From contig NEWP02000001.1 in assembly GCA_002869895.2 (NCBI GenBank), forward strand, positions 1 through 53,691: DNA of 53,691 nt, read 5' to 3'. The notes beneath the pieces were generated by a model. It was not told the DNA's origin. It did no database searches and was given only the letters and a program-made list of their open reading frames with translations. Within the stretch, counting starts at the first letter, position 1; every line of letters starts with the position of its first letter. Shown here in pieces: positions 1 to 53,691 of the stretch. This DNA is from Nitrospira sp. CG24E. GTDB lineage: Bacteria > Nitrospirota > Nitrospiria > Nitrospirales > Nitrospiraceae. The position numbers were made by a program, and so were the translations under genes.

Positions 1-52
1 CCTGTCGTTCGTCGATTCGATTCTCGTGTGGCTGGTGAGCAAGATTTTGTGA
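1..52 (+). CDS. secE: SecE C-terminal end (partial)
   Basis: Only the last codons lie in the window. From position 2 the frame reads LSFVDSILVWLVSKIL and stops at TGA 50-52. This hydrophobic end fits the single conserved C-terminal membrane helix of SecE, the small subunit of the SecYEG translocon. The identification rests on this segment plus its place directly before nusG, the standard order. The start is outside the window. Confidence 0.75.
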   Translation, partial: LSFVDSILVWLVSKIL

Positions 53-116
53 GTGGAGAGTCCGGAGGTAAGAGTCTCGCATGGCACATAGTCAACCAAT
101 GATCCGAGGGTAGGGC

Positions 117-653
117 ATGGCAAAGAATTGGTACGTCATTCATACCTACGCAGGCTTCGAGGGGCGGGTGAAGACCAGCTTGCTCGAACGGGCCAATCAA
201 ATGGGATTGGTTGAAAAGCTAGGGCAGGTACTTGTGCCGACGGAGGATGTGATCGAGATCAAGGATGGTAAGCGGCGAACGTCTCGACGGAAATTTTTCC
301 CCGGCTATGTGATTGTGGAGTTGGAGTCCCCGCTGATCGATGAAACCCTGCAGATGATCAAGGAGACGCCGAAGGTCACAGGCTTTGTCGGCGCCGGCGC
401 ACAGCCGACACCCCTGTCCACGGACGAGGTTGAGTCGTTATTGAAACAGGTTGATGTGGGAGCAGCAGGGCCGCGCGAGCAGGTCAAGTTTATCAAGACG
501 GATAATGTGCGGATCATCGACGGTCCGTTCCTCGGGTTCAATGGGGTGGTGGACGAGGTATCTCAGGACCATGGCCGGCTTAAAGTCCTGGTCAGTATCT
601 TTGGGCGTTCCACTCCGGTGGAACTTGGGTTTTTGCAGGTGGAGCGCATCTAA
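117..653 (+). CDS. nusG: Transcription elongation/antitermination factor NusG
   Basis: NusG binds the RNA polymerase clamp and links transcription to Rho or to the leading ribosome. The 178-residue protein has the usual family length. The NGN domain fills about residues 3-105 (NWYVIHTYAGFEGRV at the start, FFPGYVIVEL in the core). A KOW domain fills about 125-178 (GPFLGFNGVV, then VELGFLQVE). ATG 117 is chosen because the NWYV motif follows at once, with a GAGGGTAGGGC purine run upstream. secE ends 64 bp before it and rplK starts 107 bp after it, the classical order. Nothing in the protein looks unusual. Confidence 0.97.
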   Translation: MAKNWYVIHTYAGFEGRVKTSLLERANQMGLVEKLGQVLVPTEDVIEIKDGKRRTSRRKFFPGYVIVELESPLIDETLQMIKETPKVTGFVGAGAQPTPLSTDEVESLLKQVDVGAAGPREQVKFIKTDNVRIIDGPFLGFNGVVDEVSQDHGRLKVLVSIFGRSTPVELGFLQVERI

Positions 654-676
654 GAATGTGTCAATGGGTAATGGTC

Positions 677-746
677 AATGTTGAATACAGAATGGAAGAT
701 AAAGCGTTCAGGAAAATTTCTCATCTAACATTCATCATTCAACGTT
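677..746. repeat. Imperfect inverted repeat between nusG and rplK
   Basis: Two 24-nt arms (677-700 and 723-746) are about three-quarters complementary. The shared core is GTTGAAT in the left arm and ATTCAAC in the right, with a 22-nt loop. Its vocabulary (GTTGAAT, GAATG, AGAT) repeats within each arm. It lies inside the presumed nusG-rplK transcript just before the rplK ribosome-binding site, with no T-tract, so it is not a classical terminator. It looks like a small dispersed intergenic repeat. Confidence 0.6.
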
Positions 747-760
747 CAGAGGAGTAGGAC

Positions 761-1186
761 ATGGCCAAGGAAGTATCGGCGCAGATCAAGTTGCAGATTC
801 CGGCTGGGAAAGCGAACCCCGCCCCTCCCGTTGGACCGTCGCTGGGTCAGCACGGCGTCAATATCATGGAGTTTTGCAAGCAGTTCAACGCGAAAACGCA
901 GAAGGAAGGCGACAGCATCATTCCGGTGATCATTACGGTCTATAAAGACCGGTCGTTTACCTTTGTGATGAAGACTCCGCCGGCATCCGATCTCTTGAAG
1001 AAAGCGGCGGGAATTATCAAGGGATCGGGTGTTCCTCAGAAAGATAAGGTTGGAAAGATCACAAAGACGCAATTGCGCGAGATCGCGCAAAAGAAGATGA
1101 CGGATCTCAATGCCGTCAATCTTGAAGGCGCGATCAAGATCATTGAAGGGACAGCCCGCAGCATGGGAGTGGTGGTTCAGGGGTAA
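761..1186 (+). CDS. rplK: 50S ribosomal protein L11
   Basis: L11 binds the GTPase-associated centre of 23S rRNA and supports factor-dependent GTP hydrolysis. The 141 residues match the family length. The N-terminal domain carries the hallmark [20 protein letters not shown] at about residues 13-32, which includes the region contacted by thiopeptide antibiotics. The C-terminal RNA-binding domain carries [14 protein letters not shown] and ends near [15 protein letters not shown] 761 follows a good GGAG site. It is the first gene of the rplKAJL group; rplA starts 43 bp downstream. Lysines in the N-terminal part may be methylated by PrmA, as known for the family. Confidence 0.98.
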
Positions 1187-1229
1187 TCGATCTCGATTAC
1201 CTGACTGTTGAGAAAAGAGAGGGAGTGCG

Positions 1230-1922
1230 ATGGGAAAGAAGATGAAAGCAGCGGTGGAAAAGCTTGAGCCTCGGGCCTATGCCTTACGTGAGGCGGTTGA
1301 GGCGGTGAAGCGATTGGCCTATACCAAGTTCGATGAATCGGTCGATCTGGCGCTTCGATTGGGCGTCGATCCGAAGCGGGCCGATCAAATGGTGCGTGGC
1401 ACGACTTCTCTGCCGCACGGCACGGGGAAGAAGATCCGTGTATTGGTCTTTGCCAAGGGTGAGAAGGAGCAGGAGGCGCGGCAAGCCGGCGCCGACTATG
1501 TCGGGTCCGATGACCTGATGGAAAAGATCAAGGGTGGCTGGCTGGACTTCGATTGCGCCATCTCCACGCCGGATCTCATGGCGGCCGTCGGTAAGCTTGG
1601 AAAGGCGTTGGGACCCCGCGGACTCATGCCGAATCCGAAGACTGGGACCGTGACCTTCGATGTGGGGAAGGCCGTGTCGGAAATTCGGAAGGGGCGCGTC
1701 GAATATAAGGTAGAGAAAGCCGGGATCGTGCAGGTGCCTGTCGGCAAAGTGTCGTTTAAGCCGGAGCAGCTCTATGACAATGCGGCTGCGGTTCTTGAGG
1801 CGGTGATCAAGGCCAAGCCCGCCTCGTGCAAAGGGCGCTATCTGATGAGCGCGACGATTTCGAGCACGATGGGGCCCGGCGTGAAGCTGGATGCCATTGC
1901 ATTGGCTAAGGAATGGAGTTAG
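1230..1922 (+). CDS. rplA: 50S ribosomal protein L1
   Basis: L1 forms the mobile stalk beside the E site and helps release deacylated tRNA. In E. coli it also represses its own operon by binding the rplK leader. The length of 230 residues is typical. Family motifs are visible: [20 protein letters not shown] near residues 39-58, [13 protein letters not shown], and the hinge signature [21 protein letters not shown] 1230 has a strong purine-rich site (AGAGAGGGAG). It is followed after 37 bp by rplJ. I did not find a convincing L1 operator copy in the nusG-rplK spacer. Confidence 0.98.
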
Positions 1923-1959
1923 TCGGGTCGTTGCCGCGCAGAAGGGGAAGGGTTCGATT

Positions 1960-2892
1960 ATGAATAAGGATGAGAAAGCGACAGCAGTTGCGGAGTTGAC
2001 GGAGACATTCGGTCGTGCACGGCTTGCCATTGTCACGGAGAGCGCCGCCCTCTCCGTCAACCAGGTTACGGAGCTTCGCAAGCTCTTGAGGGGCGCCAAG
2101 GCCGAGTACAAGGTCGTGAAGAACACATTGGCTGCCCGTGCCGCTGAAGGCACGATCCTGTCCGGGGTGACGGCATACCTGAAGGGGCCGACGGGGCTGG
2201 TGATCGGTTATGACGATCCGGTGCTCCCGACCAAGATCCTTCAAGACTTTCTTCTGGCCGAAAAGCGCGACCAGAAGATGAAGATCACCGTCGGGGTGTT
2301 GGAGGGGAAGGTCGTGCGGCCGGCTGAGTTGGCGGCCGTTGCGAAGCTACCGAAGAAGGATGTTCTCATTGCGATGTTGTTGTCGGCCATGCAGGGACCG
2401 GCGCGTGGCCTGGTGTATACGCTCAGTGCGGTCTTGTCGAAATTTGTGAGAGTCATTGCAGCCATTCAGGATAAACGAAAAGGAGATGGGGATATGTCAA
2501 CGACTACGGCAAAATTGTCACAGGAAGAATTGATCAAAGCCATTGAGACGATGAGCGTGCTCGATTTGGCGGAACTCGTGAAGGGGTTGGAGGCCCGCTT
2601 TGGCGTCACCGCCGCTGCGCCGGTCGCCGCTGCCGCTCCCGCCGCAGGCGGTGGTGCCGCAGTCGCAGCCGAAGAGAAGACGGCATTCGACGTCGTGCTG
2701 GTGTCTGCCCCGGCGGACAAGAAAATCCAAGTTATCAAGGTCGTCCGCGAGCTCACCAGTCTCGGTTTGAAAGAGGCGAAAGATCTGGTCGAGGGCGCAC
2801 CGAAGCCAGTCAAGACCGGTGTCACAAAAGAAGAGTGCGACACCATGAAGAAGAAGCTCGAAGAGAGCGGCGCCAAGGTCGAGATTAAGTAG
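1960..2892 (+). CDS. rplJ: Ribosomal protein L10 reading in frame into L7/L12 (rplJ-rplL fusion)
   Basis: Residues 1-178 are L10, the stalk base that anchors L7/L12 dimers to 23S rRNA. Typical elements are [28 protein letters not shown], and a C-terminal helix ending [10 protein letters not shown]. No stop codon follows. After GDGD the frame continues at 2494 straight into a complete L7/L12 (133 codons including the stop), giving a 310-residue product. Normally the genes are separate, because each L10 carries two or three L12 dimers. The codons at the junction read GAT AAA CGA AAA GGA; one change of CGA to TGA would restore a normal L10 end. The start ATG 1960 follows GGGGAAGGG. This is either a real fusion with an internal start for free L12, or one miscalled base. 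Confidence 0.85.
2494..2892 (+). CDS. rplL: 50S ribosomal protein L7/L12 (internal start within the rplJ frame)
   Basis: L7/L12 forms the flexible stalk that recruits translational GTPases. The 132 residues contain the N-terminal dimerisation domain ([20 protein letters not shown]), an Ala/Gly-rich hinge (about residues 43-62) and the factor-binding C-terminal domain ([30 protein letters not shown]). ATG 2494 has its own well-placed site, AGGAG at 2481-2485 with 8 nt spacing. Free L12 can therefore be made even though the upstream rplJ frame runs through it. rpoB follows after 85 bp, where L12-dependent attenuation is known in other bacteria. Confidence 0.96.
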
Positions 2893-2977
2893 TCCTGATT
2901 GGACCGTTGCCAGCTTCCAGTGGGTGCCTGCCTTCTGCGGGCCCCCACGCTTAACCATTGTATTGGAGGACAGGGGA

Positions 2978-5900
2978 ATGTCCGAAACGACTCTGCAGGA
3001 GTTCGTCGAACGGAAAGACTATTCGCGCATTCATAGCAGCATCGAGATTCCTGATCTTATCGAGATTCAGAAGCGCTCCTATGAAGAATTTCTTCAGCGG
3101 GAGGTCGAGCCTGAGCGTCGCAAGGATCATGGACTCCAGGCTGCCTTGGCGAGCGTGTTTCCGATTCCGGATTACAACAATACCGCCGTATTGGAGTTTA
3201 CGAGTTACACGCTCGGCACTCCAAAATACGACGAACGGGAATGTCTTGAGCAGGGGATGACCTTTGCCGTTCCGTTGAAACTCCGGGTGCGGTTGGTCGT
3301 CTTCGACAAGGAAGACAAGGGTTCCAAGAAAAAAGTCCTTGACGTTCGAGAACAGGAAGTCTATGTCGGCGAGCTGCCGCTCATGACGGAACGGGGAACC
3401 TTCATTGTCAACGGGACCGAGCGTGTCGTGGTGAGCCAGTTACATCGGTCGCCCGGCGCCTCCTTCACGCACGATAAGGGCCGGACGCATTCCAGCGGCA
3501 AGGTCTTGTATTCCGCCAGGATCATTCCCTATCGCGGATCGTGGCTCGACTTCGAGTTCGACGCGCGGGACATTCTCTATGTGCGCATCGACCGCCGGCG
3601 GAAGATGCCGACGACCATTTTGTTGAAGGCCTTCGGCTATTCAGGCGACGACTTGCTCAAAATGTATTATCCGGTCGAGGAGATTCGGGTCATTAAGGGC
3701 AAGATGTTGCGGAAGCTCGACCCTGAGATCCATCAGGGTCTGCGCTGTTCGGCCGAAGTGCTCGAAAAGGGTGGTAAGGAGCCGCTGGTGCGGGAAGGGG
3801 CCAAGCTGACGAAGGGGCTCATTGCCAAGCTCAAGGCGGCCGGTGTGAAGGAAATTCCGCTTGCCCCCAGCGAATTGATTGGGCGCGCGGTTCTGACCGA
3901 ACTGGTGGATTCGAAGAAGAACAAGCTAGCTGAAAGAAATCAGCGGCTCACGGCAGAGATCATTGAGGCGCTGCTGGAGAGCGACATTGAAGAGTTCAAG
4001 GCGATTTATTTCGATACGGTCACATCCACCCCGGTGATTCTGGATACGCTCGAGATGGATAAGACGACCTCGAAAGAGGAGGCGATGGTCGAGATCTATC
4101 GTCGTTTACGGCCTGGAGAAACTCCCTCGGTCGACACGGCGCGCGCGCTCTTCGACAATATGTTCTCAAATTCCAAGCGGTACGATCTCTCGCCGGTCGG
4201 GCGTCTGAAGTTGAATAAGAAGCTCGGCCTCGATCTGCCCTTGGAGCAACGAACGTTGACAAAGGAAGATATGGTCGAGGTGATCCGCTATCTCGTGAAT
4301 TTGAAGCTGGGTAAAGGGGAAATCGACGACATCGATCACTTGGGCAATCGCCGCGTTCGGTCGGTCGGTGAGTTGCTGGAGAACCAATTCCGGCTTGGGC
4401 TGGTTCGCATGGAACGCAGTATCAAGGAGCGGATGAACCTCCTGGATATGGAAACGGTGCTGCCGCACGATTTGATCAATGCGAAGCCGGTCGTGGCCGC
4501 GGTGAAAGAGTTTTTCAGCAGCAGCCAGTTGTCTCAGTTCATGGACCAAACGAATCCGCTTGCGGAAATTACCCACAAGCGTCGGCTGTCCGCTCTCGGT
4601 CCCGGTGGTTTGACCAGGGAGCGGGCGGGGTTCGAAGTTCGCGACGTCCATCCTTCGCACTACAGCCGTATTTGTCCAATCGAAACGCCGGAAGGTCCGA
4701 ACATCGGCTTGATCACGTCCTTGGCGACCTATGCGCGAATCAACAAGTTTGGCTTTATCGAAGCGCCCTATCGCAAGGTGGTGAAGGGGCGTGTGACGGA
4801 CGAAATCGAGTTTCTTTCCGCGATCGAAGGAGATAAGTACATCATCGCGCAAGCGAATGCGAAGGTGGATGGGGCCGGCCGTCTGGCATCCGAAGCCATT
4901 TCGGCGCGGGCTGCCGGAGACTTTGTGACCGCCACTTCGGACAAGATCGAATATATGGATGTGTCGCCCAAGCAGGTTGTGAGCGTGGCCACGGCCCTGG
5001 TGCCCTTCTTGGAACACGACGATGCCAACCGCGCCTTGATGGGATCGAACATGCAGCGTCAGGCGGTCCCGCTCCTCACGTCGGAAGCGCCTCTTGTCGG
5101 CACGGGGATGGAAACCGTGGTTGCGCGAGACTCCGGCTATGTCGTACAGGCCCGGCGCGCAGGCGTCGTGGAGAGCGTGGATGCGACGAGAATCGTTGTG
5201 CGCGCCGATTCGAAAGAAGGCCGGAAAAAGAATGATGCCGGGTTGGATGCCTACGATCTGATCAAGTTCCAGCGATCGAACCAGAGCACCACCATTACGC
5301 AGACGCCGGTGGTGCGGCTTGGGCAACCGGTGAAAGTGGGACAGGTCTTGGCCGATGGCCCTGCCATCGATCACGGGGAACTGGCATTAGGCAAGAACAT
5401 TCTTGTCGCCTTCATGCCGTGGGGTGGATACAACTTCGAAGACGCCATCCTATTGAGCGAAAAACTCGTGCGTGAAGATGCCTTCACGTCGATCCACATT
5501 GAAGAGTTCGAGGTCGAGGCCCGCGACACCAAGTTGGGGAAAGAGGACATCACCCGCGATATTCCGAACGTTGGAGAGGAAGCGCTTCGCGACCTCGATG
5601 AGAGCGGGATTATCCGTATCGGGGCCGAGGTGAAGCCCGGAAATATTTTGGTCGGAAAGGTGACGCCGAAGGGCGAAACGCAGCTCACGCCGGAAGAGAA
5701 ATTGCTGCGAGCTATCTTCGGTGAGAAGGCGGGCGACGTGAAGGATACGTCCTTGACGGTGCCGCCTGGCGTCGAAGGTATCGTCGTGGATGTGAAAATC
5801 TTCTCGCGCAAGGGGCTCGACAAGGACGAACGGTCCAAGAGCATCGAGAGCGACGATGTGATGAAGCTCCAGCGCGATCACCACGAAGAGCTTCGGATTA

Positions 5901-6934
5901 TCGACGAAGAAAAAACGAAGAAGATCAGGAAGCTGTTGTTGGGGAAGGTGGTCGGTCGCGATTTGATGGATGCCGAGAGCGGCGATGTCATTCTGAAGAA
6001 AAAGGGGAAGTTGACCGCAGAGATACTCAAGCGGTTGCCCGATGATACGGTCCGGTACATCATTCTCAGCGATCCTGACGAGCAAAAGGAACTGGAAGAC
6101 GTCGAACGGCGGGCGAAAGAACAGATTGAGATTCTGCAGACATTGTACGACGAAAAAGTCGGGCGTCTGAAGCGGGGCGATGAGCTTCCGCCTGGCGTGA
6201 TCAAGCTCGTCAAGGTCTATGTGTCGATGAAGCGCAAGATTCAGGTCGGCGATAAGATGGCCGGGCGGCACGGGAACAAAGGCGTGGTCTCTCGGGTCTT
6301 GCCTGAAGAAGACATGCCTTGCTTGCCGGATGGGACGCCGGTGGAAATTGTGCTGAATCCCCTCGGTGTGCCGTCGCGTATGAACGTCGGTCAGATTCTG
6401 GAAACCCACCTGGGTTGGGCGGCCAAGGCATTGGGGATCAAGGTGGCCAGTCCCGTGTTCGACGGAGCGTCGGAGACGGAGATTAAGGATCTACTCAAGA
6501 AGGCGAACTTGCCGACCAGTGGGCAAGCTCTACTGATGGATGGCCGGACTGGAGAAATGTTCGGCAGCCCCGTGACGGTTGGATACATGTACGTCTTAAA
6601 GCTCCACCACTTGGTCGACGATAAGATTCACGCAAGGTCGATCGGTCCCTATTCGCTCGTCACCCAGCAGCCGCTCGGCGGCAAGGCTCAATTCGGCGGC
6701 CAGCGATTGGGGGAAATGGAAGTGTGGGCATTGCAGGCCTATGGCGCTGCCTCCACGTTGCAAGAGTTCTTGACGGTCAAATCGGACGACGTGCCGGGCC
6801 GATCGAGGATGTACGAAGCGATCGTCAAGGGTGAGCCGTTCCTGGAACCTGGATTGCCCGAGTCGTTTAACGTCTTGGTCAAAGAGCTCCAGAGTTTGGG
6901 GCTCGACGTCGAGCTGATCAAGTCGCAAGACTAA
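2978..6934 (+). CDS. rpoB: DNA-directed RNA polymerase beta subunit
   Basis: RpoB forms half of the polymerase active-site cleft. The 1318-residue protein is close to the usual proteobacterial length. The rifampicin region near residues 513-545 ([15 protein letters not shown], then [14 protein letters not shown]) carries the wild-type residues expected of sensitive enzymes. The catalytic lysine segment [15 protein letters not shown] lies near residue 1087. The C-terminus reads [20 protein letters not shown]. The open frame extends upstream, but ATG 2978 (MSETTLQEF) is chosen because it has a GGAGGA site and because homology begins there. rpoC starts 13 bp after the stop. Confidence 0.98.
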
Positions 6935-6947
6935 GGAGGTCATTACT

Positions 6948-9900
6948 TTGGAAGGCGTCTATACATTATTTGAGAAGCCGCGCGATGCGGTGTCGTTCGA
7001 TTCGATGCGGATCAGGATTGCGTCACCCGAAAAGATTCGGTCGTGGTCCTACGGCGAAGTGAAGAAGCCGGAGACCATCAATTACCGGTCGTTTAAACCG
7101 GAAAAAGACGGACTGTTTTGCGCGAAGATTTTCGGCCCGATCAAGGATTGGGAGTGCAACTGCGGCAAATACAAGCGTATGAAGCACCGCGGAATTGTCT
7201 GTGACAAGTGCGGAGTCGAGGTCATCCAGTCCAAAGTCCGCCGGGAGCGCATGGGCCATATCGAGCTCGCAGCTCCGGTCGCGCATATCTGGTTCCTCAA
7301 GGGCGTGCCGAGCCGGATTGGCACCCTGCTCGACATGAGTTTAAAAGGATTGGAGCGGATTCTCTATTTCGAGAGCTATGTCTGTGTCGATCCTGGGTCG
7401 ACGGATTTGACGGAGAAGGAGCTGGTATCGGAGGAAAAGCTTCGCGAACTCCAGGGCGCGGGATACGGTCCCGATTCCTACAAGGTCGGTATCGGCGCCG
7501 ATGCCATCCGGGAGTTGCTCCGCAAGATCGACATCAATGCCAAGTGGGACGAGATCAAGGCCAAGGCGAAAACGTCGGCCTCAGCAGCCTTGAAGAAAAA
7601 ATACGCGAAGCAACTCAAAGTCATCGAGGCCTTCCGCAAATCCGGCAATATGCCTGAGTGGATGATTATGGATGTGATTCCAGTGCTGCCACCGGAGTTG
7701 CGCCCGCTTGTGCCGCTGGACGGAGGACGTTTTGCGACCTCGGATCTAAACGATCTGTACCGCCGCGTCATCAATCGGAACAATCGCCTGAAACGGTTGA
7801 TCGAGCTGAAGGCGCCTGGCGTCATCATCCGAAACGAAATGCGCATGTTGCAGGAAGCGGTCGATGCGCTCTTCGACAACGGTCGTCGCGGTCGAGCGAT
7901 TCGCGGACCCAACAAGCGTCCGCTCAAATCCTTGAGCGACATGCTGAAGGGAAAGCAGGGGCGCTTTCGGCAAAACTTGCTTGGTAAACGGGTGGATTAT
8001 TCGGGCCGAACCGTCATCGTCGTGGGACCGGAACTCCGGCTGCATCAATGCGGGTTGCCCAAGAAGATGGCGCTCGAACTGTTCAAGCCCTTTATCTTCC
8101 ACAAACTGGAGGAGCGAGGCGCGGCGACGACGATCAAGAGCGCCAAACGTTTGGTCGAAAAAGAGCGGCCTGAAGTATGGGATGTGCTGGACGAAGTCAT
8201 TCGCGAGCATCCCGTGTTACTGAACCGTGCGCCGACATTGCACCGTCTCGGTATCCAAGCCTTCGATCCAGTGTTGGTTGAGGGGAAGGCCATCCGGCTG
8301 CATCCGCTGGTCTGCGCGGCATTCAATGCCGACTTCGACGGAGACCAGATGGCGGTCCACGTTCCGCTCTCGGTCGAAGCCCAGGTTGAGGCGCGTGTGT
8401 TGCTGATGTCGATCAATAACATTCTCTCACCGGCCAATGGGAAGCCGATTGCGGTGCCGTCGCAGGACATGGTGCTCGGCTGTTATTGGCTGACCAAAGA
8501 GCGTGCTGGATGCAAGGGTGAGGGGAAAGTATTCGGCTCGTCGGAGGAGGTGCGTATCGCATTCGATTCGCGAGAGTTGGATGTGCACGCGCGGATCAAG
8601 GTGCGGATTGAGGGAAGTCTCGTTCAGACCACCGTCGGACGAGTCATCCTGTCGGATGTGCTCCCTCCGGGCTTGCCGTTCGCCACAGCGAATAAGCTCA
8701 TGACCAAGAAGGAAATGACCAAACTTATCGATACCGTCTACCGCCAATCCGGTCACCGTGAGACGGTCACGTTCCTGGACAAGGTCAAGGACACGGGGTT
8801 TGAGTATGCCACGCGGGCCGGCATCTCGATCTGCATCGACAACATGCATATTCCGACCAAGAAGCAGGACCTGCTGGGCAAGGCTCAGCATGAGGTGACG
8901 GAGATCGAACGGCAATATGCGGAGGGATTGATCACCAACGGCGAACGCTATAACAAGGTGATCGACATCTGGGCGCATGTGACGGAGCAGATTGCCAATG
9001 AAATGATGAAGGAATTGGGCGCGGGAGGCGATCCGACCAAGGCCGAGTCCTTCAATCCGATCTTCATGATGGCGGATTCCGGCGCCCGAGGAAGCTCCCA
9101 GCAGATTCGCCAGTTAGGCGGTATGCGAGGTTTGATGGCGAAGCCCTCCGGTGAAATCATCGAGACCCCGATTACCGCCAACTTCCGTGAAGGGTTGACG
9201 GTGTTGCAGTACTTCATTTCGACGCACGGCGCCCGGAAAGGGTTGGCGGACACGGCGTTGAAGACTGCAAACTCCGGCTATCTCACGCGGCGCTTGGTTG
9301 ATATCGCGCAGGATGTGATCATCAACGAAATCGATTGCGGCACCACCGACGGCATCATTGTGAGCGCATTGGTAGAGGGTGGTGAAATCATTCAGCCGAT
9401 CGAAGAGCGGGTGTTGGGACGGTTGGCCGCAGAAGATATCCGCGATCCCGTGACCGGTGAGATCATCGTGTCCTTCAACGAGGAGATCGATGAAGAGCGG
9501 ACTAAGGCGATCGTGGAGGCGGCGGTTGATCACGTCAAGATTCGCTCGGTGCTGACCTGTCAGTCGCGCCGCGGAGTCTGCCGGTCCTGCTATGGGCGGG
9601 ATTTGGCCCGCGGGCGGTTGGTCGAAAAAGGCGAGCCGGTCGGTGTGATCGCAGCCCAGTCGATCGGTGAGCCCGGCACGCAGTTGACTATGCGGACATT
9701 TCATATCGGAGGAACCGCGAGCAAGGTGGTCGAGCAGACGGTGACCGAGGCCAAACATGCAGGCACGATCAAGTTCATGAGTTTCGATGCGAAGAAGAAT
9801 GCCGACTTCTCTAACCCCGGGATCGCGGTCCAGAATAAAGAGGGTGAATGGGTTGTCATGAATCGGAACGCAAAAATTGCCATCGTCGATGAGACAGGCC

Positions 9901-11129
9901 GTGAGCGTGAGAAATACGGGGTTGTCTACGGCGCCAAGATCAAGATTAAGAACGGTGGCCGTGTCGAGGTGGGCCAGAAGTTGGTGGAATGGGATCCCTA
10001 TTCTCTGACCATTCTCACGGAAGTCGGTGGGAAGGTGGCCTATGGAGACATCGTCGAAGGTGTCTCTATGAAGGAAGAGTTCGACGAAGTCACCGGCCTC
10101 TCGCGCAAAGTCATCGTCGAGCATAGCGGTGCGACATTGCGTCCTCGCGTGTCGATCAAGGACGAGGGTGGGAAGACGGCCAAGGTGGCAGCTGCGGCCA
10201 ACGTGGCGCGCTATCTGCTTCCGGTCGGAGCGCACATCTTCGTTGAAAAGGGCGCAGTGGTCACTCCCGGCGACGTGTTGGCCAAAATTCCCCGGGAAAC
10301 GACGAAGACGAAAGATATCACCGGCGGTCTGCCGCGTGTGGCTGAGTTGTTCGAGGCCCGGAAACCGAAAGAGACTGCCGTTATCAGCGAGATCGATGGC
10401 GAAGTATCCTACGACGGTTTCGTGAAAGGCATGCGCAAAGTACTGGTCAATAATAAGATGGGTGATGTGAAAGAATACTTCATTCCCAAGGGCAAGCACG
10501 TCAATGTGCATGAGGGCGATTGGGTGCGGGCCGGTGAGCCCTTGATGGATGGATCGGCCAATCCCCACGACATCCTCGATGTGCTGGGCCCGAACGAATT
10601 GCAAAAGTATCTCGTCGACGAAGTGCAGGACGTCTATCGGTTGCAGGGCGTGACGATCAACGATAAGCATATCGAGATCATCGTGCGGCAGATGCTGCGC
10701 AAGGTCAGGGTCGAAGATCCCGGCGACACGGAATTCCTGCCCGGCAGTCAAGTCAGCAAGATGTTGTTCGATGAGGAGAACGAGCGAGTGTTGGCTAAAG
10801 GCGGGCAGCCGGGTCTTGGGAAGCCTGTACTGCTGGGTATTACCAAGGCGGCATTGACTACGGATAGCTTTATTTCTGCCGCCTCCTTCCAGGAGACCAC
10901 GCGTGTCTTGACGGAAGCGGCGATCAACGGGCGCATCGATAATCTGCTGGGTCTGAAGGAGAATGTGATCGTCGGTCGATTGATTCCGGCTGGAACCGGC
11001 TTCGAAGAGTACCGCGACACGTTTGTGATCAGTCCCAAGCCCGAGCCGGCCATTGTCGCTCAGGGAGATGTGCTGGCCGTTGCGCAAGAGGGCGTAGCGC
11101 CGGGAGTGGGAGAGCCTGCTCGCTCATAA
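6948..11129 (+). CDS. rpoC: DNA-directed RNA polymerase beta' subunit
   Basis: RpoC carries the catalytic magnesium site. The 1393-residue protein begins at a TTG codon with a strong GGAGGT site 7 nt upstream; no ATG precedes the conserved start. The first zinc site is C70, C72, C85 and C88 ([20 protein letters not shown]). The catalytic loop NADFDGDQM places three aspartates at 462, 464 and 466. The second zinc cluster includes C871 and CRSC shortly after. The bridge-helix/trigger-loop region contains [21 protein letters not shown]. No intein or split is seen. The next gene, rpsL, has its own promoter 23 bp after the stop. Confidence 0.98.
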
Positions 11130-11151
11130 TCCATGGGGCATTGTGGCGGGC

Positions 11152-11180
11152 TTGACACAGCGATCAATGCTCACTACAAT
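11152..11180 (+). promoter_or_regulatory. Consensus sigma-70 promoter upstream of rpsL
   Basis: TTGACA (11152-11157) and TACAAT (11175-11180) are separated by exactly 17 bp. The -35 box matches at 6/6 and the -10 box at 5/6. Transcription would start near 11187, giving a leader of about 63 nt before rpsL ATG 11250. The site separates the rpoBC unit from the str/S10 unit, so the latter does not depend only on read-through from the rpl promoter. Confidence 0.8.
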
Positions 11181-11249
11181 CGACCGGCTTTGCCCTTGAT
11201 GGGTTGAGTAAAGCGGTCAAACGATATCGAAGATGAGAGTGATGTACTA

Positions 11250-11621
11250 ATGCCAACGATTAATCAATTAGTCAGAAAAGGCCGCCAGCTGGCGCACGCG
11301 AAGACGAAGAGTCCCGCGCTCAAGTCCTGTCCGCAGAAGCGTGGCGTCTGTCTTCGTGTCTATACCTCAACGCCAAAGAAGCCGAACTCCGCGCTGCGGA
11401 AAGTCGCGCGTGTCCGGTTAACGAATGGGATGGAAGTTACGACCTACATTCCCGGTGTCGGCCACAATCTCCAAGAGCACTCCATTGTGCTCGTCCGTGG
11501 CGGCCGCGTAAAGGACCTGCCCGGTGTGCGGTATCACATCGTCAGAGGCGCTCTTGATGCCGTTGGTGTGGCGGATCGAAAGCAGAGCCGTTCGAAGTAT
11601 GGAGCGAAGCGTCCTAAATAG
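11250..11621 (+). CDS. rpsL: 30S ribosomal protein S12
   Basis: S12 sits at the decoding centre and controls fidelity. The 123 residues match the family. The decoding loop [20 protein letters not shown] (from residue 41) carries the lysines and proline of streptomycin-sensitive forms. [20 protein letters not shown] contains the aspartate that is methylthiolated in many bacteria. The C-terminus [11 protein letters not shown] is canonical. It is the first gene behind the promoter at 11152-11180, and rpsG starts 40 bp downstream. ATG is used; the ribosome-binding site is a weak GATGAGAG. Confidence 0.98.
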
Positions 11622-11661
11622 ATAGATTGCCAACCATCGGTATTGAGAGAGTGATTGACAC

Positions 11662-12132
11662 ATGCCAAGAACTAGATTTTTAGATCACCGTGACCCTCTT
11701 CCAGACGTGCGGTACCGGGATAAGCTGGTGGGGAAGTTTTTGAATATCCTCATGTCTGGTGGAAAGAAGAGTACAGCTGAGCGTATTTGCTACGGCGCCT
11801 TCGACGTCATTCAGGAGAAGACCGGCAACGACCCGCTAAAAGTATTTCGGGCGGCGCTTGATAATGTGAAGCCGGTCGTTGAGGTGAAGTCCCGTCGGGT
11901 AGGCGGCGCCTCGTATCAGGTGCCGGTAGAGATTCGTCCAGCTCGGCGGATGTCGCTGGCTCTCCGATGGTTGGCGGAATATTCGCGTTCACGCGGCGGA
12001 AAGAGCATGCGAGAGAAGCTTGCGGCTGAGTTGCTGGATGCGTCGAATAATACGGGAGCGGCGGTGAAGAAACGGGAAGACGTGCATCGGATGGCGGAAG
12101 CCAACAAGGCATTCGCGCACTATCGCTGGTAG
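11662..12132 (+). CDS. rpsG: 30S ribosomal protein S7
   Basis: S7 nucleates assembly of the 30S head and contacts tRNA in the E site. The 156 residues are standard. Visible motifs are [21 protein letters not shown], a [19 protein letters not shown] core near residues 75-93, and the [12 protein letters not shown] end. In the known str operon S7 acts as translational repressor; no clear operator structure was identified here. A spacer of 110 bp with a GC-rich hairpin-prone part precedes fusA. Nothing in the protein looks unusual. Confidence 0.98.
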
Positions 12133-12242
12133 CGTCGTTCTGTGCTGCAGCTGGGCCGTGCTGCGATCCGCTCACGCGGGTGTGTGCCAATCGCAGTGTT
12201 TTACGGGCTCGGTTGCGGCATATATATTTTTAGGGGAAGCAC

Positions 12243-14324
12243 GTGGCGCGTCAATCACCATTAGAGCAGACTCGGAACATCGGCATCATGGCGCACATCG
12301 ATGCCGGTAAAACGACGACGACTGAGCGGATTCTCTTCTACACCGGGATCTCGCACAAGATGGGAGAGGTGCACGAAGGCGCCGCGACGATGGATTGGAT
12401 GGAGCAGGAGAGGGAGCGCGGCATTACGATTACGGCTGCTGCGACGACCTGTTTCTGGCGGGACCATCGGATCAATATCATCGACACTCCAGGGCACGTC
12501 GATTTTACGATTGAAGTCGAGCGGTCGCTTCGGGTGCTCGACGGGGCTGTGGCGGTTTTCGATTCCGTGCAGGGAGTTGAGCCGCAATCCGAAACGGTTT
12601 GGCGGCAAGCGGATAAATATAGTGTGCCGCGAATCGCATTCATGAACAAGATGGACCGCATCGGCGCGGATTTCTATGCCAGCGTCCAAACAATGATCGA
12701 TCGGTTGGGGGCCAGGCCGGTTCCGATTCAGATCCCGATTGGCAGAGAGTCTGAATTTCAGGGCTCGATCGATCTCGTGACGATGAAGGCCTATGTCTAT
12801 GACGATGAGACGCTTGGCGCCAAGTATGTTGTCAGGGAGATTCCTGCTGATCTACTCGACCGAGCCAAGGAATACCGCGAGAAAATGCTGGATGCGGTAG
12901 CTGAATTCGACGAGCAGACGATGGAGAAGTATCTCAATGGTCAGCCTTTAACCGAAGACGAGATCCGTCGAGCTATCAGGGCCGGCGTGCTTTCGATGAA
13001 GATGACTCCAATTTTATGCGGGTCTGCCTTTAAGAATAAGGGCGTCCAGCAGCTGTTGGATGGGGTTGTGGATTTCCTTCCGTCCCCCCTCGATGTCGAA
13101 TCCGTGACCGGAATCGATCCGAATACCGAGAAGGAAATAAAACGACGTCCGTCGGATAGCGAGCCCTTCGCGGCCTTGGCCTTTAAGATCATGACGGACC
13201 CGTTTGCCGGCCAGCTCACCTTCCTCCGGGTCTATTCCGGCACACTGAAGACCGGGACCTCTGTCGCAAATGTGACGAAGGGGACAAAGGATCGCGTCGG
13301 ACGTTTATTAAAGATGCATGCAAACAAGCGGGAAGATATCGATGTGGCCTACGCGGGTGATATCGTTGCGGCCGTCGGGTTAAAGGGCGCGACCACTGGG
13401 GACACATTGGCGGATGAGAAGCAGCCGGTCCTGCTCGAGGTCATGAAGTTCCCTGAGCCGGTTATCGCGATGGCCGTTGAGCCAAAAACCAAGCAGGATC
13501 AAGAGAAGATGGGATTCGCGCTTCAAAAGCTGGCGCAGGAAGATCCGTCATTCCGGGTGAAGACAGATGAAGAGACCGCGCAGACCATTATTGCCGGGAT
13601 GGGGGAGCTCCATCTGGAAATCATCGTGGATCGCATGTTGCGCGAATTCAAGGTGGAGGCCAATGTCGGAAAGCCGGAGGTGGCCTTTCGGGAAACGATT
13701 CGTAAAAAAGCTGAAGCTGAGTCGAAGTACATCAAGCAGACCGGCGGTCGGGGCCAGTATGGTCACGTCGTACTGACGGTCGAGCCGGCTGAATCGGGCA
13801 AAGGCTTGGATTTCATCAACAAGACCGTCGGCGGTTCTATTCCACGAGAATTCATCCCGGCCATTGAAAAGGGCGTGAAGGAGCGGCTTGATTCCGGTGT
13901 GATCGCTGGGTATCCGATTCGCGATGTGCGGGTCACGGTCATCGATGGGTCGTTTCACGACGTCGATTCCAACGAAATGGCGTTTAAGATTGCCGGTTCC
14001 ATGGCCTTTCTGGATGCCTGTAAAAGAGCCGACCCTGTGTTGCTTGAGCCGATCATGAAGGTAGAGGTTGTGGTTCCTCAGGACTTTATGGGCGATGTGA
14101 TCGGCAACCTGAACGGTCGTCGCGGCAAGATTCAGGGCATGAAAGCCCGGGCTGCTGCGCAGGTCATTGATGCGTTGGTTCCCCTCAGTGAAATGTTCGG
14201 CTATGCCACCGATCTTCGGTCGCGCACGCAGGGCCGAGCCACCTATAGTATGGAGTTTGACCGTTATGAGGCGGTGCCTCGGCAAATTTCAGAGGCCATT
14301 ATTGCCAAGTATCGGGGTGAGTAG
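12243..14324 (+). CDS. fusA: Translation elongation factor G
   Basis: EF-G is the GTPase that drives ribosomal translocation. The 693-residue protein starts with GTG (AGGGGAAGCAC site upstream). Guanine-nucleotide motifs are intact: [15 protein letters not shown] near residue 17, DTPGHVDF near 81 and NKMD near 135. Switch I contains [11 protein letters not shown]. The later domains are complete (domain IV has [10 protein letters not shown]; the domain V end has [21 protein letters not shown]). The length is normal, with no internal stop. It lies between rpsG and the damaged tuf gene, 37 bp before the latter. Confidence 0.98.
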
Positions 14325-14361
14325 TCGAATCGATTTTGAGTGAGGACGGAAGGGGGCGGAT

Positions 14362-14773
14362 ATGGCGAAGGCGAAATATGAGCGGCGGAAGCCGCATGTG
14401 AATATCGGGACGATCGGGCACGTGGACCATGGGAAGACGACGTTGACGGCGGCGTTGACGAAGGTGTCGGCGGAGAAGGGGATGGCGAAGTTCATTTCCT
14501 ACGACGAAGTGGCCAAGGCGAGCGAGAGCCAGGGGCGGCGCGATGCCACCAAGATTATGACCATTGCCATCAGCCACGTGGAGTATGAAACGGCCAATCG
14601 TGACGGGGGTGATGTCGCTCAATCCGGGGGTGGAGATGGTGATGCCGGGGGACAATGTGAGTGTGACGGGGGAGTTGATTAGCCCGATTGCGATGGATCA
14701 GGGGTTACGGTTTGCGGTGCGGGAGGGCGGCAAGACGGTCGGCTCCGGTGTCGTCACGGAAATCCTGGCGTAG
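14362..14773 (+). pseudogene. tuf: Elongation factor Tu, internally deleted and frameshifted
   Basis: EF-Tu normally has about 395-400 residues. Here 80 N-terminal codons ([21 protein letters not shown]-loop GHVDHGKTT, ending HVEYETANR at 14601) are joined directly to the last 57 codons in another frame (from GTG 14600: [18 protein letters not shown] to [11 protein letters not shown], stop TAG 14771-14773). About 260 codons are missing, including the DCPGH and NKAD motifs and all of domain 2. The two parts overlap by the bases GTG/CGT at the junction, compatible with a microhomology deletion or a misassembly between near-identical tuf copies. Codons are strongly G-ending, unlike neighbouring genes. 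The upstream site is GAAGGGGGCGGAT. A second intact tuf probably exists elsewhere, often just before secE. Confidence 0.88.
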
Positions 14774-14799
14774 CGATTGGCGGATGAATAGAGGAATGA

Positions 14800-15114
14800 A
14801 TGGTTAAGGTTGAACAAAGAATCAGGATTCGGCTGCGCGGATTCGATTACCGGGTCTTAGACCAGTCCGTGGCTGAAATTGTCGAGACCGTCCGCCGGAG
14901 CGGCGCAAAAATTGTGGGGCCCATTCCACTTCCGACGCGCATCGAAAAGTTTACCGTGCAGAGCGCGACCCATGCTGACAAGAAGGCGCGCGAGCAGTTT
15001 GAGATCAGAACGCACAAGCGTCTGATGGACATTATGGACGCGACTCCTGAAACCATGGATTCTCTGATGAAGTTGAATTTGGCGGCCGGAGTGGATGTCG
15101 AAATAAAATTATAG
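14800..15114 (+). CDS. rpsJ: 30S ribosomal protein S10
   Basis: S10 is a 30S head protein and, as NusE, a partner of NusB and NusG in antitermination. The 104 residues begin [20 protein letters not shown] and contain the conserved loop [15 protein letters not shown] near residues 40-54, then [18 protein letters not shown] 14800 is preceded by GAGG with 5 nt spacing; an out-of-frame ATG four bases earlier is ignored. The gene opens the S10 operon, 26 bp after the tuf remnant. Without intact tuf in front, transcription still comes from the rpsL promoter. Confidence 0.97.
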
Positions 15115-15132
15115 GAGCGTAAGAGGTCAGGG

Positions 15133-15163
15133 GCAAGGCGATATCGTACAGCGAGCGCCTTGC
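15133..15163. repeat. Hairpin repeat between rpsJ and rplC
   Basis: GCAAGGCG (15133-15140) is perfectly complementary to CGCCTTGC (15156-15163), with a 15-nt loop. The right side continues as GTCTCACGCCTCACG, a wording that recurs at about 46756-46780 (GCGTTTCACGCTTCACG). It sits within an operon, immediately before the weak rplC start site, and has no T-tract. It is probably a small dispersed intergenic repeat and not a terminator. Confidence 0.5.
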
Positions 15164-15185
15164 GTCTCACGCCTCACGAGTTGAG

Positions 15186-15806
15186 ATGACGAACGGGTTG
15201 TTGGGTAAAAAGCTGGGGATGACCCAGATGTTTGACGAAACGCGGTTTACGCCTGTGACCGTCATTGAAGCTGGGCCCTGTCGTGTGGTCACGATCAAGA
15301 CAAAGGAACGTGATGGATATGAATCTGTTCAATTGTCTTTCGGAGAGGTGAAGGAGCGTAAGTTGTCCAAGGCAGAGTTGGGCCACCTGAAAAAAGCAGA
15401 GGCCCCAGCGACCCGTGTGCTCAGAGAATTTCAAAAGGTCGGCGAGGTGGTGGTGGGGCAATCCATTAAGGCCGATATCTTTAAGAAGGGCGACTGGGTT
15501 GACGTGATCGGTATTTCAAAGGGGAAGGGGTTCCAGGGGGTCGTGAAGCGCCATCATTATGCCGGCGGCCCTGAGTCTCACGGATCCATGTTTCACCGTC
15601 ATCCCGGTTCGATGGGTGCGAGCTCATACCCTTCGCGTGTTTGGAAGGGGAAGACCTTGCCTGGGCATATGGGGGCGAAGCGGATTACAGCTCAGCGCTT
15701 GAAAGTTATTGAATCGAGACCCGATGAGAACCTGCTGTTCATTCGCGGGGCGATCCCCGGTGCGGCAAATGGGCTGATCGTGGTGAGAAAGTCGAAGAAG
15801 GGGTAG
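15186..15806 (+). CDS. rplC: 50S ribosomal protein L3
   Basis: L3 is an early assembly protein of the 50S subunit whose long loop reaches the peptidyl-transferase centre. The 206 residues are typical. They start GLLGKKLGMTQMFDE and contain the loop motif FHRHPGSMGASSYPSRVWKG near residues 137-156, whose glutamine/arginine neighbourhood contacts 23S rRNA, and GHMGAKRITAQRLKVIE. ATG 15186 follows a hairpin repeat and has only a weak GAGTTGAG site. rplD begins 3 bp after the stop, so the two are tightly coupled. Confidence 0.97.
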   Translation: MTNGLLGKKLGMTQMFDETRFTPVTVIEAGPCRVVTIKTKERDGYESVQLSFGEVKERKLSKAELGHLKKAEAPATRVLREFQKVGEVVVGQSIKADIFKKGDWVDVIGISKGKGFQGVVKRHHYAGGPESHGSMFHRHPGSMGASSYPSRVWKGKTLPGHMGAKRITAQRLKVIESRPDENLLFIRGAIPGAANGLIVVRKSKKG

Positions 15807-15809
15807 GGC

Positions 15810-16433
15810 ATGCCCACGGTTGATGTCGTTGATTTGAAAAAACAAAAGGTCGGGTCTGTGGACCTTCCTGAGGAAGTGTTTGGCTGTAAGCTGCACACGG
15901 CGCTAGTTCATGAAGCGGTGGTGATGCAGCGCGCCTGCGAGCGCCAGGGAACGGCATCAACGTTGCGGCGTGGAGAGGTGGCTGGGTCAGGGAAAAAGCC
16001 CTGGAAGCAAAAGCACACCGGGCGAGCTCGGGCAGGGTCGATTCGCTCTCCTGTATGGCGTCATGGTGGGTCGGTCTTTGGGCCGAAGCCGCGGGATTAT
16101 TCCTACAGCATGCCGAAAAAGAAGTATCGCGCTGCGCTACAATGTGCGCTTTCGGCAAAATTGGCTGACGGGCAAGTGGTGATTGTCTCGAGTATGTCGT
16201 TGGAGCAGCCAAAGACAAAGTTATTGGCCAAAGCGTTGACGAATTTGGGCGCCGGAGCCTATGCCTTGATCGTGGCCGGCGCCGGGCATGCTGGATTGGC
16301 GCAGGCTGCAGGCAACCTTCCAAACGTCTGTGTGGTGGGGCCTGAAGGACTGAATGTCTACGATATTGTACGGGCTGAGTTGATTCTGATCCTTGAGCGC
16401 GAGTTGCCGAGGGTGAAGGAGGTCTGGGCATGA
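15810..16433 (+). CDS. rplD: 50S ribosomal protein L4
   Basis: L4 lines the exit tunnel with its extended loop and, in E. coli, autoregulates the S10 operon. The 207-residue protein has the family signature TASTLRRGEVAGSGKKPWKQ and KHTGRARAGSIRSPVWRHGG (residues about 49-90), followed by GPKPRDYSYSMPKKKYRAAL. The C-terminal domain binds domain I of 23S rRNA. The stop overlaps the rplW start by 4 bp (ATGA). Nothing is unusual. Confidence 0.97.
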   Translation: MPTVDVVDLKKQKVGSVDLPEEVFGCKLHTALVHEAVVMQRACERQGTASTLRRGEVAGSGKKPWKQKHTGRARAGSIRSPVWRHGGSVFGPKPRDYSYSMPKKKYRAALQCALSAKLADGQVVIVSSMSLEQPKTKLLAKALTNLGAGAYALIVAGAGHAGLAQAAGNLPNVCVVGPEGLNVYDIVRAELILILERELPRVKEVWA

Positions 16434-16723
16434 AGGCGGATCTCCATAGCGTTCTGTTGCAGCCGTTGTTGACGGAAAAGATCACGGCGATGCGAGAGGG
16501 TAATAATACGGTCGGCTTTCTTGTTCATCCGGATGCCAACCGTGTTCAGATTAAGAAGGCGGTTGAATCACTCTTGAAAGTCAAAGTCGAGCGAGTGAAC
16601 GTGATGAACGTTCGCGGCAAGGTAAAACGCTTGGGACGGTTCTCCGGCAAGCGGTCGGATTGGAAAAAGGCTTTTGTCAAGCTTAAGCAAGGCGAAAAGT
16701 TAGAGCTCTACGAGAGCGCGTAG
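16430..16723 (+). CDS. rplW: 50S ribosomal protein L23
   Basis: L23 sits at the tunnel exit and is the docking site for trigger factor and SRP. The 97 residues include LLQPLLTEKITAMREGNNTV at the start and the RNA-binding strand VKVERVNVMNVRGKVKRLGR. The exposed acidic position used by trigger factor is expected in the N-terminal half. ATG 16430 overlaps the rplD stop and is served by a GGAGG site inside rplD. rplB follows after 50 bp. Confidence 0.96.
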   Translation: MKADLHSVLLQPLLTEKITAMREGNNTVGFLVHPDANRVQIKKAVESLLKVKVERVNVMNVRGKVKRLGRFSGKRSDWKKAFVKLKQGEKLELYESA

Positions 16724-16773
16724 CGAGATATTGCATCGAATTGATCTGAGTCTGTTGGAAGGGCGACAGTAAG

Positions 16774-17598
16774 ATGGGAATCAGAGCATATAAGCCAAGG
16801 ACGCCGGGTCGTCGCGGGATGACTGCGGTCACGACTGAAGAGCTGTCGAAGAAGAGACCTGAAAAATCCCTCACCTCGTTTCGGCGCAGTACCGGCGCCA
16901 GGAACAATGATGGGAGAACAACCGTACGTTTTCGCGGGGGTGGACATAAGCGGCTCTACAGAAAAATCGATTTCCGACGCGATAAGACTGGAATTCCAGG
17001 AACCATAGCCGCGCTCGAGTACGATCCCAATCGCTCGGCCAGGATTGCCTTGGTGCACTATAAGGACGGCGAGAAGCGTTATATCCTGGCCCCTGTCGGC
17101 TTAAAGGTCGGAGATGTGGTGCAGTCCGGTCTCGGTTCGGAGGTGCGTATTGGAAATGCGCTGCCTCTGTCCAGCATGCCGTTGGGAACCACCATTCATA
17201 ATATTGAGTTGAAGGCTGGAAAGGGTGGGCAGCTGATTCGTAGCGCAGGCGGTGCCGCTCAAGTGATGGGTCGGGATGGCGAATATGTGCAGGTGAGACT
17301 CAGGTCGGGTGAAATGCGGAGAATTCTTTCGGCCTGCATGGCAACCGTCGGGCAGGTTGGAAATACGGATCACGAGAATATTAACGTTGGGAAGGCGGGC
17401 CGGAATCGATGGTTGGGCCGACGGCCGAATGTGCGAGGCGTCGTGATGAATCCGGTCGATCACCCGCACGGTGGCGGTGAAGGAAAGTCTGGACAGGGGA
17501 ACCCCCATCCGGTCTCCCCATGGGGTCTTCCGACCAAGGGCTATAAGACCCGGAACAATAAAGCGACGGATAAGTTTATTATTTCCCGCCGCAAGTAG
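16774..17598 (+). CDS. rplB: 50S ribosomal protein L2
   Basis: L2 is needed for subunit association and supports the peptidyl-transferase centre. The 274 residues start [19 protein letters not shown] and contain the conserved loop [15 protein letters not shown], including the universally conserved histidine important for peptidyl transfer. The RNA-binding core has [17 protein letters not shown] and [18 protein letters not shown]. The C-terminus is [20 protein letters not shown]. The length is typical and the gene is intact. rpsS starts 9 bp downstream. Confidence 0.98.
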
Positions 17599-17607
17599 GA
17601 GTACGCG

Positions 17608-17895
17608 ATGCCGAGGTCAGTCAGTAAGGGCGCATTCGTTGACGACCATCTGCTCCAGAAAGTGGAGCGGATGAATCAGAATAAAGACCGAAAGATCATC
17701 AAGACTTGGTCGCGGCGTTCGACCGTCATTCCGGATATGATCGGCCATACGTTTGCGGTCCATAACGGCAAGAAGTTCATTCCGGTCTTCGTGACGGAGA
17801 ATATGGTTGGGCATAAGCTGGGTGAGTTTGCTCCGACCAGGTTTTTCAAGGGGCATGGGCACGCCAGGACTGAGAAGTCAGTCGCCCTCAAGTAA
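17608..17895 (+). CDS. rpsS: 30S ribosomal protein S19
   Basis: S19 is a 30S head protein that pairs with S13 and forms bridges to the 50S. The 95 residues show the family signature [20 protein letters not shown] (residues 32-51), then [21 protein letters not shown] and [16 protein letters not shown] 17608 has a GGAG site. rplV starts 44 bp later. Nothing unusual. Confidence 0.97.
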
Positions 17896-17939
17896 GGGTT
17901 GGATCACGGACTCGGTAAATTTGATTGGATGTGACGGTT

Positions 17940-18293
17940 ATGGCTGAAGCGCATGCAGTTCTAAGGTTCGTACGCATCTCTCCGAGGAAAGCTCGCCCCG
18001 TGGTTGATTTGATCCGTGGGCAACAAGTTCCAATGGCCTTGGCGTTGCTGAGAAATTTGCCGCGCCAGGCCTCGAAAGTGGTTGAAAAGATTTTGCGATC
18101 CGCCGTGGCCAATGCGGAGCAAAAGGAGCTGGGCGACAGCGACTCGATGGTGGTCTCGAAGGCATTTGTGAATTGTGGACCGACATTAAAGCGCTTTCGA
18201 TCTCGATCGCAGGGACGCGCCAATGCGATTCACAAGCGGATGAGTCACATTACGGTCGTCGTGTCGGCTGAAAGTGTGAAGACGAAGAAGTAG
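17940..18293 (+). CDS. rplV: 50S ribosomal protein L22
   Basis: L22 lines the exit tunnel with its long beta-hairpin, a site of macrolide resistance changes. From ATG 17940 the protein has 117 residues and reads [20 protein letters not shown], matching the usual L22 start. A TTG five codons upstream is also open, but it lacks homology and a better site. The C-terminal hairpin is intact ([20 protein letters not shown], then [11 protein letters not shown]). No strong Shine-Dalgarno motif precedes ATG 17940, so translation may be coupled to rpsS. Confidence 0.95.
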
Positions 18294-18348
18294 CTGGAAG
18301 CGGTTAACGGACGAACTCCTTTCCTATCTGAGTGAGGCGTAAGAAGTT

Positions 18349-19020
18349 ATGGGCCACAAGACACATCCGATCGGGTACCGGCTGGGATATAACGTTAATT
18401 GGAGCTCTCGGTGGTATGCCAGTAAGGATTATGCAAAGCTCCTCCACCAGGACATTAAGATTCGCAAGATGGTCAAACAGCGTCTCTTCCATGCCGGTGT
18501 AGCGAAGGTTGAAATCGAGCGGTCTGGAGACCAAACGCGCGTGATCATCCACACGGCACGCCCCGGTATCATCATCGGTCGTAAGGGCGCTGAGGTCGAC
18601 AAGCTCAAGGCGGAGTTGGAGAAGGCATATTCCGGGCAGGCGTACATCACGGTGAAAGAAATCAAGAAGCCGGAACTGGATGCTCAATTGGTCTGTGAAA
18701 ACGTCGCCACCCAGCTGGAGAAGCGCGTGGCATTCCGTCGGGCCATGAAGCGCAGCGTGCAGTCTGCGCTTCGTCTTGGCGCACAGGGGATCAAGATTAT
18801 GGTCGGGGGGCGCCTTGGAGGTGCGGAGATCGCTCGGTCAGAGTGGTACCGCGAGGGTCGTGTGCCTCTCCATACGCTTCGTGCGGACATCGATTACGGG
18901 TTTGCTGAAGCCCATACGACGATGGGGCAGATCGGGATCAAGACCTGGATCTATAAAGGGGAGGTCCTTCCGTTGCAGCCCCTCAATAAAGAATCAGCAT
19001 TTGACCGCAGACTCGGGTAA
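18349..19020 (+). CDS. rpsC: 30S ribosomal protein S3
   Basis: S3 lines the mRNA entry channel. The 223 residues start [20 protein letters not shown]. The KH type 2 domain contains [20 protein letters not shown] near residues 71-90. The C-terminal domain carries [20 protein letters not shown] and [16 protein letters not shown], then [19 protein letters not shown] 18349 lies 55 bp after rplV with a modest GTGAGG site. Nothing is unusual; rplP follows after 14 bp. Confidence 0.98.
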
Positions 19021-19034
19021 TTGAAGAGGGTATT

Positions 19035-19448
19035 GTGTTAGCACCAAAGAAAGTCAAGTTCCGTAAAATGATGAAGGGGCGTATGACTGGTAAGGCCTAT
19101 CGAGGCAGCCAGATTACCCTCGGAGAGTTTGGCCTCAAGGCCCTCGAGCCTGGGTGGGTGACCAGTCGGCAGATTGAGGCGGCGCGCATCGCGATCACTC
19201 GCTGTGTGAAGCGCGGTGGACAGGTCTGGACGAGAATTTTCCCCGATAAGCCGATCACGAAAAAACCGGCTGAGACTCGAATGGGTAAAGGAAAGGGCAA
19301 TCCAGAGTACTGGGTCGCCGTCGTCAAGCCCGGACGCATCCTCTATGAGATGGATGGTGTCACGCCGGAGGTTGCGAAAGAAGCATTCCGTTTGGCGTCG
19401 CATAAGTTGCCCATTGCCACAAAATATGTCATGCGCGGCGAGTTTTAG
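19035..19448 (+). CDS. rplP: 50S ribosomal protein L16
   Basis: L16 organises the A-site side of the peptidyl-transferase centre. The 137-residue protein starts at GTG 19035 (site GAAGAGGG). The sequence [20 protein letters not shown] confirms the start. Family signatures are [20 protein letters not shown] and [20 protein letters not shown] (about residues 77-96). The arginine that is hydroxylated in some bacteria lies in the [17 protein letters not shown] region. The length is standard. Confidence 0.97.
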
Positions 19449-19488
19449 CGTCGATCGGGCTGAGTCAAGAGGTTAAAGAGGGGCAGTC

Positions 19489-19710
19489 ATGGATATAAAG
19501 GAATTACGGCAGCTCACGGGGCCTGAGTTGGAGGGGAAGACGCAGCAACTCACGCAGGAGCTTTTCAATCTCCGTTTTCAGCTGGGAACTGGACGGCTGG
19601 AAAACCCTATGCAGGTCCGAAAGACGAAGCGGTCTATTGCCAGGGTCAAGACAATTCAGCGCGAACTCGCGAAGGTTGAGCCGAATTCTACTGCGGCGAA
19701 AGGGGCTTGA
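19489..19710 (+). CDS. rpmC: 50S ribosomal protein L29
   Basis: L29 is a small two-helix protein at the tunnel exit beside L23. The 73 residues show [20 protein letters not shown] and the hallmark [20 protein letters not shown] (about residues 27-46), followed by [14 protein letters not shown] 19489 has a GAGGGG site. It is followed almost immediately by rpsQ, as in the standard S10 operon end. Confidence 0.96.
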
Positions 19711-19712
19711 AG

Positions 19713-19979
19713 ATGGGGGAGTCAGTAAATGCACGGCGCGAATGGGTCGGCTACGTGGTCAGTAATAAAATGAATAAGACCGTGGTTGTTGAGATTCAGC
19801 GGTCCGTTATTCATCCTCTCTATCGAAAGGTCCTTCGCCGAGTGACGAAATTCAAGGCCCACGATGAGAATAATGCCTGTAAGATCGGCGACCGTGTCCG
19901 CATGGTCGAGACCAGGCCTATCAGCAAAGATAAGCATATGCGCGTTGTCGAAGTTTTGGAAAAGGGGCGTGGGGAGTAG
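19713..19979 (+). CDS. rpsQ: 30S ribosomal protein S17
   Basis: S17 binds 16S rRNA early in 30S assembly. The OB-fold is clear: [18 protein letters not shown], then the signature [20 protein letters not shown] near residues 58-77. I place the start at ATG 19713 (88 residues), two bases after the rpmC stop. A TTG at 19707 overlapping that stop is also in frame and would add two residues. Nothing else is unusual. Confidence 0.95.
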
Positions 19980-20017
19980 GGAAAGATTGTGCGCAAGATA
20001 GAGGAAACACCGGGACG

Positions 20018-20386
20018 ATGATTCAAAGCTATACATACATGGATGTGGCCGATAACTCCGGCGCCAAGCAGGCCATGTGTTTTCATGTGCTTGGCGGAAC
20101 CAGGCGTCGGTATGCCTCGCTCGGAGACATTGTCGTTGTAGCTGTTAAGGAAGCCATCCCTGCGGCAACGGTCAAGAAGGGCGATGTCAGCCGAGCCGTG
20201 GTCGTGAGGACGACCAAAGAAGTGCGCCGCGAGGACGGTTCTTACATTAAGTTTGATCGGAATGCCTGTGTGCTGATCAACAAGGATGGGGATCCCGTTG
20301 GGACTCGTATTTTTGGGCCGATCGCGCGTGAGCTTCGATGGAAGAAGTTCATGAAGATTATTTCCCTGGCGCCGGAAGTGCTGTAG
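20018..20386 (+). CDS. rplN: 50S ribosomal protein L14
   Basis: L14 forms an inter-subunit bridge and is the binding site of the silencing factor RsfS. The 122 residues start [20 protein letters not shown] and contain [20 protein letters not shown] and the signature [20 protein letters not shown] (about residues 80-99), ending [12 protein letters not shown]. The gene is complete and of exact family length. It opens the spc part of the cluster, 38 bp after rpsQ. Confidence 0.97.
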
Positions 20387-20405
20387 TCAAGATGGAGGCG
20401 GCGGG

Positions 20406-20741
20406 ATGAATAAGCAGTCGTTGAAGAAGAGTCGTATTCGCAAAGGCGATATGGTGGTCGTGATTGCCGGGCGCGATCGCGGCAAGTCCGGCAAAGTGCT
20501 GTCGGTCGATCCTGGGGTGGGGAAGGTCGTGGTTGAAAAATTGAACATGATCAAGCGCCACACCAAGCCGAATCAGAAAGTCAAGCAAGGCGGCATTCTC
20601 GAACGGGAAGCGCCCCTTGCGATCTCAAACGTGTTGTATCTCTGTCCCGTGACCAAGAAGCCGACTCGGCTAGGCGTCCGCACGCTCGAAGGCGGCCGGC
20701 GGATCCGGTTCAGTAAAAAATCGAACGACTCAGTCGAGTAG
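20406..20741 (+). CDS. rplX: 50S ribosomal protein L24
   Basis: L24 initiates 50S assembly and sits near the tunnel exit. The 111 residues include the KOW motif ([20 protein letters not shown]) and [20 protein letters not shown], then [23 protein letters not shown] 20406 has a GGAGGCGGCGGG site overlapping a GC-rich spacer. rplE starts 15 bp later. Length and motifs are ordinary. Confidence 0.97.
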
Positions 20742-20756
20742 GAGCGAGGACGCCAG

Positions 20757-21413
20757 ATGGCGAAAGTTGAATCAGGAAAAGGCGGTAAGGCCTCGGATCG
20801 GAGACCACCCAAGAAAAAGGAAGGGTCGCCCATTCCGCAGGCAAAGGACGAGGGCAGCGAGGAGTCCAAGTTCAATCCACGGATGCGTGAGACCTACTTG
20901 CAAAAGGTTGTGCCCGCACTCATGAAAGAGTTCGGCTACAACAATATCATGCAGGTCCCGAAGCTTGAGCGGATTGTGCTGAACGTGGGGATGGGCGAAG
21001 CCATTCAGAATGTGAAACTCCTGGAGAGCGCCGCTGCGGAATTGGGCGCGATCACAGGTCAGAAGCCCCTGATTACGAAGGCGAAGAAAGCCATCGCGAC
21101 CTTCAAATTACGGCAGGGGATGCCGATCGGCACGAAGGTCACATTGCGCAGCCGAAGAATGTGGGAATTCTTCGATCGTCTCGTGACCTTGTCATTGCCG
21201 CGGATTCGAGACTTCAGGGGTGTCTCGCCGAAGTCGTTTGATGGCCGGGGCAATTACACGCTGGGACTCAAAGAACAGCTCATATTCCCCGAGATTAAGT
21301 ATGACGAGGTCGCGTCTATCCATGGAATGGATATCACAATTGTCACGACCGCCAGGACTAACGATGAGGGACGGGCACTGTTGAAGCATTTGGGAATGCC
21401 ATTCCGGACATAA
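20757..21413 (+). CDS. rplE: 50S ribosomal protein L5 with a charged N-terminal extension
   Basis: L5 anchors 5S rRNA in the central protuberance. Homology to the family begins near residue 43 ([19 protein letters not shown]) and runs to the end, including [36 protein letters not shown] and [17 protein letters not shown]. Total length is 218, against about 179-185 for typical L5. The first 40 residues are low-complexity and rich in Lys, Gly, Glu and Pro (for example [20 protein letters not shown]). ATG 20757 has a GAGCGAGGA site. The internal ATG 20883 at the homology border has GAGGAG too far away, so the extension is probably translated. It is probably disordered and of unknown role. Confidence 0.94.
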
Positions 21414-21434
21414 TGCCAAGCGAAGGAGCTGCAG

Positions 21435-21620
21435 GTGTCGAGATTAGCGCTTAGAAATAAATCGGCGGTCAAGGCCAAGTTTCCAGTCCGAGACTATCAT
21501 CGGTGTGAGATTTGCGGGCGTGTGCGAGGATTCTTGCGCCGTTTTCGCATGTGCAGAATTTGTTTTCGATTATTGAGCCTGAAGGGTGAGATCCCGGGGG
21601 TTCGGAAGTCCAGTTGGTAG
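21435..21620 (+). CDS. rpsN: 30S ribosomal protein S14, zinc-binding short form
   Basis: The 61-residue protein is the short (type Z) S14 of the 30S head. Two CxxC pairs, CEIC and CRIC, form the zinc ribbon, and the signature [19 protein letters not shown] is present. It starts at GTG 21435 with an AAGGAGCTGCAG site. Zinc-free S14 forms are about 100 residues, so this genome uses the zinc-dependent version at this locus. rpsH starts 46 bp later. Confidence 0.96.
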
Positions 21621-21666
21621 ATGATCCGCACCTGGTCATACGAAGAACGTTGGTGAAAGGGTTGGT

Positions 21667-22062
21667 ATGGTTACAGATCCCATTAGCGACCTGTTAGTAC
21701 GATTGCAGAATGGCCTTCGGCGACGTCATGATGTCGTGAACGTTCCGGCTTCCCGTCTCAAACGCGAGGTCCTTCGGATCCTCCAGAACGAAGGATATAT
21801 TCAGGGAGTTCAGGCAGACGTTGCAGATGGACATCCTGTTCTGAAAGTACAGCTACGATACATGCCGGAAGGGCAACCCATGGTGACCGGCATGCAGCGG
21901 GTGAGCAAGCCCGGTCGTCGTGTCTATGTCGGGATTAAGGATATTCCGCGGGTTAAAAGCGGCATCGGTGTGGCGATTTTGTCTACGTCTAAGGGCCTGA
22001 TGACGGATCAGGATTCGCGCCGTGCCGGACTTGGCGGAGAAGTGTTGTGTTCGGTGTGGTGA
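21667..22062 (+). CDS. rpsH: 30S ribosomal protein S8
   Basis: S8 is a primary 16S rRNA binder and, in E. coli, the translational repressor of the spc operon. The 131 residues show TDPISDLLVRLQNGLRRRHD at the start, VPASRLKREVLRILQNEGYI, and the C-terminal signature IAILSTSKG-like segment VAILSTSKGLMTDQDSRRAG, then GGEVLCSVW. ATG 21667 is chosen; the upstream spacer contains GTGAAAGGG. rplF starts 55 bp later, preceded by open but non-homologous codons. Confidence 0.97.
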   Translation: MVTDPISDLLVRLQNGLRRRHDVVNVPASRLKREVLRILQNEGYIQGVQADVADGHPVLKVQLRYMPEGQPMVTGMQRVSKPGRRVYVGIKDIPRVKSGIGVAILSTSKGLMTDQDSRRAGLGGEVLCSVW

Positions 22063-22117
22063 TGGGCAGGCGAACCGGTTTTTCATCGCAGCGGCGTATT
22101 TGGGGAGTGAGGCATCG

Positions 22118-22654
22118 ATGTCACGCATAGGAAAGAAACCAATCCTGATTCCGGCAGGGGTGGATGTAAAAGTCGTCGGGCCGGTCGTCTCTGTGAAGGG
22201 TCCACTGGGGAAGATCGATTGGTCTTTGTCCAGGGGTCTTGGAGTCTCGGTTACGGATGGACAGCTTGTGGTGAGCCGGTCGAATGAGGATCGCCAAGTG
22301 CGGGCCATGCATGGGTTGACCCGCGCTGAGCTCAGCAACATTGTCCAGGGTGTAACGAAGGGTTATGAGCGCAATTTAGAAATCACCGGGGTTGGATATA
22401 AGGTTGCCGTGCAAGGTCGGGCGATGAGTTTCAATGTCGGCTATATCAATCCGGTGACCTATCCGATTCCGGTTGGAATCGACGTGAAGGTGGAAAAGCA
22501 AACGCTGATCAATGTGAAGGGGGCGAACAAACGAGTGGTGGGCCAGGTTGCGGCGAATCTGCGAGCCATCAAGCCTCCCGACGTCTATAAGCAAAAGGGC
22601 GTTCGCTATACCGGGGAAGTTTTACGCAAGAAAGCCGGAAAGACAGGGAAGTAG
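22118..22654 (+). CDS. rplF: 50S ribosomal protein L6
   Basis: L6 lies near the sarcin-ricin loop and the factor-binding site. From ATG 22118 it is 178 residues, [20 protein letters not shown], exactly where family homology begins. The frame stays open for 32 codons upstream, overlapping rpsH, but that part has no homology. The two tandem L6 domains end in the signature [20 protein letters not shown] (about residues 151-170) and KAGKTGK. The upstream site is GGGGAGTGAGG. rplR follows after 8 bp. Confidence 0.97.
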
Positions 22655-22662
22655 GATGCTAT

Positions 22663-23028
22663 ATGAATGCTGCAGATAAAGCGAGCCAGCTAACCAGGCG
22701 AAAACAGCGGGTCCGAAAACGAGTCATTGGAACAGCCGAGCGTCCAAGGCTTAACGTGTTTCGCAGCCGCTCGCATATTTATGCTCAGATCGTTGACGAT
22801 TTGAGGGGGGCTACCTTGGCCGCCGCGTCTTCTCTGGATAAGTCGCTGCGCACGTCGCTCAAATCCACCGGCAGCATCGATGGCGCCAAGGCTGTTGGAA
22901 AGCTGTTGGCTGAACGGGCGAAGGCCGCCAAGGTGCTGGCTGTGGTCTTCGATCGTGGCGGACGAATGTACCATGGCCGCGTTAAGGCGTTGGCTGAAGC
23001 ATCGCGTGAAGGTGGACTGCAGTTCTAG
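22663..23028 (+). CDS. rplR: 50S ribosomal protein L18
   Basis: L18 binds 5S rRNA together with L5 and L25. The 121 residues show [40 protein letters not shown], and the C-terminal [20 protein letters not shown] with AAREGGL-like ASREGGLQF. The start ATG 22663 has a weak site (GTAGGATGC). Length is typical. rpsE starts 57 bp downstream. Confidence 0.97.
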
Positions 23029-23085
23029 ATCGGGCCTCGCTTTCATCCAATATGGAAGCAGAGGGAATGAAGAGGAGAATGCTAG

Positions 23086-23595
23086 GTGCGAGTTAATCCA
23101 GATGAGCTAAGCCTGAAGGATAAGGTTGTCTTTATCAACCGCGTAGCAAAAGTCGTGAAGGGTGGAAAGCGGTTCAACTTCTGTGCGCTGGTTGTTGTGG
23201 GAGATGGACAGGGATGGGTCGGCATCGGCAAGGGAAAGGCGGCCGAAGTGCCTGTCGCGATTTCCAAGGCAGTTGAACAGGCGAAGAAAAACCTGGTGCA
23301 TGTCGCCCTCACCTCTGGAACGATCGCGCACGAGGTCCATGGGTTGTTTGGGGCCGAGCATGTTCTCCTGAAGCCGGCACAGAAGGGAGCGGGGATCATT
23401 GCGGGAGGCGCCGTCCGAGCCGTAGTCGAGGTGGCTGGCGTTCATAACGTCATTGCGAAGACGCTGGGCCGTGGCAATCCGTTTAACACGGTTCGCGCCA
23501 CACTCAATGGCCTCTGTCAGCTCCGCAATGCTGAAGATGTCCTCAAGGTGCGCCGTAGCGGGATGGGCGACGCACAGAATAGAGTGAGCGCCTAA
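23086..23595 (+). CDS. rpsE: 30S ribosomal protein S5
   Basis: S5 shapes the mRNA entry site and affects fidelity; changes in its loop give spectinomycin resistance. The 169-residue protein starts at GTG 23086 (AAGAGGAGAATGCTAG site). The dsRNA-binding fold includes [20 protein letters not shown] and [20 protein letters not shown]. The ribosomal S5 C-terminal domain has [20 protein letters not shown] and [16 protein letters not shown]. Its TAA overlaps the rpmD ATG by one base. Confidence 0.97.
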
Positions 23596-23804
23596 TGTCT
23601 GAAGCAAAGATTGTGAAGTCCGCCCCCAAGGGGCTTGTGATTACCTTGCGACGAAGCCCTATCGGCACGCCGCAAAAGCATCGACGTGTCTTGTGCGGCC
23701 TTGGTTTGAGAAAGATCAGGCAGACGGTGACTCGTCCCGATACTCCACAGGTCAGAGGGATGCTCGGCAAAGTTGGATATCTTTTGGAAGTGCAGCCACA
23801 ATGA
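23595..23804 (+). CDS. rpmD: 50S ribosomal protein L30
   Basis: L30 is a small protein at the 50S periphery, absent from some lineages. The 69 residues contain ITLRRSPIGTPQKHRRVLCG and LGLRKIRQTVTRPDTPQVRG, then GMLGKVGYLLEVQ, the family core. It is slightly longer than the usual 58-62 residues through a short N-terminal segment ([13 protein letters not shown]). Start and stop overlap rpsE (1 base) and rplO (4 bases), indicating translational coupling. Confidence 0.96.
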   Translation: MSEAKIVKSAPKGLVITLRRSPIGTPQKHRRVLCGLGLRKIRQTVTRPDTPQVRGMLGKVGYLLEVQPQ

Positions 23805-24256
23805 ACTTACATGAGCTCAGTCCTGCAAAAGGATCAAGGAAACGACGTAAGCGTATCGGCCGTGGGCCAGGTTCCGGTCATGGGAAAACATCGGGAAAGG
23901 GCCATAAGGGCCTGTTAGCCAGGTCTGGAGGTCGGAGCCGACAGGCTGGTGGATTTGAAGGCGGTCAGATGTCTCTGATCCGTCGAGTGCCGAAACATGG
24001 CTTTACCAACGTCTTTCGCAAAGAATACTCAATTGTCAACCTGAAGAGTCTTGGCGCGATGATCGTGTCCGGTACGATTACCCCTCAGGCGCTGGTCGAT
24101 GTCGGTTTGGTGAAGCGCAAGTCCTTGCCGATCAAGATTCTTGGAAACGGAGAACTCACGAAAGCGATCGTGGTGCAGGCGCACAAGTTTAGTAAGTCGG
24201 CAGAGGCGAAGATTGTAGCCGCTGGAGGGAGAGTCGAGGTCATCCCCGGTGTTTGA
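23801..24256 (+). CDS. rplO: 50S ribosomal protein L15
   Basis: L15 is a late-assembly 50S protein. From ATG 23801 it is 151 residues: MNLHELSPAKGSRKRRKRIG, then the glycine-rich RGPGSGHGKTSGKGHKG, GGRSRQAGGFEGGQMSLIRR and the C-terminal domain AHKFSKSAEAKIVAAGGRVE. The start overlaps the rpmD stop (ATGA). The open frame upstream is shadow. Its end overlaps the secY GTG by 8 bp. Confidence 0.97.
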   Translation: MNLHELSPAKGSRKRRKRIGRGPGSGHGKTSGKGHKGLLARSGGRSRQAGGFEGGQMSLIRRVPKHGFTNVFRKEYSIVNLKSLGAMIVSGTITPQALVDVGLVKRKSLPIKILGNGELTKAIVVQAHKFSKSAEAKIVAAGGRVEVIPGV

Positions 24257-25568
24257 GAGACTCCTGACCAGTTTTCAGAATATTCTCAAAATCCCCGAGC
24301 TGCGCACCCGCATCCTCTTTACCGTTGGGATGTTGATAGTATATCGGATCGGGGCTCATATCCCCACACCTGGGATCAACGGCGAAGCCCTTTCGGAGTT
24401 TTTGCAAAAAGAAGGCGGCGCACTGCTCGGGTTTTTGGATATTTTTTCCGGTGGATCGCTCTCGCGGTTGACGATCTTAGCGCTGGGCATTATGCCCTAC
24501 ATCAGCGCTTCGATTATTCTTCAGCTGCTGACGGTGGTTGTTCCGCATCTCACCAAGTTAGCGAAAGAGGGCGAGCGCGGTCGAAAAAAGATTATTCAGT
24601 ACACTCGATTCGGGACGATTGGGATTGCAATCATCCAAGGCTTTGGGATTGCCGTCGGTCTCGAACAGATGAATAACGGCGCATTCGTGATGAGCGGTGG
24701 GTGGGGATTCCGTCTTATGACGGTCATCACCCTGACGGCCGGGACCGGCTTCCTCATGTGGCTCGGGGAACAGATTACCGAGCGAGGGATCGGGAACGGC
24801 ATCTCCCTGATTATTTTTGCAGGGATCGTCGCACGTTTACCATCCGCCGTGGCTCAGACGTTTAATTTATACACGATCGGACAGCTCAGCATTATCTTGT
24901 TGGTCGCCCTCGCTGTGCTGATGGTCGTGGTAGTGGCAGCCATCGTCTTTTTGGAAAGCGGGCGGCGAAAAGTGCCGGTTCAGTACGCGAAGCGAGTGAT
25001 CGGGCGACGAGTCTTCGGGGGGCAGAGCACGCACATTCCTTTGAAGATCAATACGGCCGGGGTCATTCCTCCGATTTTTGCGTCATCGATTATCGCGTTT
25101 CCTGCGACGATTGCCGGATTTTTTGAAACGCCATGGGTGAAGGCCTTTGGCGCGCAGTTGGCGCCTGGATCGCTACTCTATACGCTGATGTACGTTGGGC
25201 TTATTCTATTTTTCTGTTTCTTTTACACTGCGGTGGTCTTGAATCCTGTCGATATGGCAGACAACATGAAGAAGTACGGTGGATTCATCCCCGGGATTCG
25301 CCCTGGAACAAGGACCTCCGACTATATCTATAAGGTACTGACGAGAATTACATTCGCCGGATCGATCTATCTCGCAATCGTTTGCGTGATCCCTGAGCTC
25401 TTGATTTATAAACTGAATGTGCCGTTCTATTTCGGTGGCACCTCTCTACTGATCGTCATCGGAGTCGGTCTCGATACGGCTCAGCAGATTGAGTCCCACA
25501 TGCTCATGCGGAACTATGAAGGGTTTCTCGGTAAAGGTATGGCCCCGCTTCGTGGGCGGAGTGGGTGA
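24249..25568 (+). CDS. secY: Preprotein translocase subunit SecY
   Basis: SecY is the inner-membrane protein-conducting channel. The 439-residue protein starts at GTG 24249. About ten hydrophobic segments are visible, the first being ILFTVGMLIVYRIGAHIPTP. The plug and lateral-gate region contain GALLGFLDIFSGGSLSRLTI and LGIMPYISASIILQLLTVVV. The cytoplasmic loop C4-C5 has LESGRRKVPVQYAKRVIGRR, which contacts SecA and the ribosome. NTAGVIPPIFASSIIAFP and the C-terminal segment VLTRITFAGSIYLAIVCVIP are intact. Coupling to rplO is the usual arrangement. Confidence 0.98.
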   Translation: MFERLLTSFQNILKIPELRTRILFTVGMLIVYRIGAHIPTPGINGEALSEFLQKEGGALLGFLDIFSGGSLSRLTILALGIMPYISASIILQLLTVVVPHLTKLAKEGERGRKKIIQYTRFGTIGIAIIQGFGIAVGLEQMNNGAFVMSGGWGFRLMTVITLTAGTGFLMWLGEQITERGIGNGISLIIFAGIVARLPSAVAQTFNLYTIGQLSIILLVALAVLMVVVVAAIVFLESGRRKVPVQYAKRVIGRRVFGGQSTHIPLKINTAGVIPPIFASSIIAFPATIAGFFETPWVKAFGAQLAPGSLLYTLMYVGLILFFCFFYTAVVLNPVDMADNMKKYGGFIPGIRPGTRTSDYIYKVLTRITFAGSIYLAIVCVIPELLIYKLNVPFYFGGTSLLIVIGVGLDTAQQIESHMLMRNYEGFLGKGMAPLRGRSG

Positions 25569-25577
25569 GGGAAATTG

Positions 25578-26234
25578 ATGCGGGTTGTGTTTCTCGGCGC
25601 GCCAGGGGTAGGTAAGGGGACTCAGGCCGACCGTATCGCGGCTCAGTACCATGTAGCGAAGCTCTCGACCGGCGATCTCCTCCGTGAGGCGGTTCGCAAC
25701 CAGACTGCGCTGGGTGTCGAAGCAAAGAGCTACATGGATCAGGGGAAGCTGGTTCCCGATGCGGTGGTCATTGGGCTGGTGAAAGAAAAGTTAGCCGACC
25801 TCAGCTGCACGAAGGGATTCGTGTTGGATGGGTTTCCCAGAACCGTTCCGCAGGCAGAAGCATTAGGATCGGTTTTGGTTTCCAAGAATATGGCCCTGGA
25901 CCGGGTTGTGAATTTTCAGGTTTCGCGTGAGGACATCGTAAGGCGATTGAGCGGTCGACGAAGCTGCCAGAAGTGCCAAGCGACGTTCCATGTGGATTTT
26001 GCAGTGCCCAAGGTGAGCGGAGTTTGCGATCGATGCGGAGAACCGCTCGTGCAGCGCAGCGATGATCGTCGAGAGGCGATCGAGATGCGGCTGAAAGTGT
26101 ACGACGAGCAAACGGCCCCGCTCGCGCGCTATTACCAAGAGAGGGGGCTGTTGTTCCAGCTGGAAGCTTCCGGGACAGTGGATGCGGTCTTTCAGCATCT
26201 TTCGCAGGAGCTCGCACCGTATCGGGCGACATGA
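25578..26234 (+). CDS. adk: Adenylate kinase (zinc-LID type)
   Basis: Adenylate kinase interconverts ATP + AMP and 2 ADP in the cytoplasm. From ATG 25578 it has 218 residues. The P-loop is FLGAPGVGKGTQ (about residues 5-16), and AMP-binding elements are LSTGDLLREAVR and GFVLDGFPRTVPQAEAL. The long LID domain has CQKCQATFHVDF and later CDRCGEPL, a four-cysteine zinc site. RSDDRREAIEMRLKVYDEQT is the conserved arginine segment. A TTG directly before the ATG is in frame; the GAGG spacing favours ATG. Overlaps map by 4 bp. Confidence 0.97.
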   Translation: MRVVFLGAPGVGKGTQADRIAAQYHVAKLSTGDLLREAVRNQTALGVEAKSYMDQGKLVPDAVVIGLVKEKLADLSCTKGFVLDGFPRTVPQAEALGSVLVSKNMALDRVVNFQVSREDIVRRLSGRRSCQKCQATFHVDFAVPKVSGVCDRCGEPLVQRSDDRREAIEMRLKVYDEQTAPLARYYQERGLLFQLEASGTVDAVFQHLSQELAPYRAT

Positions 26235-26980
26235 TCATTCTCAAGACGCTGGAAGAGATCGCATTGATGGCCCAGGCGTCGAGAGTAGTGGCAGAGACAT
26301 TGCTGGTGTTGCAGCAAGCTGTTCGGCCCGGTATTACCACAGACGAGCTTGACCGTATCGCTGAAACAGAGATTGTGTCGCGAGGCGCGCGACCGGCGTT
26401 TAAGGGCTATCGGAGTTATCCAAAGACGCTCTGCGCCTCGGTGAATGACCAGGTTGTCCATGGGATTCCCTCCAAGCGAGTGCTGAAGGAGGGAGATATT
26501 ATCGGGCTTGACCTGGGCGCGATCGTCGGCGGGTTTTACGGAGATTCGGCGGTGACGGTCTCGGTAGGGCAGGCACCGGAACGAAATGCTCGTTTGGTGC
26601 GAGTGACTAAAGAGGCCATGTATCTTGGAATCGCCCAAGCGGTGGTGGGTCGTCGGTTGTCCGATATTTCTCATGCGGTTCAACGGCATGTAGAAGCTGC
26701 AGGCTACTCGGTTGTGACGGAGTTCGTCGGCCACGGGATCGGTCGGCAGTTGCATGAAGAGCCGCAAGTGCCGAATTATGGGAAGCCTGGGCAGGGGCCA
26801 CGATTGCAGGCCGGGATGGTTCTCGCCATCGAACCGATGGTCAACATGGGCGGCGCTGCCGTCAAGATTCTTGAGGATCGATGGACGGCGGTAACGGTAG
26901 ACGGAAGTCTTTCGGCGCATTTTGAGCATACAATCGCAATCGAGCCGAGCGGGCCGCCGCGTATTTTGAGCCAGCCCTGA
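26231..26980 (+). CDS. map: Methionine aminopeptidase, type I
   Basis: Removes the N-terminal methionine from nascent proteins; cytosolic and dependent on two metal ions. The 249 residues fold as a pita-bread hydrolase. The metal ligands and active-site histidines are visible: VNDQVVHGIPS (His), IGLDLGAIVGGFYGDSAVT (two Asp), EFVGHGIGRQLHEEPQVPNY (His), MVLAIEPMVN (Glu) and SAHFEHTIAI (Glu). ATG 26231 overlaps the adk stop (ATGA). No N-terminal extension is present. infA follows after 47 bp, the common spc-operon end. Confidence 0.97.
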   Translation: MIILKTLEEIALMAQASRVVAETLLVLQQAVRPGITTDELDRIAETEIVSRGARPAFKGYRSYPKTLCASVNDQVVHGIPSKRVLKEGDIIGLDLGAIVGGFYGDSAVTVSVGQAPERNARLVRVTKEAMYLGIAQAVVGRRLSDISHAVQRHVEAAGYSVVTEFVGHGIGRQLHEEPQVPNYGKPGQGPRLQAGMVLAIEPMVNMGGAAVKILEDRWTAVTVDGSLSAHFEHTIAIEPSGPPRILSQP

Positions 26981-27027
26981 AGGGCGAGTGACGTGGTCTT
27001 ACAGTTCGGGAGAAAGGGTAGAGATTC

Positions 27028-27246
27028 GTGCCGAAAGAAGATGTAATCGAAATTCAAGGCACGGTGAACGAAACCTTACCGAATGCAATGTTTCGTGTGT
27101 CGCTGGATAATGGACATAAGATTCTTGCCCATATCTCCGGGAAAATGCGCATGCACTTTATCCGTATTCTTCCCGGCGATAAAGTGACTGTGGAGTTGTC
27201 GCCGTACGATCTGACACGTGGGCGGATTACCTATCGGTTTAAGTAG
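27028..27246 (+). CDS. infA: Translation initiation factor IF-1
   Basis: IF-1 binds the 30S A site and helps IF-2 and IF-3 select the initiator tRNA. The 72-residue OB-fold protein starts at GTG 27028 (AGAAAGGGTAGAG site). [40 protein letters not shown] and [14 protein letters not shown] match the family along its full length. rpmJ starts 15 bp downstream. Confidence 0.97.
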
Positions 27247-27261
27247 GAGCGCGAAATCGTT

Positions 27262-27375
27262 ATGAAAGTGAGATCATCCGTTAAGCCGATCTGTGCAAAG
27301 TGTAAGGTGGTTCGGCGCAAGGGCGTGGTGCGAATCCTCTGCGAGAATCCGCGCCACAAACAGCGCCAGGGCTGA
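27262..27375 (+). CDS. rpmJ: 50S ribosomal protein L36 (zinc form)
   Basis: A 37-residue protein, [20 protein letters not shown] followed by [18 protein letters not shown]36 stabilises the 23S rRNA fold near the GTPase region. The zinc ligands of the C+ form are C11, C14, C27 and H32. The start is ATG 27262 with a TAGGAGCGCG site, and the stop is TGA 27373-27375. Found by its place between infA and rpsM and by its motif. Confidence 0.96.
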
Positions 27376-27382
27376 AGACGTT

Positions 27383-27440
27383 AAGCGTTGACCGTTATGC
27401 GGTCTTGTTTCTTGCGATGCACGAGCGACGAATAACGCTT
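27383..27440 (+). other. Possible structured leader before rpsM
   Basis: AAGCGTT (27383-27389) can pair with AACGCTT (27434-27440), enclosing a perfect small hairpin GACCG-TTATG-CGGTC (27390-27404). In E. coli the alpha operon is controlled by a structured leader at this place, but no pseudoknot homology is claimed. It could equally be one of the small intergenic repeats seen elsewhere in the window. Confidence 0.3.
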
Positions 27441-27465
27441 CGCGTTTCGACCGAAGGGGGAAAAA

Positions 27466-27852
27466 ATGGCTCGTATTTCAGGAGTGGATTTGCCGAGAGA
27501 GAAGCGGGCGGATATCGGCTTGACCTATGTCTATGGGATTGGGCGGGCATCCGCACTCTCTATCTTGGAGAAGGCTGGAATCGACGGGGCGATTCGCGTC
27601 AAGGACTTGAGCGAAGAGCATATCGTCAAAATTCGAGAAATTCTTCAGGAGGGCTATCAGGTCGAAGGCGATCTGAGAAAGACCTTCTCGATGAATATCA
27701 AGCGATTGATCGATAGCGGCACATACCGTGGTCTGCGCCATCGGAAAGGGTTGCCGGTCCGCGGCCAGCGGACCAAGACGAATGCGCGGACGAGAAAAGG
27801 CCGCCGTTCCGGTGTGGGAAGCAAACCGAAACCGCCTGCGCGTTCGGCGTAG
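27466..27852 (+). CDS. rpsM: 30S ribosomal protein S13
   Basis: S13 sits on the 30S head and contacts the P-site tRNA and the 50S subunit. The 128 residues start [20 protein letters not shown] and contain the helix-two-turn-helix region [19 protein letters not shown]. The C-terminal tail [20 protein letters not shown] contains the conserved signature, followed by a basic end [20 protein letters not shown] 27466 has a GAAGGGGGAAAAA site. It opens the alpha operon part. Confidence 0.97.
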
Positions 27853-27883
27853 TGCGGGACCGTCACTTGAGTAGGGAGCTTCA

Positions 27884-28267
27884 ATGAGTATCAAAAAAGG
27901 GAAGAAGAAAGAGCGTCGGATCGTGCAGAGCGGGGTGGCCCATGTTCAGGCCTCCTTCAACAACACGATCGTGACGATTACCGATATGAGCGGCAACACG
28001 ATTGTGTGGGCAAGTTCGGGGAATCAGGGGTTCAAGGGCTCTCGCAAAAGCACACCCTTTGCCGCTCAGCGGGCCGGCGAGGCGGCTGCGCGCAAAGCGA
28101 TGGAGAGTGGAATGCGTTCCGTGGATGTCTATGTGAATGGGCCTGGATCCGGTCGTGAATCGGCGATTCGATCGCTGCAGTCGGCCGGACTGCGGATCCA
28201 CATGATTCGCGATGTGACACCGATTCCGCACAACGGATGCCGTCCTCCCAAGCGGCGTCGTGTCTAA
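27884..28267 (+). CDS. rpsK: 30S ribosomal protein S11
   Basis: S11 lies on the 30S platform next to the mRNA exit. The 127 residues include [40 protein letters not shown] and the signature [20 protein letters not shown] at the C-terminus. ATG 27884 follows GTAGGGAGC. Family length is exact. A 92-bp spacer with repeat-like wording (CGTGATACGTGAAACG) separates it from rpsD. Confidence 0.97.
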
Positions 28268-28359
28268 GATGTGAATTGTTAATCGTGATACGTGAAACGA
28301 TAGGACCGGAATATCGCCCGGGTAACGAATAGCGGTTGACGAAGAACGAGGAGGAAGCA

Positions 28360-28986
28360 GTGGCAAAGTATCGCGGTCCCGTCTGTCGGTTGTGTCGGCG
28401 AGAGGGTGAAAAATTGTTTCTTAAAGGCTCGCGCTGTATGACAGAGAAATGCGCCATCGAGCGACGCAGCTATCCTCCTGGGCAGCATGGGCAAAAGCGT
28501 CCGAGGAATTCGGAGTACAGCACGCAGCTGAGAGAGAAACAAAAACTTCGCAGGATTTACGGTCTGATGGAGTGCCAGTTCCGTGGCGTGTTTGAACGGG
28601 CAGAACGCCAGTCCGGCATTACCGGCGAAGTGCTCTTGCGGTTGCTGGAATGCCGGTTGGACAATGTGGCCTACCGATTAGGGTTTGGCGCCTCACGAAA
28701 AGAAGCGAGACAACTGGTGAGCCATGGGCATCTGACCATGAACGGACGAAAGATCAATGTGCCAGGTGCCCAGGTCAAAGCGGGAGATGTCATCAGCGTT
28801 CGGGAGCGAAGTCGCACCTTGGTCTCGATTCAGGCGGCCTTAGAGTCTGTCGATGGGCGAGGTATTCCAGAGTGGTTGGACCTCGACAAGACAGCCTTTA
28901 AGGGCATGGTGCGAGCGTTGCCCTCGAAAGACCAGATTTCGCTGCCGGTGAACGAACAGATGGTGGTGGAGTTGTATTCCAGGTAG
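28360..28986 (+). CDS. rpsD: 30S ribosomal protein S4 (zinc-containing form)
   Basis: S4 is a primary 16S rRNA binder. From GTG 28360 the protein has 208 residues and starts MAKYRGPVCRLCRREGEKLF. The GAGGAGGAAGC site decides this start over upstream in-frame codons. Four cysteines in the N-terminal part (CRLC, then CMTEKC) form the zinc knuckle of C+ S4. The S4 RNA-binding domain contains RLDNVAYRLGFGASRKEARQ and LVSHGHLTMNGRKINVPG. The C-terminus is NEQMVVELYSR. rpoA starts 80 bp downstream. Confidence 0.97.
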   Translation: MAKYRGPVCRLCRREGEKLFLKGSRCMTEKCAIERRSYPPGQHGQKRPRNSEYSTQLREKQKLRRIYGLMECQFRGVFERAERQSGITGEVLLRLLECRLDNVAYRLGFGASRKEARQLVSHGHLTMNGRKINVPGAQVKAGDVISVRERSRTLVSIQAALESVDGRGIPEWLDLDKTAFKGMVRALPSKDQISLPVNEQMVVELYSR

Positions 28987-29066
28987 AGGTGGACTGGGGA
29001 GGGCGGTCTCTGCGGCGAACTGACACTGTTCAGCGACCGGCTACTCGATGAGATGAAGGGGGAGTC

Positions 29067-30068
29067 ATGAATAAAGCGATGAAAGACTTTCAGATCCCAA
29101 TGAGGGTGGAAGTCGATAAAGACACGCATTCCCAAACGTTCGGAAGATTTACGACAGAAGCCTATGAGCGTGGATTTGGGACCACGGTCGGCAACGCCTT
29201 GCGGCGTGTGCTGTTGTCGTCGCTGACTGGCGCGGCAGTGACGACAGTGAAGATCGAAGGGGTCTTGCATGAGTTTTCTACGATCCCCGGCATCACCGAA
29301 GACGTGACCTCCATCATTTTGAACGTCAAAGGACTGCGGCTTGCCGTGCATACCGATAAGCCGAAGACGCTCCGTCTGAAGAAGAAAGGGCCCGGGGAAG
29401 CGAAGGGGTCCGATATTATTCATGACGCAGACGTCACTATCCTGACCCCGAACCTTCATATTGCGACATTGGACAAGGACGCTTCGTTCGATATGGAAAT
29501 GACGGTGAAGCACGGGCGTGGCTATGTGCCGGCAGAGCGCAATAAGGAAGAGGGGTTGCCGATCGGCGTCATCGCGATCGACTCGGTGTTTTCACCGATC
29601 AAGCGCGTGAATTTTCATGTGGAAAACGCCCGTGTCGGTCGCATGACCGATTATGATAAGTTGACTTTGGAAGTCTGGACCGATGGAACCATCTCGCCCC
29701 GCGATGCCGTGTCTACAGCGGCCGGTATCATGCGCGATCACATCGATATTTTCATCAATCCCGATGAGCGAACCGAAGGGCGTACTGATCTTGAGGGCGA
29801 TGAGGGACAACGTGAGGTCAATAAACATCTGTTCCGGAGCGTAAACGAATTGGAGCTATCCGTCCGTGCCGCAAACTGTCTAAAGAATGCGAATATCAAG
29901 ACCATCGCGGATTTAGTCCAGAAGACCGAAGGGGAGATGCTGAGGACGAAGAATTTCGGCAAGAAGTCTCTCAATGAGATTAAAGAAATCTTGACGGAAA
30001 TGGGTTTGGGCCTTGGTGTGAAGCTGGACGGAGTGCAACAGAGCGGCGGGAGTCAGAAGAGCGAGTAA
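29067..30068 (+). CDS. rpoA: DNA-directed RNA polymerase alpha subunit
   Basis: Alpha dimerises to start polymerase assembly and contacts UP elements and activators. The 333 residues have both domains. The N-terminal domain (about 1-230) has GRFTTEAYERGFGTTVGNAL and RRVLLSSLTGAAVTTVKIEG. The C-terminal domain (about 250-320) has LELSVRAANCLKNANIKTIA and MLRTKNFGKKSLNEIKEIL. ATG 29067 has a GGGGGAG site. rplQ follows after 18 bp. Confidence 0.98.
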   Translation: MNKAMKDFQIPMRVEVDKDTHSQTFGRFTTEAYERGFGTTVGNALRRVLLSSLTGAAVTTVKIEGVLHEFSTIPGITEDVTSIILNVKGLRLAVHTDKPKTLRLKKKGPGEAKGSDIIHDADVTILTPNLHIATLDKDASFDMEMTVKHGRGYVPAERNKEEGLPIGVIAIDSVFSPIKRVNFHVENARVGRMTDYDKLTLEVWTDGTISPRDAVSTAAGIMRDHIDIFINPDERTEGRTDLEGDEGQREVNKHLFRSVNELELSVRAANCLKNANIKTIADLVQKTEGEMLRTKNFGKKSLNEIKEILTEMGLGLGVKLDGVQQSGGSQKSE

Positions 30069-30086
30069 CGAAAGAAGAGGAACCCT

Positions 30087-30509
30087 GTGCGTCATAGAAA
30101 AAAAGGTAGACAGCTTGGGCGACAGACCAAACATCGGTGGGCTCTGTTCCGAAGTCTCGTGACCTCGCTGCTCGAACATGAACGTATCGAGACGACTGAG
30201 GCCAAGGCGAAGGAGATTCGAGGGTTTACGGATCGAATGATTACGCTCGGCAAGACAGGAACATTACCGGCTCGTCGGCAGGCCCTTGCATTTATTCGGA
30301 GCAAGGATGTCGTTTCAAAACTCTTCAGCGATGTGGCGGTGAGGTTTAAAGACCGTCCCGGTGGCTACACAAGGATGGTGAAGACGCGACGGCGGGTTGG
30401 CGATGCTGCAAAACTTGTCGCGATCGAACTCGTCACAAGGCCGGATACTGCGCTTTCAAAAAAACAGACGCCTGCTGCATCAGCTCCTGCAAGCCCCGCA
30501 GCCGACTAG
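30087..30509 (+). CDS. rplQ: 50S ribosomal protein L17
   Basis: L17 lies near the tunnel exit. The 140-residue protein starts at GTG 30087 with an AAGAGGAAC site. The N-terminus [20 protein letters not shown] and [20 protein letters not shown], and the later [19 protein letters not shown] with VAIELV, are canonical. A short Ala/Pro-rich tail ([12 protein letters not shown]) extends beyond the usual end. It is the last gene of the 30-kb block. Its stop codon lies inside the hairpin at 30502-30534. Confidence 0.97.
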
Positions 30510-30534
30510 GTCTCCATCGAGGGGACCTGGTCGG
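30502..30534 (+). terminator. Strong hairpin overlapping the rplQ stop
   Basis: A 14-bp stem (30502-30515 with 30521-30534, two G-T pairs) closes a 5-nt loop ATCGA. It includes the rplQ TAG. No T-run follows, so by itself it is not a standard intrinsic terminator. It may protect the 3' end of the transcript after termination at the downstream element. Confidence 0.45.
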
Positions 30535-30596
30535 TAGCGCAATTCTTCGTTAGCGGTTTTGAAATTCTCTTATCCTGCTCACTGAATGCCTATCAT

Positions 30597-30640
30597 GTAA
30601 ACCATGCCGTTCTTCCGGCATGAGTTTACTTGATTTTTTT
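30597..30640 (+). terminator. Rho-independent terminator of the ribosomal block
   Basis: GTAAAC (30597-30602) pairs with GTTTAC (30624-30629), and ATGCCG (30604-30609) with CGGCAT (30616-30621). A TTGA then leads into a seven-T run at 30634-30640. This is a standard intrinsic terminator 88 bp after rplQ. Confidence 0.8.
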
Positions 30641-30653
30641 CGCATGCTACTAT
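30625..30653 (+). promoter_or_regulatory. Possible promoter of the lptC operon
   Basis: TTTACT (30625-30630) and TACTAT (30648-30653) are 17 bp apart, each matching consensus at 4/6. The boxes overlap the right arm and T-tract of the preceding terminator, a compact but common arrangement. lptC starts 43 bp after the -10 box. The match is moderate only. Confidence 0.35.
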
Positions 30654-30696
30654 CGTGCCAGTTTCCTCATGCTGTTGAAAGGGATATAGGGACAAC

Positions 30697-31269
30697 GTGT
30701 GGCAACGCTGGGTACGGGGAGGATTGTTAGCGGTCAGTGTCATGTTGGCCTGTTTCCTCGCATATTTGCTTGTGATCAATTCGGCAACGGCTCCCACCCA
30801 GACTTCGGCGATGCCCGGATCTATGGACAAAGCCGATGCGAAGGTCTCCCAGTTTGCGTTCACCCACACGAAGGGTAATACGATTCAGTGGCAAGTGCAG
30901 GCGCAAGAGGCTCGGGTCTTTGAACGAGACAAGTAGGCGATGCTTCAGATTGTCGCGGTCACACTATTCGGTCAGCAGGGAAAGGAATTGACGGTGACCG
31001 GAGACGAAGGAACATTGAATACAGAGACAAAAAACTTTGTGCTCGCGAACCGATCAGAGCCACTCGTCATCCGCACCGAGAGCGGGTACGTGATCTATAC
31101 GAACCATCTCGCGTGGACCGACCAGACAAGAGAGATTCGCACGGAAGATCCTGTCCGGATCGTGGGACATGGACTAGAGGTGACGGGGCGGGGATTGTTG
31201 GGACATTTGGACCGTGAAGAATTTGAAGTGCTTGAGGATGTACATGTGGATTTGGCTCCTGCTCCTTAA
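30697..31269 (+). pseudogene. lptC: LPS-export protein LptC interrupted by an in-frame TAG
   Basis: LptC is the bitopic inner-membrane protein that passes LPS from LptBFG to LptA. Codons 1-79 from GTG 30697 encode a transmembrane start (GGLLAVSVMLACFLAYLLVI) and the first strands up to WQVQAQEARVFERDK. TAG follows at 30934-30936. The same frame then continues without a gap (AMLQIVAVTLFGQQGKELTV) to 31269, with the typical DEGTLNT, YTNHLAWTD and VRIVGHGLEVTGRG segments. Read through, it would be about 190 residues, the normal LptC length. CAG-to-TAG is the simplest explanation. It is either a recent nonsense mutation or a base error, because the rest of the frame is well preserved. It overlaps lptA. 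Confidence 0.8.
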
Positions 31270-31789
31270 TATGATTCCGCTTGGGCTGGTCTCATTGAGC
31301 GAGTCGGCTCATGCCGCCCTTGCCAAAGGTAGCGGCGATCAAGCGGTCAGCACGACCATTACGGCCAAGAAAATGACCGTAAAGAATCAGGACAGTCAAG
31401 CGGTGTTTGAAGGGGCGGTCGTACTGACTCGTGGGTCATTGGTCGTCTATTCCGATCGGATGGTGGTGATGTTTCGCGCGCAAGACCTGCCGGCGGGTGA
31501 TACCCAGAAAGGGCTCGATGCAATGCCTGCCGTGTCCAATCGTTCGATCAACAGGATTGAAGCGACTGGACGGGTCAAAATTGAGAAGGATACAGGAAGT
31601 GCGACGTGTGAGAAGGCGATCTACTACCATGAGGGGGATAAAATCGTGTTGACGGGCGATCCGGTGGCTTGGGATAAGGGAACAAGGGTCAGCGGTAAAC
31701 AGATCACGATGTTTTTGGGCGAGGATCGCAGTGTGGTAGAGGGTGGCTCGCATGTACGGATTGAACCAGATGGGGGAATGTCCAGGTGA
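31214..31789 (+). CDS. lptA: LptA/OstA-like periplasmic LPS-transport protein
   Basis: The OstA-fold protein LptA bridges the periplasm between LptC and LptD. The 191 residues start at GTG 31214 with a basic n-region (MKNLKCLRM), a hydrophobic stretch (WIWLLLLNMIPLGLVSL) and a likely signal-peptidase site after SAHA. Later in-frame ATGs at 31238 and 31244 have a nearer GAGG but lose the basic residues. The beta-jellyroll repeats read TITAKKMTVKNQDSQAVFEG, AVVLTRGSLVVYSDRM, INRIEATGRVKIEKDTG and DKIVLTGDPVAWDKGTRVSG. The gene overlaps lptC by 56 bp and lptB by 4 bp. Confidence 0.85.
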   Translation: MKNLKCLRMYMWIWLLLLNMIPLGLVSLSESAHAALAKGSGDQAVSTTITAKKMTVKNQDSQAVFEGAVVLTRGSLVVYSDRMVVMFRAQDLPAGDTQKGLDAMPAVSNRSINRIEATGRVKIEKDTGSATCEKAIYYHEGDKIVLTGDPVAWDKGTRVSGKQITMFLGEDRSVVEGGSHVRIEPDGGMSR

Positions 31790-32568
31790 TCGAGGCGGTG
31801 CAGGGGAATACGGCTTCGACCGGCTCCCCGCAGAATAGGACCAAGAATATCGGCCTGCGCGCGACGGGGTTGGTGAAAAGTTTTCGCTCGCGCAAGGTCG
31901 TGAAAGGCGTCTCGATCGAAGTCCATGCCGGAGAGGTCGTGGGATTGCTGGGACCCAACGGGGCTGGGAAAACCACCATCTTCGATATGATCGTCGGTCT
32001 CTGTCAGCCTGATGAAGGAGAGATTTCACTGGGTGAAGAGGCGGTTACGGATCTGCCGATGTACAGGCGCGCACGGAAAGGGATCGGATACCTGCCTCAA
32101 GAATCGTCTGTGTTTCGGCGCTTGTCGGTCGAAGACAATATTCTGGCAATTCTTGAGATGCTGGACTACTCTCGGTCAGAGCGTCGAGACCGGGTGGATG
32201 CTCTTCTGAAGGAACTGGACCTCTCGCATATTCGAACGAGTATGGCCTATGCTTTGTCCGGTGGGGAGCGCCGGCGGTTGGAAATCACGAGGGCGCTCGC
32301 GACAAGCCCCCTCTTCATGTTGCTCGACGAACCCTTTGCAGGAATCGACCCGATTGCTGTCGCGGACATCCAGCAGATTATTACCCGACTGAAAGAGAAA
32401 GAGATTGGTATCTTAATTACCGATCACAATGTTCAGGAAACGCTGTCTATTACGGATCGGGCCTATATCATCAACGAAGGGTTAATCCTCGAGGCCGGGT
32501 CTCCAGAATTCATCGTCAAGAGTGAAACGGCTCGGGCTGTCTATTTAGGGGAACGGTTCAGGCTATGA
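31786..32568 (+). CDS. lptB: LPS-export ABC transporter ATP-binding protein LptB
   Basis: LptB is the cytoplasmic ATPase that drives LPS extraction with LptFG. The 260 residues start at GTG 31786, overlapping the lptA TGA. The first 24 residues are an extra low-complexity leader. Walker A is GLLGPNGAGKTT (about 53-64), the Q-loop lies in GIGYLPQESSVFRRLSVEDN, the ABC signature is ALSGGERRRLEITRAL, Walker B is LFMLLDEPFAGIDPIAV, and the switch histidine is in GILITDHNVQETLSI. The match to LptB and not to other ABC ATPases rests on SVFRRLSVEDN, DEPFAGIDPIAV and the lpt neighbours. rpoN follows after 19 bp. Confidence 0.94.
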   Translation: MIEAVQGNTASTGSPQNRTKNIGLRATGLVKSFRSRKVVKGVSIEVHAGEVVGLLGPNGAGKTTIFDMIVGLCQPDEGEISLGEEAVTDLPMYRRARKGIGYLPQESSVFRRLSVEDNILAILEMLDYSRSERRDRVDALLKELDLSHIRTSMAYALSGGERRRLEITRALATSPLFMLLDEPFAGIDPIAVADIQQIITRLKEKEIGILITDHNVQETLSITDRAYIINEGLILEAGSPEFIVKSETARAVYLGERFRL

Positions 32569-32587
32569 TGCGGAAGGATCGGCGCAT

Positions 32588-34099
32588 ATGAAGCTCAGGC
32601 TCGACCTTCGGCTGAGTCAAAAGCTGATCATGACTCCACAATTGCAGCAGGCGATTAAACTGCTGCAGTTGTCCCGACTCGAGCTGCAGCAGAGTCTTAC
32701 GCAGCATTTGATGGAAAACCCGCTTTTGGAAGATCTCCCCACTGAGGCAGAGGACAGCGAGACGACAAGTGCGGAGGAAAAGGCGGAGGATACGGCAGCA
32801 TCAGCGGACAGTGAGCCATCGAATGTCGAGGAATCGACTCCGGAAGAACGAGATACGCCGGATGAGGTTTCCGCCTCCGGTTGGGAAGAATACTTTGGAA
32901 GCGATCGACGGATCGGCGGGGCTGAGTCTCAGTCCTCCTCACAGGAAGAGTTTCCTTCCTATGAACAGACCATGTCGAAAGCGACATCCTTGGAGGACCA
33001 TCTTCTCTGGCAGCTGTCGTTCTCCGGTCTATCCGATCGTGAAAAGGGGGTCGGGCGCTTGATCATCGGTAACCTCGACGATGATGGATATCTGCGCATG
33101 TCTCTCGCGGAAATCGTCGACGGCACCGACTTTTCCGAGCAGGAAGCAGAGTCGGTTCTAAAGGATATTCAGAGCTTTGATCCAACCGGCGTGGCGGCAC
33201 GCGATCTTGCGGAATGCTTGCTCTTACAAATCGGACATTTGGGGAAGAGTCCGATGGGATCATTAGGGGCTCGGCCTGGGGCTTTGAAGGGATCGATAGT
33301 TGAGGCCATCGTTCAGCACCACCTCAAAGACCTTGAAAAGAAACAGTATGCGAGAATCGCGAAGGCCTTAGATGTCACGGTCGAGGAGGTATTTCAGGCC
33401 ACCAAGGTCATCGAAGTGCTTGAGCCCAAGCCAGGACGACCATTTACGAACACCCAAAACTATGTCATTGTCCCTGACGTATTCGTCGTCAAAAATGAAG
33501 GAGAATGGGTGGTATTGCTGAACGACGATGGACTGCCCCGTATGAGGATCAGCCCGTACTATAAGCAATTGATGGGGGCAGGCGAAGGCGGGTCGGCTGA
33601 GACGAAAGCCTACCTGGACGAAAAGTTGCGGGCGGCGCAATGGGTCATTCGCAGCATCGAACAGAGGAATAAGACGATCGTCAAGGTGGTGTCGAGTATC
33701 GTCAAGTTTCAAGAGCAATTCTTCGAAAAGGGCGTGCAGTATCTCAAGCCGTTGGTGCTGAAGCAGGTCGCTGAAGATATTGGGATGCATGAGTCGACCA
33801 TCAGCCGTGTGACGGCAAATAAATATATGTATTGTCCTCAGGGAATGCTGGAGCTGAAATTTTTCTTCAATGCCGGCTTGCAGCGAGCGGATCAGCCTTC
33901 CGATATGATGTCGTCTGTGACGGTGAGAGAGATGATTCGAAAAATGGTGGCAGAGGAAGATGCGAGCCGCCCGCTCAAAGACGAAGAGATTGCGGCGAGA
34001 CTGCTCACACAGAAGGTTGTGATTGCGCGGAGGACGGTGGCCAAGTATCGAGCGGAAGAACATATTCCATCCGCGACTCAGCGAAAGCGGTTCTTTTAG
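32588..34099 (+). CDS. rpoN: RNA polymerase sigma-54 factor
   Basis: Sigma-54 directs polymerase to -24/-12 promoters that need an AAA+ enhancer-binding protein. The 503 residues are complete. Region I is Gln/Leu-rich (SQKLIMTPQLQQAIKLLQLS, then LIMENP-like HLMENPLLED). An acidic region II follows (about 55-110). The core-binding domain contains GNLDDDGYLRMSLAEI and SFDPTGVAARDLAECLLLQI. The HTH region has VAEDIGMHESTISRVTANKY. The RpoN box is ARRTVAKYRAEEHIPSATQR. Its place between lptB and hpf is the usual one. No activator gene is in this window. Confidence 0.97.
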   Translation: MKLRLDLRLSQKLIMTPQLQQAIKLLQLSRLELQQSLTQHLMENPLLEDLPTEAEDSETTSAEEKAEDTAASADSEPSNVEESTPEERDTPDEVSASGWEEYFGSDRRIGGAESQSSSQEEFPSYEQTMSKATSLEDHLLWQLSFSGLSDREKGVGRLIIGNLDDDGYLRMSLAEIVDGTDFSEQEAESVLKDIQSFDPTGVAARDLAECLLLQIGHLGKSPMGSLGARPGALKGSIVEAIVQHHLKDLEKKQYARIAKALDVTVEEVFQATKVIEVLEPKPGRPFTNTQNYVIVPDVFVVKNEGEWVVLLNDDGLPRMRISPYYKQLMGAGEGGSAETKAYLDEKLRAAQWVIRSIEQRNKTIVKVVSSIVKFQEQFFEKGVQYLKPLVLKQVAEDIGMHESTISRVTANKYMYCPQGMLELKFFFNAGLQRADQPSDMMSSVTVREMIRKMVAEEDASRPLKDEEIAARLLTQKVVIARRTVAKYRAEEHIPSATQRKRFF

Positions 34100-34142
34100 T
34101 AGGGTGGTGAACAAGTTCCCAGTGTACGCAGTACCGTTATTG

Positions 34143-34222
34143 GGTTTGTCTGGTCTGTCTGGTTTTTCGATTGAACGAGACGAACCAGATGTGCAAAGCA
34201 AATCAGATGAGCCAGATCAAGC
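34143..34222. repeat. Degenerate inverted repeat between rpoN and hpf
   Basis: The left part repeats GGTTTGTCTGGTCTGTCTGG; the right part carries the complementary vocabulary (AACCAGAT, GAGCCAGATCAAGCC). The far right end, read on the minus strand, begins GGCTTGATCTGG, closely matching GGGTTGATCTGG at 43850-43839 of the repeat at 43745-43846. The rest of the 280-bp spacer (34100-34379) is GC-rich and shows no gene. Confidence 0.5.
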
Positions 34223-34379
34223 CATCCCGCCGGCTCGCCCGGCTATCCTGCCCGGTCCAGCCGCACTCGTCGTTGCCTCTTGCCCCACATCTCCCTCTGG
34301 CGGTATGTGTCTTCAGAGCCAAAACCATGGTCGAGTTAGAGAACGGCCGAGCTTATTCAGTTTGAAAGGATATCTGCCT

Positions 34380-34889
34380 ATGAAAGTTACAGGACGACGT
34401 CTCGTCATAACGCCGGCTCTCAGAGAGCATATTGAAAGTCGGTTTAAACGGCTCGTGCGGTATGAAGTGACTCTGAGCCATCTGGAGGTGATCCTGAGTG
34501 TGAGCAAGCTTCAGCACAGCGCGGAGGTTGTCTGCACGATGCAAGGGCGACGGATTCAGGCCAAAGCCTCGACGGAGGAAATGTACGCGACGATCGATCA
34601 GCTTGTGGATCGCTTGGAAGTTCAGATTAGAAAACACAAGGATCGCCAGGCCAACCATAAAGAGCCGGCAAAGAGGTCTGCGCGTAAAGTGCCGCGTCCC
34701 GTTCTTCGGGAGGCAGAAGAGGAGCTGGAGGTTATTCGTCCAACCCGAGCTGTTCTGACTTTGGAAGACGCAAAGCGCCAGCTGGATCCTCTGCCTGGTT
34801 CGGTACTGGTATTCACGGCAGTGGCCTCTGGGAAATTACAGATTCTGCAGCGTATCGACCGTAATCGCATGGTCCTGATCGATCCATAG
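34380..34889 (+). CDS. hpf: Ribosome hibernation promoting factor (long type)
   Basis: HPF binds the 30S decoding region in stationary phase and, in the long form, links 70S into 100S dimers. From ATG 34380 the protein has 169 residues. The frame is open upstream, but homology starts at MKVTGRRLVITPALREHIES and AAAGGA-type purines precede it. The S30AE domain (about 1-100) includes VSKLQHSAEVVCTMQGRRIQ and MYATIDQLVDRLEVQIRKHK. After a basic linker, a C-terminal dimerisation domain (about 118-169) reads VIRPTRAVLTLEDAKRQLDP and ends in RIDRNRMVLIDP. rapZ follows after 13 bp. Confidence 0.9.
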   Translation: MKVTGRRLVITPALREHIESRFKRLVRYEVTLSHLEVILSVSKLQHSAEVVCTMQGRRIQAKASTEEMYATIDQLVDRLEVQIRKHKDRQANHKEPAKRSARKVPRPVLREAEEELEVIRPTRAVLTLEDAKRQLDPLPGSVLVFTAVASGKLQILQRIDRNRMVLIDP

Positions 34890-34902
34890 TGGGCAGGTAG
34901 GT

Positions 34903-35769
34903 ATGGCCGGACTCAAGTTGGTCGTGATCAGCGGTCTTTCAGGCTCAGGAAAGTCGCATGCCCTCAAGTGTTTCGAAGATGTCGGGCATTTCTGCATCGA
35001 CAATTTACCTCCGGCCCTCCTGCCGACCTTCGTCGATTTGTGTCATCAGCAGGGGGGCGAGATCAAAAATGTTGTACTCGGCATCGATGTCAGAGAACGT
35101 GTATTTTTTTCCGACCTCGTGGGGATTCTTGAGCGGGTCAAGGGGCTCGGTCACGAAGTCGAATTGGTATTCTTTGAAGCTCGTGAGGAGGTGTTGGTTC
35201 GCCGATTCTCGGAGTCTCGGAGGCCCCACCCGCTCTTGCCCCATCTCCCGATATTGGAAGGAGTGCGGTTTGAAAGGGAACGTCTCGCCGACCTGCGGCG
35301 CCATGCCGACCGGATAATCGATACCTCAGATTTGACAGTGCATGAATTGCGAGAATTGTTGATCAGACAATTCAGGCAGGAAGGCCTGCCTCAACGATTG
35401 ACCATTTCACTCGTGACATTCGGTTTCAAGTTCGGTGTCCCGTACGATATCGATCTCCTGTTCGACGTTCGGTTCTTGCGGAACCCATTTTTCGTCCCTG
35501 ACCTCAAACCATTGACCGGGGAAGATCCGCGGGTGAGGACCTATGTATTGGCCGATCCGGATGCCGTTGCGTTTATTAGACAACTGGAAGGCTTCTTTAA
35601 ATTCCTCATTCCTCTCTTCGAACGGGAACGCCGGAGCTATGTGAACGTTGGGATTGGCTGTACCGGTGGGCGCCATCGGTCCGTGGCGATCGCCGGCCGG
35701 CTCCAAGAAAGTTTTTCCGCGTTTGGCTATCAAGTAACCGCCACTCATCGCGATCTCAATAGGCAATAG
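34903..35769 (+). CDS. rapZ: RNase adapter / nucleotide-binding protein RapZ
   Basis: The RapZ (YvcJ) family consists of P-loop ATP/GTP-binding proteins; in E. coli RapZ delivers sRNA GlmZ to RNase E and senses glucosamine-6-phosphate. The 288 residues have Walker A GLSGSGKSHALKCFED, a second conserved segment FCIDNLPPALLPTFVDL, SRRPHPLLPH, and the C-terminal domain NVGIGCTGGRHRSVAIAGRL that binds RNA or GlcN6P in characterised members. ATG 34903 has a GGCAGGTAGGT site. In E. coli ptsN lies before rapZ; here it is absent from this cluster. The GlmZ link should not be assumed for this phylum. Confidence 0.93.
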   Translation: MAGLKLVVISGLSGSGKSHALKCFEDVGHFCIDNLPPALLPTFVDLCHQQGGEIKNVVLGIDVRERVFFSDLVGILERVKGLGHEVELVFFEAREEVLVRRFSESRRPHPLLPHLPILEGVRFERERLADLRRHADRIIDTSDLTVHELRELLIRQFRQEGLPQRLTISLVTFGFKFGVPYDIDLLFDVRFLRNPFFVPDLKPLTGEDPRVRTYVLADPDAVAFIRQLEGFFKFLIPLFERERRSYVNVGIGCTGGRHRSVAIAGRLQESFSAFGYQVTATHRDLNRQ

Positions 35770-35857
35770 GCTACAGAGCCGTTGGGCAGGCCCTCCTACC
35801 GCTGTAATACAACCATTTGACCCTCTTCTCTATGCCTGTGCGCTCAAAGCGATTTGC

Positions 35858-35885
35858 TTGACAGGTAGCGACTATGGACTATACT
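35858..35885 (+). promoter_or_regulatory. Sigma-70 promoter upstream of pilMNOPQ
   Basis: TTGACA (35858-35863) and TATACT (35880-35885) are separated by 16 bp: a perfect -35 and a 5/6 -10. Transcription would start near 35892, leaving a leader of about 255 nt before pilM. No other gene start lies between. Confidence 0.7.
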
Positions 35886-36147
35886 TAGCCTGTGCATAAA
35901 GCCAGGTTCCAGTGTAGGCGTGCCTCGTTAATGCTTGTCGGATGCGATTCAGATCCAAGCGGCTCCTCAGCTACATGAAGGAAATGGTGAGTCGAAAGCA
36001 GGGCATTAGGAGAATAGAGAGAGTCGCAAGACACGTCGCTATTACGAACGCTGAATTATCTGGGGGCATGGTCATGATGGACAGTCTGCGTGAAATTTGT
36101 ATTAAGGCTTGTGCTGCGCGGATAGTCAGGTACAGTCAGGGGCACGT
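35886..36147 (+). other. Long leader upstream of pilM, no supported gene
   Basis: This is part of the 378-bp gap between rapZ and pilM (35770-36147). After the promoter at 35858-35885 it holds a possible leader of about 250 nt. An open frame of 70 codons (35942-36154) is basic and Met-rich, overlaps the pilM start, and has no convincing ribosome-binding site or recognisable family. I see no classical riboswitch or terminator. A regulatory leader or small RNA is possible but unproven. Confidence 0.35.
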
Positions 36148-37257
36148 ATGCTGAGCTCATTCAAGGGTCTTGCTGAAGCTGACTTGTTTTCGATGTTTAC
36201 CCCGAAGCGACAGCTCGTGGGGCTGGACATCGGGTCGAGCGGTATCAAACTCGTTCAGTTGAAGGAAAGCCGTGGGCGATACATTCTCCAGAAGTTTGGT
36301 TTCAAACCACTCGAGCCGGAGGTCATCGTCGACGGTACGGTGATGGATGAGGGGCGAGTCGTGTCGGCGATTAAGGAGTTGTTTGAGGAAACGAAGATTA
36401 AAGTAAGACAAGTTGCGGTATCGATTTCCGGCCATGCGGTCATCATTAAGAAGATCAGTCTGCCACCGATGCCCGATGAGGAGTTGGAGGGGCAGGTACG
36501 GCTTGCCGCGGAGCAGTATATCCCCTTCGATATCAACGAAGTGAACATCGACTTCAGTGTGCTGCCCTCTTCTGAGACTGCAGTCGATGCTCAGGGAGAG
36601 ATGTCGATCATTCTCGTAGCGGCGAAGAAGGACAAGATCAATGAGCTGACGGAACTTGTCAAGGGAGCAGGGCTGCTTCCGATCGTCATGGATGTCGATG
36701 CCTTTGCGATCGAAAACATGCATGCGATCAATTACCCTGTGTCGAAGGAAGAAACGACCGCGCTTGTCAACATCGGCGCCAGCGTCATGAATATCAATAT
36801 TGTGCGCGATGGCACTTCGCTGTTTACGCGCGATATTCCCATCGGAGGGAATCGTTATACGGAAGCCATTCAGCGAGAAATGGGTATGTCTTACGAAGAG
36901 GCAGAAGAAACGAAAAAAGGTGAGCGTTCTTTGGGCAGCAATCAGGCAGCGGTGGCCACGGTCGTCGACAGCGTCAATGCCGAAGTTGCGTCGGAAATTG
37001 CGCGGACGATCGATTACTTTAAGTCGACCATGTCGGATGTGGATGTTCAGCAGGTTCTCTTGTGCGGAGGAGGTGCCCAGGCCAAGGGCTTGGTCACGCA
37101 GCTGAGCGACCGAATGCAAGCGATGGTCGAGATCGCAAATCCATTCGGTGAAATCGATACCTCAGGGAGCGGTTTTGATCAGACGACCTTGGCCGAATTG
37201 GCTCCGCTGGCAGCCGTGGGGGTGGGCTTGGCCCTCAGATCGGTAGGGGATCGATGA
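36148..37257 (+). CDS. pilM: Type IV pilus assembly protein PilM
   Basis: PilM is an actin-like ATP-binding protein on the cytoplasmic face that binds the N-terminus of PilN. From ATG 36148 (AGGGGCACGT site) it has 369 residues. Actin-fold motifs are LVGLDIGSSGIKLVQLKESR (phosphate 1), TTALVNIGASVMNINIVRDG (phosphate 2) and VLLCGGGAQAKGLVTQLSDR (adenosine). VAVSISGHAVIIKKISLPPM and AAEQYIPFDINEVNIDF are typical of PilM. The frame is open a little upstream, but those codons lack homology. The stop overlaps pilN by 4 bp. Confidence 0.95.
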   Translation: MLSSFKGLAEADLFSMFTPKRQLVGLDIGSSGIKLVQLKESRGRYILQKFGFKPLEPEVIVDGTVMDEGRVVSAIKELFEETKIKVRQVAVSISGHAVIIKKISLPPMPDEELEGQVRLAAEQYIPFDINEVNIDFSVLPSSETAVDAQGEMSIILVAAKKDKINELTELVKGAGLLPIVMDVDAFAIENMHAINYPVSKEETTALVNIGASVMNINIVRDGTSLFTRDIPIGGNRYTEAIQREMGMSYEEAEETKKGERSLGSNQAAVATVVDSVNAEVASEIARTIDYFKSTMSDVDVQQVLLCGGGAQAKGLVTQLSDRMQAMVEIANPFGEIDTSGSGFDQTTLAELAPLAAVGVGLALRSVGDR

Positions 37258-37805
37258 TCCGCATTAATTTATTGCCGGGACCAAAGGGGCACAAGGCAAA
37301 GCCTCAGTACGATGTCAGAGCGCAAGCGCTGTTGGGAGTAGGGCTGTTGCTTATCACTTTGGCCGGGTGTTGGTGGTACTCTGCGTCGCTCGATGAGGAG
37401 ATAAACCTTCAGCAAGCCGAAAAGGTCGACAAAGAAAAACAGGTTGCGCAGCTGAAAGAACAGGTGAAGCAGGTTTCTGATTTCGAAAACCGCAAGAAAG
37501 TGCTCGAAGACAAAAATCGCATCATCGACGAATTGGAAAAATCGCGTGTCGGTCCTGTCAAGGTGCTCGATCATGTCAGCCAAAGTCTGGAGCCGCTGAA
37601 GGTATGGCTGGTGAGGGTTGCGGTCACCGATAAAGATATCGATCTTGAGGGTCGCGCGGCGACCAACGACGATGTGGTGGAATTCGTGAACAACCTGCGC
37701 CGTACCGACTATTTCACGAATATCAACCTTCAAGAGAGCCGAGCGGCGGTAGAGAACCAGATCAATATCTATCAGTTTAAACTCGGGTTCCGTCTCAAAG
37801 GGTAA
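37254..37805 (+). CDS. pilN: Type IV pilus assembly protein PilN
   Basis: PilN is a bitopic inner-membrane protein of the alignment complex. The 183 residues begin with the PilM-binding motif MIRINLLPGPKG, have one membrane segment near residues 27-45 (ALLGVGLLLITLAGCWWYSA), a coiled coil (KEKQVAQLKEQVKQVSDFEN and on) and a periplasmic ferredoxin-like domain (VRVAVTDKDIDLEGRAATND). ATG 37254 overlaps the pilM stop (ATGA). pilO follows after 5 bp. Confidence 0.94.
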   Translation: MIRINLLPGPKGHKAKPQYDVRAQALLGVGLLLITLAGCWWYSASLDEEINLQQAEKVDKEKQVAQLKEQVKQVSDFENRKKVLEDKNRIIDELEKSRVGPVKVLDHVSQSLEPLKVWLVRVAVTDKDIDLEGRAATNDDVVEFVNNLRRTDYFTNINLQESRAAVENQINIYQFKLGFRLKG

Positions 37806-37810
37806 GAATC

Positions 37811-38437
37811 ATGAAGCTTCCTACTATCAATCTTGACCTCTTGCGGTCAGTCCCATTGGTTCAGAAGGTAGGGCTTCTTCTGATGGTTTTGGCGGGGATT
37901 GTCGTGGGTTTCTACTATTTTGTCGCGGAGCCGAAATCTGTGGAGATTGCAGGGCTTCAGGGGGAAATCGGCGCGTTAGACACCCAGATTCAAACGTTGA
38001 CCATTAAAGTTAAGCACCTTGACGAACTGATTGCCGCTAGTAAGCAACTGGAGATTGAGCTCGCGAAAAAGAAAGAGCGGTTGCCGCCTGAAGAGGAGGC
38101 TGTGATGTTGCTCAAGCAGGTGTCGGATTTGGGGATTCGCCTTGGGCTCGACATTAAACTGTGGAAACCCAGCGCCAAGAGCGAGGATCCATCGAAACTA
38201 TTTGTGAAGATGCCGGTGAACGTGGAGGTCTCCGGCGGCTACCATACCGCAGCTTTGTTTTTCGATCGAATCAATTCGTTGCCTCGAATTGTGACTGTCT
38301 CCGGCCTCAAGATGGGAGCTCCGAAGGTCGAGAAGGGGCGGTTCGTCACACAGACCGTGTTTGATCTTGTTGCCTATGCGGCACCGGAAGAAGTCAAGAT
38401 GGCTGCGGCGGTTTCGGCGGCTCCTCAGAAGAAGTAG
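37811..38437 (+). CDS. pilO: Type IV pilus assembly protein PilO
   Basis: PilO pairs with PilN to form the periplasmic stator. The 208 residues have a short cytoplasmic start, one membrane helix (VGLLLMVLAGIVVGFYYFVA, about 18-37), a coiled coil to about residue 95 and a periplasmic domain with PPEEEAVMLLKQVSDLGIRL, NVEVSGGYHTAALFFDRINS and LPRIVTVSGLKMG, typical of PilO. ATG 37811 follows the pilN stop by 5 bp. pilP starts 34 bp later. Confidence 0.94.
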   Translation: MKLPTINLDLLRSVPLVQKVGLLLMVLAGIVVGFYYFVAEPKSVEIAGLQGEIGALDTQIQTLTIKVKHLDELIAASKQLEIELAKKKERLPPEEEAVMLLKQVSDLGIRLGLDIKLWKPSAKSEDPSKLFVKMPVNVEVSGGYHTAALFFDRINSLPRIVTVSGLKMGAPKVEKGRFVTQTVFDLVAYAAPEEVKMAAAVSAAPQKK

Positions 38438-38471
38438 TCCAGTGTCCTGGAGTATGTTGAGGTGATGAGCG

Positions 38472-39008
38472 ATGAAAGTCATCTGTGAAAACTGGCGGTT
38501 GGCTATGAAGACCACAAGAATAACTCTGGTTGGATGCGCTTGCCTCCTTGTCTCAGCCGGCCTGAGCTCTGCGGAGATAGGTCAAACGCCGGCTACGGCA
38601 GCCGGCGATCAGATTGCTCAACCGGTTGTATCCAATCCAACATTGGAGCCAATGACCGCACGTTCCTATGATCCTTCCGGGAGGCGTGACCCGTTCGTGC
38701 CGGTGTTACAACAATTGGGGATCGGGGCGATCGACCCCTCGTTGCCCCCACTCCAGCGTGTCGGTCTCACGGAAATGAACCTGATCGCTGTCGTATGGGG
38801 AGCCTACGGCAATACAGCTATGGTTCAGACGCCAGATGGGAATGGATATTCGGTGCGCCGAGGAACGAGGATCGGCCCCAATAATGGCGTGGTGAGTGCT
38901 GTGAGCGAAAAAGGAATTGTAGTGCAAGAAAGATTTACAGATGTGTATGGGAATAAACAGGAGCGGGAGTATGTCAAGCTCCTCCACCCGAAAGAGGGCG
39001 CAGAATGA
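38472..39008 (+). CDS. pilP: Type IV pilus assembly protein PilP
   Basis: PilP links the PilNO stator to the PilQ secretin in the periplasm. The 178 residues have a hydrophobic export signal (RITLVGCACLLVSAGLSSA). The LVGC could serve as a lipobox, as in lipoprotein PilP, but the hydrophobic run continues past it, so cleavage after LSSA is also possible. The family core reads YDPSGRRDPFVPVLQQL, LTEMNLIAVVWGAYGNTAMV, GYSVRRGTRIGPNNGVVSAV and VQERFTDVYGNKQEREYVKL. An ATG at 38505 is an alternative start. It overlaps pilQ by 4 bp. Confidence 0.9.
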   Translation: MKVICENWRLAMKTTRITLVGCACLLVSAGLSSAEIGQTPATAAGDQIAQPVVSNPTLEPMTARSYDPSGRRDPFVPVLQQLGIGAIDPSLPPLQRVGLTEMNLIAVVWGAYGNTAMVQTPDGNGYSVRRGTRIGPNNGVVSAVSEKGIVVQERFTDVYGNKQEREYVKLLHPKEGAE

Positions 39009-39463
39009 CACCTAAGCTGACCATGACAACCACAGCATTTGTTCGCGTGCTCTCGGCGGTGGGAGCGCTGAGCGTCCCGATGGCCGTACCGGCAATAGGA
39101 GCATCGCTCGATGTTTCTGCCGGCGATTCAAGTATGCCCTCTATCATTGAGGAGGGGTTGGCGTCGATCCTGACCCGCATCGATGTTCAGCGCGGCACGG
39201 ACGACATTCGGGTTGTCATCACGGGAGATGGCAAGCTGGCTCATCATGAAGTGACGCGTCTTGATGAGCATCGTCTGATGATCGACATTCCAGACGTTGC
39301 GTCCGCCATACGCAAGCCGGTCATTTCTGTGAATCACCAGATCTTGAAGCAAGTGCGTCTGGGATATCATACCGATAGAGTGCGGGTAGTATTGGATCTT
39401 GCCGGTACGGCTGATTACTCGGTTGAGCCGCGAGGGACGAATCTTATTGTGACGCTTCGGTAA
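39005..39463 (+). CDS. pilQ: PilQ N-terminal part: signal peptide and AMIN domain, ended by in-frame TAA
   Basis: The 152-residue product has a signal peptide (TAFVRVLSAVGALSVPMAV, likely cut near AIGA) and one AMIN domain: ILTRIDVQRGTDDIRVVITG, HRLMIDIPDVASAIRKPVIS, HQILKQVRLGYHTDRVRVVL and YSVEPRGTNLIVTLR. AMIN domains bind peptidoglycan at the start of PilQ secretins. TAA 39461-39463 ends it, yet the same frame stays open into the secretin ORF (next entry), with GAGTDVGESTDSHHGGVPKT between. The pair is most simply one PilQ gene of about 650 codons cut by a nonsense codon. ATG 39005 overlaps the pilP stop. Confidence 0.85.
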   Translation: MTPKLTMTTTAFVRVLSAVGALSVPMAVPAIGASLDVSAGDSSMPSIIEEGLASILTRIDVQRGTDDIRVVITGDGKLAHHEVTRLDEHRLMIDIPDVASAIRKPVISVNHQILKQVRLGYHTDRVRVVLDLAGTADYSVEPRGTNLIVTLR

Positions 39464-39511
39464 GGAGCCGGTACGGATGTCGGTGAAAGTACGGATTCTC
39501 ACCATGGTGGT

Positions 39512-40954
39512 GTGCCCAAAACCATCGAGTCTATGAGTCCTGTCATGTCGAACGTCCAGACGACTTCCGCCTCCCGGATGTCTCAGCGGGCAATGCCCAC
39601 GGTTCGGCGCGCTTCAACGAAATTTCAAGTGCAACTTGCGCAGATGACATCCGGAGCAGATACCGCCGAGGTAAGCACACCGAAGGACGATGTGGTTGTC
39701 GGGGAAACGCGCTATGTCGGTCGGCGCATTTCACTGGATTTCCAGCAGGCAGACATCAGCAATGTGTTGCGCCTCATTGCCGAGGTGAGTGGCTTTAACA
39801 TGGTCGTCGGTGAAGGGGTCAAGAGTAAGGTCACGATGAAGCTCGTCAGCGTGCCCTGGGATCAAGCACTGGATATGATCTTAAAGATGAATGGATTGGG
39901 CAAGATTACCCAGAGCAATATCCTGTGGATCGATACGCTGTCGAATATTGCAAAACAGCAGAATGAAGAGGCGCAGGCGAGGGATGCCAAGACAAAAGCA
40001 GAACCGCTGGTGGATCGGGTGTTCTATATTAGAAACCTGCAAGCAACAGAACTCATGACCTCTCTTCGGCAGTATTTGAGCCCGAGAGGGCTGATGCAGA
40101 TGAGTCAGGGATCCAATGCCTTAGTCGTCCGCGACACCGAAAGCCAGATGGGGGTGCTTAAACAGCTTGTCGATGGACTCGATCTCGAAGTGCCCCAAGT
40201 CCAAATCGAAGCTAGGATCGTGCAGGCCGATACGACCTATTCCCGTTCACTGGGAGTTCAGTGGGGTATCCAGAATCTAAACGCAAACCTCGGGAATGGT
40301 GGGGTCGCGAACTTCAGGACGGGTAATGCCGGAGGCTTTAACGGTCAGAGCTCAGGCTTTCTAGTCAATCTTCCCGCCACAGTCGGTGGATTGGTGACGA
40401 CCCCTACCGTCGGGTTTACGGTTGGGAAGGCAGATGGAGCGTTATTGGATATGCGGTTGTCAGCAGGTGAGTTGCTCGGTCTCAGTAAAGTTATCGCCTC
40501 GCCGAAAGTCACAACTCTGGACAAGCGGGAGGCCAAGATCTCACAGGGTGAATCGATTCCGTTCCAGACGACCTCCCTCCAGGGAACTCAGACAACATTT
40601 GTGGATGCGAACTTGGAACTGAATGTGACTCCCCAGATTACCTCGCGTGATCCGAAGGAAGCCGGGAAGCTGATTATGATGAAGGTTCGGGCCACCAGAA
40701 ATGCCGTCGGCGCACGAAGCAATCCGGCCGGCCCAAGTATCGACCGGCGCGAAGCCAATACCCAGGTGAATATCCGCGATGGCGAAACGATGGTGATCGG
40801 CGGAGTTTTCATCGATGCGCAGAATAACAACGTGATCGGTATTCCCTATCTCTCCCGTGTGCCTGTTTTAGGATGGCTCTTCAAGCAGAAGAGCGAGACC
40901 GTCTCAAAACAGGAACTGCTCATTTTCTTGACCCCCAGCATCGTGAAGAGCTAG
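39512..40954 (+). CDS. pilQ: PilQ secretin part (downstream of the in-frame TAA)
   Basis: This 480-residue frame carries the outer-membrane ring of the pilus: the STN/N0 domain (RRISLDFQQADISNVLRLIA, GFNMVVGEGVKSKVTMKLVS), an N1 domain (VFYIRNLQATELMTSLRQYL, then MSQGSNALVVRDTESQMGVL) and the secretin core (VQIEARIVQADTTYSRSLGV, VIASPKVTTLDKREAKISQG, VNIRDGETMVIGGVFIDAQN, PVLGWLFKQKSETVSKQELL, IFLTPSIV). It opens at GTG 39512 with no signal peptide. Alone it could not be exported by Sec, which supports the view that it belongs to the frame starting at 39005. Confidence 0.9.
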   Translation: MPKTIESMSPVMSNVQTTSASRMSQRAMPTVRRASTKFQVQLAQMTSGADTAEVSTPKDDVVVGETRYVGRRISLDFQQADISNVLRLIAEVSGFNMVVGEGVKSKVTMKLVSVPWDQALDMILKMNGLGKITQSNILWIDTLSNIAKQQNEEAQARDAKTKAEPLVDRVFYIRNLQATELMTSLRQYLSPRGLMQMSQGSNALVVRDTESQMGVLKQLVDGLDLEVPQVQIEARIVQADTTYSRSLGVQWGIQNLNANLGNGGVANFRTGNAGGFNGQSSGFLVNLPATVGGLVTTPTVGFTVGKADGALLDMRLSAGELLGLSKVIASPKVTTLDKREAKISQGESIPFQTTSLQGTQTTFVDANLELNVTPQITSRDPKEAGKLIMMKVRATRNAVGARSNPAGPSIDRREANTQVNIRDGETMVIGGVFIDAQNNNVIGIPYLSRVPVLGWLFKQKSETVSKQELLIFLTPSIVKS

Positions 40955-40977
40955 AAGGCTCGCTTCTAGCTCTTCAC
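40943..40977 (+). terminator. Perfect 15-bp hairpin at the pilQ stop
   Basis: GTGAAGAGCTAGAAG (40943-40957) pairs perfectly with CTTCTAGCTCTTCAC (40963-40977) around loop GCTCG, and includes the pilQ TAG. TTCTGTCC follows, with no long T-run, so termination strength is uncertain. It marks the likely end of the pil operon. Confidence 0.6.
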
Positions 40978-41296
40978 TTCTGTCCCTCCAAGGCAGGCGC
41001 TCCAGTCTTGTTGTTTCCTTAGCATGATCAATGCTGTCCTGTTGCACTCGGACTAGGACAGGTGCCAAAGAATGGCGACGGCGCCGACGGCATTTCTGGT
41101 TCCGATGGCCGGCCAGACGACCAAAGTCTCGTCATATGAAAACCTTCTAGTTTTCAAACCGTTGTGGTACCATCCTTCCCCATGTTAGCCCTCGCAAATC
41201 ATCGTTTCATCAGGCAACATGTGCCGTGACTCCAGGGGTTTCTAATCCAAGAAGAATCGGACGGATGCTGGGATATCGGACCAGGAGAGATCGGCG
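40978..41296. other. Intergenic region between pilQ and aroB, no supported gene
   Basis: About 320 bp without a convincing gene. A 38-codon open frame (41071-41187) has no recognisable motif. GAAAAC-CTTCTA-GTTTTC near 41135 can form a small hairpin. I see no promoter with two good boxes. The aroB promoter may be non-consensus or aroB may rely on read-through. Confidence 0.4.
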
Positions 41297-42472
41297 TTGA
41301 GTATGGCTGCGGTGGCAGAACAGATTGTGCCAGTGACCTTGGGGGAACGGAGCTACGACATCGCTCTTTATCCTGGGTTGCTTGCGGAAATTGGCGACAG
41401 GCTCAGCGCCCTTGGGACTGCTTCGAAGGTCGGGATTGTGACAGATCGGCATGTGGCGAGCCGTTATCTCCAAGCTGTTCTTCGGTCACTACGCAAGGCG
41501 GGATACGATCCGACTCCGATCATCCTGCCGCCTGGAGAGCGAACAAAGACGCTCGGCACAGTTGCCAGAATTCTCGATCGGTTGGCTCAACAGAAGTTCG
41601 AGCGTCGGTCCCTGCTGCTGGCTCTCGGTGGTGGAGTTGTTGGCGATATCACCGGCTTTGCCGCAGCGATCTATCAACGAGGGATTCCGTTTGTGCAAGT
41701 GCCGACCACGCTGGTGGCTCAAGTTGATTCCAGCGTCGGCGGCAAGACCGGTGTGGACCATCGGTTGGGGAAAAACCTGATCGGAGCGTTTCACCAGCCG
41801 CGCGCTGTATGGATCGACCCCCTCACGCTGCGCACCCTGCCCCGCCGTGAATGGATAGCCGGGTTAGCCGAAGTGATCAAGTATGGCATTATCGCAGACG
41901 AGGAGTTCTTCGCCTTCTTGGAAAAGGAGATTCCTGCGCTGTTGAAACTCGAAGAAGCGCCGGTCATGCACGCGATTAAGCGATCCTGTGAGATCAAAGC
42001 GCGGGTGGTTGCAGGAGACGAGCGGGAATCCGACCGCCGGCGTATTCTGAATTACGGCCATACCATCGGACATGCATTGGAGTCGCTTGCAGACTATCGC
42101 GGATTGATCCATGGTGAAGCGGTCGGGATCGGGTTGGTGCAGGAAGCGGAGTTGGCTTATCATATGGGCCTCTGCAGGCGAGAAGTTGTCGAACGGATCA
42201 GAAGTGTGGTGCAACGGGCCAAATTGTCCGAACAGGTCCCACGGACATCCTTTGCATCTCTTTGGGGCGCCATGCAACATGACAAGAAGGTGCTCGCCGG
42301 GCAGGTTGTCGGGGTATGGCCAGTGAAGATCGGGGAAGTAGTCATGCGGCCAATCGAGCGGCAGGTTTGCGCTGCGTGGTTTCAGAATACGCAAAGCCGT
42401 GGGATCCGACCGTCGAACCGCCGTCTCTCGGGCAAGCAAGCAGCCCGTCGCAAGGCCTCTGCACGAAGGTAA
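41297..42472 (+). CDS. aroB: 3-dehydroquinate synthase
   Basis: Converts DAHP to 3-dehydroquinate, step two of the shikimate pathway; NAD- and zinc-dependent and cytosolic. The 391 residues contain the NAD-binding LALGGGVVGDITGFAAAIYQ and VPTTLVAQVDSSVGGKTGV. The zinc ligands are Glu in LAEVIKYG and His in NYGHTIGHALES and LIHGEAVGIG. TTG 41297 has AGGAG at 41283-41287 with 9-nt spacing; ATG 41303 two codons later is a possible alternative. The last 30 residues (GIRPSNRRLSGKQAARRKAS) are a basic tail not usual in AroB. A GAF-ANTAR gene follows after 6 bp. Confidence 0.96.
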   Translation: MSMAAVAEQIVPVTLGERSYDIALYPGLLAEIGDRLSALGTASKVGIVTDRHVASRYLQAVLRSLRKAGYDPTPIILPPGERTKTLGTVARILDRLAQQKFERRSLLLALGGGVVGDITGFAAAIYQRGIPFVQVPTTLVAQVDSSVGGKTGVDHRLGKNLIGAFHQPRAVWIDPLTLRTLPRREWIAGLAEVIKYGIIADEEFFAFLEKEIPALLKLEEAPVMHAIKRSCEIKARVVAGDERESDRRRILNYGHTIGHALESLADYRGLIHGEAVGIGLVQEAELAYHMGLCRREVVERIRSVVQRAKLSEQVPRTSFASLWGAMQHDKKVLAGQVVGVWPVKIGEVVMRPIERQVCAAWFQNTQSRGIRPSNRRLSGKQAARRKASARR

Positions 42473-42478
42473 ATCACT

Positions 42479-43741
42479 ATGACCACCGCACGCACCCCAT
42501 CCGTGGCTCACCTCCAACAGGCTTTACGCGAGAAAGCGCGCGAAGTCGATGTGCTCCATCGGATCTCTGCGTCGATCAGCAACCAGCTGGATCTCGAAGC
42601 GATCCTCAAACATATCGTCGATGTGGTCGTCGAAGTCACCAAGGCGGATGCCTGCCTCCTTTATCTCTTGTCGGACAGCCAGGACGAACTCATTCTGCGA
42701 GCCTCGAAAAACCCCCATCCGAAATTGATCGGCCGCATCACGATCGGGTTGGGGGAGGGCATCACCGGGTGGGTCGCTCAGGAACGAACACGCGTCGTGA
42801 TTCCGAGCAATGCGAACGACGATCCACGGTTCAAGTTTTTTCATAACCTTCCGGAAGACCGCTATCAAGCCTTTGTCTCCGTGCCGATCATGGCGAAAAA
42901 AGAAGTGGTCGGCGTGATCAATGTCCAACATAAGCGCCCAAAACGTTATCAGGCGGATGAAATTGCGTTGCTCTCGACCATTGCCAATCAAGTCGGCGGA
43001 GCGATTGAAAACGCGAGGCTCTACGATCAAATGCAACGCAAAGCCTTGCAAGTGGAAACGCTGTCACAGGTTTCAGAAACCGTGGCGTCCAATCGGTTGA
43101 TCAAAGACGTGCTGCAGCTCCTGGTGACGATGACCGCGCAACTGATGAACTCCAAGATCTGCTCGATCATGCTGTTGGACGAAGCCAGCGGAGAATTGCG
43201 GATCGAGGCGACGCAAAGCCTCAGCGAACAGTATCGCCGCAAGCCGAACCTGAAAGTGGGACAGGGTATCAGCGGCCGGGCGGTGAAAGAGCGTCGGCCG
43301 ATCATCGTGGCAGACGTCACCACCGATCGAGACTATATGTATCGGGACATGGCCAAGCAGGAGGGGCTCTGCTCATTGGTCTCGGTTCCCATGATGGTGC
43401 GGGAGAAGGCAATGGGTGTGATCAATAGCTACACATCCATTCCGCATGTATTTACCGGCGAAGAAGTCAAACTGCTCCAAGCCATCGCCAATCAAGCCGC
43501 TATTGCCATTGAACATACGGCCTTGGTCGAGAAGTCCCTGGAGATGCAGGAAGCCCTGGCGGTTCGAAAGCTCATGGAGCGGGCCAAGGGTTATCTGATG
43601 CGCTCAAGGCGACTGACGGAAGAGGAGGCTTTCAAACTCATCCAGCGGCAAAGCATGGATTTGCGTAAATCCATGCGTGAGATAGCCGAGGCAGTGCTCT
43701 TAGCTGGAGAACTCGACCAGCGGGTTGAGAAACAGCGGTGA
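42479..43741 (+). CDS. Tandem GAF sensor with C-terminal ANTAR RNA-binding domain
   Basis: A 420-residue soluble regulator. A short coiled N-terminus (LQQALREKAREVDVLHRISA) leads into GAF 1 (about 40-185: ITGWVAQERTRVVIPSNAND, then AFVSVPIMAKKEVVGVINVQ) and GAF 2 (about 210-350: GQGISGRAVKERRPIIVADV, then LVSVPMMVREKAMGVINSYT). The last about 55 residues (RKLMERAKGYLMRSRRLTEE, EAFKLIQRQSMDLRKSMREI) form a three-helix ANTAR domain, known to bind RNA hairpins and prevent termination. The GAF ligand cannot be told from sequence. No kinase or receiver domain is present. It lies 6 bp after aroB and is probably co-transcribed. I assign no gene symbol. Confidence 0.88.
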   Translation: MTTARTPSVAHLQQALREKAREVDVLHRISASISNQLDLEAILKHIVDVVVEVTKADACLLYLLSDSQDELILRASKNPHPKLIGRITIGLGEGITGWVAQERTRVVIPSNANDDPRFKFFHNLPEDRYQAFVSVPIMAKKEVVGVINVQHKRPKRYQADEIALLSTIANQVGGAIENARLYDQMQRKALQVETLSQVSETVASNRLIKDVLQLLVTMTAQLMNSKICSIMLLDEASGELRIEATQSLSEQYRRKPNLKVGQGISGRAVKERRPIIVADVTTDRDYMYRDMAKQEGLCSLVSVPMMVREKAMGVINSYTSIPHVFTGEEVKLLQAIANQAAIAIEHTALVEKSLEMQEALAVRKLMERAKGYLMRSRRLTEEEAFKLIQRQSMDLRKSMREIAEAVLLAGELDQRVEKQR

Positions 43742-43744
43742 TAG

Positions 43745-43846
43745 CTAGTTTTTCTTGTTTGTTTGGTCTGTTTCGTTGATTTGGTTCAAACAATGAGAGT
43801 AGCCGTGCGCACCAAATGAACCAAACAAACTAAAGAAACCAGATCA
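43745..43846. repeat. T-rich/A-rich inverted repeat between convergent genes
   Basis: The left side (43745-43787) is built of GTTTGTTTGGTCTGTTTCG-like words. The right side (43811-43846) is the approximate complement (CCAAACAAAC, AAGAAACCAGATCAA). A 20-nt centre separates the arms. It lies between the GAF-ANTAR stop (43741) and the stop of the converging lipoprotein gene (43864), so it may act as a bidirectional terminator. Its wording resembles the repeat at 34143-34222. Confidence 0.6.
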
Positions 43847-43863
43847 ACCCGCTCCCCGTCGTG

Positions 43864-44742
43864 TCACGGTTTTGGGATTGAACGGTTCCGTTCCGTTTCC
43901 TGCTCCGCCAGTTTCTTCTTGATCTCCTGCAATTCCTTTCGAAGCCCGTCCAGATCGGCATCTCGCTGAGCCGGCTCCCCCTTCCCAGGCATCGGAGGTT
44001 GAGCGGCAGCCGGTCGCATTTCCGGTACGGCAGGCAATGTGGCAAGGAGATCGTAGTCGATGACCAGCGTCGCGTCGGTCGAGCGCGCGGTTCGATAGCT
44101 ATCGGGTCTTTGGGCTGATTCAGGGAGGAAGGATACAGTGCGGCTCGCCAATCCAGTCGGATTGGCAATTCGCTGATCGGCCTTGTTAACCGTTTCGCCC
44201 GGTTCAAGCCTACGGCGATACTCGGTCAAGGTCAGATACAGCGAGCGTCCGTAGGCGTAGAGCGATCCTTCCGTCAGCAGAGGCTGTTCTGACGAACAGG
44301 CGCCGGGGAAACGGACAGAAGACGAACAGAAGACCATTCCGTTGGACTGGGAGGAGTTCTGCGCACCGACGTGGACAACTCGAAACCCGACCTGTTGGTC
44401 CGGGGCGGCCTTGGTGAGTCCGTCGGCCAAAAGCGGCGCCAGGTACGCAATCTCTTCATTTCCAAACGCATGAACTGCTTCCGGTTTGGTGGCAACCAGA
44501 TTTGCTAAGGGTCCTCGGGTATCCTTGACGATCACCCCGCGAAGGATTCGGGCCATGATATCTGCCGATAGGGCGATGGGGTGGGCTGCGTGAAAGGACC
44601 GGTCGTGAATCCGTTCCATATACACAGCGCCCAGTTCGGACTCTTGGATCGTGGTGTCCAGCTCAGGTCCTGTTGCGCAGGCAGACAGGGCCATGGCGAT
44701 TCCGGTGAGAACAACGAGTGCAGCTTGCGGATGATGAAACAT
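43864..44742 (-). CDS. Lipoprotein of unknown function
   Basis: From ATG 44742 the product has 292 residues. The signal AALVVLTGIAMALSAC ends in a lipobox with Cys 22, so it should be lipid-anchored at the cell envelope. A TTG five codons upstream is also in frame. The middle contains YMERIHDRSFHAAHPIALSA, LLADGLTKAAPDQQVGFRVV and YAYGRSLYLTLTEYRRRLEP. A Pro/Ala-rich linker follows, and a short C-terminal coiled coil (DLDGLRKELQEIKKKLAEQE). Two cysteines lie close together in MVFCSSSVRFPGACSSE. I do not recognise the family. It converges on the GAF-ANTAR gene. Confidence 0.75.
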   Translation of the reverse strand: MFHHPQAALVVLTGIAMALSACATGPELDTTIQESELGAVYMERIHDRSFHAAHPIALSADIMARILRGVIVKDTRGPLANLVATKPEAVHAFGNEEIAYLAPLLADGLTKAAPDQQVGFRVVHVGAQNSSQSNGMVFCSSSVRFPGACSSEQPLLTEGSLYAYGRSLYLTLTEYRRRLEPGETVNKADQRIANPTGLASRTVSFLPESAQRPDSYRTARSTDATLVIDYDLLATLPAVPEMRPAAAQPPMPGKGEPAQRDADLDGLRKELQEIKKKLAEQETERNRSIPKP

Positions 44743-45297
44743 AGTCGGCTTGCTCAATGTGGGCTGGTTGCTACTCTAGCATAGCTGGCAGGGCGATGGC
44801 ACCACCAACCTTGACCCTCCGCCAGCAAGACATGATGCAACTCGTGGCAGAAGCGATGACAGCTCTGCGATTTCCCTTGCATCGAAGCGTGCGGGACGCG
44901 CGCGACTGGCGGGAAAAGCGAGACCAGTGAGAGTTTGAGGTCCGAGGTTTTCGAAACTGCAACATTCTGATCGCGCCTCTCTCGTTAATATCGCCCGCTT
45001 CGCCCTTCTTGCCTTTCCTGCCCGTCGCGCTTTTCCCGCTCATCGCGCTGGGTTTCGCCTAGGGAGATTGCCCCTGGATCCTAGGGAGATGCCTAGTGGG
45101 CTTCTCCTTCCTCTTAGCTTATAGATTCCCCCCAGTGAGCTGCCAGTGATTTGGCTGAAGCTCAGTCAAGGACATATTTACCTAACATGACTGGATGATG
45201 AAAAAAATATGGCCGGATCTTGAGTATAACTAACGGAGTAAATGAAAGGAGGAATTGCAGAGTTGTCTTTTCTTACTCACTTTAGGAGGGTGACACC
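44743..45297. other. 555-bp intergenic region with repeat elements, no gene
   Basis: This region separates the divergent lipoprotein and porin genes. It contains an inverted-repeat element (separate entry, 44900-45048), a doubled CCTAGGGAGAT motif near 45058-45095, the second copy of which can fold into a hairpin with GGGCTTCTCC, and an AGGAGG ribosome-binding site for the porin at 45282-45287. A TATAAC box at 45225-45230 lacks a partner -35. Confidence 0.45.
44900..45048. repeat. MITE-like element with about 25-bp terminal inverted repeats
   Basis: The left end (44900-44925) starts GCGCGACTGGCGGGAAAAGC. The right end (45024-45048), read on the minus strand, starts GCGCGATGAGCGGGAAAAGC. The arms agree at about four of five positions over 25 nt and enclose about 100 bp with no coding potential. 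The central GCCCGCTTCGCCCTTCTTGC-type pyrimidine-rich words suggest a dispersed non-coding repeat. Confidence 0.6.
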
Positions 45298-46554
45298 ATG
45301 AAGGTAGATCAGAGTAGGCGGTGGAAAATGTTTGCGGTCGCCGGGGCCGCCATGGCTCTCGTGGCCGGGATGGCAACCGCAGTTCCCAATGCATACGCAG
45401 GCGGTACGATCAAGGCCGATGATGACAAGTGGATTTCCGTCGGAATGGGCATTCGTAACAGTTTCACTATGGCAGAAGATGGGTCTGCGAGCGGTGCACA
45501 ATGGAGCAACAGATTCGGGGTTGACAACGCTCGTATTTATATCAACGGGAAGATCCACAAGTACGTCGGTTTCGAGTTCAACACCGAATGCTTTGGATGT
45601 AATAGTAGTACTACTTCACTAAATGGTGTGGGTACTGTTGGCATGCTAGATGCGATCGGGAAGTTCGAGATTAATGACCTCGTGAACGTATGGTTCGGGC
45701 GCATGTTGGTGCCGACAGAGCGCGGCGAATTGAACGGTCCATTTTACCACGCGGTCTACGATGGCTTTCGGACACCGTTCAATACAGCCGACTTCAGCGG
45801 GGGGTTTGGCACAGGTGGGTCTGGACTCTATGGCCGTGACAATGGCGTAACTTTCTTCGGGAAAGTCCATCCTGGAGGCACCCATCTGCAATATGTCGCG
45901 GGAATCTTCACTGGACTGCAGGGACAAGCAAATCAAAGAGACAGCCTGAAGTATGCAGGTCGTGTGACGTGGAACCTGCTGAACGAAGAGAAGAATCCCG
46001 GTTACTATACCAGCGGTACCTACTATGGGACAGCTGGTGATATCCTCGCACTCGCGGTAGGGGGAGAATATCAGAATGCTGGCGCCGGCTCAAATTTAAA
46101 TAAGAGCGCGTTCGGTAGTTTTGTCAGCGACCTCTTGTTTGAAAAAGTCCTTCCGAACAATGGAGTATTCACGGTCAACGCTGAGTATAAGCGGATGTGG
46201 GCGCAGGACCTCGCAGCCACTCTGACGGGGGGCGCAGGAGGTTGCTTCTGTATGTTTAGCGGGACTTCATTCACCGCGTACGCCTTATATCTATTTCCTC
46301 AGGAGATAGGGATCGGGAGATTCCAGCCCTATGGGAGATATACATTCGTGAATAGTGTGTTCGCCAACGCAGCCGATGAATTTGAACTTGGCACGAACTA
46401 TGTCATTAGCGGTCACAATGCCCGCATTTCGGCCTATTGGCGGAATGGCAGTTATGCTGGACCTGGTTCGGGGAACAGCATCCAAATTACCAGTCCTACT
46501 GGCGCAGGGCAGCATCGGGATTCTTTTGTGGTGGCCCTGCAGTTGCAGTATTGA
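45298..46554 (+). CDS. Predicted outer-membrane porin-like beta-barrel protein
   Basis: The 418-residue protein has a signal peptide (FAVAGAAMALVAGMATAVPN, cut near AYA). Alternating beta strands, a Gly/Asn/Tyr-rich composition and an aromatic C-terminus (SFVVALQLQY) are typical of outer-membrane barrels. KWISVGMGIRNSF, FGVDNARIYINGKIHKYVGF and FEINDLVNVWFGRMLVPTER resemble the phosphate-selective porin (OprO/P) type fold, but substrate cannot be inferred. Four cysteines, unusual for porins, occur as C98/C101 and C316/C318. ATG 45298 has AGGAGG with correct spacing. An intrinsic terminator follows 36 bp after the stop, so it is probably monocistronic. Confidence 0.8.
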   Translation: MKVDQSRRWKMFAVAGAAMALVAGMATAVPNAYAGGTIKADDDKWISVGMGIRNSFTMAEDGSASGAQWSNRFGVDNARIYINGKIHKYVGFEFNTECFGCNSSTTSLNGVGTVGMLDAIGKFEINDLVNVWFGRMLVPTERGELNGPFYHAVYDGFRTPFNTADFSGGFGTGGSGLYGRDNGVTFFGKVHPGGTHLQYVAGIFTGLQGQANQRDSLKYAGRVTWNLLNEEKNPGYYTSGTYYGTAGDILALAVGGEYQNAGAGSNLNKSAFGSFVSDLLFEKVLPNNGVFTVNAEYKRMWAQDLAATLTGGAGGCFCMFSGTSFTAYALYLFPQEIGIGRFQPYGRYTFVNSVFANAADEFELGTNYVISGHNARISAYWRNGSYAGPGSGNSIQITSPTGAGQHRDSFVVALQLQY

Positions 46555-46590
46555 GAAGGTCGGTTGTAACTAACTGATTTCCCAGTCTGG

Positions 46591-46625
46591 AAAAGCCGAA
46601 ATCCGCTCTGCGGGTTTCGGCTTTT
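46591..46625 (+). terminator. Rho-independent terminator after the porin gene
   Basis: AAAAGCCGAAATCCG (46591-46605) pairs with CGGGTTTCGGCTTTT (46611-46625), with one G-T pair, around loop CTCTG. The right arm ends in TTTT followed by CTTGG. It is a convincing intrinsic terminator. Confidence 0.85.
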
Positions 46626-46672
46626 CTTGGCCTTCCCCATAGCGGGCGGCTTAGGGGGATAGGTTGAGGATG

Positions 46673-46738
46673 AGGTTAAGGTTAAGGTTGAGATCAAGAA
46701 AGTCGGTCTTCGCTTACCCTCAACCTTGACCTTAACCT
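46673..46738. repeat. GGTTAA-type inverted repeat
   Basis: AGGTTAAGGTTAAGGTTGAG (46673-46692) pairs with CTCAACCTTGACCTTAACCT (46719-46738) at 19 of 20 positions around a 26-nt loop. Each arm is itself a run of the six-base unit GGTTAA/GGTTGA, continuing upstream from 46662. It follows the porin terminator and precedes the ISNCY element. Confidence 0.6.
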
Positions 46739-46805
46739 GCACTCCGCCGCTGCCCTCTCGCTTCGCGTTTCACGCTTCACGATTCCTGCGTGAGGGAACA
46801 GCGCC

Positions 46806-48218
46806 TGTAGATAGCAAGTTAAGTTGTCCGGTTTTTGTAGCACCTGATCTGTCCGGTTCTTCTCTTCGAGTGTTTTAGCCTCGCGCTGAAATGGTGTCGC
46901 GCACCGTGGCCCTAGGATCCACGATCGGCCGGGCGCTTGACCGAGGAGTCAGGTCCTTTCGGCGGTGTGACGCGACCTCGGCCTCAATCAGCCGGCCATC
47001 CGCGTGGTAGCGGGCCAGACACCGGGGGCCAGGGAACACCGCCAAGGTCCCCTCCGGATAGGCGTGCACCCGCACCGTGCCCTTCACATCATGGACCCGG
47101 TGGGGGTCGTGGGGAATCTGCAAGCTGAGCCCCTGATACCGCACGGTGGTATCGTTGGCCACGACCCGCGCCTCGGGCACCCACAGAATCTCCGCGAGCG
47201 GCGTGCCGACACCCACGGGATGAAGGCGGTGCCCGGTTCCGTCGCCCGCACCATAAACCGCTGGTTATGCTGGGGGAGGAACTGCGCGGGTAGGTACTGA
47301 TTCGCCGCCGCCATCTCCGTAATCCCAGCCAGGGCCAGCTCTTTAGGCAATCGGTCCTGCAGGGTCCGGAAGGCCCGCTCCGACCGACCCCGCGCTTCGG
47401 GCGAGTAGGCGGCAATCAGGGTGATCCCTAATTGCCGTACGGCCCGGTGCACCTGGGGCAGCCAAACCGTGTCGACGGTGCCTCCCGCCTCGTCGGTATG
47501 CCAGTAGTGGGAGCCCCGGTTCGCATACAGCGAACTAACCAGCCCCTTCGTTGCAATGACCTCCTGCAGGCCGCGGAAGCTACTCAGCGTCCCTTCTTCC
47601 TCAACAAAGAAGGCGGAATAGATCTCCGTGGTCGCGTCATCCAACGTCACGATCAAATCCCACTGGCAGCCGGGCACCCCCTCATGGGTCGAGCCGTCTT
47701 GGTGCAACATCATGCCCGGCAACGGTTTGCGCGGCCACTTCTTCCGATGGGCGCCGCGGCGGGGTGCCCGAACCACGTGTCCAGCGGCTTGCAACGTCTT
47801 CTTGGTCCAGCTATAGGAGCGGGTGCCGCCATGCTCGGTCTGCCAGCGCTCGTGGAAATGTTTGACGGTCCAGCCGGTGTACCGGGTCTCATACAGCGTC
47901 ACCATGCGCAGCGCCTCATCGACCGGCACCGCGCGGGCCGAGAGCCGGCCGATCCGCCGATCCTGCAACCCCTCGGCCCCCTCCGCGTGCTACCGGCCAC
48001 TCCAGCGGCGAAACGTCCGCTCGGTCACGCCCAGCATCTCGCCCGCCTCCGCCATCGTCAGGATCCGTTGCTGCCGCCGCTCATAGAGCTCCTCGAACCG
48101 CATCCGTCTCACCTCCTGTAGCACCCGTGTCCGTGTCATCGTGGCCCTCCTTGAGGGACCACCCTAAACCGGACAGATCATGTGCTACAAAAACCGGACA
48201 GATGATGTGCTATCTACA
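46806..48218 (-). mobile_element. ISNCY-type insertion sequence, degraded
   Basis: Terminal inverted repeats begin TGTAGATAGC at 46806 and at 48218 (minus strand). They match over about 53 bp, including the internal blocks TGTCCGGTTTTTGTAGCAC and GATCTGTCCGGTT. Each end thus carries two copies of TGTCCGGTT, likely transposase-binding sites. Length is 1413 bp. The single transposase gene on the minus strand is broken twice. No target duplication is visible (GCGCC on the left, AGAAG on the right), which suggests an old or rearranged insertion. Confidence 0.85.
46875..48103 (-). pseudogene. ISNCY-family transposase, stop codon plus frameshift
   Basis: ATG 48103 begins MRFEELYERRQQRILTMAEA with a helix-turn-helix (GEMLGVTERTFRRWSGR). 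It is followed by an in-frame TAG at 47992-47990. The frame resumes QDRRIGRLSARAVPVDEAL and holds the rve-like catalytic core (LHQDGSTHEGVPGCQWDLIV, LDDATTEIYSAFFVEEEGT, LGITLIAAYSPEARGRSERA). Near 47210 it shifts frame: FIPWV continues as GTPLAEILWVPEARVVANDT in another frame, explained by two extra bases (or one missing base). The C-terminal part RYQGLSLQIPHDPHRVHDVK runs to 46875. The enzyme is almost certainly inactive. Confidence 0.85.
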
Positions 48219-48235
48219 AGAAGAACCGGCATCTC

Positions 48236-48264
48236 TTGCCTTTGTTCAAATCCATGCGTAGAAT
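48236..48264 (+). promoter_or_regulatory. Promoter of the SurA_N-domain gene
   Basis: TTGCCT (48236-48241) and TAGAAT (48259-48264) are 17 bp apart (4/6 and 5/6). The -35 box begins 18 bp outside the IS end, so the promoter belongs to the host sequence. Transcription would start near 48271, about 22 nt before ATG 48293. Confidence 0.55.
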
Positions 48265-48292
48265 CCTCCTAGAAATTTTTCGAGGATTTGTC

Positions 48293-48991
48293 ATGCTCAA
48301 ATTAATGCGCGATGCGTCACATAGCTATCCGTGGCTCCTCAAATCTGTCATGGGAATCATCGCCCTCACCTTCGTCATTACCATGGGGTGGTGGGGATTC
48401 GGTGAACAGCGTGGAGCCGTCGTCGCCTCAGTCGGGGATCTCACCGTCTCCCATGAGGAATTCCGACGCGCCTATGAAAACACCTATCGTTTCTACAAGG
48501 ATAAGGTTCCTGGAGAGTTCAAGGACGAAACGATCAAACAATTAGTAGTAGATCAGCTCGTTGACAATCGCACCTGGCTCATCGCAGCCAAGAACATGGG
48601 TATCACCGTCAATAACGACGATCTGCGCGATGTCATTATGCAGATACCAGATTTTCAAAAGAACGGCACGTTCGATCCGGAGATCTACAAACGGCTCCTG
48701 GCAGCTAATCATCTGACGCCTGCAACATTCGAGGCAATGGAAGCGAAAGAGGTGCTGAGCAACAAAGCCAAGATGATTATCCGCGACGCCGTGGCCCTGA
48801 CCCCTGCTGAGCTTGCCGAGGCGCAGGCCCTCACACTACGGCAAACTGAATCAGACCCCGCAAAGGCTGCCGCAGCGAAAGACCGAGCCGTGCAAGACAT
48901 CCTCTTTCAAAAGCAGCAGCGCGCCCTGACGGCCTACACCGAATCACTCAAAACTACCATCCCTATCAAGATCAACCGCGAGTTGCTTTAA
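48293..48991 (+). CDS. Membrane-anchored SurA_N/PpiD-like chaperone domain protein, no PPIase domain
   Basis: From ATG 48293 (CGAGGA site) the product has 232 residues. An N-terminal helix (WLLKSVMGIIALTFVITMGW) anchors it in the inner membrane, in the same place as in PpiD. The periplasmic part matches the SurA N-terminal domain: VVASVGDLTVSHEEFRRAYE, KQLVVDQLVDNRTWLIAAKN, GITVNNDDLRDVIMQIPDFQ, NGTFDPEIYKRLLAANHLTP. The parvulin rotamase domain of PpiD and SurA is missing and the protein ends in a short helix. It may be a chaperone-only form. IS elements flank it on both sides, the second 18 bp beyond its stop. The open frame upstream (from 48236) overlaps the promoter and is ignored. Confidence 0.8.
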   Translation: MLKLMRDASHSYPWLLKSVMGIIALTFVITMGWWGFGEQRGAVVASVGDLTVSHEEFRRAYENTYRFYKDKVPGEFKDETIKQLVVDQLVDNRTWLIAAKNMGITVNNDDLRDVIMQIPDFQKNGTFDPEIYKRLLAANHLTPATFEAMEAKEVLSNKAKMIIRDAVALTPAELAEAQALTLRQTESDPAKAAAAKDRAVQDILFQKQQRALTAYTESLKTTIPIKINRELL

Positions 48992-49008
48992 TTCTATTCG
49001 TTATACAT

Positions 49009-50194
49009 CTAGGGAAGGTCTGATCAATTCACGTTTCTACGCGGAGATCTATTCCTGCGCTGGCCACCAGAGCGAATCCGATGGGTATCCGCTGGCCTGG
49101 GAGTCTCTTCGTGGGGTGCCCCCGCTGTCTGATGGCTCGCTCTCAGCCTCCGGACGCACGTTCTCTCCGTCCCGGCCAAGAGCCGCCGTCGCGCCACGTA
49201 CAGATTTGCCAATCCGCAGTTGATCTGGAGCCAGTGGGTGTTCTTCGCCAGCCCGCGGTACCGCACTTTGGCCCAGCCGAAGATCCACGTGATCACCAAG
49301 AACGCATGTTCGACTTTCGCCCGGACCTTTGACTTCGTATGGTTCCGGGCCCGCTCGGTCTCACTCAGGGGCCGCTGGCGATGCGCTTTCGTCTGCACGA
49401 AACTCTGGGCTCTGGGCGCGTGCTGCCGAATCACCTCGCGTTGCCCGCTATAGGTGGCATCGCCCCCCACCCGCGTCTCCTGTCCATGCAGCAACTCTGG
49501 TAACACCTGGCTGTCATGCACAGTGGCGGCCGTCGCCGCCGCCGAATGAATCAATTTCGTCTGGCTGTCCACGCCGATATGCGCCTTCCTGCCAAAGTAC
49601 CACTGGTTGCCTTTCTTGGTCTGATGCATCTCGGGATCCCGTTCCTTCTGTCGATTTTTTGTCGAACTGGGCGCGCTGATACTCGTGGCATCGACAATCG
49701 TGCCTCGACTGACCTGCAGCCTCTGCTTGGTCAGATACTCCCCAATCCGAGTAAAGAGCGGTTGCCCCAACTCGTGCGCCTCCAGTAGATGCCGAAACTT
49801 GCAGATCGTCGTCTCATCCGGCACGGGCTCGCGGCCCAGATCAATGCCCACGAAGTGCCGCATGGCGCGTGAGTCGTACACGGCCTCCTCGACCGCCGGA
49901 TCTGAACGGTTGAACCACTGTTGCAACCAATGGAGGCGCAGCATGCGTTCGACGCCGACCGGCGGACGCCCCGGCCCCTCAGCCTTGGGATAGACCGGCT
50001 CGATGGTCGCCACGAGGTCCGCCCACGGTACGACGCGGTTCATCTCGTCGAGAAACCGCTCGCGGCGGGTGGATTTGCGATACTGCTCGAATGTGACGTC
50101 CGCAAAGGTCTGTTAGTGCATGGGTGCGCCTCCTCATCAGTGCTGCGCTATCCGTCGCACAGCGCGCGAGGAGAATAAATCAGATCTTCCCTAG
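49009..50194 (-). mobile_element. IS5-family insertion sequence with CTAG target duplication
   Basis: The element proper spans 49013-50190 (1178 bp). Its ends read GGAAGGTCTGATC on the left and GGAAGATCTGATT on the right (minus strand), and pairing continues to about 20 bp. CTAG flanks both sides (49009-49012 and 50191-50194), consistent with the 4-bp target duplication of IS5-group elements. The intact duplication suggests a relatively recent insertion. One transposase gene lies on the minus strand. Confidence 0.88.
49024..50121 (-). pseudogene. IS5-family transposase with a stop at codon 3
   Basis: ATG 50121 reads M-H and then TAA (50115-50113), followed in frame by QTFADVTFEQYRKSTRRERF and LDEMNRVVPWADLVATIEPV, the usual IS5 start. 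CAA to TAA is the simplest change. The DDE core is complete: GTIVDATSISAPSSTKNRQK, GGDATYSGQREVIRQ, and Glu in VRAKVEHAFLVITWIFGW. Translation could restart at ATG 50043 (MNRVVPW), losing 26 residues. The last about 50 residues read as an Arg-rich tail into the terminal repeat. An alternative frame (GENVRPEAESEPSDSGGTPR) looks more natural, so a C-terminal frameshift is also likely. Confidence 0.75.
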
Positions 50195-50341
50195 TCTCAT
50201 AGCGCTGAAACCAGTGCAGGGTCAGGGACTTGCGGTGGACTCGTCGTGCGTCCAGGCTAACTAACAGACTGCGGAATAACTCTGTGGGCAAGCCGTGATT
50301 TCACGGGTCTGCACGTCTTAGATAACAGGAGTCTGCCATGC

Positions 50342-50459
50342 AGGATGCTCAAAAAGGCTGTCCAGCAAGGCCGGAGCGAGCAAAGAGGCGAGGCGTACGC
50401 TTCGGTACGTTGAGCCTCTGAGCGACGCGAGCACGATGCTGGAGGACTTTTTCAGCATC
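50342..50459. repeat. Structured dispersed repeat next to queA
   Basis: The outer arms GATGCTCAAAAAGGCTGTCC (from 50344) and, on the minus strand from 50459, GATGCTGAAAAAGTCCTCCA pair over about 23 nt. The centre (50384-50418) forms a second stem, AGAGGC with GCCTCT and GTACG with GTACG-type palindromes. It is about 118 bp, non-coding, and ends 4 bp from the queA stop codon. It could end transcription of the queA operon, having an A/T-rich run on each side of the outer stem. The rest of the gap (50195-50341) shows no gene. Confidence 0.65.
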
Positions 50460-50462
50460 GTG

Positions 50463-51482
50463 CTAGAGAATCAACATCGCATCACCATAACTATAGAAGC
50501 GATACCGCTCACAAACCGCCTCAGCATAGGCCTGTCGAAGAAATTCTGGCCCGGCCAATGCGGAAACCAACATCAGCAATGTCGTCCGTGGCAGGTGAAA
50601 ATTCGTGAGAAGGGCATCGACCACCCTGAACTGGAACCCTGGGGTCACGAACATCTCTGTCTCTCCCCGATAAGGCCTTATTCGGCCGTCAGCTTGAGCC
50701 GCGGTTTCGAGTGCGCGTACAACTGTAGTCCCGACAGCGACAATCCGTCTCTTCTCCTCTCGCACCTGCTCGATGACGCGAACCGCCTCTGATCCGACCT
50801 CGACCCACTCTGCACCCATCCGATGGTCCTCGATCTGATCGACCGTCACAGGCTTGAACGTCCCAGTCCCAACGTGAAGTGTGACGGTTGCGATACTGAC
50901 CCCTCGCTGTTGCAGCCGTACCAAAAGCTCAGGTGTGAAATGGAGCCCTGCAGTCGGCGCAGCAATGGCACCCTCATGCTGCGCGAACAGGGTTTGGTAC
51001 CACTCTCGATCCTGGTCGGTCGGCGCACGTTTGAAGTAGGGAGGAAGCGGCATTCGGCCATATTGTCTCAGCCATTCACTCAACGGAGTCGAGCTCTCTA
51101 CCCGAACCGTCGTTCGTGATGCACCACGCTCGACCACCACGGCAACAGCCCCTGCGCCCAGTTCAATCATCTGTCCCGGGCGAAACGTTCCTTTGATCAG
51201 CACCTCCCAGATTGTATTGCCAAGATCCTTCACAAAGAGAACTTCAATCTCCGCACCGGAAGGCCGCTTCCTCCCAGCCACTCGCGCAGCCAGAACCTTC
51301 GTATCATTGACCACGAGAAGATCGCCCGGATGAAGAAGGTCCGGCAATTCATCGATACGGCAATGAGCAAGCGAATGGTTGAAGGACTGCAGCACGAGGA
51401 GCCTGGCCTGATCGCGCGGGAGGACCGGGTGCGTGGCAATCAACGAGGGATCGAAGGGAAAGTCAAACTCCGAGAGCTGCAT
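50463..51482 (-). CDS. queA: S-adenosylmethionine:tRNA ribosyltransferase-isomerase QueA
   Basis: Makes epoxyqueuosine in the wobble base of tRNAs by transferring the ribose of SAM to preQ1. From ATG 51482 (MQLSEFDFPFDPSLIATHPV) it has 339 residues. Family motifs are LLVVNDTKVLAARVAGRKRP, KRAPTDQDREWYQTLFAQHE, GAIAAPTAGLHFTPELL, VTLHVGTGTFKPVTVDQIED and TNFHLPRTTLLMLVSALAG, ending YRFYSYGDAMLIL. The frame is open for 43 codons upstream, but those overlap the preceding gene; start and upstream stop overlap by one base (TGATG). Last gene of the minus-strand operon. Confidence 0.96.
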   Translation of the reverse strand: MQLSEFDFPFDPSLIATHPVLPRDQARLLVLQSFNHSLAHCRIDELPDLLHPGDLLVVNDTKVLAARVAGRKRPSGAEIEVLFVKDLGNTIWEVLIKGTFRPGQMIELGAGAVAVVVERGASRTTVRVESSTPLSEWLRQYGRMPLPPYFKRAPTDQDREWYQTLFAQHEGAIAAPTAGLHFTPELLVRLQQRGVSIATVTLHVGTGTFKPVTVDQIEDHRMGAEWVEVGSEAVRVIEQVREEKRRIVAVGTTVVRALETAAQADGRIRPYRGETEMFVTPGFQFRVVDALLTNFHLPRTTLLMLVSALAGPEFLRQAYAEAVCERYRFYSYGDAMLIL

Positions 51483-52711
51483 CAGGAGGAGGGTGGGATT
51501 GGAGGTTTGGTCAGAAACATATTCTGCAATTCGGTTCCGGGGTAATAATACCGAAGAATCGTGTCGAAAGAATATCCTAGCTCGGCCAGTTCTTTCCCGC
51601 CCCACTGACACATGCCAACAGCATGGCCTGCGCCGAAGCCGGACAACACCACATCTTGATCGATCGATTCAATGGAAAATTGCGTGCTAGGGATGATGGT
51701 GTAGCCGACGGCTTTCCGCAACTCTTCTCCCCGAAGAACCAATTCTCCACCGGAATGGAGGATGCGTAGTTTCGCGACTCGGCCCCCACGACTGAACGAT
51801 AGGGGCGTGATCGTCGCAATCGTCCCCAGCGAGAATCCCTGCCGTCGCAAGTTCAGTTCGAGGGTATCGATTCTAAACGATGCTTTCCATTGATAATAGG
51901 GTGACGCAAGATCGAAGGGGCACTCCACACCCTTAAGATAGGGATACTCTTTCGACCACACATTCATAGCATCTTCCGTCAACCCGGCTGCGGTCGATGA
52001 AAAGGCTGCATAAATCGGGGCGTCCTGATAGGTCACAACCAGCCCGCGCGTGTCTTCAACCGCGCGTAGAATTCCTGCATCAACCCCCTGCTTTCCGCGA
52101 TAGACCTGATCCTGGACCGTCGCCTCCACGTCATATTCCCTGGTGGCGCTCAACATCTGCTGATAGAGCGCGTAAGTCCGCGCGGCGACCGCTTGCGCTT
52201 TCAGCATTTCAGGGTGCCATGTCGAACTGACCTCGGCGGGAACGACCCCTTTAACATACTCTTCGACGTCTACCAGATTAATGACCAGGAACCCCTTGCC
52301 TCTTCGCACGAAATGAACGAGGCCGGTCACCGAGATCTCTGTTGCTGAGTCGCCCGATGACATTGCAGCCCCATTGGGCTTCCGAGCAGGCCGAGGAACC
52401 GTCAGCGTGAGACCCTGCTCTCCGCCATGCAGCGTCAACTGCTCCGTCTGCATGCGAACACCATTCAACAGAAAGCCCGTTCCCGTCGCTACAACCTGGA
52501 CCGGCGTACGAAGAACCTGGCCACGGCCCTTTTCATCCGTCACCCATAACGAACTGTTTGCCCGGACCTCCAGCCGTAACACATCTGTTGATAGCAGAAC
52601 TCGGATCGATTGCGCCGCCTCGGCACCTGAAATCAGGCTGAGCAGACATACTCCTGCCCCAATGGCTCGACACAATGCACTCCCCAGTTGCTTCACCGGC
52701 GAAAGATCCAT
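51482..52711 (-). CDS. SpoIID/LytB-domain protein (probable lytic transglycosylase)
   Basis: A 409-residue exported protein with signal peptide LCRAIGAGVCLLSLISGAEA. The SpoIID domain (from about residue 130) has GKGFLVINLVDVEEYVKGVV, PAEVSSTWHPEMLKAQAVAA with the candidate catalytic Glu in VPAEV, RTYALYQQ, DQVYRGK, FSSTAAGLTEDAMNVWSKEY and the C-terminal signature GAGHAVGMCQWGGKELAELG followed by ILRYYYPGTEL. In sporulating bacteria SpoIID cleaves denuded glycan strands. In a diderm non-sporulating context it is probably a peptidoglycan remodelling enzyme. Start overlaps the DUF2905 gene by 19 bp. Confidence 0.9.
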   Translation of the reverse strand: MDLSPVKQLGSALCRAIGAGVCLLSLISGAEAAQSIRVLLSTDVLRLEVRANSSLWVTDEKGRGQVLRTPVQVVATGTGFLLNGVRMQTEQLTLHGGEQGLTLTVPRPARKPNGAAMSSGDSATEISVTGLVHFVRRGKGFLVINLVDVEEYVKGVVPAEVSSTWHPEMLKAQAVAARTYALYQQMLSATREYDVEATVQDQVYRGKQGVDAGILRAVEDTRGLVVTYQDAPIYAAFSSTAAGLTEDAMNVWSKEYPYLKGVECPFDLASPYYQWKASFRIDTLELNLRRQGFSLGTIATITPLSFSRGGRVAKLRILHSGGELVLRGEELRKAVGYTIIPSTQFSIESIDQDVVLSGFGAGHAVGMCQWGGKELAELGYSFDTILRYYYPGTELQNMFLTKPPIPPSS

Positions 52712-52947
52712 GATATCAAGTAGAATACCAGACTTAAGACAATGCTGAGGAGCAGACTGGTTGCGAGGGGGAACGAGAAACTGAAGTTATCCCGCCGAAT
52801 AGAGATGTCGCCAGGGAGCTTGCCGAACCATCCCAGAAGATTCCCAATTCCTGGAACACGGTCTGCGATCAGCATCAACAGGCCGACCAGCGCCACGCAG
52901 ACCCCGACCCCGATAAAAATCTTGCCCAGATTTCCCCATTCAGCCAT
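52693..52947 (-). CDS. Small membrane protein, DUF2905 family
   Basis: An 84-residue protein with two hydrophobic segments, GKIFIGVGVCVALVGLLMLI (about 8-27) and LATSLLLSIVLSLVFYLISW (about 61-80), separated by the conserved cytoplasmic or periplasmic loop GNLLGWFGKLPGDISIRRDN. This loop is the hallmark of DUF2905. Function is unknown. The start overlaps the asd stop by one base and the end overlaps the SpoIID-like gene, so the three are translationally coupled. The family is often next to queA, asd or ruvB-type genes. Confidence 0.85.
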   Translation of the reverse strand: MAEWGNLGKIFIGVGVCVALVGLLMLIADRVPGIGNLLGWFGKLPGDISIRRDNFSFSFPLATSLLLSIVLSLVFYLISWIFRR

Positions 52948-53691
52948 CAGCCTTGCGTCAAATGTTCCGCGATTTGCACCGCATTGAGTGCGGCTCCCTT
53001 GCGGAGATTGTCGGATACTACCCAGAGGTTCAGTCCGTTGGTGATCGATTCGTCTTCTCTGATACGGCCGACGTAGACATCGTCTTTCCCGGTCGCATCC
53101 AAAGGCATGGGGTAGAGCTTCTTGCTTGGGTCATCGTACACGATCACGCCGGGCATCCCAGCCAACGCAGCACGAGCTTCATTCGGCTTGAGCGGCCGTT
53201 CCAATTCGACATTGATCGCCTCTGAATGGCAACGCAACACGGGAACCCGTACCGTCGTCGCTGTCACGCGCAACGTTGGAGCTTCAAGGATCTTCCTTGT
53301 CTCCTTGGCAATTTTTACTTCCTCAGAACAATCCCCCTCACTGTTAAAGGAGCCGATGTGCGGCAGGAGATTGAACGCGATCTGGTAGGGGTATACTTCA
53401 GCCTTCGCGTCGCGAAAGGCCAGAAGATCTTTCGTTTGATTCATAAGTTCATCCATCGCTGCGGCCCCGGTTCCAGACACCGACTGAAAGGTCGTAACCA
53501 CCACGCGTTTCACCCCGACTGCCTCCTGCAACGGTTTGAGCGCCATCACCAGCGGCGTGGTCGTACAGTTGGGAATCGAGACGATGCCGCGCGGCATCGT
53601 CCTCAACGCATGGGCGTTTACCTCCGGCACCACCAACGGCACGTCGGCCTCCATACGAAAAACTCCGCTATCGTCGATCACCACGATTCCG
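52947..53691 (-). CDS. asd: Aspartate-semialdehyde dehydrogenase (partial, N-terminus outside window)
   Basis: Reduces aspartyl phosphate to aspartate semialdehyde for lysine/DAP, methionine and threonine synthesis. The last about 248 residues are present. VIDDSGVFRMEADVPLVVPE leads to the catalytic cysteine in GIVSIPNCTTTPLVMALKPL. VVVTTFQSVSGTGAAAMDEL, YPYQIAFNLLPHIGSF and the substrate-binding VRVPVLRCHSEAINVELERP with the active-site His follow, then GRIREDESITNGLNLWVVSD. The frame is open to the window edge, where about 90 further N-terminal residues with the NADP-binding GxTG motif are expected. First visible gene of the minus-strand operon. Confidence 0.95.
   Translation of the reverse strand, partial: GIVVIDDSGVFRMEADVPLVVPEVNAHALRTMPRGIVSIPNCTTTPLVMALKPLQEAVGVKRVVVTTFQSVSGTGAAAMDELMNQTKDLLAFRDAKAEVYPYQIAFNLLPHIGSFNSEGDCSEEVKIAKETRKILEAPTLRVTATTVRVPVLRCHSEAINVELERPLKPNEARAALAGMPGVIVYDDPSKKLYPMPLDATGKDDVYVGRIREDESITNGLNLWVVSDNLRKGAALNAVQIAEHLTQG

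Follow-up and report, generated by a model that had tools for sequence, protein, structure and literature searches.

A private in-frame stop codon divides the pilus secretin gene pilQ in a draft genome of Nitrospira

The gene pilQ, the final gene of a pilMNOPQ cluster, is interrupted at codon 153 by an in-frame TAA in the draft genome of Nitrospira sp. CG24E. Our best reading, to which we assign a probability of about 0.6, is that pilQ is a one-piece gene for which the assembly shows either an erroneous consensus base or a minor variant present in the population. The divided gene is unlikely to represent a new design; most likely, either the sequence is in error or the mutation is very recent. 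The window analyzed here is a stretch of 53,691 nucleotides at the beginning of contig NEWP02000001.1; the assembly to which it belongs is designated G000, and the nearest relative found is designated G023.

Layout of the interrupted gene

Profile searches identified PilM, PilN, PilO and PilP directly upstream of pilQ and on the same strand. The relevant features of the window are as follows:

36109 to 37257, plus strand: pilM (profile matches)
37254 to 37805, plus strand: pilN (profile match)
37811 to 38437, plus strand: pilO (profile match)
38472 to 39008, plus strand: pilP (profile match)
39005 to 39460, plus strand: 5' part of pilQ, 152 codons, with a hydrophobic, signal-like N-terminus (hydropathy) and an AMIN domain (PF11741, residues 59-151)
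39461 to 39463, plus strand: private in-frame TAA, pilQ codon 153, in a variable linker 3' of AMIN
39464 to 40954, plus strand: 3' part of pilQ, with linker, N0/STN, Secretin_N and Secretin (TIGR02515, 389.7 bits)
39477 to 39536, plus strand: out-of-frame 19-codon ORF behind AAGGAG, its TGA overlapping the in-frame pilQ ATG at 39533

The ORF at 39005-39463 (152 aa) and the longest started ORF of the 3' part, 39512-40954 (480 aa), share one common frame. As a preliminary description of this DNA had proposed, the TAA separates an AMIN ORF from a secretin ORF, which is borne out by both the ORF listing and the domain matches, and the 16 codons that lie between the TAA and the next possible start, identified as the GTG at 39512, are all open. 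The linker peptide 3' of the TAA is GAGTDVGESTDSHH. The AMIN match (PF11741) is confined to the first part of the gene, and the matches to N0/STN, Secretin_N and Secretin fall on the second, which scores 389.7 bits against the PilQ profile TIGR02515 (cut-off 284.35) and 143.7 bits against the Secretin profile PF00263 (cut-off 27.5), the N0/STN and Secretin_N (N1) matches to PF07660, PF21305 and PF03958 each exceeding their own cut-off.

As assembled, the frame of PilQ is not continuous, and the export signal and the secretin domain do not reside on one polypeptide, the hydrophobic stretch preceding the TAA. No comparable stretch was detected over 110 residues 3' of the TAA, as judged by hydropathy only, which agrees with the earlier statement that the secretin half has no signal peptide. 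In the PilQ of G023, a matching hydrophobic stretch, judged by eye, is in frame with the secretin. Wider pilus decay was discarded as an explanation, since it has left no trace: pilM through pilP are open in the window, and the six T2SSE-type ATPase matches in the genome contain no stops. The two further secretins of the genome (contig C6, 532 aa; contig C73, 727 aa) do not reach the PilQ cut-off and, accordingly, are no evident replacements for PilQ.

pilQ in relatives

The nearest named record, JABFSG010000060.1 ("Nitrospiraceae bacterium isolate WB-IL-04"), is taken as contig C24 of G023. The pilQ frame of G023 is open over its whole 665 aa, codon 153 being GAA, and its product is 98.6% identical to the window PilQ; relative to this sequence, a single substitution suffices to generate the TAA. 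Among 29 aligned relatives, codon 153 is GAA in 14, G023 included, and in the other 15 it is CAT (four), AAA, GGG or GGC (two each), or CAG, GAG, CGC, CCT or CTG (one each); judged from this alignment, it is a variable linker residue. The earlier suggestion that a CAA had been misread as TAA thus assumed the wrong original codon.

With the intact G023 PilQ as the query, 203 of the 269 genomes of the class gave a match, and the window's own row is the only one with a stop inside the matched part among the 150 matches listed (149 genomes), a count that includes partial matches and in which a frameshift would not register as a stop. A split shared with relatives was not found, all 29 aligned relatives having a single frame. 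The window gene is like AMIN-type PilQ (TIGR02515/PF00263/PF11741) in its succession of signal-like N-terminus, AMIN, N0/STN, Secretin_N and Secretin, but its frame is broken by the TAA at codon 153, whereas the other 149 matches listed have no stop inside the matched part.

Two order-level draft relatives, outside the 29 aligned, have frameshifts in pilQ. In G051 (contig C76), the AMIN and secretin parts are in different frames, the frameshift being located in the same linker as the TAA; this linker is intact in the congeners G043 (contig C126), G046 and G053. In G055 (contig C13), the frame changes near residue 345 of the G023 protein, in the secretin part. The two frameshifts are isolated cases, but they mean that broken copies of pilQ occur in other drafts too, and they could be real. 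Five genomes of the genus (G010, G016, G017, G020 and G022) gave no PilQ match at the cut-offs used, although all of them have LptC; the assemblies of four measure 1.7-2.0 Mb, and some are incomplete.

Sequence constraint beyond the stop

Changes in the segment of pilQ 3' of the TAA were polarized using 21 relatives from the genus, which yielded two nonsynonymous and 22 synonymous changes on the window branch (G000), compared to one and 23, respectively, on the G023 branch. Neutrality along the full branch would predict approximately 47-52 nonsynonymous changes (transition weight 8 or 4), and at most approximately 12-13% of the G000 branch can have been unconstrained (one-sided 95% limit). Since pilQ is under full constraint past the TAA, the substitution pattern indicates that the stop, if real at all, is very young.

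Private stops in other conserved genes of the assembly

Three other genes of G000, which we judged to be real genes, contain an interior stop:

30697 to 31269 of the window, plus strand: lptC, with a private TAG at codon 80 (30934-30936); family named on the intact G023 copy
207397 to 208884 of contig C14 (7397 to 8884 of L104): HEAT-repeat gene, codon 346 of which (C14:208432) is a private TAG
2769 to 4028 of L104, minus strand: unnamed gene of 423 aa, whose TGA replaces the TGC of G023 and precedes the end of the match by 55 aligned codons

The lptC TAG is located 8.5 kb upstream of the pilQ stop. At this position, G023 has GAG and 20 other relatives have CAG, CGG, CGC, AAG or AAA. LptC was matched in all 32 genomes of the genus, including the five without a PilQ match, and the stop is present in G000 only; the lptC gene of G020 is divided over two contigs. 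In Escherichia coli, LptC is reported to be essential unless LptF carries a suppressor mutation (PMC4986956), which makes it difficult to believe in a true lptC null, with the proviso that this essentiality is knowledge of E. coli and not of Nitrospira. The HEAT-repeat gene was matched in 29 of the 32 genomes of the genus, and codon 346 encodes Gln in each of the 21 further copies read, namely that of G023 and 20 others, the stop again being restricted to G000. A genus-wide interruption of the HEAT-repeat gene was considered, stops having been counted in most genomes, and was rejected: 18 of 20 copies have a stop at codon 17, which most likely lies upstream of the true start, and two of these 18 also have one at codon 9. 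The G004 copy has no stop, the stop counted in G019 precedes its alignment, which begins at codon 36, and the second TAA counted in G007 is outside the aligned part.

In a paired survey, 343 genes (107,221 codons) of G000 were compared with G023, and 347 genes (107,438 codons) in the reverse direction. Among genes judged real, interior stops were found in four of G000 (pilQ, lptC, the HEAT-repeat gene and the unnamed 423-aa gene), which form two pairs with the stops 8.5 and 5.5 kb apart, and in none of G023. On its own, this difference does not reach significance (two-sided p = 0.125); the survey taken alone is therefore weak, and the weight rests on which genes are hit. The rows flagged as interior numbered ten (nine ORFs) in G000 and three (two ORFs) in G023, the choice of real genes among them being partly a matter of judgement and "edge" rows being uncounted in both directions. 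Three G000 ORFs and one G023 ORF were dropped for showing no third-position bias before the stop, which makes them likely false starts. Two G000 ORFs (107 and 106 aa) were dropped as short; both are biased at the third position, but each is opposite a longer ORF (774 and 188 aa). One G023 ORF of 95 aa with an interior stop was likewise dropped as short, although it shows third-position bias and has no longer ORF over it. The assembly thus has private stops in unrelated conserved genes, as would be expected of consensus errors or minor variants.

A separate observation concerns an aminopeptidase-like gene, so named by eye, at 65704-66852 of contig C22 (5704-6852 of L135), which matches its G023 counterpart up to residue 369. 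The counterpart is 909 aa long, and the remainder was not found in the 80 kb of C22 searched.

Weighing the explanations

Private nonsense codons can arise from consensus errors in draft genomes. Under the reading that we favor, this draft genome of a Nitrospira-like bacterium would hold an ordinary one-piece pilQ, encoding an AMIN-containing secretin of the type IV pilus, whose assembled sequence has a single private nonsense codon, located in the variable linker that joins the AMIN and N0 domains. The T at 39461 would be either an error in the consensus or a minor variant within the sampled population, in which case the living cells would mostly make full-length PilQ. This reading is favored because lptC and the HEAT-repeat gene also carry private stops, and we infer that the cause lies in the consensus rather than in the chromosome. 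The stops resemble those caused by consensus errors in drafts in being scattered substitutions in otherwise conserved genes, one of which is essential in E. coli; on the other side, no excess of missense changes was seen in G000. At columns that are invariant apart from the change itself, pilQ, lptC and the HEAT-repeat gene have 0, 0 and 2 lone missense changes in G000 versus 0, 0 and 3 in G023, a comparison of few codons and low power in which the G000 HEAT stop is counted apart from the two lone missense changes. No clear single-base indel was found in a real gene of G000. Because both the pilQ and the lptC stops have T where G023 has G, G-to-T damage was considered as a shared cause and was rejected, given that 206 gene comparisons (not polarized) revealed no G-to-T excess in G000. 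The lptC TAG may instead derive from CAG, as the first base of codon 80 is C in 18 of 20 outgroups. A literature search on consensus errors in draft genomes returned no matching paper, and searches on Nitrospira PilQ and on pilQ stops returned no title dealing with this case.

The main rival, which we regard as possible although not probable, is a real and very recent loss of function that would leave the sequenced lineage with a truncated PilQ and no functional pilus secretin, perhaps selected by a pilus-dependent phage or by loss of need. One substitution explains the TAA, the constraint pattern is compatible with a young null, and the other stops could partly be real pseudogenes. There is also a precedent in Pseudomonas aeruginosa, for which a report on phage selection (PMC13170266) describes the pilQ nonsense mutant Q428*, where, as in the window, a single substitution makes a stop in a pilus secretin gene. 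That mutant, however, was isolated and sequenced, whereas the window stop is located earlier in the gene and is accompanied by stops in unrelated conserved genes of the assembly. A recent null is also disfavored by the like kind of the private stops in lptC and the HEAT-repeat gene, lptC being present in every genome of the genus searched. The pilus genes show no wider decay, which argues in the same direction, although a very young null would look identical.

The preliminary description had offered four options, of which a misread base and an inactivated secretin remain, whereas a gene split with a new export route and readthrough of the stop are not supported. A functional split, with an exported AMIN protein and a separately started secretin, produced, for example, by reinitiation via the 19-codon ORF, is unlikely, indeed highly improbable in our estimate. 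The TAA does sit at a domain border, and the placement of AAGGAG before the ATG at 39477, together with the overlap between the TGA of the small ORF and the ATG at 39533, makes that ORF a possible reinitiation route, judging by its sequence. Pilus secretins with and without AMIN domains have been described and, in Myxococcus, AMIN domains are reported to serve the polar recruitment of PilQ (PMC10653833), so that a secretin devoid of AMIN is conceivable, with export still required. However, hydropathy reveals no export signal of its own after the TAA, and the sequence between 39468 and 39540 does not differ from that of the intact G023 gene, which implies that the small ORF is not adapted to a split. 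The 29 aligned relatives have a single open frame, and an alignment that might have uncovered a separate second gene with its own signal instead recovered one gene in every case; the linker frameshift of G051 is a single instance, the linker being open in its three congeners.

Decoding of the pilQ TAA and of the lptC and HEAT TAG codons as an amino acid at some rate is likewise unlikely, and we consider it quite improbable; that these stops are all real and decoded via an unrecognized readthrough route, such that envelope proteins are made through leaky stops, we consider very improbable. Constraint persists past the stops in pilQ, lptC and the HEAT-repeat gene, and relatives vary in the residue at the pilQ and lptC sites, with Gln and Glu both occurring there. 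Beyond this constraint, nothing speaks for readthrough. In 356 ortholog pairs, 337 of which end within three residues of each other, the terminators are TAA in 110, TAG in 118 and TGA in 128 cases in G000, compared to 108, 117 and 131 in G023; thus, all three codons terminate other genes normally, and TAA and TAG are neither lost nor rare in this role (110 + 118 in 356 genes). Moreover, one of the four stops is a TGA at a Cys codon, outside the reach of an ochre or amber suppressor. No tRNA with the anticodon TTA or CTA was found in the assembly using patterns for canonical tRNAs that recover 34 of 34 known distinct tRNAs. The single match of the ochre pattern is tRNA-Lys(ttt), and, of the six matches of the amber pattern, five fall out of register on tRNAs whose anticodons are different, while ARAGORN does not recognize the sixth as a tRNA. 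The census of 34 matches is incomplete, as ARAGORN found a tRNA-Pro(ggg) outside it, and the assembly itself may lack tRNAs. An initial suppressor-tRNA pattern was abandoned: it produced four matches, none of them a tRNA by ARAGORN, and its form recovered 4 of 40 tRNA entries.

Implications

Among the readings considered, only the decoding of stops would be surprising, if true. If the pilQ stop is a genuine null, one lineage would have lost its pilus secretin very recently. If it is an error, the case cautions against inferring the loss or splitting of genes from a single draft genome, which here carries approximately four private stops per 343 genes compared.
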